Positions 1 through 34,502 of a DNA stretch of 34,502 nt are shown piece by piece. The notes under the pieces were generated by a model. The model was not told the origin of the DNA and ran no database searches. It saw nothing but the letters and a program-made list of their open reading frames with translations. The DNA is taken from positions 1 to 34,502 of IMG/VR virus record IMGVR_UViG_3300042261_002398; one strand, given 5' to 3'. The stretch comes from a virus. How positions within the stretch are numbered: the stretch's first letter is position 1; the number at the start of each line of letters is the position of its first letter. A program made the translations under genes and the position numbers.

Positions 1-1089
1 ATGAAATCACTAAAGTGGCGGTTTTGGGTTGGAACCATACTGGCGATGTTGACCTGTTCGGCGGGTGCCGAACCGACGTCAGGGGCTTGGTTTACTCCGC
101 AGGGACAGGCGATTTTAGACGCCTTCGTCCATCGTTATGAAAAGGCGAATGACTCCTTTCGTCAGCAACCGTTGGATGTTCGCGGCGCAACGGCCTCGGG
201 ATGGCAGCGCGGCTCGCTGAACTTGCTGTCAGGGCTCCCGGAGGGAGCGATGGAGCGGAACTCGATTGATTGGCAGATTGCGCCGACCCGTGTAGGCGCA
301 GATTCCCCGGCGCAGGTGGAGGTTAATCAGAAAGTCGATGTTTTGTTTTTTCTTCACACCTGTGATCCAGGGGCGGCGGTCCGGACCTGGTGGCATCAGG
401 CGGCAATCGAGAAAAGGCGCGGAGAACGCCCTCCCGAGCGTCCGGTGATGTTCCGTTACTGCGTGCGCTATGCTGACCAAAAGGAACTCAGCATCCCTGT
501 TTTGTTTGGGGAGTCGATTGAGCGCTGGTATCGTGTCGGTCCGGCCGGGGAAATGGCCCACGCGCAACCGGTCGTGCTGAAACAAGACGTTGACACCTGG
601 GAGAATGCCGTCGCCTATTGCATGAAATGGGTGAACCCGCGTCCAGAAGTGGCTGTGGTTTCCGTTGAGGCAACTTTGGAGGGAGCGACTGCAGATGCCG
701 GGCTGGCGGTCCTTTTGGGGGTGACGTCTGGATTGCGGACCGGTCCGGGGGGATGCTATGTCATTGCGCCGGACGGCGAGGATAGTGGTCCGGGAACCTG
801 GGATCAGCCGTGGGCGACCCCCGCTAAAATTTCCGCCCTTCAGCCGGGCGATACGCTTTATGTTCGCGGTGGTGTTTATCGCGTGACCCAGCCAACGGCG
901 CCGACGATCAAGGGGACGGCAGAGGCGTGGATCACAATCACTTCATGGCCTGGCGAGCGACCCGTTTTCAATGCCGAGGAGTTTGTTAAAACCCCTGAAT
1001 TGCGAAATGACAAGGGCTCGGTGTTTGATTTTCAAGCATGCGAGTTCCTCCGCATTCAAGGTGTAAACGGACATTTAAAATTTGAGTAA
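1..1089 (+). pseudogene. Secreted beta-helix-type host protein, cut off by the prophage
   Basis: The frame opens with a clear Sec signal peptide (residues 1-23, hydrophobic core then SAGA, cleavage before EP). Residues about 30-240 form a domain with conserved-looking W, Y and G positions ending in a LAVLLGVTSG strand, of the kind seen in secreted carbohydrate-active proteins. From about residue 251 the text CYVIAPDGEDSGPG, followed by LQPGDTLYVRGGVYR, is the usual N-terminal cap of right-handed parallel beta-helix proteins (pectate lyase-like or DUF1565-like). Such proteins need many more coils, but the frame ends at residue 362. The last eight codons or so (GVNGHLKFE) are read from the phage end. 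I therefore call it a host gene interrupted by phage insertion at about 1062. The exact substrate cannot be told. The start lies at the first base of the window. Confidence 0.75.
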
Positions 1090-1134
1090 AGGACACTTGA
1101 ATTTAGAGTATTTGTAAAAAAACCCGAATTCAGA
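1062..1134. repeat. Phage right-end transposase sites (Mu R1/R2-like)
   Basis: The sequence from 1062 starts TGTAAACGGACA. Three related units follow: 1063-1085 and 1086-1107 (both GTAAA, an optional C, then GGACAYTTRAAWTTWGA) and a weaker one at 1114-1134 (GTAAA ... CCCGAATTCAGA). The first two are adjacent and repeat at 22-23 bp. Mu right-end sites R1 and R2 are also about 22 bp, adjacent, and begin a few bases inside a terminal TG. AT-richness contrasts with the GC-rich flanks. The assignment as transposase sites is inference from position and spacing; the matching left end is outside the window. Confidence 0.6.
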
Positions 1135-1149
1135 ACCGTCCAGACGCTA

Positions 1150-1920
1150 TCACCGGCCCTGAAAATTGTAAATCAGCACTTCGTTTGCCTCTTTTCCACC
1201 GCCTGCCGCGCTGGCCGAATACTGTGTCTTTACCGCCTTGATCCGGAACGCCGAGAAGATCTCGCGGACTTCCGGCCGGTCGTTTAAAGAGAGTATAAAC
1301 GCCCCTTTAATGCCCGCTAAAAGGCCCGCCAGTTCGGTGAAGTTTTCACGGGGCCAGACCACGGCATAATCCTTTTCAAATCCGTAGTACGGAGGATCCA
1401 GATAGAACAGCGCTCCGGGGGTATCGTAGCGCCGGATGCAGGTCAGCGCATCCATGCGCTCAATTACGACCCGCTGCATGCGCCGGTGAACGTCTAAAAT
1501 GCACTCTTCAATGGAGGTGAGGCTGATAGACGGTGCGCGGGTTTTAAACGCTGGCATGACCCTGCCGACCGTTTTGCCGCCGAATCCGGTGCGCTGAAGG
1601 TAATAAAACCGGACGGCGCGCTGGATATCAGTGAGCGTTGTTGTATCGGTGCGGTTCAGGATGTCGAAGATCTCGCGCGAGATAATGTAATGCTTGAAAT
1701 GGCGGAGGAATTCTTCCAAATGGTTCTGGATCACCCGCCAGAAGGTCACCAGTTCGAGGTTCATGTCGTTGATGACCTCGACTTTTGACGGCTCTTTTTC
1801 AAAGAACACCCACGCGGCACCGCAAAACGGTTCAATGTAGGTTGTGTGCTCCGGCAACAGCTTAACGATTTGCTTGGCCAACCGGCTTTTTCCACCCAGG
1901 TAACTGATCGGGCTTTTCAT
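1150..1920 (-). CDS. DNA adenine-N6 methyltransferase (Dam/D12 class)
   Basis: 256 residues. The AdoMet-binding signatures of D12-class N6-adenine methyltransferases are visible: YLGGKSRL at 7-14, EPFCGAAWVFF at 30-40 (motif I region) and the catalytic DPPYYG at 175-180, with the usual NEVLIYNF end. The start is preceded by AGAGGAG at good spacing. It is the last gene of the late operon and sits next to the phage right end, the place where Mu carries its DNA-modification gene mom. Probable role: methylating phage DNA in the cell so that host restriction enzymes do not cut the next injected genome. Target sequence unknown; a GATC-like site is only the family default. Confidence 0.92.
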   Translation of the reverse strand: MKSPISYLGGKSRLAKQIVKLLPEHTTYIEPFCGAAWVFFEKEPSKVEVINDMNLELVTFWRVIQNHLEEFLRHFKHYIISREIFDILNRTDTTTLTDIQRAVRFYYLQRTGFGGKTVGRVMPAFKTRAPSISLTSIEECILDVHRRMQRVVIERMDALTCIRRYDTPGALFYLDPPYYGFEKDYAVVWPRENFTELAGLLAGIKGAFILSLNDRPEVREIFSAFRIKAVKTQYSASAAGGGKEANEVLIYNFQGR

Positions 1921-2023
1921 TCTGCACTCCTCTTTGCTACCTTCCGGCTGTTCTGTGTACAGACTGGCGGGCAGCGGTTTATCCGTGGCAATTGGCGTTG
2001 CCGTTAAAGGGAGTGATGTCCCG

Positions 2024-2042
2024 GCGACTGTCCGTCAGTCGC
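2024..2042 (-). other. Hairpin spanning the fibre-gene stop codon
   Basis: Perfect 7-bp stem GCGACTG / CAGTCGC with a 5-nt loop (ACGGA). The fibre-gene stop codon lies inside it. There is no T-run behind it, so it is not a typical intrinsic terminator; it may protect mRNA ends or limit readthrough to the methylase gene. The rest of the 114-bp spacer to the methylase holds no gene that I can see. Confidence 0.4.
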
Positions 2043-2673
2043 TTAAAATGCAATACGTCAATAGCTTAATGACCGTAGCTCCAGATCCGGCCGAACTTGA
2101 AACCCACTCAATAATTCCGCCACTGTCTGTGATTATGGTTATGTACCCAATTTCTCCTCCAGATCCAAACCCCACCCCAGCAATGCCACTGTCTTTGTCA
2201 GACGACGCGGCTTTGTATTTGGTCTCTCCATTTTCCCGGAAATGGACAACACCACCAGTGTCAGGCGCAACGCTCAATAGCACAAAACAACGATTCGATC
2301 CGACGATTCCCGACAGATTTAGATCTGCCCAAGCGGTTGGCATCGAGTTCGAGTAAACAACTGCGCCGCTATAGCACATTCCGGCGGCCCGCGTTCCAGC
2401 AGCCAAATCTGCGGCAGATACAACGACAACACTGGATGTCCCGGCATTCACTTCCGCCGGCGTGGCAAACCTAACGATCCCACTGATTGCGGTTGTCGCC
2501 TGTTCTGGGATGGAATTATCTAAATCTTCCAGTACAGCCTGCACATCTGTGTTAGTGGAGGAAATGCGCGAAGGATCAACGGTCACCTGCTTCGCTTGCG
2601 TTTTGGGAAGCGCGACAGCATTACCAACAGTGATTAAAATAACGGCAGGCACCAAGAATGTAATATGTCTCAT
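2035..2673 (-). CDS. Tail-fibre-like protein with Sec signal peptide
   Basis: 212 residues. Start chosen at the ATG behind AAAAGGAG. Residues 1-22 look like a Sec signal peptide (MRH, then a hydrophobic stretch, cut after AVA). The mature part contains ISGIVRFATPAEVNAG followed by a VSAADLAAG segment (about residues 63-93), the collar/fibre repeat common in phage tail fibres and side-tail fibres, and a beta-rich end (RCFVLLSVAP, VHFRENGET, GYITIITDSGGIIEW) found at the C termini of many phage receptor-binding proteins. Lying just after tail gene I, it occupies the fibre (H) position. A cleavable export signal on a fibre is unexpected, because tails are assembled in the cytoplasm; see findings. 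Confidence 0.8.
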   Translation of the reverse strand: MRHITFLVPAVILITVGNAVALPKTQAKQVTVDPSRISSTNTDVQAVLEDLDNSIPEQATTAISGIVRFATPAEVNAGTSSVVVVSAADLAAGTRAAGMCYSGAVVYSNSMPTAWADLNLSGIVGSNRCFVLLSVAPDTGGVVHFRENGETKYKAASSDKDSGIAGVGFGSGGEIGYITIITDSGGIIEWVSSSAGSGATVIKLLTYCILSD

Positions 2674-2691
2674 GATAGGCTCCTTTTCTGA

Positions 2692-3045
2692 TTAATTCCC
2701 GTAATAAACAACCCTGACATCATCGTTTGCTGCGACAGGCGGGGTGAAGGTGATGGCGGGGCCAACGATCACATAATCTTCGTTTTGAACAGCCAGGAGG
2801 CGGTTAATAAAGACCTGCACGGCCGCGTCAACAACTGGGGTGTGAGCCAAAACGCATCCAGCGGTCGACCCCGTCTTGTTTTCGGAGTAGTGTGTGCCAG
2901 TCATCCGCCTCAAAATTGCCGTTCGGATCGCCAACTGGCGCAGTGGAAGGTTGTCAACACCATCAATTCCGCCCTGCACGAAGTCTGTTTCTTCGAACTG
3001 ATAAATTCCGTCCGGCCAATCACCGGTTTCGTTCTGATTTGCCAT
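2692..3045 (-). CDS. Small tail-fibre / baseplate-associated protein
   Basis: 117 residues starting MANQNETGDWPDG, chosen because GGAGG lies six bases upstream and the ATG follows the stop of tail gene I by one base. The sequence is acidic and ends in a beta-rich domain (DYVIVGPAITFTPPVAANDDVRVVYYGN is its C terminus, starting near residue 90, given here as two parts: DYVIVGPAITF and TPPVAANDDVRVVYYGN), of a type common at the ends of phage tail proteins. Directly between I and the exported fibre, it is most likely a fibre adaptor or short fibre subunit. No catalytic motif is visible. Confidence 0.65.
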   Translation of the reverse strand: MANQNETGDWPDGIYQFEETDFVQGGIDGVDNLPLRQLAIRTAILRRMTGTHYSENKTGSTAGCVLAHTPVVDAAVQVFINRLLAVQNEDYVIVGPAITFTPPVAANDDVRVVYYGN

Positions 3046-3046
3046 A

Positions 3047-3655
3047 CTAAACCTCCGTATATGTCCTTTGATAACTGCGCGATCCGTCGCGAGTGAAAAC
3101 GCCGTTGTGGCGGAAGAAGAGTTTTTGATAACCAACGCTAACAAGTCGGCATCTGGCAGGCGCAGTCTGTATCAATAGAGAGATGAGTTCTGGTGATGGC
3201 AACGCATCGGAATTACTGACGACAATAGACCACTCCGCCCAGCCCATTCCTCCACCATAAAGCACAGTTCGGTTCCTCACCACAGCACCATCGCGGCGCA
3301 ACCCATCCGCGCCAGCTTGAACGGTTGCGCTGCCGTAACCTGCGGCTGCCAGCATATCCTTGATTGATTTCAGTGTCCCTTTATAACGATGGATTGTAGT
3401 CGAAGCCTTTATGATGGCGCGTTTTTCTGCCTCGGATGCGCCCTCCGGCCACTCATCGACAGAATACGCCCAGGCCAGAAACGGGAGCACCTCGACTGGG
3501 CAGAGATCCGGATCGGTTACGTCGATAAGAATCTGCGGATCCAGATTAAAAGCCCGGCTCGCGGAAATATCGATGGCATAGCTGCCTTTCGGTGCGCGCT
3601 CCGCACTGGCGTGCGGAGCACCCGGCAGCAGCGATCTGTCAGACCGGACGACCAT
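3047..3655 (-). CDS. I: Phage tail protein I (P2 gpI family)
   Basis: 202 residues. The central block DPDLCPVEVLPFLAWAYSVD (residues about 49-68), followed by W.EGASEAEKRAIIKAS and a Y.GT...I motif, is the hallmark of P2 gpI-type baseplate proteins. In P2 this protein sits at the baseplate edge and links the wedge to the fibres. The start codon overlaps the end of gene J by one base, as expected for a coupled J-I pair, and fibre-type genes follow. Confidence 0.9.
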   Translation of the reverse strand: MVVRSDRSLLPGAPHASAERAPKGSYAIDISASRAFNLDPQILIDVTDPDLCPVEVLPFLAWAYSVDEWPEGASEAEKRAIIKASTTIHRYKGTLKSIKDMLAAAGYGSATVQAGADGLRRDGAVVRNRTVLYGGGMGWAEWSIVVSNSDALPSPELISLLIQTAPARCRLVSVGYQKLFFRHNGVFTRDGSRSYQRTYTEV

Positions 3656-4716
3656 TATTCGTCCCTCCCTACAACAGAGACGTTAATAAAGGTGCAGTAT
3701 GCCGCCTGTCCTTGATCCACTTCAATGCGTGCCGATGGCGAAACAAGGACGACTTCTTGAACCCCCTCAACATGGAGCGCGGCCATCAGGCCGGAAATTG
3801 TAATGTCGTTGCCGCATTTATGACGTGCGGCAACATAGGCCTGCACTGAGACAAGCGCATTATTGCGCACGGTCCTGGCGTCCGGTCCACCATAGATTAT
3901 CAATTGCGCGATGACGGAATATTCAATGATCTCAGCGCTCATGACTTCAGCGGTATCGCAAAGCGGCAGTCGAGTTTCAGGATCCAGCGCATCCTGAACG
4001 AACGGCAGGATGCCTGCGCGTTCACCGTCGGCTACAGCGCCAGCCAGCGCGCCGGTAATGACCGTTACGCCAGTGGCAAAGTCATCGTCAAGGGTGAAAA
4101 TCGCGCCGCCCTCAAAGGCCAATTCCTGCCCGTTTGAAAGGGGTGCAAGAACGCCGGTAACGGCGAGCGATGTGTCGGCGTCGACATAGCCTTCCGGATG
4201 GTTGATTCGTGCGCCGAAACATGCGCCATTCCCATCCTTAGATAACACGGCCACATTCACGCGGCCGCCGATGCCCGGATTCCAGACAGAAACGTCTTTT
4301 ATTCCGCTATGTGCCGAGAGGGCGTGGAATTTATAGGCACCGACCGGACCGGCCACAGAATAGGCTTCCGGAGCCAATACAAGGCGTGCGCGGAAAGCAT
4401 CATTCGTTTCGCCAGCAAGACGGGCTACCGGAACGGCCATCGATGCGCCGATATGGTCAAGGTCTGCATCCAGCGCAAAAGCCAGCATGCGCGCCTTGGC
4501 CTTGTCGTTCATCTTCTGACGGAGCAGCAGCTCGCGATAGGCGGCCACTAAAAGAATCTTATAGGCAGGGTCGCTGGGCACCAGAGCGTTAAAGGTCGGG
4601 TCGAGCTGTTGCAGGCTCGCTAGCATTTCATTGAAGATGGCCTCGGCGGAAAGCGCTTCGACCACCTGCGGCGACGGCAGCTTGCTCAGGTCAATGGCTG
4701 TAAAAACACTGTTCAC
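3655..4716 (-). CDS. J: Baseplate assembly protein J (P2 gpJ / Mu gp47 family)
   Basis: 353 residues, the usual size for the wedge protein J. Visible family features are FNEMLASLQQLDPTFNALVPSDP near the N terminus (residues 28-50, quoted in part: FNEMLASLQQLDP), LLLRQKMNDKAKARMLAFA, and DLDHIGA, the conserved 'L..LG' position. It starts with GTG in a GTGA overlap with the stop of gene W, so translation is probably coupled. It builds the baseplate wedge with W and I. Confidence 0.93.
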   Translation of the reverse strand: MNSVFTAIDLSKLPSPQVVEALSAEAIFNEMLASLQQLDPTFNALVPSDPAYKILLVAAYRELLLRQKMNDKAKARMLAFALDADLDHIGASMAVPVARLAGETNDAFRARLVLAPEAYSVAGPVGAYKFHALSAHSGIKDVSVWNPGIGGRVNVAVLSKDGNGACFGARINHPEGYVDADTSLAVTGVLAPLSNGQELAFEGGAIFTLDDDFATGVTVITGALAGAVADGERAGILPFVQDALDPETRLPLCDTAEVMSAEIIEYSVIAQLIIYGGPDARTVRNNALVSVQAYVAARHKCGNDITISGLMAALHVEGVQEVVLVSPSARIEVDQGQAAYCTFINVSVVGRDE

Positions 4717-5066
4717 GAAATTTGTATTCCTTCAAGCACAACCGGTTCTCCGGTCGGTGTGTAATATCCTTCCAGAGTGATCGAGATATGCCCAGCCCGA
4801 ACCTGTTCGGAGTTGCTCACATCAAACAGAACCCGCGTTGTTTTAAGACGGGGCTCCCAGCGATCCAGCGCACCGGCAGTGGCGGCCACGAAGCGGGCGC
4901 GCACCTTCGCGTTGGTCGGCGCATCGATCAGGCCAAAAAGCTCGCTGCCATATTCGCGGCGGATCACCAGCGTTTCAGGAGCCGTGCGCAAAATATCCTC
5001 GATGCTCTGCCTCAAGTGCGCCAGACCACTCAACGGCTTCCCGGTGTCTTTGTGCATTCCATTCAT
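4713..5066 (-). CDS. W: Baseplate wedge protein W (gp25-like)
   Basis: 117 residues, the normal length for P2 gpW / T4 gp25-like lysozyme-fold proteins that start sheath polymerisation at the baseplate. The signature LRQSIEDILRTAPETLVIRREYGSELFGLID occupies residues about 18-48 (core: REYGSELFGLID). Its stop overlaps the GTG of J, and its start overlaps the stop of the upstream 82-residue gene. A palindrome CCGAACCTGTTCGG lies inside the coding region (4797-4810). High confidence from motif plus order. Confidence 0.93.
   Translation of the reverse strand: MNGMHKDTGKPLSGLAHLRQSIEDILRTAPETLVIRREYGSELFGLIDAPTNAKVRARFVAATAGALDRWEPRLKTTRVLFDVSNSEQVRAGHISITLEGYYTPTGEPVVLEGIQIS
4797..4810. repeat. 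Palindrome CCGAACNNGTTCGG, copy inside W
   Basis: CCGAACCTGTTCGG, a perfect dyad with a 2-bp centre. The same motif recurs at 13228 and 20829 in spacers and, with one mismatch, at 27692. This copy is inside coding sequence and does not share the wider flanks (GTCC...TCTT) of the two intergenic copies. Confidence 0.5.
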
Positions 5067-5311
5067 TCATCCTCCGCATCAATGGCGTTCTGAAACTTCA
5101 GCAGGCTCCAAAACTCAGATGCGTCTCTGCATAGGAAAAACTGCCCCTTGGAGATATCTCCGCCAACCGCCAGCCACTGAACGGCTACGCCGGGATTCGG
5201 CCCGTGAAACAACGGGTCCGAAATCCGAAAGCGGCACGACTTTGACGGGTCGGTGAAATACTCATTCCCTTTAGTCAGCGGCTTGCGTTTGATTTTCCGT
5301 TGCGCGCTCAT
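5063..5311 (-). CDS. Hypothetical protein between tail genes D and W
   Basis: 82 residues, basic N terminus (MSAQRKIKRKPLTKGN) and acidic C terminus. No family recognised. It has no signal peptide or membrane segment. The stop overlaps the start of W by four bases, so it is probably co-translated with the baseplate genes. In many phages with this tail type a small gene lies between D and V/W. I cannot assign a role; a baseplate or tail-tip accessory is a guess from position only. Confidence 0.6.
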   Translation of the reverse strand: MSAQRKIKRKPLTKGNEYFTDPSKSCRFRISDPLFHGPNPGVAVQWLAVGGDISKGQFFLCRDASEFWSLLKFQNAIDAEDE

Positions 5312-5342
5312 GACTTAAAAAATCCCCACTTAAAACCGCGTT

Positions 5343-6440
5343 TCATTCGGTCACCTCTGGATTTTTAGCAGCGGCGCGCACAGCCTCCGGAAGCTCGCAC
5401 TCGACCGATGTCATATAGCCGCGCTCGTCGAGCGTGTGAACTGCGCGGGTAATCACCCATTCGCCCTCAAGGTCGCTGCCCATTGTATCGTCTGCGATCA
5501 GCCTGCCCTCAGCGGAGAGCAGCGGGTTTCCTTCGCAGTTGAATGTAGGCGCGGACTTGCCGCGTCCGATGCGCCGCAACTCGGCGGCCGCCGCCTGGGC
5601 GGCTTCGGCGGGCGTTGAAAAATTGCCGCGCAGTTTGCGGACAGGCTCACCGTCGCCAACCTTCACCTCTTTGCGCTCTGCGGCCGACACGTCATGGTAA
5701 TAGGCAGCCACACTCCTATAATCCTCGCGCTCAGCCACTGTAATCCGGTAGCTGTCTTCGTTGCCTGAAAGTTTTGCCCAGTTCGGCTTTTCGGCGGTCG
5801 GCATAGGCGCTTCAAGCGTCAGATACACAACCGGCATCACTTGACCGCTGGCCGTCTTTGCCTGCGAGCGCGGAACAAACAGCAGGAAGCCTCCGGCGGG
5901 TTTAAAGATTGCATCGCGCTCGCGCGCCAGGCGCTGCAGGAAGTGTGCATTGCTTTCATCCGTCTGGTCGATATGCGCAATCACCTCGGAGGCCAGCTTG
6001 GGATCGATGCGCGGTTCCAGCCCGCAATCGGCGGCGATCTGTTTAACAATCGTTTCCAGAGTCTGGCCGTCCCACGAGCGCGACTTCTGTTCTTTCAGCT
6101 TTGTCGTAATCCCGCTGACCGTGGCGGACTTCGTTTTTCCATCGCCGCCATAAGCGCTCTTCGCCGTGACAGTAATTGTGTGCGGAACCCCGGATCGTTC
6201 GTACTCATCAACTATGAACAGCCCCATCGGCCGCACGCCGGTCTCCTGGTAGCCGAGGGACAGGCGCAGCTCCACACCTTTCTCCGGCGGCTTAATCTTT
6301 AAGTCGCGGTTATCAAGCGAGATCTCCAGCGTATCGCTCGTGAAGCCTTCCTCATCCGTATAGGTAAGCGAACTGAATCGGTCGCCGATCAGCTTTGTGA
6401 TCCGGATGTCATCGGCAGTTATTTCAAAAACATGTTTCAT
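5343..6440 (-). CDS. D: Late control gene D protein / baseplate hub (P2 gpD family)
   Basis: 365 residues from the ATG two bases after the X stop; the reading frame is open further upstream, but that part overlaps X. Features typical of gpD/gp27-like hubs: SLTYTDEEGFTSDTLEISLDN near the start (core: GFTSDTLEISLDN), LRLSLGY, GLFIVDEYERSG, TITVTAKSAYG, the K.SRSWDGQTL loop and the LQRLARERDAIF helix. The hub is the ring through which the tail tube meets the V spike. Order X-D is that of P2-like tails. In P2 the name 'late control' is historical; here I infer a structural role. Confidence 0.92.
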   Translation of the reverse strand: MKHVFEITADDIRITKLIGDRFSSLTYTDEEGFTSDTLEISLDNRDLKIKPPEKGVELRLSLGYQETGVRPMGLFIVDEYERSGVPHTITVTAKSAYGGDGKTKSATVSGITTKLKEQKSRSWDGQTLETIVKQIAADCGLEPRIDPKLASEVIAHIDQTDESNAHFLQRLARERDAIFKPAGGFLLFVPRSQAKTASGQVMPVVYLTLEAPMPTAEKPNWAKLSGNEDSYRITVAEREDYRSVAAYYHDVSAAERKEVKVGDGEPVRKLRGNFSTPAEAAQAAAAELRRIGRGKSAPTFNCEGNPLLSAEGRLIADDTMGSDLEGEWVITRAVHTLDERGYMTSVECELPEAVRAAAKNPEVTE

Positions 6441-6441
6441 C

Positions 6442-6666
6442 TCAGTTCCAAAGGCGAATGGTTTCTTTTTCCACCGGGCGCTTGTCCGGCGTTCCGAAAT
6501 CCGGAAGAACAATCTCGACACCGGCAGGCAGCATCGGCCCGCGCGCGGCGAGTCCGGGGTTGGCGGCCAGTACGGCTTCCGTAACCTTGGCGGTGCGGCC
6601 GTAGTGGCGGAAGCAGATCAGATCCACCATATCGCTGTCTTTCGTTCTGTAGGTTACATCAGCCAC
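6442..6666 (-). CDS. X: Tail protein X (LysM-like)
   Basis: About 74 residues if it starts at the GTG (6664-6666), which follows GAGGGAG and overlaps the stop of the upstream membrane-protein gene; the frame is open further up but that part would lie within that gene. The core DVTYRTKDSDMVDLICFRHY ... VTEAVLAANPGLA ... LPAGVEIVLPDF is the P2 gpX / LysM pattern (YRTKDSDMVD then NPGLA then LPAG..I.LP). The protein is thought to help join tail tube, baseplate hub and peptidoglycan contact. P2 gpX has nearly the same length. Confidence 0.85.
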   Translation of the reverse strand: MADVTYRTKDSDMVDLICFRHYGRTAKVTEAVLAANPGLAARGPMLPAGVEIVLPDFGTPDKRPVEKETIRLWN

Positions 6667-7093
6667 GATCTTCGGCTCCCTCTTTGCGTCCGGCTTCAAA
6701 TCCACAGAACCATGCGAAAGCCCAGGCCGCGCCGAAGCTGAGCAAACCAAAAGATAAGATGGCGGCAATCACAGAGTGTGTGTCGCTTCCTTCCGGGAGC
6801 GGCCGCATGTACGGGATTACAACATTGATCAGCAGCAACGGAATAATTCCGACCAGATAACTCCACCGGTTTTTCAGGCGCTGTTTCGGTTTCACCGTTT
6901 CAACGCCACTCCGCATGTCCTCACGCACGTTTCTCACAAAAATAAAAATGATGTAGAGCGGGCCGAACACGATGATCGCGGTGCGCAGTAAGCTGTATTT
7001 GTCAAAACGCCAGGCTTCTCTCCGGGCGAACCACAATGCCGCCGACAAACCGATCAGTAGATAGATTTCAACAATGAGCAGTGCGATGTTCAT
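6659..7093 (-). CDS. Membrane protein inserted between tail genes U and X
   Basis: 144 residues with about four hydrophobic segments: 1-22 (NIALLIVEIYLLIGLSAALWF), 36-53, 75-95 and 107-131. A positively charged loop (VKPKQRLKNRW) lies between segments two and three. No family recognised. ATGA overlap with the end of U and overlap with the start of X show it is translated as part of the tail operon. Tail modules of this type normally run U-X without such a gene, so it looks like an insertion of an accessory (moron-like) gene. Possible roles are superinfection exclusion or lysis help; both are guesses. Confidence 0.7.
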   Translation of the reverse strand: MNIALLIVEIYLLIGLSAALWFARREAWRFDKYSLLRTAIIVFGPLYIIFIFVRNVREDMRSGVETVKPKQRLKNRWSYLVGIIPLLLINVVIPYMRPLPEGSDTHSVIAAILSFGLLSFGAAWAFAWFCGFEAGRKEGAEDRG

Positions 7094-7500
7094 GCCGCAT
7101 CCTCCCCATAAACACTTAGGCGAACCGAAAACGTCTGCTTGCGCGGCAGGCCGTCAAAATGCAGCGCGTTCTGGGTTTCCTGAACACTCTCAATGCACCA
7201 CTTGCCGTGGATGTTGCCCAGGCTATCAGAAAGCATCACTGGCTCACCGGCCGCCATCAACGCACGAAGCCGGGTCAGATTGTCGTAGCCGCTCAGCTCG
7301 GTGATCATCGTTCCCTGCAGCTCAATCGCGTCATCGTCGGGGCCAAGGCTCTGGCGACCGGGCAGACGGCCGATGCGCGGCATCTTCGCCCAACGCCAGG
7401 CGCTTGAGCGTTGCAACTGATCGTACGACGCACCGAGCACCGAAAAAAGAAATAGGTCCGATCCTCCTGCACAAATAGCCAGTAGAACAGAGTCAGCCAT
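7090..7500 (-). CDS. U: Tail protein U (P2 gpU family)
   Basis: 136 residues. The pattern LLAICAGGSDLFLFSVLGASYDQLQRSSAWRWAK in the first third (core: ASYDQLQRSSAWRWAK) followed by PRIGRLPGRQSLGPDDDAIELQG and LRALMAAGEPVMLSDSLG is the gpU signature (single-letter blocks quoted are separate parts of residues 24-98). U caps the tail tube near the tape measure. Its ATG lies within the last codons of the preceding small gene (8-bp overlap), and its stop overlaps the next gene, which indicates tight translational coupling. Confidence 0.9.
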   Translation of the reverse strand: MADSVLLAICAGGSDLFLFSVLGASYDQLQRSSAWRWAKMPRIGRLPGRQSLGPDDDAIELQGTMITELSGYDNLTRLRALMAAGEPVMLSDSLGNIHGKWCIESVQETQNALHFDGLPRKQTFSVRLSVYGEDAA

Positions 7501-7783
7501 GTGGAGCCCTCCACACCATCCTTGTGTAACCGCAATAAAGAAGCCCCATTCCCAGAAAACGTGCTGCCATAAAAACCAAAACCCAGCTTAACGGATGCCA
7601 CCAGTGGAGTTGAGTGGTATAGATAAAACTAGACGAAACATAGTCATATCCCGTCACGCAAACCCGCAGCGCGCCGGTGGCGCGCAGGATCCAGACAGAT
7701 CGCGGCAATTGAACCGACGGCCCTGTGCAGCGCGGCTGATTTCTGAAGCCTAAAGCCCAAAGCCTAAAGCCTTTTTTAATCAT
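7493..7783 (-). CDS. Small hypothetical membrane protein between tape measure and U
   Basis: 96 residues if started at the ATG that overlaps the tape-measure stop. Codons 1-13 are written by a heptamer repeat array (MIKKGFRLWALGF), so the real start could be further in (for example a GTG before TGYDYV). The second half has one or two membrane segments (PLSWVLVFMAARFLGMGLL). Its stop lies inside the U start (ATGGCTGA), which argues for real translation. No family recognised. With the genes at 6659 and 9775 it makes a set of small membrane proteins around U and the tape measure. Confidence 0.45.
   Translation of the reverse strand: MIKKGFRLWALGFRNQPRCTGPSVQLPRSVWILRATGALRVCVTGYDYVSSSFIYTTQLHWWHPLSWVLVFMAARFLGMGLLYCGYTRMVWRAPHG
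7745..7772 (-). repeat. Heptamer array, four units (AAAGCCT on + strand)
   Basis: Units on the + strand: GAAGCCT, AAAGCCC, AAAGCCT, AAAGCCT, exactly 7 bp apart. It lies just after the tape-measure stop codon. The same family and orientation is found at 17114, 19294, 19761, 22243 and 29768. Confidence 0.8.
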
Positions 7784-9776
7784 ACAACCTCGCTCTCTGC
7801 TGGGCGGCATTAGCGCGCTGTCTGGCGTCTAGTTCGCGGGAAACCGTCCGGGCAATGTCTTCGCTGTTTTGCCCCGGCGCGGCATTGATGGTAATCGGGG
7901 CGTTGACCATGCTACTGGAATTCACCCGCGCCTCGGCGATCGTGCGCTCAATCGGCGTGATGCCGGACCCGGCGGCTTCCGGCAGTGGAGCAGCGCTGAC
8001 GGCCGCACCGGCCATTGCCCCGGCGGTTGCGGCACGCGCGCCAACGCCAAATGCCGATCCGATCCGGCTGATTATTCCACCGATCCGTTTCCACATCCCC
8101 TCGAAGAAATCAATAATCGGCTTCCAGTTCTTGATCAGCATCCCGAGCGGGCTAAACCCAAAAACCATCTTTATCACACCCCATAGCTTCACTGCGCCGA
8201 CCTTGATCCCATCCCACAGCTTCACAAAAAACCCGCTGATCGGCTCCCAATACTTGATCAGCAGAAAAGCGGCCACGGCGATCGCCATAATGACCAACCC
8301 GACCGGATTGGCGATCAGCCCTTTCAAGGCCAAACCAAACTTCATTACGCCACCCGCGCACAGCTTAAAAATCACTGGCAGCACATTCAGGCCGGTCGTC
8401 GCCAGAAAGCCCTGCGCACTCAACAACTTAAGGAGGGTCACCGTAACCGCCAGCCCTGTTCTCAATGCGGCCATAGCTGGCAGCAGAACGCCCAGCGTAA
8501 CCAAAAACGCCCCCAGCGCGGCAACAATGCCCAGAACCAGCGTGCTAACCGGCCCGCCCGCTTTCACAATCCAAATCAAAAGCCGCGCCAGCCATGCCAA
8601 CCCCGCTAACGCCGGAGAGAAAAACGCCTTCAGCTTGTCTCCCACTTCAAGCCTTAAAACCTGCCACGCATTAACCAGCTCTTCGAGCGCACTCTTATCG
8701 TTTTTGTCAATTGCCTCGCCAATCCGCAAGGCGGCACCTTCTGCGCTCCGCAGCGATTCGATCAGCTTCGAAACACCTCCGGCCCCCGATTTCTCAATCA
8801 GCCCCGACATCCGCACAGCAGCGCGATCGCCAAAAACCTCCGTCAAAATCCCAAGCCGTTCGCCCGATCCAAGCCCCTGCATCGAGGCGGCCATTTCCTT
8901 GAGCAGTGCCAGCGGGTTGCGCAGGTTACCCTCCAGATCAAACGCCTCAATCCCTAAAGATGAAAGCTGTTTGGTCGCCGCGGCACCTGGGCCGGTCAGT
9001 TTGGTCAACATCATTTGCAACGCAGTGCCGGACGAAGAAGAATCCATCCCCGCATCGGCCAGAGCCCCGATAAAAACCGCCGTGTCACCCAGACTCATTC
9101 CGGCAGCGCGTGCAGCCGGGGCACACTCCGCCAACGCATCGCCCAGCCCGGCCACGCCAGCCGCCGATCGGCTGCCAACCTGCGCGATCACATCCGCCAC
9201 ACGGGCCGACTCGCCAGCCGCCAAATTAAACCCTCTCAACGCCGCCGATGTAATCTCTGACGCCCGTCCAAAATCCTGCACCCCGGCATTCGCCAGCGCA
9301 CTAACGCTCGGAAGCATCGTCAGCATCTCCTGCGCACTGTATCCGCGCCGGGTCAGGGTCAGCAGGCTCGCCCCAAGATCATCCAGCGAATCATCACTGG
9401 TAGAGGCCATCTGCTTAACCGTCGCCTCCAGCGCGTCCATCTGGTCGCTGGATCCACGGGTTAGCGCAGCAACCTCCGACATCACCGCGCCAAACTCCAT
9501 CGAGACGTTTGCAGCCTCTTTCATCGGGTTTAAAATGCCGTCGCCCATCTTGCGGAGTTCCGCCCCGATAAAGGTCAGATTCTGGGCCCGCTGCAGTTCG
9601 CCGTTAAGCCCCTCCATCGCCTTTCCAACTGCCGCCGTTGACTTAGCGGCCGCAACCGCCGAACTGCTCAACTCCGACAACCCGGCAGAAGTACCCCGGA
9701 TCACCTTGGCAATATCCTTCATCCCCGCGCTCACGCGGTTGACTAAATCGAACTGAAGTGTTACTCCTAAGGCCAT
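7776..9776 (-). CDS. T: Tail tape measure protein (TP901 family)
   Basis: 666 residues. The TP901 core is clear in the first half: FGAVMSEVAALTRGSSDQMD, RGYSAQEMLTMLPSVSALA, FNLAAGESARVADVIAQV and GMSLGDTAVFIGALADAGM, followed by KLTGPGAAATKQLSSLGI. Two long hydrophobic stretches follow (about residues 390-460 and 480-510), as is usual for tape measures that help DNA cross the inner membrane. An alanine/glycine-rich tail ends in coiled-coil-like sequence. Length sets tail length; 666 residues predicts a tail around 0.1 micrometre using the family rule of about 0.15 nm per residue. GGAGGGG precedes the ATG. Confidence 0.95.
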   Translation of the reverse strand: MALGVTLQFDLVNRVSAGMKDIAKVIRGTSAGLSELSSSAVAAAKSTAAVGKAMEGLNGELQRAQNLTFIGAELRKMGDGILNPMKEAANVSMEFGAVMSEVAALTRGSSDQMDALEATVKQMASTSDDSLDDLGASLLTLTRRGYSAQEMLTMLPSVSALANAGVQDFGRASEITSAALRGFNLAAGESARVADVIAQVGSRSAAGVAGLGDALAECAPAARAAGMSLGDTAVFIGALADAGMDSSSSGTALQMMLTKLTGPGAAATKQLSSLGIEAFDLEGNLRNPLALLKEMAASMQGLGSGERLGILTEVFGDRAAVRMSGLIEKSGAGGVSKLIESLRSAEGAALRIGEAIDKNDKSALEELVNAWQVLRLEVGDKLKAFFSPALAGLAWLARLLIWIVKAGGPVSTLVLGIVAALGAFLVTLGVLLPAMAALRTGLAVTVTLLKLLSAQGFLATTGLNVLPVIFKLCAGGVMKFGLALKGLIANPVGLVIMAIAVAAFLLIKYWEPISGFFVKLWDGIKVGAVKLWGVIKMVFGFSPLGMLIKNWKPIIDFFEGMWKRIGGIISRIGSAFGVGARAATAGAMAGAAVSAAPLPEAAGSGITPIERTIAEARVNSSSMVNAPITINAAPGQNSEDIARTVSRELDARQRANAAQQRARLYD

Positions 9777-10053
9777 GACTCAACCCCTCCAGAAGGATGA
9801 AACCGTAAAGCGCAGCCTGTTTGATATTTTCTTCACGGCACTGCTCCTTTTCACGGTAAAACTCTTTCTCTATGCCTGCGGATTTTTCTTCACCGGCTGC
9901 CTGTTGATCTACGACGCGCCCGGTTACTTCACCACCGGGATTATTCTGACCATTCTATGGGCTCCATCCGGATACGCCCTGTTTTTCAAAAACAAACCCT
10001 TCTTCGGGTTTCCCGTTCGCCGGGCTGGTTTTTCCTCCGGCGACGGCATTTAG
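9775..10053 (+). CDS. Possible membrane protein on the opposite strand
   Basis: 92 residues, read against all other phage genes. The ATG shares the CATG of the tape-measure start. There are about three hydrophobic segments (FDIFFTALLLFTVKLFLYAC, then FFFTGCLLIY, then FTTGIILTILWAPSGYALFF), separated and flanked by charged residues, with a K-rich N terminus, as in a real small membrane protein. The minus strand of this 270-bp stretch has only fragments of up to about 41 codons. Against it: no good ribosome site (only TAAGG close to the ATG) and the gene would start inside the tape-measure start. A lysogenic-conversion gene or a chance frame are both possible. Confidence 0.4.
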   Translation: MTQPLQKDETVKRSLFDIFFTALLLFTVKLFLYACGFFFTGCLLIYDAPGYFTTGIILTILWAPSGYALFFKNKPFFGFPVRRAGFSSGDGI

Positions 10054-10441
10054 CCCCCATACATCACCTTCGCCAGCTTAATCGCCCGGTTCCGACGCTC
10101 GATTAAAACCTCAGGCTCCCAACCCTCCATCTCATCAAACGACGTGTGGAAAACCGCAGCCGTTTCACACATCAATTGCTCGGCAGCGTCGGCACAGAAG
10201 GAATAAAATTTTCCTTCGCCATCTCCGCGTTAATGTGGCCAAGGTCACTCAGGGAGATTTGATCGAGTTCACTCGGAGCCAGTCCCGCCAAATCACCAAT
10301 CAGTTTCAGCGAGCGTTCCAGCTCATTTCCGGAATTAGACAGCCTTAAATCCCTCACAACCGGCTTACGGATCGTCAGCTCGGCGGTTTCCTTCCCGGCA
10401 ATCACAATCGGGTCATCCAGCTTTACAGTAATCGTCCTCAT
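10050..10441 (-). CDS. E: Tail assembly chaperone E+E' made by -1 frameshift
   Basis: In P2-like tails the chaperone for the tape measure is made in two forms, E and the frameshift extension E+E'. Here E is in frame from 10441. At 10211-10205 the codons are GAA AAT TTT, giving A AAT TTT, an X XXY YYZ slippery heptamer in the correct frame. A -1 slip continues without a stop into YSFCADAAEQLMCE ... FHTSFDEMEGWEPEVLIERR ... KVMYGG and ends at 10050. The extension has the E' look (F.W/F..M..W....L..RR..A). Predicted product: 79 + 51 = 130 residues. The position, between tube FII and tape measure T, is the standard one. Confidence 0.8.
10172..10441 (-). CDS. E: Tail assembly chaperone E (unshifted product)
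   Basis: 89 residues: MRTITVKLDDPIVIAG then E.T.LTIRKPVVRDLRL, the opening of the phage tail assembly chaperone family (P2 gpE / Mu gp41 type). The start follows AAGGAGA by a good distance. It ends with LPSN in the zero frame. Both this and the frameshifted form are expected to coat the tape measure while the tube grows. Confidence 0.88.
   Translation of the reverse strand: MRTITVKLDDPIVIAGKETAELTIRKPVVRDLRLSNSGNELERSLKLIGDLAGLAPSELDQISLSDLGHINAEMAKENFIPSVPTLPSN
10205..10211 (-). other. Slippery heptamer A AAT TTT for -1 frameshift
   Basis: On the minus strand GGAAAATTTTATTCC contains AAATTTT with zero-frame phasing A.AAT.TTT. Codon phase was checked from the E stop at 10172-10174. No strong Shine-Dalgarno-like enhancer or hairpin was identified around it by eye. 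Confidence 0.7.
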
Positions 10442-10534
10442 GATATGTCTCCTTGTTCAGTGTTTAACAGTTATTTAATTGGCGGGCAGTTTTAACAGAG
10501 ATGCCCGGCTCTGGTGCTAGGCGCTTGGCGGTCC
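10442..10534 (-). other. Spacer between tube and E genes with a hairpin
   Basis: A 93-bp spacer with CGGGCA / TGCCCG (6-bp stem, 13-nt loop) about 50 bases before gene E. There is no T-run, so it is more likely an mRNA end-protecting or partial attenuation structure after the abundant tube message than a terminator. No small gene seen. Confidence 0.4.
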
Positions 10535-11107
10535 TTATGAAAGTTTTGACGCGGCAAACTGCCCCAGAGCGCTCAGCAGCGCACGGGCCGTTCCGGCATC
10601 GCCGCCCTCGAGAATGGCGCGGTGCGCGATCATCTGATCCACGCCGCCGATCAGCCAAACGTTGTTGATCACGTCGATGTAGTGAACCAGCTCGCCGTTC
10701 ACCTTCATCTCGTAGAAGTTCACTTCCATCGCGAACTTGCTCTCGTTTTTCTCGCCAGGCTTGAGTTCGCCGGGGTCGGCCTCGTTGATGCGGCCGCGCA
10801 TCGTAAAGACGATGGAGCCGACGTTGCCCTGTTCGTCGTCAACAACGCCCCGGAACTGGACGTTAACGGCGTGCTGGGCCATCAGGCCGCTCAGCTTGAG
10901 CAGGTGCTTGTCGGTTTCGGCGAGCGACCAGCTGCAGGACAGCTTTTCGTAGCCCATTGCGAAACTGACCGGGCCGCCCATTCCGCCACCGCGATAATCT
11001 TCATCCTTGGTCTTAAGCTTTGGGGGCGTCATCGACGTGACTTTGCCCATGTAGTTGCGCCCGTCGGCGAACAGGTTGATATTTTTAAGTACTTTCGGCA
11101 GTGGCAT
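10535..11107 (-). CDS. FII: Major tail tube protein FII
   Basis: 190 residues. Starts MPLPKVLKNINLFADGRNYMG, the typical P2 FII opening (core: LKNINLFADGRNYMG), followed by KLKTKDEDYRGGGMGGPV and a C-terminal IDVINNVWLIGG. The start follows AAGGAG. It forms the inner tube of the contractile tail. The C-terminal tail after about residue 165 (alanine-rich) is a little longer than the family core. Confidence 0.94.
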   Translation of the reverse strand: MPLPKVLKNINLFADGRNYMGKVTSMTPPKLKTKDEDYRGGGMGGPVSFAMGYEKLSCSWSLAETDKHLLKLSGLMAQHAVNVQFRGVVDDEQGNVGSIVFTMRGRINEADPGELKPGEKNESKFAMEVNFYEMKVNGELVHYIDVINNVWLIGGVDQMIAHRAILEGGDAGTARALLSALGQFAASKLS

Positions 11108-11136
11108 AATTTTCTCCTTGGTTTAAATGCCGTTTA

Positions 11137-12306
11137 TCAGCCGACGATCTGCGTGAGATAGTCGGTGTTCAGGTTGTACTGAAGGGTGATCTTCTCGGCC
11201 AGCGGATGGTCACAGAAGTCATAGCTGATCGTTAGGTGACCCAGATTCAGGTCGGCCGGTGTATTCAGTTCCAGATCTGCCCAGGCGGAACCATCCACGA
11301 TAATGCTGCGCGCTTTCAGCGTGCGCATATAGGCGTTGACGCCATCAACCACATCTTCCACGAAGCGCTTGGTGATCGGTCGATCGATGGCCCACAGATG
11401 CGCCGCCTGAATCGAGTCGGCAATGATGTCCGCAATGCGCACCCGTGTAATCTGGAACCAGTTGGTATCCGTCGTCTGTGCGGTTCGCACGCCCCACAGC
11501 CGGAAGCCATCTTCGCGGATGATGGTGTTGACATGGAACCCGGCGAGGATATCCGCTTCGCAGGCGGCATCGCCCAGAGCGAAGTCGATCGGGCGGCTGG
11601 TTCCGGAGATATTCGGAATCACGGTATTGCTCGGGCTCCAGGCGAATCCTTCGGCATTGTCGCGGCGGTTGAACAGCGCGGCTCCCATCGGGGACGGCGG
11701 CTGCTCATTTCCCAGCAGGTCTTTCACCCACGGGTCAATCATATAGCCGCGCTTGCTGCCGATCAGTCCGATGGCCGTATTGGCGGCGGCGGCATCGTCA
11801 TTCGGGCCGTCGATGATAGCGATGGCACGCAGGCGCTCGGCAACCGCACACAGAGCGGCGGCGACCGGTGCGGCGGTAATCGTACCGTCAACAATCGTAT
11901 AGCCGTCAGCGCAAGGCGCGCAGAGGATGCGCGGCTGGATGCCGGTAAGGCTCTTGGCGTTGAGCAGCGCCCAAACGCCAGTGCGCAGGGTCGCGTCGCC
12001 AATCAGCGAGGTTTTTAGATCCTCACCATCAACACGCACGACGATCAACACTGGATTGGTAATGCCGTAAATCATATTGATGGCATCGAGCCCGGTGCCG
12101 GGCTCGGTTGCGCCGGTCGGAATTATGGCGGCGCGCAGCGCAGATGGTCCGCCAAAGAAAAGCTTCGGGGTATTAAGGGGCAGCAGATCCGCGTCGGCAT
12201 CCGGCGCGGATATGACCAGCCCGATCACGCTGGAGCGCACGGTCTCAATCGGCCGCACTCCGCTGTCCACGAGAACTGTTTCAACGCCTCGTACAAGGTC
12301 ACTCAT
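11137..12306 (-). CDS. FI: Contractile tail sheath protein FI
   Basis: 389 residues, as expected for P2-type sheath. Visible features: VRGVETVLVDSGVRPIETVRSSVIG at residues 4-28 (core: GVETVLVDSGVRPIETVRSS), GLDAINMIYGITNPVLIVVRV, PRILCAPC, and the conserved C-terminal domain GFRLWGVRTAQTTD, RRIADI-like VRIADIIADSIQ and the YDFCDHPLAEKIT end. The start overlaps the stop of the DUF2635 gene. Followed by the tube gene, as in all contractile-tail modules. Confidence 0.96.
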   Translation of the reverse strand: MSDLVRGVETVLVDSGVRPIETVRSSVIGLVISAPDADADLLPLNTPKLFFGGPSALRAAIIPTGATEPGTGLDAINMIYGITNPVLIVVRVDGEDLKTSLIGDATLRTGVWALLNAKSLTGIQPRILCAPCADGYTIVDGTITAAPVAAALCAVAERLRAIAIIDGPNDDAAAANTAIGLIGSKRGYMIDPWVKDLLGNEQPPSPMGAALFNRRDNAEGFAWSPSNTVIPNISGTSRPIDFALGDAACEADILAGFHVNTIIREDGFRLWGVRTAQTTDTNWFQITRVRIADIIADSIQAAHLWAIDRPITKRFVEDVVDGVNAYMRTLKARSIIVDGSAWADLELNTPADLNLGHLTISYDFCDHPLAEKITLQYNLNTDYLTQIVG

Positions 12307-12529
12307 CTTTCATCTCCTTATTTGCGGCCGGAGTCTCCGGCTCTGTTGTTTTTTCTGTGGGAGCAACTTTGCGCCCGCGTCGGCCTTTCGATTCCTGATT
12401 CGCACCTGCCGCCTTAACCTTCCCTTGGGCGACCAGCCAGTGTGCGCCACCCGGATCCAGATCAATATTTTCGCCGACGGCAACCGGCCTGTTGCGGTGC
12501 CAGAATGATTTTTTAACTACATAGTCCAT
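12299..12529 (-). CDS. DUF2635-type small tail protein
   Basis: 76 residues. The first half (VVKKSFWHRNRPVAVGENIDL then PGGAHWLVAQGKV, separate parts) fits DUF2635, a small protein coded just before the sheath gene in Mu-like phages (Mu gp38 position). The second half is a low-complexity charged tail (KGRRGRKVAPTEKTTEPETP). It overlaps the sheath gene by eight bases. Function unknown in the family. Confidence 0.72.
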   Translation of the reverse strand: MDYVVKKSFWHRNRPVAVGENIDLDPGGAHWLVAQGKVKAAGANQESKGRRGRKVAPTEKTTEPETPAANKEMKDE

Positions 12530-12538
12530 GCGGCCTCT

Positions 12539-13177
12539 TTAAAAAGAATCGTTAGGCGATTGCAGGGTGACGCCGCCGACAGTTGCGGTGGCCAGTGCGG
12601 TCATCCCGGTAACCGTCAACGTACCGTTAATGGTTACTGCGCCAGTCAGACTGATCACCGGCGCGGTCACTTCGGCCTCGACGGCGGCAAAAGCCTTGAT
12701 GGATGCCAGACTCTTTGCCTCGATATCACCGACCGCTTCGACTGATGCTTTGCCTGCCGTGGCCACGGCGATGTCTCCGTCAGCTACCAGAGAGACATTC
12801 CCCGCGCAGCGGATCAACACCTCATGCGTGTCCAGATCGATCTGCACAAAGGTTCCGTCTGAATAAACCGTTTTGAAAATCCGGGGGTTGTCAGAGGGGT
12901 TCGGGTTGGAATTGCTTCCGAGTGAAGCCACAATCACACCCTGCGCCAGATCTCCATTATGGCAAAGCACCAGCACCTGCTCGGCAGGCTCCGGAGCCGC
13001 CCAGTCCTTACGGTTTCCCATGCGCGGGGAAAGCCACGGTAGCCAGCCGGTCGTCAGCTCGCCAATTTTCACGCGGGCATACCCGTCGCCGCGCGTGGAA
13101 GTCACGGTTCCGAGCATCACCAGATTGGCGATGCGGCGCGCGGCTTCGGTCAGATCAAAATTTTTCCGGTGATTCAT
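12539..13177 (-). CDS. V: Baseplate assembly / spike protein V
   Basis: 212 residues from the ATG of MNHRKNFDLTEAARR; upstream codons in frame only offer TTG. The N-terminal OB-like domain (IANLVMLGTVTS, YARVKIGELTTGWLPWLSPRMG) and the C-terminal beta-helix with repeating sequence (GDIAVATAGKASVEAVGDIEAKS) match P2 gpV / Mu gp45, the membrane-piercing spike. It lacks an obvious HxH iron-binding tip motif within the last residues (LQSPNDSF), so a separate tip may be used. A possible short frame in the spacer ends in an ATGA overlap with this start. Confidence 0.9.
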   Translation of the reverse strand: MNHRKNFDLTEAARRIANLVMLGTVTSTRGDGYARVKIGELTTGWLPWLSPRMGNRKDWAAPEPAEQVLVLCHNGDLAQGVIVASLGSNSNPNPSDNPRIFKTVYSDGTFVQIDLDTHEVLIRCAGNVSLVADGDIAVATAGKASVEAVGDIEAKSLASIKAFAAVEAEVTAPVISLTGAVTINGTLTVTGMTALATATVGGVTLQSPNDSF

Positions 13178-13281
13178 AGTTCTTGCTGCTTTTTCACAAT
13201 GTGCCGGAAACAGCAACAGGAGCCCGTCCGAACTGGTTCGGTCTTAATTCGGGAGCAGGGAAAGCAGGCAAGATTTAGCGG
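13178..13281 (-). other. Spacer between V and gp37 with palindrome and short cysteine-rich frame
   Basis: Contains the palindrome CCGAACTGGTTCGG. On the minus strand an uninterrupted frame of about 33 codons (…CFPCSRIKTEPVRTGSCCC…KKQQEL, abbreviated) runs to a TGA that overlaps the V ATG, but no ATG, GTG or TTG opens it. It could be the remnant of a small zinc-finger-like gene, or chance. Confidence 0.3.
13228..13241. promoter_or_regulatory. Palindrome CCGAACNNGTTCGG, intergenic copy 1
   Basis: CCGAACTGGTTCGG in the V-gp37 spacer. It shares GTCC on the left and TCTT on the right with the copy at 20829 (17-18 of 20 bases alike). Could be an operator or a hairpin; no T-run follows. Confidence 0.5.
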
Positions 13282-13884
13282 TCAGGCTTCAGGATCGGGT
13301 GCGGGCGGAGAATTGGGATCACCCGGCTGTGTGTCGCCGCCGGTCTCGATATAAAATTCCGTCGGTACCACCTCGTCCGGCCACGGAAGACCGCCAGTGA
13401 ACATACCGTCCTCCGTGCTTTGATCGCCGAGCAGGATCTGCTGACGCCAGGCGACAGCGTTCAGCGATACGACCTTGCCCGCCAGCGCGGCCGAGAGAAT
13501 GTTCTGCCAGGCGATTTGTTTTGCGCGGCCGACGCCATCGATTTTAGAAACCGTAGTTTTAATCAGGATGCGCGCAACCTCACTCATATTCAGCCCGGAG
13601 ATATCACGGTGCTGTCCGCCAGTGAGGATATAGGCAGAGAAAATAGTTTCGGCGCTCAGCGTATCGTCGCCGACATCGGCCGCTCCGGGTGAAGAGAGGG
13701 CGGAAACAAAGATTGCCGGGAGCTTCACGCTCATCCGATCAAGAGCGGCCGCATCGACCGCGCCTTCGTGGATGTCTACCGCCGCCCCTTTAAAGGCCGT
13801 TTTAAAAACCTCCACCCAGCGGTCGAGAGTTTTTGCGGTTTTAAGTTTTTCCATTGCTGGTTTCGGCGCTTCTGCTTCCGGCAT
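13282..13884 (-). CDS. Mu gp37-like tail protein (DUF1834)
   Basis: 200 residues from the ATG behind AAGGAG (MPEAEAPKPAMEKLK); a longer frame overlaps the previous gene. The pattern LPAIFVSALSSPG, TLSAETIFSAYILTG and ARILIKTTVSKIDG.GRA corresponds to the DUF1834 / gp37 family found between gp36 or G and the tail sheath in Mu-like phages. It is thought to sit at the tail terminator or connector. C terminus is proline-rich (PGDPNSPPAPDPEA). Confidence 0.75.
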   Translation of the reverse strand: MPEAEAPKPAMEKLKTAKTLDRWVEVFKTAFKGAAVDIHEGAVDAAALDRMSVKLPAIFVSALSSPGAADVGDDTLSAETIFSAYILTGGQHRDISGLNMSEVARILIKTTVSKIDGVGRAKQIAWQNILSAALAGKVVSLNAVAWRQQILLGDQSTEDGMFTGGLPWPDEVVPTEFYIETGGDTQPGDPNSPPAPDPEA

Positions 13885-13886
13885 AC

Positions 13887-14333
13887 TCACTCCTTGGTCT
13901 GTTGTGTGACCCATTCCTCAACCAGCTCATTGATCTCCATCTCATTCATTGCGCTCAGCCCGAGAAATTCGCGCTGTGGAATATTGCGCTTCGGATCACC
14001 AAACTGGTGCGTTGCGGCATAGATCAGGTTGGTGCCGATCTGGACGGATGTTTTGCCGGTCACCAGATGAACCAGTGAGTCACGCAGATCTCCGTTGAGT
14101 TCGAGAATCCCGCCGCCTTTTTTCTTCCGCTTGGCATAGGCCGGGCTCAGCGCCTGCCAAGGAACCTCTCCGTGCGATGTTTTCGTTCTGGCGATCCGTT
14201 CTTCAGTCTGACTCACGATCAGCGCCCCGATCGAGTCGAGCAGCGGATCAAAGTAAGTATCCGTCAGCCGACCGATAAATGCATCGAGCTTATTAAGCCC
14301 GGCCGCTTCCACGCTGACGGTTGCTCCGGACAT
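13887..14333 (-). CDS. Phage virion morphogenesis protein (Mu gpG / tail completion family)
   Basis: 148 residues. Family marks: SQTEERIARTKTSHGEVPWQALSPAYAKRKKKGG in the middle (core: WQALSPAYAKRKKK), GGILELNGDLRDSL, and IYAATHQFGDPKR.IPQREFLGLS near the end. This is the Phage_tail_S / gpG-like 'virion morphogenesis' family, needed for joining heads to tails. It follows the small membrane gene by one base and is followed by gp37, both as expected. Confidence 0.88.
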   Translation of the reverse strand: MSGATVSVEAAGLNKLDAFIGRLTDTYFDPLLDSIGALIVSQTEERIARTKTSHGEVPWQALSPAYAKRKKKGGGILELNGDLRDSLVHLVTGKTSVQIGTNLIYAATHQFGDPKRNIPQREFLGLSAMNEMEINELVEEWVTQQTKE

Positions 14334-14334
14334 C

Positions 14335-14523
14335 TCAATTGCCCCTCGAATCAGCCGCTATCCCCACGGAGGAGTCTCTTTGTTGATCCGGCGGCGTGAC
14401 CCGCGCTGCGCCTGCCGCGATAATTCCGACAACCACAGAAAACACGACCAGAGCGACGATCGCCGCCGCCGCCACTTCCTTCCGCGCAATATCCTCCTCC
14501 AGCGCGTTTTTGACCTTACGCAT
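14335..14523 (-). CDS. Small single-span membrane protein
   Basis: 62 residues: charged N terminus (MRKVKNALEEDIARKE), one strong membrane helix (AAAAIVALVVFSVVVGIIA, residues 18-36), and a short polar end. GAGCG precedes the ATG; the stop is one base from the next gene. No family recognised. Together with the exported proteins upstream it forms an envelope-directed cluster between head and tail genes. A spanin or anchor role cannot be told from sequence. Confidence 0.6.
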   Translation of the reverse strand: MRKVKNALEEDIARKEVAAAAIVALVVFSVVVGIIAAGAARVTPPDQQRDSSVGIAADSRGN

Positions 14524-14532
14524 AGCGCTCCT

Positions 14533-15798
14533 TTATTCGACTGTGCCGCCGATGTAGTAGAGATAGTTTGTCGGCAACGTGACCTGCGTATTGGTTATGG
14601 CGACCAATGCGCATTGCACAACGGTGCCGCTAGCAACCGATGCCGGTATTGGCACAATCACCCGGAACGGCATATTCGATCCGGCAGCGCAGAACCCGTG
14701 GGTGTTGGCGAAGAAATTACTCGAGACCGTTTGGTTGGCAATATGCCCTTCCGGGGAGATTGCGTTGAACCGGAAATTCATATTAAACCCGGCTGTTGGC
14801 GTGTTTGTACTATGAGGGCCAAAAATCCACCACGACACGAAATTCGTTGCGGCCACTGGGATGGGAATGCCGACCGCCGAAGAGCTGTCAGCCCCAAAGC
14901 GAACTCCGGTGTAGCGCAACGAGATCGGCACAGGCATCTGCATTAAAACCGCACCTCCGCCAAATACTCCCGGCCACGGCACTGCGTACGAGCCTGCCAT
15001 CTGGACGGCCAGATCGGCCTGCGTGGCGACACGTTCGCCGTTTTGTTTAATGATGGCGCTAAAATCGGCCACCGATCCACTACCGCTCGGAATGGTTGCC
15101 CGGAAGTACGCATAGCTGCCGTAATTGGTCCCGGATGTCCGAAACACATAGGTTGATGCGTTGGTTATGATCCCCGCCAACGGAGCGTTTTGCCATGTAC
15201 CTGTGATTAAATTAGTCGTGTACATGATGGTCGGTTGCACCTCACCAATTGCCGTGGTGATCTCGAAATTCGGAGAGGTGAAGCGGAATGAGTTGATTTG
15301 TACAGCGGCTAGCTCACTAACGATCTCGAGCAGGGTGTTGCCATAAACGCTTAGGCGGAATTCCCCATTTTCCTCCGATATTTCCGCCGGACCGCTCAGC
15401 GCGCCCCATCCGCCCAGTGTAAGCAGTCTCCACCCCTCTCCAAGCTGTATAGCGTGGCCGTTGGCGTTTAAATCTTGCGTCAGCGCATCGCCTTCCTGCC
15501 AGCCTGCACCATCGCCAATCCGGACTCCACCGGCCGACACTCCATCCCCAACGCGCACATCTCCCGGCAAATCGGTGATGCGCACGATGACCCCTTCTGT
15601 GAGGATAGTTTCAGCCACTTCCGCCGAGGTCATTTTTGCGACGGGCGCAAGCGTTTGGTTGGCAGCGTGCGATGACAGCATCACTCCAAAAAGCAGCGCC
15701 ACCAGCACACCACCGGGATTTCGGTGAAGTTGCAAGTGTCTCATGGACAACATACCCTGCCCACCTGGGCAGTGCTGGCGGCAAATTTGATTGATCAT
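14533..15798 (-). CDS. Exported fibre-like protein
   Basis: 421 residues from the ATG behind a strong AAGGAGG; a second possible start is the ATG of MRHLQLHRN at residue 19. A hydrophobic core GVLVALLFGVMLSSHA (residues 30-45) then marks a signal peptide. The mature part begins with acidic repeats (VRVGDGVSAGGVRIGDG) and TQDLNANGHAI, typical of phage tail fibres. Residues about 190-235 (TIMYTTNLITGTWQNAP … SYAYFRATIP) resemble a module of Verrucomicrobia-type secreted proteins. The rest is beta-rich with WWIFGPHSTNTP and ends YYIGGTVE. Function unknown; a surface or virion-attached adhesin fits what is seen. Confidence 0.7.
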   Translation of the reverse strand: MINQICRQHCPGGQGMLSMRHLQLHRNPGGVLVALLFGVMLSSHAANQTLAPVAKMTSAEVAETILTEGVIVRITDLPGDVRVGDGVSAGGVRIGDGAGWQEGDALTQDLNANGHAIQLGEGWRLLTLGGWGALSGPAEISEENGEFRLSVYGNTLLEIVSELAAVQINSFRFTSPNFEITTAIGEVQPTIMYTTNLITGTWQNAPLAGIITNASTYVFRTSGTNYGSYAYFRATIPSGSGSVADFSAIIKQNGERVATQADLAVQMAGSYAVPWPGVFGGGAVLMQMPVPISLRYTGVRFGADSSSAVGIPIPVAATNFVSWWIFGPHSTNTPTAGFNMNFRFNAISPEGHIANQTVSSNFFANTHGFCAAGSNMPFRVIVPIPASVASGTVVQCALVAITNTQVTLPTNYLYYIGGTVE

Positions 15799-15809
15799 AA
15801 ATACCCTCC

Positions 15810-17099
15810 TTAAAATTTTGGCGGTCCGGGGTTGAAGTTGGTGAAGCCCATCGCGTTAAAATCCGCGTCAGTGATGCTGTCGGTATCACAGCCTAGCGCG
15901 GCAGCGTCTGCCCTGATCTGCGCATTCCCCATAAACACCGGACAATAGCCCCCCAGCGATGTGACCATTGTCCCGACAAGAATCACCCGGTTAGTTGCAG
16001 CGGCAATGCGCAAGATTGGGCTGCCAGAGTCGCCAACTATAGGGCCTTTGGCATAAAACACGCCGGGCTCGGTCGTTAGTGGAAAGATGCCGTCGTCTGA
16101 AACATGGTATCCGGCATAAGCCGCCTCATATTGATCGATCCAGAATTGAAGAAGCGTGCCGGAATAGCTGCCCCTGTAAGGTATAAAGTCAGCCTGATTC
16201 TCGGGGCATAAAAGCGCTGGAACGATGCCGTCGGGCAAAACGGAAGCACTCAACCGGCCAATACGAAAATCAGAAAAAGACTTCCGGCTTGAGATCATCG
16301 TGCGAGACACCACGGTGTTGGAGGCCGTCACAAACCGCACTGTTGCTCCAGGCGCAATCGGGAAGTGATCAGCGAACAGGATGCAGTCCGCGCCGATCAG
16401 CGTGCCAGCGCGCTGCCTGCCGCCGGTCGAGTTCCAAGGGCTAATGCACGTCAAATTTATGTCGGCAACCCAGCTGTCCGGGTTGCGTACATAATTAGTG
16501 GCCACGTGATCTTGCGCGGAAAAAACAGCCTTATCACTGCCGTCTCCCATCCGCGCGGAAATCGCCGCAGTAAACGCATAAGCGGCTGACCCTGTGACGC
16601 ATCCGACGACCACGTCGTTTGTTATGGAGGACAGTGAAACAACCAGATTCGTAGTGCGTGAGAAATCTCCGATTGTGGCGGTTACCGTGCAGGTGCCCGG
16701 AGCTACATACCAGACCTTGGCCACAGTAGTTGTCGCCACGGATGGATGGGCCGATATGACGGCCGGAGGAGCGAACGCCGCAGAGCGCACACCGGAATAT
16801 GCAATCTCCCACGAGCTGCCTTCTGCGCTATACTGCCGTCGCGACACGACAACATCCTTGTTTGTTAAGATCGACGTGGCATCTGGCACCGCATCAGACA
16901 CTTTTGAGAACGTCCACTGGAACCAGTCTGGGTAAAACCAGTCGCCATCAAGATCGGCCTGACCAACCGATTGGATCTCTAGTACACTGATTCTTCCACC
17001 AACATCCTCCGCCGGATTTATCACCGCTCCGGAGGCCCGGAGGCCAACAAGCAGCGCCAGCAGGCCAAACAAAATCGCACGTCCGTATCTGGTCTCCAT
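15810..17099 (-). CDS. Exported trypsin-like serine protease
   Basis: 429 residues with signal peptide (METRYGRAILFGLLALLVGL, cut near ASG-AV). Chymotrypsin-fold triad: His245 in LFADHFPI, Asp277 in SDFRIGRL, Ser358 in the classic GDSGSP motif (356-361). A lead-in of about 200 residues contains an Ig-like segment (GTCTVTATIGDFSRTTNLVVS). The C terminus (DADFNAMGFTNFNP) resembles ends of other phage-linked Verrucomicrobia proteases, as I recall them. AAAGG precedes the ATG. Protease genes of this kind are not part of Mu or P2. It may act in the envelope on receptors or on the exported fibre-like proteins beside it; that is inference. Confidence 0.85.
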   Translation of the reverse strand: METRYGRAILFGLLALLVGLRASGAVINPAEDVGGRISVLEIQSVGQADLDGDWFYPDWFQWTFSKVSDAVPDATSILTNKDVVVSRRQYSAEGSSWEIAYSGVRSAAFAPPAVISAHPSVATTTVAKVWYVAPGTCTVTATIGDFSRTTNLVVSLSSITNDVVVGCVTGSAAYAFTAAISARMGDGSDKAVFSAQDHVATNYVRNPDSWVADINLTCISPWNSTGGRQRAGTLIGADCILFADHFPIAPGATVRFVTASNTVVSRTMISSRKSFSDFRIGRLSASVLPDGIVPALLCPENQADFIPYRGSYSGTLLQFWIDQYEAAYAGYHVSDDGIFPLTTEPGVFYAKGPIVGDSGSPILRIAAATNRVILVGTMVTSLGGYCPVFMGNAQIRADAAALGCDTDSITDADFNAMGFTNFNPGPPKF

Positions 17100-17113
17100 C
17101 GGGATCCTTTCTT

Positions 17114-17127
17114 AAAGTCTAAGGCCG
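17114..17127 (-). repeat. Heptamer array, two degenerate units
   Basis: AAAGTCT AAGGCCG on the + strand, in the 17100-17135 spacer between the gene at 17136 and the protease gene. A worn copy of the AAAGCCT family in the same orientation. Confidence 0.5.
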
Positions 17128-17135
17128 TTTGTTTC

Positions 17136-17621
17136 CTACCACTCGCATCCGCGCAGCTCGCTGCTGCCGTCTGCCGATGCCCGGATCTCCGCCTGGGGAC
17201 AGGAAGGCCCGCCGTCGCTCCATGATCCGCGCGGCCAGAGCCGCACGCCGCCAACTCCGCCGCCGATCGTCAGATCCACAATATTGGTTCCGGCGTTGAC
17301 AATCGCGAACCCGGAGCGCGGGCCAAAGGGAACAAACTCGGCCACCACGGTGCCGTTGGTAACCGTTTCCTCAGCCGTCGGCGCGTTGGTTCCGGAGGTT
17401 CCTCCGGTGCGCACCAGATAAAACTGCTGCGCGGCCGTCATGAAATAGGTTCCGGCTGTATAGGCCGTGCTCTTTGTCCAGACCGGCACCCGGCCAACCT
17501 TCAGGTTGCGCTCCGGGAGCACCACGGTTGAATTGGTTCCGGCTGTCACCGTGAAGTTTTGCTGCGCCAGTGCGCTCAGCGCCACGACCACCAACATTCC
17601 AATCAGTCCTATGCGTCTCAT
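17136..17621 (-). CDS. Exported virion-module protein
   Basis: 161 residues, start behind AAAGGAGG. Signal peptide 1-19 (RRIGLIGMLVVVALSALA, cut before QQ). The mature protein has W.KSTAYTAGTYFMTAAQQFYLVRTGGTSG.NAPT, a module frequent in phage structural proteins (W...Y..G..V......Y....GTSG..P), then SGFAIVNAGTN, a glycine-rich strand and RLWPRGSW. The C terminus is a beta-strand ending in EW. It is the first gene of the exported trio, 14 bases after gp36 in the direction of reading. A decoration or fibre-like role is likely; export is the odd part. Confidence 0.7.
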   Translation of the reverse strand: MRRIGLIGMLVVVALSALAQQNFTVTAGTNSTVVLPERNLKVGRVPVWTKSTAYTAGTYFMTAAQQFYLVRTGGTSGTNAPTAEETVTNGTVVAEFVPFGPRSGFAIVNAGTNIVDLTIGGGVGGVRLWPRGSWSDGGPSCPQAEIRASADGSSELRGCEW

Positions 17622-17636
17622 ACGTCCTCCTTTGAT

Positions 17637-18059
17637 CTACCAGTTTTTAAAATCACTCCGGCCTTCTTGAACAAAGCCGTCGCCGCCGGACGCCGACGGC
17701 TTCTGTGCTTCCGAAATGCCCAGATCAGCTTTGCCTTCGCCGACCCGCTTAAGCAGCGAGACGGCATTATCCCTGCGTTCCTTGATAAAGTCCGAAACCG
17801 TTGTCTCATTGCAGAGCAGGTAGGCGGCGATATCGCAGACGGCGTTCTTGAGCGCCGCCGGGACAACCGGAAGGGGCAACGCATACCGGGCGTTCAGCAG
17901 CACGTCGGTTTCAGCCGAGGCATCAGACAGGGCGGCGGCGATCCGGTCGGTGTCCGGAGCGTCGGCCATGCCGTCCTCATCGGTATCCAGCCCGGCAATC
18001 ACCAGCAGCCGGGCTTCCTTCAACCGGGACATCAAGTCGTCTTGTGTTGCGTATGCCAT
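17637..18059 (-). CDS. Mu gp36-like head-tail protein (DUF1320)
   Basis: 140 residues. MAYATQDDLMSRLKEARLLV followed by DTDRIAAALSDASAETDVLLNARYALPLP and LKNAVCDIAAYLLC is the DUF1320 / gp36 family seen after the major head gene in Mu-like phages (blocks quoted are from separate positions; core YATQDDLMSRL and LNARYALPLP). These are adaptor-like helical proteins thought to connect head and tail. The last 25 residues include SGGDGFVQEGRSDFKNW, also typical. Confidence 0.88.
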   Translation of the reverse strand: MAYATQDDLMSRLKEARLLVIAGLDTDEDGMADAPDTDRIAAALSDASAETDVLLNARYALPLPVVPAALKNAVCDIAAYLLCNETTVSDFIKERRDNAVSLLKRVGEGKADLGISEAQKPSASGGDGFVQEGRSDFKNW

Positions 18060-18337
18060 TTTCTACCCTCGAAGCTCTATTTTCTCAATTTTGAGACGGC
18101 GCCTTGCCCATTTGTTAAGGTCTGGCGCTCTGCTACCGCCCAGAACCTGTTTAAATTCGCGCACAACCGTTTAATAGTTCCGCACTCGGGTGCTTGACCG
18201 TCCATCTGTCCGCGCCTCCCGGTGCCGTTTTAAACCGCCTTTAGTTTTCCGAACTACGGACGGCATTCCCTCCGGGGTTTGGAAAACTCCGGGAGCGGGC
18301 ATCCCAGCCCCCGGAGTAGCGATCAAAGCGGTACGGG
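18060..18337 (-). other. 278-bp gap after the major head gene: terminator and two small frames
   Basis: Holds the terminator at 18283-18316 and two overlapping short frames on the minus strand. One is 18077-18205 (42 codons, MDGQAPECGTIKR…, with GGGAGG about ten bases upstream). The other is 18063-18164 (33 codons from GTG, VREFKQVLGG…WARRRLKIEK…, highly basic, ending just before the gp36 start). Mu has gp35 in this place. At most one is real; I cannot choose. Confidence 0.35.
18283..18316 (-). terminator. Intrinsic terminator after the major head gene
   Basis: Minus strand CTCCGGG ... CCCGGAG (7 bp) enclosing GGGC ... GCCC, followed by TTTTCC. Placed about 20 bases after the head-gene stop. 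Such partial terminators commonly raise the capsid share of late mRNA. The T-run is short, so readthrough is likely. Confidence 0.7.
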
Positions 18338-19255
18338 TTAGGCTTCCGCTCCCGTGGATCCGTAGATGAGCTGCCAGAAGGCGAAACCGACATTGCCACG
18401 GGCTTCCACTCCGAACAGGAAGCTGCCGGTATTGAATACGTTGTCGCTGTCGAGAGTGGTCTGCTCGACGGCGGTCGGCGCTTTGCGCTCCTGATAAATA
18501 AAGGGCATCAGCGGCTTGCTGCCGTCGATCAGGAACCATGCGGTGTCGCTGGTGAGCTGCGGCCAGACGACAACTTCCGCCGTTCCCTTGTAGGGGTTTG
18601 GCTTTCCGTCTTCGAGACGGTCGTTAATCATCAGCGTCCGGGCGGTGGCTTCCAGTGCGGGCGGAACCAGCAGGATGTTCGGGACGATATTGAGCGGACG
18701 TCCGGCGTCGTTCTTAAGGCTCATCATCGCCGTGCGGGCCGCGCCGTAGCTAGCCTTAGCTTTCGCGAGGGTCGATCCGTCGAGCGCCTTGGTGCCCTTG
18801 TTGCTGAGGGTCAGGCCTTTGTCGCCGACCGGATGATCGGCAGCCACCATCATCTTGCCGTCATAGCAAGTCATCGTGAATACGCCGTTGACGGCATCGG
18901 CCAGCATTTCATCCGGCCACAGGGCGGCCGCCTGACCTTCGCCGCGCGCCTGGGCGGCGTAGATGCCGGTATTGTCGTCTTCGAGGTCGGTGCGTTTTAC
19001 CGCAATCGTTGACTCATAGTTATGGTTAACCACCACGTACTTGGCGGCTTCGAGCCCTTTAACCACCTTGTCGCCAATCCACTTGCGCAGGCTCGGCCAG
19101 CCGTCCTTGATCCAGCTGTAGTCGTTCTGTGCGCCGGTCGAGGGCACCTTGGTGGCGATCTTCGACCAAATCGGCTTCGCTTCGTCAAGGGCCTTATTAA
19201 AGGTGGTTTTGATGTTCTTCATCAAGGCCGCTACATTTTCTCTGTTGATAAGCAT
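18338..19255 (-). CDS. T: Major head (capsid) subunit, Mu gpT family
   Basis: 305 residues, the usual gpT length. Family marks: MLINRENVAALMKNIKTTFNKAL at the start (core NRENVAALMKNIKTTFNKAL), W.KIATKVPSTGAQNDYSWI, EVVVWPQLTSDTAWFLIDGSKPLMPFI, and the C-terminal FGVEARGNVGFAFWQL. A strong RBS (AGGAGAAAGC) leads the ATG. Followed by a terminator, as for a very highly expressed capsid gene. No N-terminal delta domain is present; scaffolding comes from the I/Z gene upstream. Confidence 0.96.
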   Translation of the reverse strand: MLINRENVAALMKNIKTTFNKALDEAKPIWSKIATKVPSTGAQNDYSWIKDGWPSLRKWIGDKVVKGLEAAKYVVVNHNYESTIAVKRTDLEDDNTGIYAAQARGEGQAAALWPDEMLADAVNGVFTMTCYDGKMMVAADHPVGDKGLTLSNKGTKALDGSTLAKAKASYGAARTAMMSLKNDAGRPLNIVPNILLVPPALEATARTLMINDRLEDGKPNPYKGTAEVVVWPQLTSDTAWFLIDGSKPLMPFIYQERKAPTAVEQTTLDSDNVFNTGSFLFGVEARGNVGFAFWQLIYGSTGAEA

Positions 19256-19293
19256 TTGCTTTCTCCTGTTACTGTTTTGAGTTATTCAGCCCT

Positions 19294-19321
19294 TAAGCCT
19301 CAAGCTTAAGGTCTAAAGCCT
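19294..19321 (-). repeat. Heptamer array, four units
   Basis: TAAGCCT CAAGCTT AAGGTCT AAAGCCT on the + strand, 7-bp register, between the decoration gene stop and the major head gene start. Confidence 0.75.
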
Positions 19322-19325
19322 TCTG

Positions 19326-19718
19326 TTATCTGATTTCAACCCAGACGCCGTCGCTGGCCAGTTCGACGCACTTGCCCGCTGCACTCTTCGTCGTGCTAGC
19401 GTCTTTGGCGACGGTTTCGTCGTCTTCGACGTAGACGGTTTTGCCCAGGCTGGCCTGAGTGACAGGGTTCGTGGCGCTGTTCTTGAATTTGAACGTGCCC
19501 CGGCGCACCTGCACCGTGAGCGCCCCGTCTGCTCCGGCAGAGTTGTCAACCGTTTCTTCGGCGCGGCCAAGGGCGGTCAGGGTGGTGGCTGTGGAACCTT
19601 CCACGGCGTAACCGGTCGCGTTGGCACATACCAGCTTGCCTGCTTCGATTTTCGTGGACGCTGCAACCGGCGGATTAATGAGATCGCCGTTGCGCTGTTC
19701 TGTATTTCTTTCTGCCAT
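19326..19718 (-). CDS. Capsid decoration-type protein (DUF2190-like)
   Basis: 130 residues. MAERNTEQRNGDLINPPVAAS, IEAGKLVCANATGYAVEGS and LTALGRAEETVDNSAGADG follow the pattern of DUF2190-type proteins, which are small beta-barrel head proteins coded just before the Mu-type capsid gene (residue blocks are separate). It contains VQVRRGTFKFKNS and GKTVYVEDDETVAKD. Likely binds the outside of the head lattice. Bounded on both sides by heptamer arrays. Confidence 0.75.
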   Translation of the reverse strand: MAERNTEQRNGDLINPPVAASTKIEAGKLVCANATGYAVEGSTATTLTALGRAEETVDNSAGADGALTVQVRRGTFKFKNSATNPVTQASLGKTVYVEDDETVAKDASTTKSAAGKCVELASDGVWVEIR

Positions 19719-19760
19719 GATTCTTTTCCTTATTAGCGTGTTGCTGGGCTCTTTCGACCT

Positions 19761-19788
19761 GCGGCCTAAAGCCTATGGTCTAAAGCCG
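19761..19788 (-). repeat. Heptamer array, four units
   Basis: GCGGCCT AAAGCCT ATGGTCT AAAGCCG on the + strand, directly after the protease/scaffold gene stop. The ATGGTCT-AAAGCC pair is shared with the copy at 22243. Confidence 0.75.
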
Positions 19789-19795
19789 TCCCTGT

Positions 19796-20272
19796 TTATT
19801 TCCCGTACTTCGCGAGATCTTCTGCCGAGTTGCCGAAGGTCTTAGCCATTGCGGCTTCTGCCGCATTGAGCGCGGTATCCGCACCGGGAGCTGCGCCACC
19901 TGCCGCCGTCTGCTCCGCCGTCAGAACCGGCGCTTTGCCCAGGTAGTCCTGCTGGAAGTCATTGAGCGCCTGCTCGGTGACGAGGGTCTTTTCCCAGAAC
20001 GGTTTGGTGGCGGGAGACAGCTTGCCGTCCTTAACCGCCGTGTTAATGGCCGTTTCGACCTTGGCCTTGAAATCGGCCGTTTTGATTGCAAGCAGAGCGG
20101 TCTCTGCGGTCTGTGCGCGGTTAAGCGCCAATACATGGTCCGCCTTCGGAACCACTTCTCCCTGCGAATTCAGGGCCGTCTTTGCCTGTTGCAACCCCTG
20201 TATGGTGTTCAGGGCCTGCTCCTGCGTGGCGTCTTCTCTAAGACCCAGCGCTGTAAGCAATGCTTTAAGCAT
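19796..20272 (-). CDS. Z: Scaffold protein from an internal start (Mu gpZ-like)
   Basis: In-frame ATG at 20270-20272 with a perfect AAGGAGG five bases upstream (+ strand 20278-20284), opening MLKALLTALGLREDATQ. In Mu, gene Z is made from an internal start in I and gives the scaffold without the protease. The resulting 158-residue protein is helical, with long charged stretches and a GAAPGADTALNAAEAAM linker before the conserved end FGNSAEDLAKYGK. Sequence shows the start directly; the role is by analogy. Confidence 0.8.
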   Translation of the reverse strand: MLKALLTALGLREDATQEQALNTIQGLQQAKTALNSQGEVVPKADHVLALNRAQTAETALLAIKTADFKAKVETAINTAVKDGKLSPATKPFWEKTLVTEQALNDFQQDYLGKAPVLTAEQTAAGGAAPGADTALNAAEAAMAKTFGNSAEDLAKYGK

Positions 20273-20776
20273 TCCATCCTCCTTGTTAGCCCCGGCTCGG
20301 GCCGGGAGTTGATTATTCAGAGCCTGCACCTGCAGGTTCTGGTTGTTGGTCAGCCCGGCACCCTTAATCACAAGGATTTCGAGCGTTTCAAAATCGTAGT
20401 CGAAGACCACCGACGCGTAGCGGTAGTGCTTGTTGTCGATTGCGTTAGCGCCAAGGTTGTTCAGCTCATTCAGTCCATCGATGCCGCCGGAGCCGTTGGC
20501 CGCATACGACTGGAACCATCCGAACGCCGGAGAGCCCGGCGCGAAATACATCTTGTGGCCTTCATCCAACGGCGCACCGAACTCCTTGGCGTAGGTATTG
20601 GATGCGGCCAGCACGGCATCAGGGTTTGACAACTTCCAGTAACGGCCGTCGCGACCCGGAACGGTTCCATCTTCCAGCGGCTTCGGCAGCAGGTTGATGG
20701 TTCTGCTCAGTCCGTTACCGGCGGCATTCAGCGCCATGACGCAGTGCGCGCTTTCAATTCTCTGTTTCTTTGGCAT
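19796..20776 (-). CDS. I: Phage head protease with scaffold domain (Mu gpI-like)
   Basis: 326 residues from the ATG of MPKKQRIESAHC behind GCAGGAGAAAACG; the open frame upstream has no RBS and lies in the spacer. The protease half has APLDEGHKMYFAPGSPAFGWF (catalytic-type D/E-H segment, core DEGHKMYFAPGSPAFGWF), YRYASVVFDYDFETLEIL and KGAGLTNNQNLQVQAL, as in Mu gpI. The second half, after residue 168, is helical and charged, typical of the scaffold. It matures the head by cutting the scaffold. A separate scaffold start lies inside. Confidence 0.9.
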   Translation of the reverse strand: MPKKQRIESAHCVMALNAAGNGLSRTINLLPKPLEDGTVPGRDGRYWKLSNPDAVLAASNTYAKEFGAPLDEGHKMYFAPGSPAFGWFQSYAANGSGGIDGLNELNNLGANAIDNKHYRYASVVFDYDFETLEILVIKGAGLTNNQNLQVQALNNQLPARAGANKEDGMLKALLTALGLREDATQEQALNTIQGLQQAKTALNSQGEVVPKADHVLALNRAQTAETALLAIKTADFKAKVETAINTAVKDGKLSPATKPFWEKTLVTEQALNDFQQDYLGKAPVLTAEQTAAGGAAPGADTALNAAEAAMAKTFGNSAEDLAKYGK

Positions 20777-21020
20777 TCGTTTTCTCCTGCTTTTCAAACT
20801 TCTATCGTTTTGCGCCACAGTAAACCGTCCGAACGCGTTCGGTCTTGGTTGGGCGGGGATGTTTGGGCAGGAGGCCGTAGACGGCCGGATCTTGACTTTC
20901 GGCTCCCGTAAGAGCACGTTTCATTCAGCTGAGGCGCGCGACACGGTGATATTCTGTCTGCCGTAGGACGCTCGAAAGAGCGGATCGCCTTGCAGGGTTA
21001 CCGACAGGCCCTGCCGCGCC
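20777..21020 (-). other. 244-bp spacer between F and protease genes
   Basis: Contains a short CGCTC TTTC GAGCG hairpin, a GGCCGT CT ACGGCC hairpin, and the palindrome at 20829. A 40-codon frame (20802-20924, MKRALTGAESQDPAVYG…VYCGAKR) has an ATG but no visible ribosome site. This is large for a spacer inside a tight operon; it could hold a promoter or a decayed gene. Confidence 0.4.
20829..20842. promoter_or_regulatory. Palindrome CCGAACNNGTTCGG, intergenic copy 2
   Basis: CCGAACGCGTTCGG, a perfect 14-bp palindrome (including the centre) about 50 bases before the protease start. The flanks GTCC and TCTT match the copy at 13228. Confidence 0.5.
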
Positions 21021-22232
21021 TCACTTCTTTTCTTCTCTCAGCCGCTCATACTTTTTGGCGGTGCTTGTATAATTACGCTCGGGGATCTCCTGCAGATGCA
21101 CCATATAATTCTCGCGTCCGTCCGCCGTCGTCTTTACGGCCGCCCGGTAAAACAGTCCGTTGCGGCGGAAGAAGACCAGCCGCTGGTCATCCGCTCTGAA
21201 CATCTCGCCCTTGGCAATGATGTCCGGCAGCAGGCAATAATCCTGATCGCTCAGATCCGGGTGCTTCGCATCTAGCTCCTGTTTTTTCATTGTCGCGGCT
21301 GAAAGATAGACCGTTCGCTGCTGTGCGCCCATGAGCGCCTGCGTTTCTTCATCCATGACGGCCACCGGAATATTCCCTTGCGGGTTTTCGCGCCAGCGGC
21401 CAAAGATCTCTGGTTGCATCCACGCCCGATGCACCGCATCGGCCGCGCTCGCAGAGTACGGGCTTGATGCATCAAGCCCTCCATTCAACTGCTCTTTAAA
21501 TCGCTCAAACGACTTTTCCTGCCGCGTCTTGCCGGGATTGAAGTTAAATCCCGGAGTGATCCCTTTTGGAATCAGATCCTTTTCGCCGGTGCGCGGATTG
21601 ATCCACTCGACCAGCTCATCGTCCGGAGCGCTGTCCGGGCCGCCGGTCGAATCCACTTCCAATTTGGTGATCTGCTGCACCCAGCACTTACAGCCCCAGC
21701 CGTTTGGCGGCATGTGGCTGTCCCACCACGGATCATCAGCCAAAAGCTCGAGCCCTTCCCATGCGACATGCTCCGGACGGTGCTTTTCGGATGGGCCGAG
21801 CGAATAGCGCAGATAGGGCAGCAGTTTCTTGGTGCGCTGAATGCGTTCCCATTTTCCAGCCGCGCGCGCGGTCCGCAGGTTGGTCTGATAAATCACTTTC
21901 AACCGGCGGGGACTTCCCAGCTGCGCATTCTTCAGTTCGCCGGTTTTCGGATCCGGCATCTCCGCCTTGCCCCACCAGCCGAGCTTTTCCAGCTCCGGCT
22001 GCAGGTCTTTGGAAAAATCGCGGAACGTGCGGCCCTCGGCCAGCGCCTGATCCGTCGCGGCGCGTAAGGTTTCCAGCACATCAACGGTCATCGCCTTCGC
22101 GGCGGTGAAAGCAAAAGCGTGTTCCTGCTCCCATACGTCCTGATAGTCAAAGCCGACTTTCCAGCCCTTGGAGCGGAAATACTCGATGGCCTCTTTCGGC
22201 GGCGGCCCAGGGCTGTATTTTTTATCCGGCAT
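21021..22232 (-). CDS. F: Mu F-like head morphogenesis protein fused to a nuclease-like domain
   Basis: 403 residues. Residues 110-185 are the F-like core: VIYQTNLRTARAAGKW, LRYSLGPSEKHRPEHVAWEG and WWDSHMPPNGWGCKCWV (cysteines 181 and 183). F is a minor head protein beside the portal. After a linker, residues about 285-390 (VYLSAATMKKQELDAKHPDL, YCLLPDIIAKGEMF, LVFFRRNGLFYRAAVKTT, YMVHLQEIP) look like a PBECR/ColE5-EndoU-type nuclease domain known at the C termini of some F-like proteins. Such domains could be injected with the DNA. Domain call at the end is by pattern, not search. Confidence 0.85.
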   Translation of the reverse strand: MPDKKYSPGPPPKEAIEYFRSKGWKVGFDYQDVWEQEHAFAFTAAKAMTVDVLETLRAATDQALAEGRTFRDFSKDLQPELEKLGWWGKAEMPDPKTGELKNAQLGSPRRLKVIYQTNLRTARAAGKWERIQRTKKLLPYLRYSLGPSEKHRPEHVAWEGLELLADDPWWDSHMPPNGWGCKCWVQQITKLEVDSTGGPDSAPDDELVEWINPRTGEKDLIPKGITPGFNFNPGKTRQEKSFERFKEQLNGGLDASSPYSASAADAVHRAWMQPEIFGRWRENPQGNIPVAVMDEETQALMGAQQRTVYLSAATMKKQELDAKHPDLSDQDYCLLPDIIAKGEMFRADDQRLVFFRRNGLFYRAAVKTTADGRENYMVHLQEIPERNYTSTAKKYERLREEKK

Positions 22233-22242
22233 CTGTATTCCT

Positions 22243-22263
22243 AAATCCTATGGTCTAAAGCCT
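22243..22263 (-). repeat. Heptamer array, three to five units
   Basis: AAATCCT ATGGTCT AAAGCCT on the + strand, flanked in register by TATTCCT and CAAACCT. It sits between the portal stop (shared base at 22263) and the F gene start. Confidence 0.75.
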
Positions 22264-23837
22264 CAAACCTCATCACCGTCTCCCGCACCCCGCGCCTTAA
22301 ACATCGCCGTCGCCAGCCCCAGCGTCAGCTCGCTCAAATCCGCCAGAGCAACAATCTCCGGGAGGCGGCTCTTAAACTCTTCGGCAGTTTCGCATTCGTC
22401 AGCCAGCTGCTGCAGCGCATCAGCCAGCGGCCTCATCGCCGGTTCCCAGCCGTCGAGCGCAAACTGTTCAAGATCGTCAACGATATCTTCCGGATCACCG
22501 GCCGCGTTCAGCGCCGTCTTTGCAATTTTCAATCTGCGATCTGAAATCCGCGCATTCTGCGCGGATGCCGGAGCCGCCGGACCCGAAGAGGCACCGCCAG
22601 GAGACATCAACACCTCGGCACCTTCCTCGGGATCCGGCAGCCCGGCCATATCACGAATTACAGATTGTTCAACGCGCAGTCCCATCGGAACTGTCTTCGC
22701 TAGGAACTCGCCCAGCGCAGGCAGATCGGCCGGTTCTTTAAACTGCCATTTGATCGTCGGGTATTTTTTCTGCGGGCCGAAGTTCAGATCGATAAACGGC
22801 CGCACCAGATAGGCATTGAGCGTGGCGGCGAGCTTCTTGGCGTCTTTGCGCAAAATATCGCGACGCACATCGGCCTGCTCCTGATCGTTGCCCAGCTTGC
22901 CGGGCGTACCGCCCGTGCTGGCCGTCTGTCCAAGAATAGCCCGGCTGGTCTGGTCGTTCATCCACTCGGCCGTGGCCTTAAACAGCAGGTGTCCGCCTGC
23001 ACCGCCGCTCGATTCCTTGAAATCAATGTTCATCGAATCGGGAATGATGGCGGCCGCGTCGGCCCCGATATTAATCACTGCGCGTTTCAGGATCGCCTTG
23101 TCGGCCGCTGTGGCCGATACGCCGTATTTCCCGAGCCGGTAGGGCTGACCGTAAACCTCAACAAACCGCATCCAGTCTTTAAGCGTATAGTTCAGGCACA
23201 TGTGCGAGACGGCGGCAATGCGTCCCAGCCCGCCGGACACAGGAAAGCCGGTTTTAAGGCGCGGGTAGTGGATAATCCACTTATACGGGACCAGCGCAAG
23301 CCCTTCGCGCACGTCGCGATCGCGCAGGCGCAGCTCCAGAGTCTTTTTATCAAAAAGGAACCAGCGCTGATCGACCGGCTTGTATCGGCGAGGCCACCAA
23401 ATGGCCGGATCGTCTGTGTTCCATAAAATCTCATTAACCGAAAACCCTTTGCCGAGCGCATCCATCAGATCGTCCAGCAGGTCATCGAACTCTGGGCGGC
23501 GCAGCAGTTCGCGCACGGCATCGGCCTGTTCGACAGCGGCCGCGTCGTCGCCTGCCGACTCAACCACTGGCTCGCGGCCGGTAAGCGCATTCTTGCGGGT
23601 GCCCAGCACGGAAAAATAGTGGGGATTGCGTTCCTCCATTTCATCGGCCAGCGTAATGAAATTCTGTATCTCGCCTTCGCGCAGTTCAGCCAGCGTGGTT
23701 GCCAGACGGCTCGGCGTCAGACTGGTTGCCTGACTGTCATACCAGATATCGCGCACGCCGCTGACGGGCGAAGCAATTTCCTGCACCAGCTCCTTAACCT
23801 TGATCGGCCTACCGAATTGATCAACCAGTTCACTCAT
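22263..23837 (-). CDS. Portal protein (Mu gp29, DUF935)
   Basis: 524 residues. Recognisable DUF935 blocks: LREGEIQNFITLADEMEERNPHYFSVLGTRKNAL (core DEMEERNPHYFSVLGTRK), GFSVNEILWNTDD, W..RRYKPVDQRWF, GLGRIAAVSHMCLNYTLKDWMRFVEVYGQPYRLGKYG (core DWMRFVEVYGQPYRLGKY) and ILGQTASTGG. It forms the ring through which DNA enters and leaves the head. ATGA overlap with the terminase gene upstream. C-terminal region is alanine-rich and variable, as usual. Confidence 0.95.
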   Translation of the reverse strand: MSELVDQFGRPIKVKELVQEIASPVSGVRDIWYDSQATSLTPSRLATTLAELREGEIQNFITLADEMEERNPHYFSVLGTRKNALTGREPVVESAGDDAAAVEQADAVRELLRRPEFDDLLDDLMDALGKGFSVNEILWNTDDPAIWWPRRYKPVDQRWFLFDKKTLELRLRDRDVREGLALVPYKWIIHYPRLKTGFPVSGGLGRIAAVSHMCLNYTLKDWMRFVEVYGQPYRLGKYGVSATAADKAILKRAVINIGADAAAIIPDSMNIDFKESSGGAGGHLLFKATAEWMNDQTSRAILGQTASTGGTPGKLGNDQEQADVRRDILRKDAKKLAATLNAYLVRPFIDLNFGPQKKYPTIKWQFKEPADLPALGEFLAKTVPMGLRVEQSVIRDMAGLPDPEEGAEVLMSPGGASSGPAAPASAQNARISDRRLKIAKTALNAAGDPEDIVDDLEQFALDGWEPAMRPLADALQQLADECETAEEFKSRLPEIVALADLSELTLGLATAMFKARGAGDGDEV

Positions 23838-25285
23838 AGCCCAAACCTTTCAGTCCTGAAATCATCGGCCTGTTCATCCGCGCGGTTCCTCCATCCTCCG
23901 GAGCACTCCACTTTGACGGCTTCGTATTCGTAAATTGCAACCGGCCAATCCGCCGCCGTGACGGCGAGGAAGATTGCCCAGGCTTCGTCGGCATGACCGG
24001 CGGCGTCGCTGGTGGCCATAAAGCGCGGCTGGTTGTTTTGGCCTGGAACGCTCTGCAGTTTATGCAGCGAGTCGCGCAGCGCCGTATCCGGCGGGATCCT
24101 GATCTTGCGATCCTGAAACGCCTGCTTTCCGGCGTTGGCCATCAGCAGCCGGTTGCCCGGCGTGAAGATCACGCCCTCGACGCGGCTTTCGCCATAGCGC
24201 CGCTTGGCGTCTTCAACCGGTTTCTCGCCCATACCCGTCTGGTCCATGCGGCCGCGCGCGATGCGGTACCGCAGGAATACGCGCTCCATCTCCGCATCAT
24301 GCTCGGTAAACTTTTTCTTTTTCAGCCGGATCAGCTCGCGGCACCACAACACATCACCGACCTCTTCAAAAACGGGCAGCACCCACAAGTCATGCCGCAG
24401 GCCGATATCGTTGCCGAAGAAGCAGGGGCCGCCCTTATACAACTCCGGACGTCCGGCCTCCGGATCCTCACACGATGAAATCAGTTCATAGGTCAGCCAT
24501 GCCGTCGCGCCATCGACCGGCTCGCACATATATTCCTGCATCCACGTCGCTTCGTCGCCGCAGGCGTCGCGTTCTTCCTGCAGCCAGGCTTCCCGTTCGG
24601 CGGCCGTCAGCACGCGCCCGAGAATCTTATCGGCCAGCCCCTGGGCGACGGCGTCTTCGATCGTTGTGGTGTGCAGACTCCAGGCGTTCGCCTTTTGCAC
24701 GCCACTCGCCACTCTCCACTGGCCACCCACAAGCTCCTTACCTTTCTTCGCATCGGCCACCATGCGGGAGTAACGGTTGCCTTTACCATTATAGGTGGAT
24801 ATCACGCGCACCGGGTAGCCCCACGTCACAATCGGCTTGGCCGCTTTCCACATCGCGTCCTGCTGCTCGTGGAAGGCGAACTCGTCGAGCACCAGCTTCC
24901 CGCCTTTGGATCGGAATGCCTTCGGGTTGCTAGTCAGCGCCACAATGCGCTTGCCGGTTGAAAAAGTAACCGACAGCGCCTTGATATCATGCTCGCTGTC
25001 GATCACCACTTCACCGACATATTCACAGGCCACATTCAGCGCTTCGGCCCATTTTTGAACATAGAGAATGTATTCTGTGGCGGCAGACGCATCTGCCGAG
25101 CTGAAAAAAACATCCATCGGCTTGTCGGCATTAGACGCATCCTCCACGTCCTCATAAGCCTGAACATAGCTCATCCCGCCGCGCCGGGTCTTTTCCCAGA
25201 TTTTAAAACGGGATTTATCCTGCAACCAGCGCACCTGATACGGCAGCAGGTATCCGGTCGCTTTAGTTTTTTCTGCACCCTTCAT
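23834..25285 (-). CDS. Terminase large subunit (Mu gp28 family)
   Basis: 483 residues. ATPase part: EKTRRGGMSY at 31-40 (Walker A-like loop with R in place of the usual GK(S/T)) and GGKLVLDEFAF with Asp134-Glu135 (Walker B). Nuclease part: Asp293 in GNDIG, Asp348 in RMDQTGMGEKPVED and Asp433 in GHADEAW. This cuts and pumps phage DNA. Odd feature: residues about 186-197 (VGGQWRVASGVQ) are encoded by a heptamer array lying between KKGKEL and KANAWSLH; it stays in frame and probably sits in a surface loop. Confidence 0.94.
   Translation of the reverse strand: MKGAEKTKATGYLLPYQVRWLQDKSRFKIWEKTRRGGMSYVQAYEDVEDASNADKPMDVFFSSADASAATEYILYVQKWAEALNVACEYVGEVVIDSEHDIKALSVTFSTGKRIVALTSNPKAFRSKGGKLVLDEFAFHEQQDAMWKAAKPIVTWGYPVRVISTYNGKGNRYSRMVADAKKGKELVGGQWRVASGVQKANAWSLHTTTIEDAVAQGLADKILGRVLTAAEREAWLQEERDACGDEATWMQEYMCEPVDGATAWLTYELISSCEDPEAGRPELYKGGPCFFGNDIGLRHDLWVLPVFEEVGDVLWCRELIRLKKKKFTEHDAEMERVFLRYRIARGRMDQTGMGEKPVEDAKRRYGESRVEGVIFTPGNRLLMANAGKQAFQDRKIRIPPDTALRDSLHKLQSVPGQNNQPRFMATSDAAGHADEAWAIFLAVTAADWPVAIYEYEAVKVECSGGWRNRADEQADDFRTERFGL
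24701..24728 (-). repeat. Heptamer array within the terminase gene
   Basis: GCCACTC GCCACTC TCCACTG GCCACCC on the + strand, four units of 7 bp, 28 bp in all. It belongs to a different heptamer family from AAAGCCT. Confidence 0.7.
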
Positions 25286-25809
25286 TACTGAAGTATCCCG
25301 AGGATTTCCTTGCGGAAGGCGGCGATGGTTTCAGAACTGACCCCGGCTTTTGATGCGCGCTTTTCAACCGAGGCGGCTACCGCCGCGACCTTTGATTTGA
25401 CTTCCGCCATCCATTTCTTCTGGTTCACTCCGGCGCGGCTCAGCCGCGAGATAGCCAGCGACAGTTCGCCGGGTTCCATCTCATGAAGTTTCGACCAGTC
25501 ATAGCCCGGCAGCGAATCAAGCAACTGCGCCTGCATCGATCGCAGGGCTGCGTCGCCGATCGCATTGGCGTCGTCGCCGATCTCGGCCGTCAGGATCTGC
25601 GCCATATCCGTGATGCGTTTGATGTTCTCGCAATGGTCCTTGAATTCCTTGCCGAAGCGCGCGACGGCACTGCGAGAAATCTCCAGCCCGCGTTCGGACA
25701 GCGCCGCGACTAGACCGTCGTAATCCGCAAAATTTCGCTCAAGCAGCTGTTTCTCAAGCCACTCGCGGTCATCTTTCGGCAGCGTCTTCACAGTCGATGG
25801 TGTCGGCAT
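25285..25809 (-). CDS. Terminase small subunit-type protein (Mu gp27, DUF3486)
   Basis: 174 residues. Blocks: STVKTLPKDDREWLEKQLLERNFADYDGLVAAL (core LPKDDREWLEKQLLERNF), LEISRSAVARFGKEF, an HTH-like section for DNA recognition, and a helical second half (LSLAISRLSRAGVNQKKW). DUF3486 occupies the small terminase position in Mu-like phages, recognising phage DNA for packaging. The stop overlaps the terminase large start. Confidence 0.9.
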   Translation of the reverse strand: MPTPSTVKTLPKDDREWLEKQLLERNFADYDGLVAALSERGLEISRSAVARFGKEFKDHCENIKRITDMAQILTAEIGDDANAIGDAALRSMQAQLLDSLPGYDWSKLHEMEPGELSLAISRLSRAGVNQKKWMAEVKSKVAAVAASVEKRASKAGVSSETIAAFRKEILGILQ

Positions 25810-25832
25810 ACAGTGGTTCCATTAAAGCCTTC

Positions 25833-26111
25833 TTAAATCAGTCTGGATTCGTCTAAATGCGCCACGCCCTTTTCCGTGATCAGGAAAACCTCGACGGCTT
25901 TACTGATCTCCTTGTCGGCGCGCTCTACCATCTGGTGCGCTTCGAGGTAGCGCATCTGCTTGAGCAACTCTTCTTTTTCCAGCGTCTGGAACCCGGCGAG
26001 CTTTACGCCGACATGAATCGGTTCAACCCGCAACCCGGTCGCCCGTGCCGCATACAGCTGTATCAGTACTGCGGTGCGCAGTAACTCTTTGGATTCTTCT
26101 GTCAGTGCCAT
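25833..26111 (-). CDS. Winged-helix-like small protein (Mu gp26 position)
   Basis: 92 residues. Helix-rich N-terminal half (LLRTAVLIQLYAARATGLRVE) and a likely wing: LLKQMRYLEAHQMVERA then VFLITEKGVAHLDESRLI. It resembles the small winged-helix proteins coded between gp25 and gp27 in Mu-like phages. DNA binding at packaging is plausible, not shown. Confidence 0.65.
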   Translation of the reverse strand: MALTEESKELLRTAVLIQLYAARATGLRVEPIHVGVKLAGFQTLEKEELLKQMRYLEAHQMVERADKEISKAVEVFLITEKGVAHLDESRLI

Positions 26112-26130
26112 GATGTCTCCTTCTTTAAAA

Positions 26131-26523
26131 TTAACGGCGCAGGAGCGTGTCGATCTTCTGATCCATCTGAATCTGCCGCTGGTTTATCATGTCGGTTTTC
26201 ACCTCCAGCGCCGCCGTCTGCTCTCCCAGCTCGCGCATACCCTCATCCATATCGGAGCGTAATTTTTCAATCAGGCCGTATAGCTTGGCGCGACTCTCGC
26301 TGCTACCCTTATCCCGTCGCAAATTATCTGCGTCATTCTGAGCCCGGTATGTGCTGCACCGCTGCTGGCAGGCCGTCGCATCCAGCTTGCTCTCAAACTC
26401 CCGTTCCGCCGGAGGGCTCCTGCGCAGGCTCTTCACAATCTGGATCACCAACCAGATCACCCCCAGTAGCCACACCATATTCTGAAGCCACGGATCCAGA
26501 CCCACCGCAACACCCGCATCCAT
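26131..26523 (-). CDS. Membrane-anchored coiled-coil protein (Mu gp25 / DUF2730-like)
   Basis: 130 residues. One membrane helix near the start (MVWLLGVIWLVIQIVKSL, residues 16-33), then a long charged coiled coil to the end (AKLYGLIEKLRSDMDEGMRELGE, core; MDQKIDTLLRR). DUF2730-type proteins in Mu-like phages have this build and place. An inner-membrane spanin role is possible because it follows the holin-like gene. RBS AAGGGG lies within the preceding stop region. Confidence 0.65.
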   Translation of the reverse strand: MDAGVAVGLDPWLQNMVWLLGVIWLVIQIVKSLRRSPPAEREFESKLDATACQQRCSTYRAQNDADNLRRDKGSSESRAKLYGLIEKLRSDMDEGMRELGEQTAALEVKTDMINQRQIQMDQKIDTLLRR

Positions 26524-26526
26524 GCT

Positions 26527-27000
26527 TTACCCCTTCATCCGTTTAAACTTCTCAAGACTCCGTCCTGCCACATACAGTCCGAGCAACGAAAAATAGCCAA
26601 TCAGCAGCGTGCTATCAAAAAATCGCTCCCGGCCCAACATGTGCCACACTTGATCCACCACCAGCATCACCGTCATTGCATACGCCGCCGTTGGCCGGAC
26701 GCGCTTCGTAAACAGGTCGTCTTCGTCGGTCTGGGCCTGATGAATCTTCGCCAGCGCCAGCTGGCCATCCGCCTCCGCACGGGCTTCGGCTGCCAGACGC
26801 TTTTGGGTTTCGGACTGCACCTGCCATTCCAGCTTTTCAATTTCAAACGCAACCCGCTCATTGGCCAACTCAGCCAGCACCGTCGTATTGCTTAGCGTGG
26901 CCCGTTCTTCCGGGGTAAACCTCTCATCATCCAGCAGCTTAACGACCGGCTCAATCGCTCGAGAAAACAGCCCGACAATCGCTCCGAAAACCGCACTCAT
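26527..27000 (-). CDS. Holin-like protein (3TM holin family)
   Basis: 157 residues. N-terminal amphipathic segment (MSAVFGAIVGLFSRAI), a charged helical middle (EKLEWQVQSETQKRLAAEARAEAD), then VRPTAAYAMTVMLVVDQVWHM and STLLIGYFSLLGLYVAGRSLE as two or three membrane helices. The motif KRVRPTAAY corresponds to the RP...Y region of the 3TM holin family used for phage or gene-transfer-agent release. It should make inner-membrane lesions at lysis. No endolysin gene is next to it. Confidence 0.75.
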   Translation of the reverse strand: MSAVFGAIVGLFSRAIEPVVKLLDDERFTPEERATLSNTTVLAELANERVAFEIEKLEWQVQSETQKRLAAEARAEADGQLALAKIHQAQTDEDDLFTKRVRPTAAYAMTVMLVVDQVWHMLGRERFFDSTLLIGYFSLLGLYVAGRSLEKFKRMKG

Positions 27001-27095
27001 CAGTAGCCGACCTTACTGCACAGCTCGGGGTGCTTTCGGTAAAAGTAAAAGGTGGCTCGCATCAACCCAGTCATACATCTCCTCGCACGCTTCAT
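27000..27095 (-). CDS. Possible 31-residue peptide before the holin
   Basis: MKRARRCMTGLMRATFYFYR… ends CSKVGY and its stop overlaps the holin ATG (TGATG). It begins directly after the stop of the 18-codon frame. An inner ATG has GAGGAG before it (24 residues). No family recognised; coupling geometry is the main support. Confidence 0.35.
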   Translation of the reverse strand: MKRARRCMTGLMRATFYFYRKHPELCSKVGY

Positions 27096-27152
27096 CTATT
27101 GTTGATCAAGCCTACGTTGACTGCGCTGATCTTTCCGTCTACGTAAAAACAT
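27096..27152 (-). CDS. Possible 18-residue basic peptide
   Basis: ATG preceded by GGGAG; product MFLRRRKDQRSQRRLDQQ, very basic. The stop TAG is followed at once by the ATG of the next small frame. It may be a leader peptide. Low confidence because of size. Confidence 0.25.
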   Translation of the reverse strand: MFLRRRKDQRSQRRLDQQ

Positions 27153-27210
27153 GGGGTCTCCCGTTATCGGGCAGTTTCAGGCCCGCCCCGTTGTGTCGGT
27201 TTTGTCCCGT

Positions 27211-27576
27211 CTAACTATTCGCCCGGAACGCCTTCACCACGTCAACAATCGCGACAACTTCGATCGACAGATTGACGGCCACCGCAAAAAGCTTCTCAAC
27301 TCGATCTTCAATCTGATCGTTCGGTAAATCGAACTTACCGGCGAAGTGCGCGATGATTTCTTCGCGCTCGGCGGCGTCGAGGTCTTTCAGTTCGCCCGGC
27401 AGATCCGGAGCCGCCTTGATCGCGGCGATCGCGCCGGGAATGTGTTTGCTAAACGAAAGCCCTTCGCTGATGGAAAGTTTCTTGTCGTCGAGTGCGGCGG
27501 CAATATCTGTTCCGATGTCGAGAATCGTGTCCATCACGATGATAATGCTCCTAACGCCATTCGGATCTGTGCTCAT
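27211..27576 (-). CDS. Helical protein opening the late operon
   Basis: 121 residues from ATG (MSTDPNGVRSIIIV) behind AAAGGAGA; the longer frame would run through the leader hairpins into the terminator. Mostly alpha-helical: MDTILDIGTDIAAALDDKK, the block GAIAAIKAAPDLPGELKDLD, and a last amphipathic helix (AVAVNLSIEVVAIVDVVKA). Similar helical proteins of unknown role sit near lysis or head genes in other phages. No membrane helix or catalytic residues. As first late gene behind a structured leader it could be the point of translation control. Confidence 0.65.
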   Translation of the reverse strand: MSTDPNGVRSIIIVMDTILDIGTDIAAALDDKKLSISEGLSFSKHIPGAIAAIKAAPDLPGELKDLDAAEREEIIAHFAGKFDLPNDQIEDRVEKLFAVAVNLSIEVVAIVDVVKAFRANS

Positions 27577-27580
27577 ACCG

Positions 27581-27649
27581 GGGTCTCCTTTTGGTTTTAA
27601 AACCGGGAGACCCGCCCGCGCGGCTTGCGCGTTGTCGTGGCGGGCTCCC
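27581..27649 (-). promoter_or_regulatory. Late-operon leader with two mutually exclusive hairpins
   Basis: On the minus strand GGGAGCCCGCC (27649-27639) can pair with GGCGGGTCTCCC (27616-27605), 11 bp with one bulged base and an inner CGCGC/GCGCG stem. GGGTCTCC (27613-27606) can instead pair with GGAGACCC (27588-27581), which contains the Shine-Dalgarno of the next gene. The shared segment means only one can form. Between the second pair lies the palindrome GGTTTTAAAACC. The pattern fits an on/off translation switch or an attenuation leader. No ligand class was recognised. Confidence 0.6.
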
Positions 27650-27666
27650 TCAGAAGACCCAACCAT

Positions 27667-27702
27667 AAAAAAAACCGGCTCAGGATTTCACCCGAACCGG
27701 TT
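27667..27702 (-). terminator. Intrinsic terminator ending the early/middle operon
   Basis: Minus strand AACCGG … CCGGTT stem followed by eight T (with the last Ts of the stem, a longer run), 20 bases after the stop of the 55-residue gene. The upstream arm overlaps the palindrome copy at 27692. It separates early genes from the late leader. Confidence 0.8.
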
Positions 27703-27705
27703 CGC
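27692..27705. repeat. Palindrome CCGAACNNGTTCGG, imperfect copy in terminator
   Basis: CCGAACCGGTTCGC, one mismatch from the motif, followed by TCTT as in the two intergenic copies. It overlaps the 5' arm of the terminator. Confidence 0.4.
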
Positions 27706-27722
27706 TCTTCATCTGTTTGCGC

Positions 27723-27890
27723 TTATTTCGTCAGGCCGGTCAACTTCGACAAACCCCACGGAAAACGCATTTTAATTTCACGCCGGATACGTTCGCAAAT
27801 CGCAACCTTTCTTCCGTCGCACAGCAGCGTAACGCGCCCATACGGGTGGCTCAATTCTACAATGCAATCTGCTTTCTCTTCTTTCGTCAC
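27723..27890 (-). CDS. Small hypothetical protein, GTG start
   Basis: 55 residues from a GTG with AAGGAGG five bases upstream. A longer frame begins inside the preceding gene and has no such site. Sequence: VTKEEKADCIVELSHPYGRV at the start, ending MRFPWGLSKLTGLTK. Probably a small beta/alpha protein with a basic middle (RIRREIK). No family recognised. Last gene before the early terminator. Confidence 0.6.
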   Translation of the reverse strand: MTKEEKADCIVELSHPYGRVTLLCDGRKVAICERIRREIKMRFPWGLSKLTGLTK

Positions 27891-27934
27891 AGGTTCCTCC
27901 TTTCGCGCCACTAAGCGCAGCGCAGTCAGCACAA

Positions 27935-28126
27935 TCAATTCGCGGCCTGATCGCACAGCCGCCGCCATTCACGGGCCGTTTCGCGCGGATCGGTGAACTC
28001 TTTCCACGTTTCCCAATGTTCGGAACCGCCAATTAAATGCCGTTTAATCGCATACTCCCGGAAGCGGTAAACAAACCCGTCCACCGTCCGGTCCACCCAA
28101 AAGCTGTATCTATCCTTAAAACTCAT
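27935..28126 (-). CDS. Small hypothetical protein, tryptophan/arginine rich
   Basis: 63 residues, start overlapping the stop of the previous gene (TAAATG) and preceded by GGGAG. Contains YSFWVDRTVDGFVYRFREY and EHWETWKEFTDPRETAREW (separate blocks). Looks like a small soluble protein with a beta hairpin and helices. No family recognised. Small genes after the activator are common in Mu-like middle regions. Confidence 0.6.
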   Translation of the reverse strand: MSFKDRYSFWVDRTVDGFVYRFREYAIKRHLIGGSEHWETWKEFTDPRETAREWRRLCDQAAN

Positions 28127-28404
28127 TTATTTTTCTCCCGACCTGTTGAGACATTCGTTTTTTTCTCAACACATTCCGGCTCGTGAAGTGCCAGCACTTT
28201 TTCATAAGCCACCCGCGCCCGCTCAACAATCGACTCCGGAATATTCTTAATCAGCCACGGCAGATCGCGGTTAAACAGGTTCCTCTGCCGCCAATACGTT
28301 GTGGCTTGATCAAAATTGTCACGCTCCTCTTGCTTGCGCTCAGACAGCGTCTCGGCATTCGCCCGGTAATAAGACCGGTGATAATCAGTGCGCTTTTCCA
28401 TCAT
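28123..28404 (-). CDS. Hypothetical charged helical protein
   Basis: 93 residues, ATG overlapping the stop of the upstream gene. Highly charged, with many R, E and Y (DYHRSYYRANAETLSERKQ), then NLFNRDLPWLIKNIPESIVE and a helical end. No motif of known function. Overlap at both ends supports it as a gene. Confidence 0.6.
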   Translation of the reverse strand: MMEKRTDYHRSYYRANAETLSERKQEERDNFDQATTYWRQRNLFNRDLPWLIKNIPESIVERARVAYEKVLALHEPECVEKKTNVSTGREKNK

Positions 28405-28808
28405 AACCGCTCCCGTACGGACTGGCCTTGTGCCTGCCCAATCTGTTCATGCCGCACCCGCCGCTCCCGGATGGCCCTCCGGAGCATGTTTTTTGCCTGC
28501 GAATAAATCCGGCCGTTAGCCGCATCAAATTCTTCGGGCGTAGCCCGTTCGGTTAGTAGATAGCCGTCGTGCGTGCTGATGATATGGCCGTCGCTGGCGG
28601 CCGCGATGGCGCGGCAGGTGCGCGCATCCCAGCCGAACATGTATTTAAAGTCATCCGCATGAATCACCCGCCGCTCCATCAGCGCAGACTTCATCGATGA
28701 AAGCTTCAGCTCCATACTGTTTTCTAACTCCTGCGGTTTGCTAGCTGCCGCCTGTTTGTGTCCCCACTGGAATAGATCTTCACTCGGGCCGACGCTTTCA
28801 GGTTTCAT
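28401..28808 (-). CDS. Winged-helix DNA-binding-type protein
   Basis: 135 residues. The middle (LMERRVIHADDFKYMFGWDARTCRAIAAASDGHIISTHDGYLLTERAT; core MFGWDARTCRAIAAASDGHIIS and GYLLT) has the helix-turn-helix plus wing look, followed by FDAANGRIYSQAKNMLRRAIRERR, the helical tail often seen in small phage HTH proteins that act with replication or regulatory genes. GAGG precedes the ATG four bases after the activator stop. Role unknown. Confidence 0.6.
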   Translation of the reverse strand: MKPESVGPSEDLFQWGHKQAAASKPQELENSMELKLSSMKSALMERRVIHADDFKYMFGWDARTCRAIAAASDGHIISTHDGYLLTERATPEEFDAANGRIYSQAKNMLRRAIRERRVRHEQIGQAQGQSVRERL

Positions 28809-28809
28809 C

Positions 28810-29268
28810 TTAACCTCTGCCTTTCATCAGTTTTTCATAACGGCGGCGCTGGCGGCGCAGGTTTTCGCGCGCCACCATTTTTTCGACGGCACGTTCTGTC
28901 AACCCGTACTCTTTGGCCAGCAGCCGCACAACTTCACCGGCGCGGTACCGGCGGCAGACCTCGGCCTGGCGCAGAACCGTCCGGTAGTGGTGGGCGCGTG
29001 GCACCGCAATTCGTTCGCCGCCGAACAACGCGGAAATCTTGCGGGCAATCTCTAGCCCGACCGCCTGCGTGAGCACATGCGATGCATCCGGAGTTTTTGG
29101 AATCGTCACGCTCAAGCCGCCCACCTGATTGACCAGCCGCATAGCTGCTTTAAAGCCAGCCACGCGCTCGATCTCCCGCAGTACCGGCGGCAGTTCAGAA
29201 TTGCCGACCTCTGCGTTCGGCTCGGCCATTACTGGAACCTCCGCCATGAATGGAAAAAGATCAGCCAT
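28810..29268 (-). CDS. Mor/C-family transcription activator
   Basis: 152 residues from ATG (MADLFPF); a GTG 12 bases upstream is also possible. Family pattern: ELPPVLREIERVAGFKAAMRLVNQVGGLSVTIPK (core LREIERVAGFKAAMRLVNQVGG), LEIARKISALFGGERIAVPRA, and the C-terminal HTH RLLAKEYGLTERAVEKMV. In Mu, Mor turns on the middle promoter and its paralogue C the late ones. Only one member is seen here, so it may drive the late genes directly. Overlaps the end of gemA by eight bases. Confidence 0.88.
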   Translation of the reverse strand: MADLFPFMAEVPVMAEPNAEVGNSELPPVLREIERVAGFKAAMRLVNQVGGLSVTIPKTPDASHVLTQAVGLEIARKISALFGGERIAVPRAHHYRTVLRQAEVCRRYRAGEVVRLLAKEYGLTERAVEKMVARENLRRQRRRYEKLMKGRG

Positions 29269-29776
29269 GATGCACCCCACCGACCTCTGTTCTCCGTCCC
29301 CCGCGTTTTATTTGCCGCTTGGTAAGCGCGGCAATCAGTCCTCGCAGTTCATTCGGTTTCAACTGTTCTGTCCGTTTTTGTCCGTACATTCTGGCCGCCA
29401 TGCCATCGGCGTATTCCCAGCTCAGGCTCATATCGGTCAGTAGCGCAAAAACCTTCCGTAGCTGCCCCTCGCACGGCTGGCCTTCCACCCGAACAGTTCT
29501 CCGTTCCGTCCGCTTCGTCGGTTCTGTCTGTTCCGTCCGCTCCTCGTCAATAATCCGGTGCAGCCGGTTCATCAACTTAAGCCCGAACGATGCAGGGCAA
29601 TCTTTCAGGCTGGCGATGCCAACAGCCTGTTGATGTTGCTGGCGAAAATCATCCAGAGGCAGCGGGCTTGCCGTTTTCTCGTGCGCCTCCTTGACCAGCG
29701 CAAAAATCTTTCGCCGGTCGGAATCTGTGATGGTTGGTTGTGTATGTATGGTGTCTCCCTCCGGTCTAAAGCCCAA
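29261..29776 (-). CDS. gemA: GemA-like regulatory protein (DUF1018)
   Basis: About 160-171 residues. Conserved blocks: SDRRKIFALVKEAHEK, GIASLKDCP, LNRLHRIIDEE (as MNRLHRIIDEE), QLRKVFALLTDMSLSW, YADGMAARMYG and KPNELRGLIAALTKRQIK. GemA in Mu alters host gene expression and DNA supercoiling. Between its two halves is a linker of TE/TK tripeptides made by a nonamer array. There is no ATG or GTG start: the possible starts are a TTG inside the heptamer array or a rare ATA placed 8 bases after GGAGG. Confidence 0.85.
   Translation of the reverse strand: MGFRPEGDTIHTQPTITDSDRRKIFALVKEAHEKTASPLPLDDFRQQHQQAVGIASLKDCPASFGLKLMNRLHRIIDEERTEQTEPTKRTERRTVRVEGQPCEGQLRKVFALLTDMSLSWEYADGMAARMYGQKRTEQLKPNELRGLIAALTKRQIKRGGRRTEVGGVHHG
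29503..29538 (-). repeat. Nonamer array in gemA (linker)
   Basis: GTTCCGTCC GCTTCGTCG GTTCTGTCT GTTCCGTCC on the + strand, four units of 9 bp, translated as xTE-type tripeptides. Related pairs occur at 29365-29382 (gemA C-terminal part) and 33991-34008 (transposase). Confidence 0.65.
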
Positions 29777-29788
29777 AGCCTAAAGCCT
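29768..29788 (-). repeat. Heptamer array, three units, across the gam stop / gemA start
   Basis: AAAGCCC AAAGCCT AAAGCCT on the + strand. The stop codon of gam and the TTG candidate start of gemA are both inside it. Confidence 0.8.
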
Positions 29789-30298
29789 TCCTTCTCCCTC
29801 CAGCTTCGGCTCCACCCAAAAGCTCTCATCCTGATTTACGCGGCATCCAACCGCCGCCAATTCAACGTCCGTTAAACGGGCTTTAAGCGCCTCCTTATCG
29901 GCGGCCTGCCTGGTCACAATGAACTCGGTCAGCGCCATGCTCTTGAGCGCATGGATCACCTCGTCCCACGTCCACTTCTTATTCAGCAGCGCCAGCGTCG
30001 GATTACCCGTCCGGAACCCGAACAGAGCCAATGACGTTTCACTGGTCTTCTTTCCATCCGGAAACAGTTCCGCGCGGTGCGACAGCGCATATTTTTCCGC
30101 CTGCGCAATCAGACCAGTGATCTTCTTCTTCACATCCAGAATATCGTCGTTATAGGCCTCCTGAACCGCCTGCAGCTCCTCATCGCGGTCGGCCTCCATC
30201 TTGCGCAGGCTCACACTCATCGCCGCCACATCATCCAGCGCGGCATCAAACTCCCCACGCGTCTCAAACCCCAAACTCTTCACTCTCTTCGTCGCCAT
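29780..30298 (-). CDS. gam: Host-nuclease inhibitor Gam
   Basis: 172 residues. LDDVAAMSVSLRKMEADRDEELQAVQEAYND (core RKMEADRDEELQAVQEAYN), a coiled coil, then LFPDGKKTSETSLALFGFRTGNP, the typical Gam beta section with ....WTWDEVIHALK. Gam binds free DNA ends and blocks exonuclease; it is a Ku-like protein. RBS AAGGAGAG precedes the ATG. The last codons and stop come from the heptamer array (GRL-stop). Confidence 0.92.
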   Translation of the reverse strand: MATKRVKSLGFETRGEFDAALDDVAAMSVSLRKMEADRDEELQAVQEAYNDDILDVKKKITGLIAQAEKYALSHRAELFPDGKKTSETSLALFGFRTGNPTLALLNKKWTWDEVIHALKSMALTEFIVTRQAADKEALKARLTDVELAAVGCRVNQDESFWVEPKLEGEGRL

Positions 30299-30308
30299 AA
30301 TTCTCTCC

Positions 30309-31253
30309 TTATTCGTTTGTTAATTTGCGCCACGCCCGAGCGATCAGATCGCGGTCAAGCGCCTTGCCGGATCCGGCGGCAGCCATACTCGCCAGCTGCA
30401 GAGTCTTTACCACGCCGCGCAGGCCGCCTGGCAGAACGCCGATCTGGCGCAGATAGTCGACGGATGCTTTGTCGGTAACGCCCATCGCCCCGGCCACCAG
30501 ATCAACGTCATCGGCCTGAGTCAGCTCGATGTGCGTGCGCTGGGCGATGCGGCTGAATATCTGTGCGAACTTCGGGCCGCGTGCGCCACCGGTCATTTGC
30601 GTGTAGAGCGGCTCGTTTCCAGACCAAACCATGCCGACACCGGCCTGCTCCTGAATCTGCCTCAGTAGATCAAGCGCTCCGAAATTCAACTGCTGCGCCT
30701 CATCAATAATCACCACGCCGCCGGAGGAGGCCATCTTGCGCATAATGGCTTCCTGCATGGCGTAGTTTCCGGAGCCGGGATTGCGGATGCCCATCCGGGA
30801 GCACATCATCATCAGAATGCCGCGCACGCTTGACGTCGCCTTGGTCGGAGTGAACATCCAAACGTTGGAGCGCTGCGCCTGATATTGCAGGCAGGTCTTT
30901 GTTTTACCGGCTCCGGCCGCACCGTAAACACAGACCAGACTTTTCAGCCGGTGCGCCATCTCGATTGCGTTCCAGACCCGCACGGCGGTCGGCGTTTTAA
31001 CCCACTCCGGTTCCGGCGGCAGTTCGCTGGCGTATTCCTCACCGGCGCTGTAGGTATCGAGCCAGCGCTCGATCTTGGTTTCGAGTTCGGTATTGCTGCC
31101 GGGATACTTCCCTTTCAGCCATTGGCTGAGCGCCGCTCCGCTGATCCCGATCTTGGCGGACATTTCATTCTGGCTCAGACCGACTGCGCTGCTGCTCAGC
31201 ATCGCGCCGATCTGCTCTCTGAGGTGTTTGCGTTCCTCTGCTTTCATTCCCAT
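30309..31253 (-). CDS. B: Transposition target-selection ATPase B
   Basis: 314 residues. N-terminal HTH (GLSQNEMSAKIGISGAALSQW, core LSQNEMSAKIGISGAALSQW), as in MuB, followed by a AAA+ ATPase: Walker A GAAGAGKT at 111-118, Walker B VVIIDEAQQL with Asp184-Glu185, sensor-1 SGN at 211-213, and a C-terminal helical lid (VLPGGLRGVVKTL). MuB coats target DNA, protects the phage itself and presents targets to transposase A. RBS AGGAGA; a GAAA-loop hairpin is just upstream. Confidence 0.95.
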   Translation of the reverse strand: MGMKAEERKHLREQIGAMLSSSAVGLSQNEMSAKIGISGAALSQWLKGKYPGSNTELETKIERWLDTYSAGEEYASELPPEPEWVKTPTAVRVWNAIEMAHRLKSLVCVYGAAGAGKTKTCLQYQAQRSNVWMFTPTKATSSVRGILMMMCSRMGIRNPGSGNYAMQEAIMRKMASSGGVVIIDEAQQLNFGALDLLRQIQEQAGVGMVWSGNEPLYTQMTGGARGPKFAQIFSRIAQRTHIELTQADDVDLVAGAMGVTDKASVDYLRQIGVLPGGLRGVVKTLQLASMAAAGSGKALDRDLIARAWRKLTNE

Positions 31254-31272
31254 CTTGGTGTCTCCTGGTTAT

Positions 31273-31286
31273 CCGCCTTTCGGCGG
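31273..31286 (-). other. Short GNRA hairpin before B
   Basis: Minus strand CCGCC GAAA GGCGG, five pairs with a GAAA tetraloop, ending just before the Shine-Dalgarno of B. It may tune translation or mRNA decay. Confidence 0.5.
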
Positions 31287-31300
31287 GTTGGTGTGTTGGT

Positions 31301-31444
31301 TCATCCAAAAAATGCAACGAGGCACAGCGCGATCGCCAGAGCAGCTGTAGCTGCCTGCCAGATGAATGTCCGGCGTCTCCATAGAATGATGTCGCGGTGC
31401 AGTTCTGCGCCCAGCGTGCTCATGTCACTGATCGTCTTTTCCAT
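31301..31444 (-). CDS. 47-residue single-span membrane protein
   Basis: ATG with AAGGAGG five bases upstream; product MEKTISDMSTLGAELHRDII then LWRRRTF and a membrane helix IWQAATAALAIALCLVAFF at the C-terminal end. Positive-inside rule puts the N terminus in the cytoplasm. Located between the zinc-ribbon gene and B in the early operon. No family recognised. Early small membrane proteins in phages often affect superinfection or host membrane functions, but nothing here shows that directly. Confidence 0.7.
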   Translation of the reverse strand: MEKTISDMSTLGAELHRDIILWRRRTFIWQAATAALAIALCLVAFFG

Positions 31445-31465
31445 TGGTGCCTCCTTGTTAATTTC

Positions 31466-31538
31466 CACCGGCCGGCAGTTCGTCGGAGTTTTTACTTCCC
31501 GTTGCGCGGGCCCGCTTTCCGGTATCTGCCGGCCGGTG
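31466..31538 (-). repeat. Perfect 13-bp inverted repeat in early operon
   Basis: CACCGGCCGGCAG (31466-31478) and CTGCCGGCCGGTG (31526-31538), separated by 47 bases that include CCCG/CGGG and GCGGGCCCGC. It starts nine bases after the zinc-ribbon gene stop and ends upstream of the RBS of the 47-residue gene. No T-run follows on the minus strand. Candidate cruciform, protein site or mRNA-processing structure. Confidence 0.75.
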
Positions 31539-31546
31539 AAAAATTT

Positions 31547-32095
31547 TCATGGTGTTTTTTGTTCGGCTAAAGTGGCGAAACGGAAGCACTCACAGGTTGT
31601 GACTCCGTCCGGGTCGAGGTAATAGGCTTCCGCCTTAATGGATGGATGCCCGACGCGCTTATGGTCATTCAGGGCAAATTCAAACCAGCACCTGTCGCAA
31701 AAATGTGATGTCCAATTATGCGCCTGACACTCCGGGCAGACATAAGTTGCCTCGCCGTCGATAGACACAGAAACCTTCGTCGCTATCCAGGCTTCATAAC
31801 TGAGATAAATATGAAACTGCTGTTTTTTCGCACGTTCAAGGCATCTCACAGTCCACCGCTCAAAATTCTCCTTCAAAGCCTTCAGCGGCGGAAACCGCTC
31901 ATTATCATCAAGAAAATTTTTAGGCCCGAATATCCACGCGCACCGCCCGATGATTTGGTCGTCGTTAAATAGGAGAAATGGCTTTATTAAATAATCATCC
32001 AGGCACTGACTGGTCATGCCGATTTGCGCTGCAAACTGGTCGCGCGGAAGGCTCGAGGCGGCCATCATCAATTCAATCTTCTTGTTCGGACTCAT
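31547..32095 (-). CDS. HTH plus zinc-ribbon protein between A and B
   Basis: 182 residues from the ATG that overlaps the transposase stop (ATGA). N-terminal HTH-like part (LPRDQFAAQIGMTSQCLDDYL), a middle rich in aromatic residues, and a zinc ribbon CPECQ … CDRCW, followed by a further CEC pair near the end. Mu has no gene with this build between A and B. It might contact DNA or transposase. Family not recognised. Strict coupling to A suggests production in a fixed ratio with the transposase. Confidence 0.75.
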   Translation of the reverse strand: MSPNKKIELMMAASSLPRDQFAAQIGMTSQCLDDYLIKPFLLFNDDQIIGRCAWIFGPKNFLDDNERFPPLKALKENFERWTVRCLERAKKQQFHIYLSYEAWIATKVSVSIDGEATYVCPECQAHNWTSHFCDRCWFEFALNDHKRVGHPSIKAEAYYLDPDGVTTCECFRFATLAEQKTP

Positions 32096-34224
32096 CTTGC
32101 GCCCCCCCAAAACATCGCCGCCGGATCGTCGTTTTGTTTAATCGGGGCGTTCCGCATGCGGCTAACAGTCACCGCAATGGACGCATCAAAATCCTCCCGA
32201 TCTGCCTCCACACGCGCCTTGACCTCGGCGGCTTTCTTTTTGGATTTTTTCTGAAGTTCCTCGGTCTGCTGATCCATGCTCCGCAGTTCATCGCCGCTGA
32301 CATTCAGAACCTTCGCGGCCTCCAGCACATCCTGCTGCCGGTGAGTCTCTCCCAGCTGGCGGTGCAGCTTCTGGCGTGTGCGCTCAAGCCGCATGCTTTC
32401 GCGTCCGTCAGCCGAATTCATAAAGCCGATGGCCTGAAGCACTTTTGCCCGGCAGATCATCTGCCCGGCTTCATTCAGCACAATCGGATCGCTGTGCATA
32501 TTCGTGGGGTCATAACGCACCTCGACCATCTTCCCGCGATACTCGTTAAGATCCGTGTGTGAAAATGTTCCAACTTTCGGAAGTGAGAAAATCCCGCCCT
32601 GTTTCGAATGCACTTTGCGCTTAATTCCTCGCCGCGAAGCCACCTGCGCCAGCCACGGTTCCATCACATCAATCAGGCCTGCTGCCTTCGCCTCGTCATA
32701 CTTCTTTTTGAACAGCCCATAATAATTCCCGCCATTCACCGGAATCGCCTTGGAGCGGCGACCGGTACGGGTATTGTAATCAAGCACCGCCTGCATCACC
32801 GCAGTGCGTAGCGCTTCAAAAGGAATGGGCGTCTGTCCGCCTTCCGGACGCGACTTGTGATCATGCCCCAAGTAGGCGTCATCCAGCTCGCGGCCAAGAA
32901 TCACCTTTAGGTGATCTTCCAGCGTTTCAAATGCGGGTTCGATCGGCTTCGACTGGCCGCGCCGAGGCATTGCCCAGGTCGCCTTTACGCCGAGAATCTT
33001 AAACACACCCGTCGCTTCATCCTTAATCTTTTTAAAACGGTGCCGGGCTTTGTCTCCGCCGCTCAGCGCCTTTCCGGCATAACCCATGCCGTTGTCAATA
33101 TAGACGCCCTTTGGAATGCCGTGCTGTTCACACAGCAGCATAAAACTCCGGTGAATCGTGTCCGTGTTTTCAGACCGCGCCAGATAGGGCTCAAACAGAT
33201 AATTGCTGCTCAAATCCATCCAAAACGTCGCCATTACGCGGCCCCTCTTGTTGTCCGGCCAGATCACCTCATAATCCAAAACGTGGCCGTCGCCGTTAAT
33301 CACCTGCAGCGCATGTAGCTCGTTGCGGTCTCGCCGCTGGCTCGTGTGGCATTTTTCGCGCCAGGCCTTGGTACCCTCCCGATAAAGAACCTTGGTTGCA
33401 TCTGGATAACGCTCGCAAAACCGCCGCTCAATCGTCCGGTCTTTGCATTTCGGCAGCGCCACAGGTGGCTGCATTAAAGGGGCGTGCCGTTTTGCCTGCC
33501 ACAGACACAGCGAAAAGGAGGGCTGCCGCTTGCTCTTATAAAACGTCCAGATTACAGCGAGGAACTCGGCGGAAACCTCGATCTTTGGATTATTCCCGCC
33601 GCGTCGATCCTTAACCAGCAGCCCCAGCCACAGCTTGTCGTCATAACCGCGCACCGCCTTAAAACAGTTCCAAATTGTCTGGCGGCTGATTTCCTTATCT
33701 GCGGCCACAAACTTAACCGCCGCATCCTTTGTCCAGCCTCCGCCGCGCTCCAGCTCCAAAACCATCCGCAGCGCATCAACCTTTTTTTCTGCCGCGGCCC
33801 GTTTCTTCCCGCTGGCTGTTTCAAAACGGCCAAGCACCTCCGCCGGATCGACCGGCGGAAGCTCAAAATCAAGTTCCTGTTTTGTGCTAACGGGCGGACA
33901 GGCAACCGCTCGGTTCTGTGTACAGGGAGCGGTCGGATTATCCGCTCCGGGCAGTGGGAGTGCGTTTGAAATCTCAAATCTGGAATCTTGGTTTTGTCCG
34001 TTCCGTCCGCTCTCCAGCCGGTGGTAATGCAAAATCACCTTGTGCTTCCACTCATCCGGAAGCCCGTTAAAAACAAACCGGTACTGTTTTCCGCTTCGAC
34101 CACGTCCGGCTGAAGATTCAACCGGATACTTTCTGGCTTTTGCATTCCGCTGAAGCGTCCTTTCGTTCGGCATCCCAGGAATCGACGCCAGTTCCGCCAC
34201 GGAAATCAGCGCTGGCACGTTCAT
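32092..34224 (-). CDS. A: DDE transposase A (MuA family)
   Basis: 710 residues. N-terminal Mu-type DNA-binding domain (PGMPNERTLQRNAKARKYPV) for end/enhancer binding, further site-specific DNA-binding domains, then the RNase H core with Asp312 in GDGHV, Asp377 in YIDNGMGY and Glu429 in KPIEPAFETLE (spacing 65 and 52; MuA 67 and 56). After it a beta-barrel (KQGGIFSLPKVGTFSHTDLN core) and a basic/acidic C terminus (QKKSKKKAAEVKAR). It cuts phage ends and joins them to target DNA. ATGA overlap with the gene upstream. Residues 72-79 sit on a nonamer pair (RNGQNQ). Confidence 0.97.
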   Translation of the reverse strand: MNVPALISVAELASIPGMPNERTLQRNAKARKYPVESSAGRGRSGKQYRFVFNGLPDEWKHKVILHYHRLESGRNGQNQDSRFEISNALPLPGADNPTAPCTQNRAVACPPVSTKQELDFELPPVDPAEVLGRFETASGKKRAAAEKKVDALRMVLELERGGGWTKDAAVKFVAADKEISRQTIWNCFKAVRGYDDKLWLGLLVKDRRGGNNPKIEVSAEFLAVIWTFYKSKRQPSFSLCLWQAKRHAPLMQPPVALPKCKDRTIERRFCERYPDATKVLYREGTKAWREKCHTSQRRDRNELHALQVINGDGHVLDYEVIWPDNKRGRVMATFWMDLSSNYLFEPYLARSENTDTIHRSFMLLCEQHGIPKGVYIDNGMGYAGKALSGGDKARHRFKKIKDEATGVFKILGVKATWAMPRRGQSKPIEPAFETLEDHLKVILGRELDDAYLGHDHKSRPEGGQTPIPFEALRTAVMQAVLDYNTRTGRRSKAIPVNGGNYYGLFKKKYDEAKAAGLIDVMEPWLAQVASRRGIKRKVHSKQGGIFSLPKVGTFSHTDLNEYRGKMVEVRYDPTNMHSDPIVLNEAGQMICRAKVLQAIGFMNSADGRESMRLERTRQKLHRQLGETHRQQDVLEAAKVLNVSGDELRSMDQQTEELQKKSKKKAAEVKARVEADREDFDASIAVTVSRMRNAPIKQNDDPAAMFWGGAR
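33991..34008 (-). repeat. Nonamer pair in transposase gene
   Basis: GTTTTGTCC GTTCCGTCC on the + strand, two units in frame in a linker between N-terminal domains; same family as 29503. Confidence 0.5.
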
Positions 34225-34502
34225 TTCCTAAGCTCCTTTAATTCGTGCTCAATCTCGCTCCGCAGAAGCTTCACTGGTTTTGAGCGAGGAATTGGAATCC
34301 AAACCTGATCACCGCACCGGGCAACCAATCCAAGTTCAATAAGCTGGCCGAGACACTTCTGAAAAAAATCTCCACGCTCACACCCGCCGGATGCCGCGAT
34401 CTCCTCAACCAGATCAACAGGCAGACTGCATCCAGCGGCAGAGCCAATCGTCATAAAGACAATTGCCGCGTCTGTATAAAGAAGGGGTTTCTTTTCACTC
34501 AC
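34221..34502 (-). CDS. Winged-helix regulator-like protein, cut or starting at window edge
   Basis: 93 residues from a GTG at the very edge of the window; a longer form cannot be excluded. VDLVEEIAASGGCERGDFF, then FQKCLGQLIELGLVAR and a wing strand (DQVWIPIP), give a winged-helix outline somewhat like Rrf2-type proteins. The end is basic and helical. Ner-like regulators occupy this spot in Mu, just before A. ATGA overlap with A shows co-translation. A role in early promoter control is inferred from place only. Confidence 0.6.
   Translation of the reverse strand: MSEKKPLLYTDAAIVFMTIGSAAGCSLPVDLVEEIAASGGCERGDFFQKCLGQLIELGLVARCGDQVWIPIPRSKPVKLLRSEIEHELKELRK

Follow-up and report, generated by a model that had tools for sequence, protein, structure and literature searches.

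A split tail fibre with a predicted Sec signal peptide on its distal half in a Mu-like prophage

The fibre locus and its neighbours

The stretch of DNA analysed here (the window) is the source record in its full length of 34,502 bases. Its gene complement is that of a Mu-like prophage, with most genes on the minus strand. Family matches cover gp36 (PF07030), a gp48/I-like protein (PF09684), baseplate proteins and a D12 methyltransferase, and the remaining names of late-operon genes are our own reading of the list of open reading frames. The last tail gene ahead of the methyltransferase gene encodes a fibre protein with a signal-like N-terminus, hereafter SP-fibre. It follows, after a gap of 18 bp, a short gene for a fibre stub (Table 1).

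The start of SP-fibre is well supported because AAGGAG lies six bases before its ATG; purine-rich ribosome sites also precede the fibre in 5/5 relatives. A wrong start codon was ruled out by this Shine-Dalgarno sequence and by the signal present in all six homologues. Read-through from stub to fibre was also ruled out, since the fibre of one relative (L002, with a gap of 17 bases) sits in a different frame; the gap is 18 bases in L004, as in the window, and 15 in L003. The six fibre homologues share no internal start preceded by a Shine-Dalgarno sequence from which a cytosolic form could arise, and a leaderless form made from a second start was rejected on these grounds.

Two further reading frames lie on the plus strand. 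A host-like gene at 1-1089, with a signal-like N-terminus of its own and a weak Pel9A-like beta-helix match, is apparently cut by the right end of the prophage near 1080-1100. A hydrophobic frame of 92 aa at 9775-10053, opposite to the late operon and just before the tape-measure gene, is conserved in L004 (2507-2785, minus) and L022 (8268-8546, plus).

Table 1. Features of the fibre locus and of the gp36-gpG interval in the window
Feature	Position	Strand	Basis
D12-class adenine methyltransferase, next gene past the fibre	1150..1920	-	PF02086, 7.6e-28
SP-fibre, 212 aa, predicted exported tail-fibre protein, predicted distal half of a split fibre	2035..2673	-	ORF (ATG at 2673, stop 2035-2037); phrog_910 tail collar fibre, 3.7e-8; syntenic relatives
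C-terminal tip, residues 93-212, sequence unrelated to the tips of five relatives	2038..2397	-	comparison; no Pfam match
Mature N-terminal domain, residues 22-92, gp12-like TNVQxxLEDLD and GxVRFATxxEV repeat	2398..2610	-	PHROG and gp12 comparisons
Predicted signal peptide of Sec type, residues 1-21, cut at AVA/LPK	2611..2673	-	sequence features and scorer
Ribosome-binding site AAGGAG, 6 bases 5' of the SP-fibre ATG	2680..2685	-	read from sequence
Stub, 117 aa, Mu/P2-type fibre N-terminus and small domain, separate gene	2692..3045	-	phrog_10372, phrog_3100 tail fiber; alignment
gp48/P2-I-like tail protein	3047..3655	-	PF09684, 8.7e-22
gp47/P2-J-like baseplate protein	3655..4716	-	phrog_4226 and phrog_6 baseplate
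62-aa protein, single hydrophobic segment	14335..14523	-	signal scan
421-aa ORF, fibre-like GDGVSAGGVRIGDG stretch by eye	14533..15798	-	signal-like segment if started at 15753
429-aa predicted exported protein, GDSGSP-like stretch	15810..17099	-	signal score 13.8
161-aa predicted exported 'LPERN' protein, weakly virion-like module	17136..17621	-	signal score 16.0; family of six

A signal peptide at the start of the fibre protein

Residues 1-21 of SP-fibre read MRHITFLVPAVILITVGNAVA and are followed by LPKTQAKQVTVDPS, the predicted mature chain starting with LPKTQ. The segment opens with MR and continues into an uncharged run of 14 residues, ITFLVPAVILITVG, with AVA at -3 to -1 and L at +1; Cys at +1 is absent, and SP-fibre has no second hydrophobic segment. 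On a crude scorer of our own it reaches 14.3, a value of at least 14 being attained by 0.25% of 2000 shuffles of the first residues. The scorer was calibrated with proteins from three regions of the E. coli K-12 genome. We picked the labels from product names, left out lipoproteins and other unclear proteins, and fixed the threshold after the minimum of the exported class was seen; 20/20 exported proteins scored at least 11.7, none of the 97 cytosolic proteins reached 11 and 6/21 inner-membrane proteins reached 11.7. Because of these six, the scorer separates exported or anchored proteins from cytosolic ones, not signals from anchors.

Comparison of the six homologues helps with the latter distinction. 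The uncharged run has 14 residues in four of them, 17 in L006 and 23 in L008; an (A/V)xA site is present in all six, and the positive n-region and short h-region are kept. In the mature part, the highest 19-residue hydropathy ranges from 0.74 to 1.57 across the six, which leaves no further transmembrane segment. Three features favour a signal over an anchor: the short run, the invariable (A/V)xA and the absence of any further hydrophobic segment. None of the six carries a lipobox (+1 is L or V, and the first Cys lies at residue 100 or later), so that SP-fibre was ruled out as a lipoprotein. A need for disulfides as the driver of export was rejected as well, with only 1-3 Cys per fibre protein.

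Between the window and its relatives, the signal is identical at 3-12 of 21 positions and the next mature stretch at 19-29 of 36, which makes the signal the least conserved portion of the fibre N-terminal region. Such constant chemistry with changing residues argues for a signal peptide, the pattern not being that expected of a contact surface. It also disfavours an N-terminal trimerisation helix, the reading by which the earlier note proposed that its claim could fail, as the export features stay while the residues change. The Sec-like start claimed there is thus confirmed at the level of sequence: SP-fibre starts with a Sec/SPase I signal peptide, of which cleavage and final location are predicted.

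A gp12-like mature domain and swapped tips

SP-fibre contains ISGIVRFATPAEVNAGT...VVSAADL, and the fibre identity first proposed from the SAADL motif holds, with residues 26-92 matching positions 12-85 of PHROG 910 (tail collar fibre, 3.7e-8). The same PHROG matches 4/5 relatives, L006 being the exception. A tblastn search with the whole of SP-fibre gave no match in 50,697 phage records. A consensus of the mature N-terminus gave weak matches to the gp12 short tail fibres of T4-like phages (57 records in total, E from 0.2 upward), those to three T4-like phages having E of 0.4-0.7 and being weak one by one. A profile of the fibre family (A8) matches the gp12 chain 9f4b in the PDB at 1.5e-7. AlphaFold2 gave no usable model of the fibre family (pLDDT 41.6), its helix at residues 7-16 being drawn at very low confidence.

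The gp12 protein of T4 attaches to the baseplate through its N-terminus, which contacts the gp10 trimer, and to the receptor through its C-terminus (PMC3004832). Aligned with SP-fibre, the gp12 proteins of PEi20, Q7622 and EniLVp02 begin at about the mature start and have no signal-like N-terminus, the signal standing as extra sequence in front. For this reason, the signal would have been added ahead of a fibre and not have replaced a docking domain. The check proposed in the earlier note, whether the N-terminus takes the place of the baseplate-binding domain, has a negative outcome: the signal precedes a gp12-like domain, and the Mu/P2-type docking N-terminus is a separate upstream gene. The VQxVLEDLD motif also occurs within ordinary, signal-free fibre-like proteins of two other loci (L182 and L183).

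Beyond VxxADL, alignment of the six C-termini breaks down for every pair but L004 and L008. These two end in the Pfam domain Gp53-like_C (4e-16 and 4.1e-14), a tail-fibre tip that L011 has in its ordinary fibre as well, and the L002 fibre matches tail-fibre PHROGs. The tip of the window protein matches no Pfam or PHROG family, the C-terminal Collar domain of gp12 was not found in SP-fibre, and a scan of viral sequences with the tip only returned no relative. A receptor-binding type of C-terminus, claimed earlier for this protein, is thus borne out by the relatives and not by a family match of the window protein itself. Nowhere else in the window did we recognise a protein with a variable tip.

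A split fibre in related loci

Relatives were taken from IMG/VR by a protein scan (L002, L003, L004) and by a gp47 scan (L005, L006, L008). Of the seven loci that cover the place, six, including the window, have a stub paired with a signal-bearing fibre, and the signal is present in all six loci with a separate stub. The stub is about 113-117 aa long in these paired loci, L006 being cut by the contig end. The seventh locus, L005, has one fused fibre without signal, in which a stub-type N-terminus is joined to a Collar domain (PF07484, 6.4e-21), and stub and SP-fibre occupy the place of this fused fibre. The L005 contig ends soon after it, and a second fibre may lie beyond. In the window, the stub ends at 2692, and docking N-terminus and tip are not in one chain, unlike in fused fibres of the Mu/P2 type.

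A search with the stub N-terminus gave 522 relatives, of which the best 80 were looked at; three are L002, L006 and L008. In the remaining 77 of these best 80, the frame continues for at least 140 aa (three of them running off the contig), and for this reason we take the N-terminus to be fused to the fibre body there, with no signal in front. An overlapping frame of 44 aa in L048 scored 12.8 and lies inside another gene. Within 4.2 kb after gp48, signal-like starts were found in 3/110 genes of 34 further loci (out of 38 examined, four having no called gene there); the three represent one 224-aa membrane protein and include no fibre.

A first scan of genome contigs found no relative, and all that a second one brought up was seven distant gp47 relatives under proteobacterial titles. 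The C-part of the stub and the mature N-part of the fibre diverge together (Spearman 0.65; 0.61 given gp48), which offers a hint of contact between them, a weak one drawn from 15 non-independent pairs of six sequences that may reflect phylogeny. Elsewhere in the collection, a DUF1375 lipoprotein (PF07119, 3.6e-11) lies among the baseplate genes of L017 (3983-4264, minus), with similar-looking frames in L003 and L116.

Signal-bearing genes between gp36 and gpG

The earlier note had linked the fibre to an exported trio at 14533-17621. Signal-like N-termini were indeed found there, with the reservation that the 421-aa frame is signal-like only if it starts at or below 15753 or has a long n-region. 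At the level of the clade the link is real, as late and partly virion-like proteins bear export signals. In 7/7 clade loci with intact frames, the gp36-gpG interval holds at least two signal-like frames (2 to 5): 2/3 in the window, 4/4 in L018, 2/2 in L020, 4/5 in L112, 5/6 in L117, 5/6 in L118 and 2/5 in L119, the contigs of L112 and L002 coming from one metagenome and possibly from one phage. L122, at similar sheath distance, is uninformative, as the one frame in this place is truncated at its 5' end. Three loci lie further away, L123, L127 and L128, and 0/6 of their frames in this place are signal-like.

The L119 member of the LPERN family matches the virion structural family phrog_6005 (9.1e-8); AlphaFold2 gave a pLDDT of 46.2 for this family. 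The 429-aa protein shares 29% identity over 234 aa with a 661-aa protein of L119; a search in six related records did not find it (0/6), and PDB sequences gave nothing meaningful. Its GDSGSP-like stretch recalls trypsin-like proteases, with no Pfam or PDB match in support. The frame cut at its 5' end in L122 (3-2180) encodes a tailspike-like protein, of pectate-lyase type by eye, whose N-terminus is lost at the contig start.

In some cassette families, the mature parts are 70-92% identical under differing signals, and within a single phage similar signals open different proteins. The cassette signal peptides thus look interchangeable from their sequences. Starts of the MKYEKS/MRYEKG type occur on three proteins of L112 (3974-7485) and of the MRRIG type on two of L117 (84-3581). 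A rhomboid-family protein closes the cassette in four relatives, L112 (7492-8067), L117 (3581-4198), L118 (4422-5027) and L018 (2415-3005, minus); the GxSG and His positions are kept, and PF01694 was matched in the three that were tested (L018, L112 and L118). The window has no rhomboid gene, and its 62-aa protein with a single segment stands in that place.

A distal fibre half that may dock after lysis

From sequence comparison, we regard the split, the signal, the synteny, the swapping of tips and the placement in the late operon as established. The explanation that we favour, with a probability of about 0.4, is a split fibre whose distal half would be exported in lytic growth and would dock on the stub after lysis. 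The stub would keep the baseplate-docking N-terminus and stay with the tail in the cytoplasm. The downstream gene would encode the distal half that binds the receptor, made of a gp12-like N-terminal domain and a swappable tip behind a Sec signal. During lytic growth, this half would pass through Sec, be cut after AVA and trimerise in the periplasm. Once lysis mixes the compartments, it would use the newly exposed N-terminus to dock on the stub that finished virions carry, and the tail would thus be completed outside the cytoplasm. The addition of a fibre from outside after lysis, raised in the earlier note, is therefore a live option, in which we infer both the export and the docking. Searches that covered openly available papers found no report of a tailed-phage fibre exported by Sec, or docking after lysis.

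The main rival, which we hold to be unlikely, is receptor masking. The exported tip would occupy the phage's own receptors on the dying cell and never join virions, so that progeny would not be trapped on debris or the cell would be spared superinfection. Such a role suits an exported receptor-binding domain produced late, and it has a precedent in Llp of T5-like phages, an exported receptor blocker encoded beside the gene of the receptor-binding protein (PMC4728585). However, a fibre in the periplasm would have no access to a receptor on the outer surface until lysis, and a conserved gp12-like docking N-terminus would not be needed. Docking is preferred to masking because this mature N-terminus is conserved, because no other variable tip that could be the virion adhesin was recognised in the window and because the pair replaces the normal fibre of a close relative. 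The outer-surface blocker proposed earlier is also unsupported, since neither a lipobox nor another feature for crossing the outer membrane was seen and since the 18 bp gap is too short to hold a separate promoter.

It is rather improbable that SP-fibre serves the host cell as an exported adhesin or in another envelope function, a phage fibre turned secreted protein like those of the gp36-gpG cassette. The recurrence of signal-like frames in all seven intact clade loci and the similar mature parts under different signals would fit, but the genes are packed in the late operon with gaps of 1-36 bp, which is odd for a gene active in the lysogen, and the tips are swapped in the manner of phage host-range modules. 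Fainter still is the chance that the fibre is held in the membrane, its uncut hydrophobic N-terminus acting as an inner-membrane tether or cytosolic and exported pools existing side by side: the inability of the score to tell signals from anchors and the run of 23 residues in L008 speak for it, whereas the 14 uncharged residues of most homologues are short for an anchor, the (A/V)xA site is invariable and a conserved internal start is lacking. Least probable of all is that the segment is no export signal and instead a hydrophobic helix for trimerisation or baseplate contact, as the low-confidence AlphaFold2 helix might suggest; a contact surface should conserve its residues, yet this segment is the least conserved of its region, it is absent from the gp12 relatives, and unrelated late proteins of the clade bear interchangeable segments of like kind.

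Going beyond the single locus, completion of virions outside the cytoplasm may, more tentatively than docking of the fibre half itself, be a habit of this Mu-like clade. The receptor-binding half of the split fibre, and perhaps those products of the gp36-gpG cassette that resemble fibres or spikes, would be secreted through Sec with interchangeable signals and dock at lysis. Tail assembly in tailed phages is described as a cytoplasmic process. A fibre half that is conserved and syntenic and bears an export signal, together with more signal-bearing late proteins, provides a testable exception: either tails would be finished outside the cytoplasm, or receptor-binding tips would be deployed as secreted masks.

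Comparison with known systems

The two proteins of the lateral fibre of phage DT57C, LtfA and LtfB, are both cytoplasmic products as far as is known. LtfB docks on LtfA (PMC4728585), a precedent for the docking of one fibre protein on another that is proposed here; a difference is that the cited account of DT57C mentions no signal peptide. With T4-type gp12 and PHROG 910, SP-fibre shares the TNVQxxLxxLD and GxxRFAxxxEV region that opens the (mature) chain, the position after the baseplate genes and a C-terminal receptor-binding part. It departs from gp12 by its signal peptide, short body, swapped tips and upstream stub gene, and by the lack of a collar domain.

Llp of T5-like phages is small and has no fibre domains. 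Like SP-fibre, it is a protein predicted or known to be exported and encoded beside a receptor-binding gene, but Llp is a lipoprotein, whereas SP-fibre has a signal of the SPase I type, fibre domains and no lipobox. As for the Mu/P2-type fibres, the stub has their WxxGIYQxExxDPVxGG N-terminus and their place after the gp48/I gene. These fibres are normally encoded by one fused gene without signal, whereas here two genes are found, the second of them with an export signal.

Follow-up and report, generated by a model that had tools for sequence, protein, structure and literature searches.

Tail fibres determine which bacteria a phage infects, and in textbook accounts their assembly is cytoplasmic. 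In T4 and P22, fibres and tailspikes can be added in vitro to particles that are already finished; to our knowledge, no tailed phage fetches its fibres from the periplasm. Among phage proteins that reach the bacterial envelope, the lipoprotein Llp of phage T5 acts on FhuA. It serves in superinfection exclusion (PMC9586334) and, like other exported superinfection-exclusion proteins, resembles the proteins described here, as predicted, in being phage-encoded, envelope-exported and receptor-directed. Llp is, however, a single outer-membrane lipoprotein, whereas the present locus holds several soluble fibre-like proteins in a late virion operon. Pneumococcal PblB, which is homologous to phage tail fibres, has a predicted signal peptide and acts as an adhesin (PMC4508584); PblA and PblB of streptococcal phages are tail proteins active at the cell surface, as the present proteins may be. 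They are single proteins of unrelated phages, and it is by description that they are likened to the cassette presented below. We know of neither such a cassette nor a split of stub and tip in PblA or PblB. In the literature searched, which left aside preprints and most subscription journals, PblB was the only entry on signal peptides in tailed-phage fibre cassettes, and no description of a two-compartment morphogenesis route for tailed phages was found in it.

Organization of the locus

The window (the whole stretch of DNA analyzed, an entire IMG/VR virus record of 34,502 bp) is a Mu-like phage with a Mu gpT major head protein, Mu portal, gp36, Phage_tail_S and P2-type baseplate genes. Between gp36 and Phage_tail_S lies a cassette of three genes with predicted signal peptides (A161, B429 and C421) and one gene for a single-pass membrane protein (D62). 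All open reading frames that a first-pass annotation had proposed here, including the small membrane protein gene, were found in place on the minus strand.

17637-18059, minus strand: Phage_Mu_Gp36 (PF07030, 1.9e-28), upstream border of the cassette
17136-17621, minus strand: A161, 161 aa; predicted signal peptide MRRIGLIGMLVVVALSALA cut before QQ, CBM5/12-like tailspike module, C-terminal beta domain
15810-17099, minus strand: B429, 429 aa; predicted signal peptide, middle domain, C-terminal trypsin-like (PA-clan-type) domain at about 15813-16592
14533-15798, minus strand: C421, 421 aa; predicted signal peptide, best from M16/M19, cut between MLSSHA and ANQ
14335-14523, minus strand: D62, 62-aa single-pass membrane protein, last cassette gene
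13887-14333, minus strand: Phage_tail_S / tail completion (PF05069, 1.5e-21), downstream border of the cassette

From gp36 through the cassette to Phage_tail_S the gaps between genes are 15, 36, 11, 9 and 1 bp. Promoter-like sites numbered 3 against 2.9 expected, with 0 on the coding strand; no clear terminators and no GC shift were seen. The short gaps and the lack of excess promoters point to co-transcription of the cassette with the head and tail genes. Pfam assigned no family to A161, B429, C421 or D62, and PHROGs gave a single weak match for the four, to A161 (0.12). When genome contigs were scanned, the only matches were Oceanobacter Mu-like prophages.

Elsewhere in the window, positions 1-1089 encode, from base 1, a host-like secreted right-handed beta-helix protein that is probably host flank and whose only matches were distant and to plasmid sequence. 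A holin-like gene lies at 26527-27000 (PF11351, slightly under cut-off); no endolysin was noticed in the window. In a related contig, L063, a threonyl-tRNA synthetase gene lies past the phage end.

Recurrence of the cassette in related phages

Searching with the major head protein brought up 48 related contigs. An insertion at the same point, between gp36 and Phage_tail_S, was found in seven phages (the window, L002, L003, L004, L005, L008 and L052, the last on a contig that ends before Phage_tail_S). Recurrence in related phages, which the first-pass annotation had proposed as a check, was thus borne out in six relatives. The cassette is absent from more distant Mu-like phages: gp36 and Phage_tail_S adjoin directly in L009, L013, L031, L039 and L046. 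Gene content was variable. Type A (A161) was present in six phages and types E, F, G and H also occurred; the L008 cassette carries a YadA-head-like protein, that of L003 an E-type orthologue, and those of the window and L005 B429-like proteases. In L002 and L003 the place of D62 as last cassette gene is taken by a rhomboid protease (PF01694, 38.9 and 52.1 bits against a cut-off of 22.6).

L002 9354-9947: phage-borne rhomboid intramembrane protease, late operon (PF01694)
L003 15483-16061: phage-borne rhomboid intramembrane protease, late operon (PF01694)

The dN/dS values of cassette genes (0.09-0.27) were similar to those of gp36, Phage_tail_S and core virion genes; by this measure the cassette genes are under purifying selection.

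Signal peptide prediction

Signal peptides were called with a home-made scorer of the n, h and c regions and not with SignalP; the scorer was positive for 1 of 21 antisense ORFs and for 5-15% of composition-matched shuffles. With automatic gene calls in the related-phage set, a signal peptide was predicted in 18 of 23 cassette genes versus 12 of 143 others (Fisher p=3.5e-12), and this recurrence across cassettes excludes a chance origin. At the chosen starts, 23 of 25 non-membrane cassette candidates passed the score, the 25 being what is left of 29 cassette ORFs once D62, both rhomboids and a soluble ORF of 70 aa are set aside. Of the 12 calls outside the cassette, five were tail-fibre tip genes and two were lipoproteins; the other five, on head genes, resembled false positives. 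Calls on cement proteins (L002-L004, L052) were rejected as false positives, the window homologue being without a hydrophobic stretch.

For the window, the first-pass annotation had read signal peptides on the genes at 17136, 15810 and 14533, and these scored 5.68, 4.99 and 5.26, respectively. A tripartite n/h/c N-terminus with an AxA-type site, as called by the home-made scorer, is the pattern of predicted Sec/signal peptidase I substrates, and the cassette proteins, together with the tail-fibre tip described below, are predicted to be exported via Sec.

Modules of the cassette proteins

The predicted cut in A161 falls after LSALA and before QQ, and homologues occur in L002, L003, L005, L008 (two copies) and L052. 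Its AF2 model was folded in part only (mean pLDDT 53). The well-modelled part, which was used for superposition, matched the receptor-binding domain of the cyanophage Pam1 tailspike (7eea) in Foldseek with an rmsd of 1.2 A across 53 aligned columns, at a probability of 1.00 and E 0.027. What had been noted as a virion-type GTSG module is therefore a module of the phage tailspike or chitin-binding type. Unlike the Pam1 tailspike, A161 is small and stands alone, with a predicted signal peptide.

In B429 the complete His/Asp/Ser triad that had been read from the sequence was confirmed: H245, D277 and S358 (H76, D108 and S189 within the protease domain) are invariant in an alignment of 15 homologues, the others being 25-37% identical to B429. 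The GDSG.P-type motif shows small variations in this alignment, for example GDSSNP in two members. The family profile searched against the PDB placed trypsins first (E 0.0099-0.049), and Pfam Trypsin matched 1 of 15 members (0.048), with the window protein below reach; the AF2 model of the B429 protease domain had a pLDDT of 36. The raw B429 sequence found no match among viral contigs, whereas an alignment of B429 with its L005 counterpart did find relatives, and those of the C-terminal domain come from twenty loci, including L005 itself and the truncated L090. The family shares with trypsin-like (S1, PA-clan) serine proteases the H-D-S order and the GDSG.P motif. It differs from typical S1 proteases in lying mostly at the C-terminus of phage proteins without a signal peptide, some with fibre- or head-decoration-type regions. 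Since the same domain occurs elsewhere in such proteins, it may serve as a virion module and not as an enzyme dedicated to processing; here it is combined with a predicted signal peptide. In L071-L089, this trypsin-like domain family has no Pfam or PHROG assignment and occurs in tail- or decoration-like proteins, some on contigs over 80 kb.

The signal peptide of C421 reached its score of 5.26 only with a start at M16 or M19. The best Shine-Dalgarno sequence stands at M1, a start that would make the n-region unusually long; the start is thus ambiguous, and the signal peptide is less certain here than in A161 or B429. The C421 repeat VRVGDG..TQDLNANGHAI had no database match. C421 and cassette protein E of L052 share a domain (4e-7), the alignment being supported over residues 114-239 only.

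The tail-fibre locus

A second site with a signal peptide, absent from the first-pass annotation, was found among the tail genes of the window. The order there is gp25, baseplate J, Tail_P2_I, a 117-aa stub gene and a 212-aa signal-peptide tip gene.

2692-3045, minus strand: tail-fibre N-terminal stub, 117 aa, without signal peptide
2035-2673, minus strand: tail-fibre tip gene, 212 aa; predicted signal peptide MRHITFLVPAVILITVGNAVA cut before LPKTQA; phrog_910 tail collar fibre, 3.7e-8

The stub aligns with the start of two tail-fibre families (phrog_4209, residues 1-45; phrog_3100, residues 1-50) and is kept in 5 phages at 66% pooled identity. In phrog_4209, whose N-terminus is matched by the stub, the L057 orthologue of the tip gene matches the C-terminal residues 280-377 (2.3e-13); the tip gene of L059 matches PF21882 Gp53-like_C over cut-off (4.1e-14) and that of L063 matches phrog_11355 (3e-12). 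Tip-gene homologues carry a predicted signal peptide at 5 of 5 loci (the window, L057, L059, L063 and L064). Pooled identity along the tip gene was 30% in the n and h regions and 70% at the AxA site; the mature N-domain had 67% and the tip itself 20%. As judged from the sequences, this is the profile of a cleaved signal peptide followed by a swapped receptor-binding tip, the hydrophobic part drifting while AxA is kept. With its fibre-profile match, its position after the baseplate genes and Tail_P2_I (the stub between) and its conserved N-domain with exchangeable tip, the product of 2035-2673 resembles a phage tail fibre and is a candidate virion part.

P2/Mu-type tail fibres (phrog_910, phrog_4209, PF21882 Gp53-like_C) share with this locus the place after Tail_P2_I, the mature N-domain and the swapped C-terminal tips. 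They differ in that Acinetobacter HFM1, E. coli Midge and Vibrio VnaP, the three known syntenic cases examined, each have one single-gene fibre without a signal peptide after the Tail_P2_I/baseplate genes, whereas here a stub without a signal peptide is followed by a tip gene with one. The C-terminal parts of the HFM1 (3e-17), Midge and VnaP fibres are homologous to tip genes of L057, L059 or L063. Given these single-gene fibres at the same place, the fibre appears to have been split in this lineage, with a signal peptide gained by its receptor-binding half. The possibility of one fibre gene interrupted by a frameshift was rejected, as stub and tip have separate starts and Shine-Dalgarno sequences in 5 phages.

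No other tail-fibre gene, and no tip gene without a signal peptide, was recognized in the window, which leaves the signal-peptide tip as the only candidate found for receptor binding. No docking domain was recognized on the predicted exported tip, and the 117-aa stub may by itself form a whole short fibre, with the tip free for another role. Small lipoproteins of the baseplate region with a VSG/C lipobox, possibly spanin-like, were seen in L057 (3980-4264) and L064 (852-1118).

A second phage backbone and extended head proteins

Signal peptides were also predicted in a second, non-Mu backbone represented by L094 (G009), L095 (G008), L097, L099 and L100 (major capsid protein, MCP, phrog_1328, 1.8e-17), which has a distant match to Salmonella phage 7-11. 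The gene directly after the MCP carries a predicted signal peptide (MKK...AQA/AEWR) in 5 of 5 phages, a presence that is not independent for all five, the scan patterns for this gene lying partly within the signal peptide. Three of these phages (L095, L094 and L097) have fibre genes with predicted signal peptides. The L095 fibre is collagen-like (phrog_5073, 3.8e-18, measured on L090, which is the same contig), and those of L094 and L097 have AxGWGNHA repeats. In its N-domain the L095 fibre shares 48% identity with a cassette protein from the Mu-like L004, and the signal peptides of the two have little in common. Judged by this identity, modules move between unrelated phages with a signal peptide retained.

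Among the more distant Mu-like contigs, eight encode a gpT-type MCP that itself has a signal-peptide-like N-terminal extension of 44-54 aa.

L006 9863-10921: extended major head gene
L010 6269-7342: extended major head gene
L007, L011, L026, L031, L043 and L046: extended major head gene

In most of these the best Shine-Dalgarno sequence stands at the extended start and the usual start is replaced by a non-start codon; Pseudomonas relatives (61% identity) start exactly past the extension. An apparent signal-peptide gene before the MCP in L006 and others was rejected, being the MCP itself with its N-terminal extension. A cement-type head gene before the major head gene of L012 (8711-9916) also has a hydrophobic N-terminal extension.

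Discussion

We tentatively favour, at somewhat less than an even chance, the reading that the cassette and tip proteins are peripheral, receptor- or glycan-facing parts of the virion that would be made via the host Sec pathway and be added to virions at lysis. Assembly of the capsid, the tail and the fibre stub would be cytoplasmic. Late in infection the tip (2035-2673), A161, the protease-tipped B429 and C421 would be translated from the late operon and exported, with trimming by signal peptidase I. After folding in the periplasm, they would meet virions once the inner membrane opens at lysis and would dock on the stub as well as at the head or neck; surplus exported tips may coat the receptors of the dying cell. 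The predicted signal peptides, fibre-tip homology, split of stub and tip, tip swapping, purifying selection and recurrence were demonstrated at the level of sequence, and from these we infer actual export, periplasmic maturation, docking after lysis and the targets of the proteases. The virion reading is preferred because no other fibre-tip gene was recognized in the window and because the same rule applies beside the head gene of the second backbone.

The first-pass annotation had proposed an envelope-exported phage apparatus; its signal peptides, recurrence, virion-type modules and triad stand, whereas no support was found for proteins that are only displayed or released by the infected cell, or for a protease that cuts fibres, receptors or competitors. 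As exported decoys, which is the main rival and which we consider rather unlikely, fibre tips and glycan binders would occupy receptors and block superinfection and re-adsorption to debris, and the proteases would trim envelope targets. Decoys explain the signal peptides equally well, would be expected to show the same late-operon position and tip domains matching the phage's own receptor, and would suit the proteases encoded alongside; precedents are superinfection exclusion by T5 Llp (PMC9586334) and the pneumococcal adhesin PblB (PMC4508584). However, a second tip gene that lacks a signal peptide and could serve the virion was not recognized in the window, neither an outer-membrane anchor nor a lipobox was seen on the proteins, and a signal peptide on the MCP-adjacent gene of the second backbone is not obviously decoy-like. 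Since signal peptides also lie on what is apparently the only tail-fibre tip of the phage, a role in the virion is no less likely than one as a decoy.

That the hydrophobic N-termini are membrane anchors or assembly peptides, with the usual cytoplasmic assembly and no export, we regard as unlikely. The similar prefix on the MCP of some unrelated or distant Mu-like phages, where export seems implausible, speaks for it, but AxA-type sites are kept in 5 of 5 fibre tips despite the drifting hydrophobic part, the n-regions are positive, and the feature is common to different protein families of one cassette. Exported proteins carried by phages, Lom and Bor among them, and the varying content of the cassette among phages, would also fit moron (lysogenic-conversion) genes, by which prophage-borne host-surface adhesins benefit the lysogen. 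This we hold to be quite improbable, given genes on the same strand with 1-36 bp gaps, promoters not in excess, no clear terminators and no GC shift, tail-fibre homology at the fibre locus and a fixed site between two morphogenesis genes. Independent moron units, with a promoter or terminator of their own between late genes, were rejected on these gaps and promoter-like sites (3 vs 2.9).

Taken more broadly, the virion reading would amount to two-compartment assembly in at least two unrelated backbones, with fibres and decoration-type proteins passing via Sec to the periplasm and joining particles only at lysis, which is possible though doubtful. The conserved signal peptide on the receptor-binding tip, with the same rule in the second backbone, would mean that either assembly follows a new route or the secretion of receptor-binding decoys is a recurrent strategy. 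It would also affect the recognition of fibre genes in metagenomes, as here the fibre genes resemble host secreted proteins.

Follow-up and report, generated by a model that had tools for sequence, protein, structure and literature searches.

A candidate promoter-embedded read-through lock before the lysis genes of a Mu-like phage

The leader in front of the first late gene of a Mu-like phage may be a read-through lock embedded in the late promoter and acting on the lysis unit, a reading to which we give about even confidence. According to this reading, early-operon RNA that leaks through the terminator would run into the leader carrying the 5' arm of a helix, P1, and this arm would pair with the Shine-Dalgarno (SD) sequence around two further hairpins, P2 and P3, so that P0001, the first late gene, would not be translated. 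A Mor-family activator would bind a dyad in the terminator stem and RNA polymerase would start at about position 27655, inside the P1 5' arm. In the resulting late mRNA most of P1 would be gone, P2 would hold the segment GGGUCUCC, and the SD would be open. The selector is likely neither a ligand nor an attenuator but the point at which the RNA starts, by read-through or at the late promoter. Placing a terminator and a translational lock in series before the holin unit makes sense as a guard against premature lysis.

The window analyzed here is the whole 34,502-nucleotide stretch of IMG/VR virus record IMGVR_UViG_3300042261_002398, which belongs to a Mu-like phage and encodes a Mu-type transposase, MuB, Gam, GemA, portal, gpT head protein and protease I. 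Its phage genes are coded on the minus strand, where the activator is followed by overlapping small ORFs reaching to 27723, a strong terminator, the leader, P0001 and a holin-like gene.

28810-29268, minus strand: Mor-family activator P0002 (Pfam Mor, E 1.3e-14; PHROG 836, E 1.7e-28)
27211-27576, minus strand: first late gene P0001, 121 amino acids, upstream of the holin gene, no family match
26527-27000, minus strand: holin-like gene in the same unit as P0001 (PHROG 3427, E 1e-8)

The P0001 protein gave no Pfam, PHROG or clear NCBIfam match and had no homologues in the GTDB genomes or the phage collection searched; a homologue is present on eight related phage contigs. Its AlphaFold model is all-helical (pLDDT 76) and found no significant structural match in BFVD, a library of viral structures. 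A longer ORF in frame with P0001, beginning at ATG 27666, was rejected as it has no SD and the extension is absent from the relatives L004, L005 and L012. The SD context of P0001 is repeated about 420 nt downstream, ahead of a short ORF (GGGAGACCCC, 27153-27163). Near the end of the late region lies a DNA methyltransferase gene (1150-1920; PHROG 56, E 3e-84), whose position matches that of the DNA modification gene mom in Mu.

A first-pass annotation of this DNA had described two hairpins sharing one strand between the early terminator and P0001, namely an 11-bp hairpin with one bulge and an inner 5-bp stem, said to free the SD, and an 8-bp hairpin said to cover it. Both pairings exist at that place on the minus strand, the first as P2 and the second as a helix that we call B. 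The fold contains the following elements.

27652-27660, minus strand: 5' arm of P1, GGGUCUUCU, an anti-SD segment overlooked in the first-pass annotation (fold and alignment)
27581-27589, minus strand: 3' arm of P1, AGGAGACCC, the Shine-Dalgarno sequence with GGAG at 27588-27585 (fold)
27639-27649, minus strand: 5' arm of P2, GGGAGCCCGCC (fold and alignment)
27605-27616, minus strand: 3' arm of P2, GGCGGG(U)CUCCC, containing a second potential anti-SD segment, GGGUCUCC (27613-27606), held by P2
27593-27604, minus strand: P3, the small palindrome GGUUUUAAAACC (fold)

P1 comprises 9 bp (27660-27652 with 27589-27581), and P2 comprises 11 bp and one bulged U (27649-27639 with 27616-27605) with the inner stem CGCGC/GCGCG. 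Hairpin B pairs GGGTCTCC with GGAGACCC over 8 bp (27613-27606 with 27588-27581); GGGTCTCC is the strand that it has in common with P2, and the two helices are mutually exclusive. The minimum-energy fold of the full leader is a three-way junction of -50.0 kcal/mol in which P2 and P3 are formed and the SD lies under P1. Since P1 covers the SD while P2 stays formed, P2 alone does not free the SD, contrary to what had been proposed. The P1 5' arm falls outside the segment annotated earlier (27581-27649), and this third helix had been missed. The leader folded better than shuffled sequences (z -4.3 for 27672-27560; z -2.6 for 27652-27570). Hairpin B alone reached only z -1.3 against shuffles. Sequestration of the SD in the full leader exceeded that obtained with upstream shuffles (about 1 in 300). 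In the late RNA, P2 would hold GGGUCUCC, which otherwise would cover the SD. A gathering-threshold Rfam scan of the window returned no matches to a known RNA family or riboswitch. P2 was also considered as a second terminator and rejected, because the terminator scan passes only the upstream hairpin.

Where the late RNA would begin was predicted from the operator and its distance to a -10 hexamer, without use of the RNA fold.

27672-27703, minus strand: intrinsic terminator of the early operon, a 13-bp stem followed by a T-run, its 5' arm holding the operator
27693-27704, minus strand: late-promoter operator CGAACCGGTTCG, a dyad presumed to be a Mor-family site, one of the YGAACNNGTTCR copies; conserved before the P0001 homologue in L002, L004, L005 and L012
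20830-20841, minus strand: second putative operator, a CGAACNNGTTCG dyad before the Mu-like I protease/scaffold gene
13229-13240, minus strand: third putative operator, a CGAACNNGTTCG dyad before a baseplate assembly gene
4798-4809, minus strand: fourth putative operator, a CGAACNNGTTCG dyad within ORF 4713-5066 and ahead of a baseplate J-like gene
27662-27667, minus strand: TATGGT, the predicted -10 hexamer, 31 nt beyond the dyad centre and the best hexamer for the late promoter of the window
27653-27657, minus strand: predicted late start, 27655 +/-2, lying in the 5' arm of P1, from the operator/-10 geometry

The pattern YGAACNNGTTCR occurs four times in the window against 0.22 expected, and three of the four CGAACNNGTTCG dyads directly precede late units. 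Four copies at closely similar spacing are found in the L012 record (closely similar spacing, record G001) and three in the L002 record; reversed-pattern controls gave no operator matches. The half-sites read CGAAC at all four sites of the window and TGAAC at every site of the L012 and L002 records (TGAACNNGTTCA), a coherent change between genomes that is expected if each activator has its own preference. Judged from sequence, the CGAACNNGTTCG dyads are likely operators of the late activator that co-vary with it. The dyad CTGAACCSGTTCAG comes after a separate terminator in L002 and L012 and itself makes up the terminator's 5' arm in L004, L005 and the window. Upstream of the P0001 homologue in L003 and L008 (position 4001) stands a different dyad, ACTGC-N6-GCAGT, at the same 32-nt spacing from TAGGTT; the Mor protein of these two phages has a different helix-turn-helix.

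When -10-like hexamers were scored in 17 promoters from the window and related phages, which are partly homologous and so do not amount to 17 independent observations, the score peaked clearly at 32 nt (and 31 nt) beyond the dyad centre; the -10 rules were taken from E. coli and may not be those of the host. At Mu Pm, Mor binds a 16-bp element with 5-bp inverted repeats centred at -43.5 (PMC4390567), and the dyad-to-hexamer spacing seen here fits that geometry. The window holds both a Mor-family gene and a dyad with a -10 hexamer at the matching distance. This geometry places the predicted late start at about 27655, within the P1 5' arm and upstream of 27605, as the first-pass annotation requires. 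Stated as a rule, the operator centre plus 44 nt would predict late starts in uncultured Mu-like phages. Placing the -10 element within the palindrome TTTTAAAA/GTTTAAAC and the start beside the SD was rejected, as the 31-32 nt operator spacing puts the promoter elsewhere. Before the terminator, ORF 27723-27968 contains a minus-strand sigma-70-like element, TTGCGA-18-TAAAAT (27769-27798), which is a possible origin of read-through RNA.

Accessibility of the SD depended on the 5' end of the folded RNA. The probability that the window SD was unpaired was 0.00 for 5' ends at or upstream of 27658, rose to 0.04 at 27657 and 0.15 at 27656, and reached 0.47-0.60 for 5' ends from 27655 to 27649. From 27648 onward it was again close to zero, with the SD closed by B until the B arm was lost. 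The predicted start sits in this 7-nt opening of the curve. Among 400 shuffles of each leader, closure together with an equally large opening was obtained in none for the window, 1.5% for L005 and 4.5% for L002. In L005 the value rose from 0.19 in the read-through RNA to 0.74 at the predicted start, and in L002 from 0.25 to about 0.5. The L004 SD was at 0.00 in the read-through RNA and still closed (0.04) at the predicted start. Pairing of the SD in RNA initiated upstream was thus seen in the window, L004, L005 and L002, and not in L012, where the SD was always open (0.77) and no lock was present.

Whether the late RNA is open or closed hinges on 2-3 nt of the predicted start, and this is where an alternative enters. 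If transcription began at G27660-G27658, the late mRNA itself would carry P1 and its SD would be closed, so that the first protein of the lysis unit would be damped or delayed until coupled translation, a protein or RNA processing opened the SD. Purines do stand at 27660-27658, G27658 is a plausible start with TTTTAT as its -10, RNAs beginning at these positions fold closed by 5-10 kcal/mol, and in L004 all starts close to the predicted one leave the SD closed. Such a start, however, requires a spacing of 28 nt from operator to -10, which is off the 31-32 nt peak, and L005 and L002 are open at their predicted starts. We regard a closed late leader as possible but unlikely.

The alignable leader is that of L004 (same contig as L011) and L005, so that the alignment consists of these two and the window. 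P1, P2 and the small palindrome are present in both relatives. In P1, 90% of cells were paired and two pairs were changed on both sides; in P2, 97% of cells were paired and one pair was changed on both sides. When the arms were slid by 1-3 columns, 0-1 two-sided pairs and 43-64% pairing remained. Re-dealing the 3' letters among the three sequences equalled this score in 174 of 500 shuffles, and the two-sided changes are therefore support and not proof. Pattern searches for the combination of operator and terminator and for the leader DNA found only L004 (L011) and L005, so deeper covariation is not possible. L002, whose leader is different, also has its SD covered, here by GGUGUCUC/GAGACACC.

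These comparisons bear on the view that P1 and P2 are by-products of a GC-rich leader with a chance complement to the SD, and that control is purely transcriptional, through the terminator and the activator. A clear lock is absent from five of the nine leaders (L012, L003 and L008-L010), not every member of the family has the lock, and few sequences were available for covariation. Chance complementarity sits poorly with the shuffle tests for the window and L004, with the two-sided changes in P1, and with the coincidence of the predicted start and the P1 arm. We consider the by-product view quite unlikely.

The switch proposed in the first-pass annotation, in which P2 (ON) and B (OFF) would interconvert under a signal, is very improbable. 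The window does contain the two helices, and they are mutually exclusive. Against the switch, P1 beats B in the full leader by a margin of about 7 kcal/mol (-42.5 with B forced versus -49.2), constraining the predicted late RNA to B costs about 2 kcal/mol relative to the open fold, no Rfam family matches, and B, with 83% of cells paired and no two-sided changes, is broken by unpaired positions in L004 and L005 and wins only in RNAs starting at or downstream of 27648. The expectation that both pairings would be conserved was borne out for P2, which is kept along with P1 in L004 and L005, and failed for the 8-bp pairing. The broader proposal that late expression is under RNA control in addition to a Mor-type activator is supported for the first late gene, in the form of SD sequestration; the two-state mechanism is unlikely.

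Leaders at the I and baseplate promoters of the window are just ~20 nt long. In PI and PP of records G001 and G002 the SD pairs with sequence 5' of the predicted start, with shuffle fractions of 0.03-0.38. Among all late promoters, with values uncorrected for the number tested, the contribution of upstream sequence to SD closure fell below 0.05 only for Plys of the window, Plys of L004 and PP of G001. In two relatives (L045/L043 for PI and L042/L046 for PP, at about position 1501) the SDs of the I and baseplate units are complementary to the promoter just 5' of the start (UCCUGUUC/GAACAGGA; UCUCAUG/CAUGAGGA). That the late promoters of these Mu-like phages generally encode the complement of their own SD just upstream of the start is a doubtful generalization; if it were true, RNA entering from outside would be translationally dead and only activator-started RNA live, with separate locks at Plys, PI and PP.

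A literature search for a lock of this kind in Mu-like phages, of incomplete coverage, returned nothing relevant. Transposase genes of the IS10/IS50 type carry hairpins that hide the ribosome-binding site only in transcripts entering from outside. The leader described here resembles them in that the ribosome-binding site would be hidden in such RNA, and differs in lacking homology and in belonging to a phage late operon.

As at Mu Pm and Plys (PMC4390567, PMC4461284; AF083977), the terminator adjoins a promoter predicted to be activator-dependent, the activator dyad lies about 31 nt before the -10, and there are several late units, lys, I and P among them. The lys ribosome-binding site of the Mu record is partly paired in a read-through fold and comes directly after the promoter, whereas here a 79-nt structured leader intervenes. 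Unlike Mu, which has Mor and C, the phage has one Mor/C-type protein among the proteins scanned.

The closest functional parallel is gene e of T4. There an inhibitory helix arises in the long early transcripts, and the late RNAs begin within the 5' strand of this helix; early-transcript hairpins are also found on soc, 49 and I-TevI (PMC3014915). By analogy, the SD would be sequestered in long early transcripts and a lysis gene protected from early translation. The resemblance is one of function; no homology or membership is claimed. Unlike gene e, the leader described here is associated with the operator of a Mor-type activator in a Mu-like phage and not with a T4 late promoter, the operator is carried by the terminator stem, and the late leader would retain a large hairpin, P2, holding a second anti-SD segment. 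If the read-through lock is real, then lock, terminator and operator are fused compactly within ~130 bp, and the answer of T4 lysozyme to premature lysis is also found in a transposable, Mor-activated phage.
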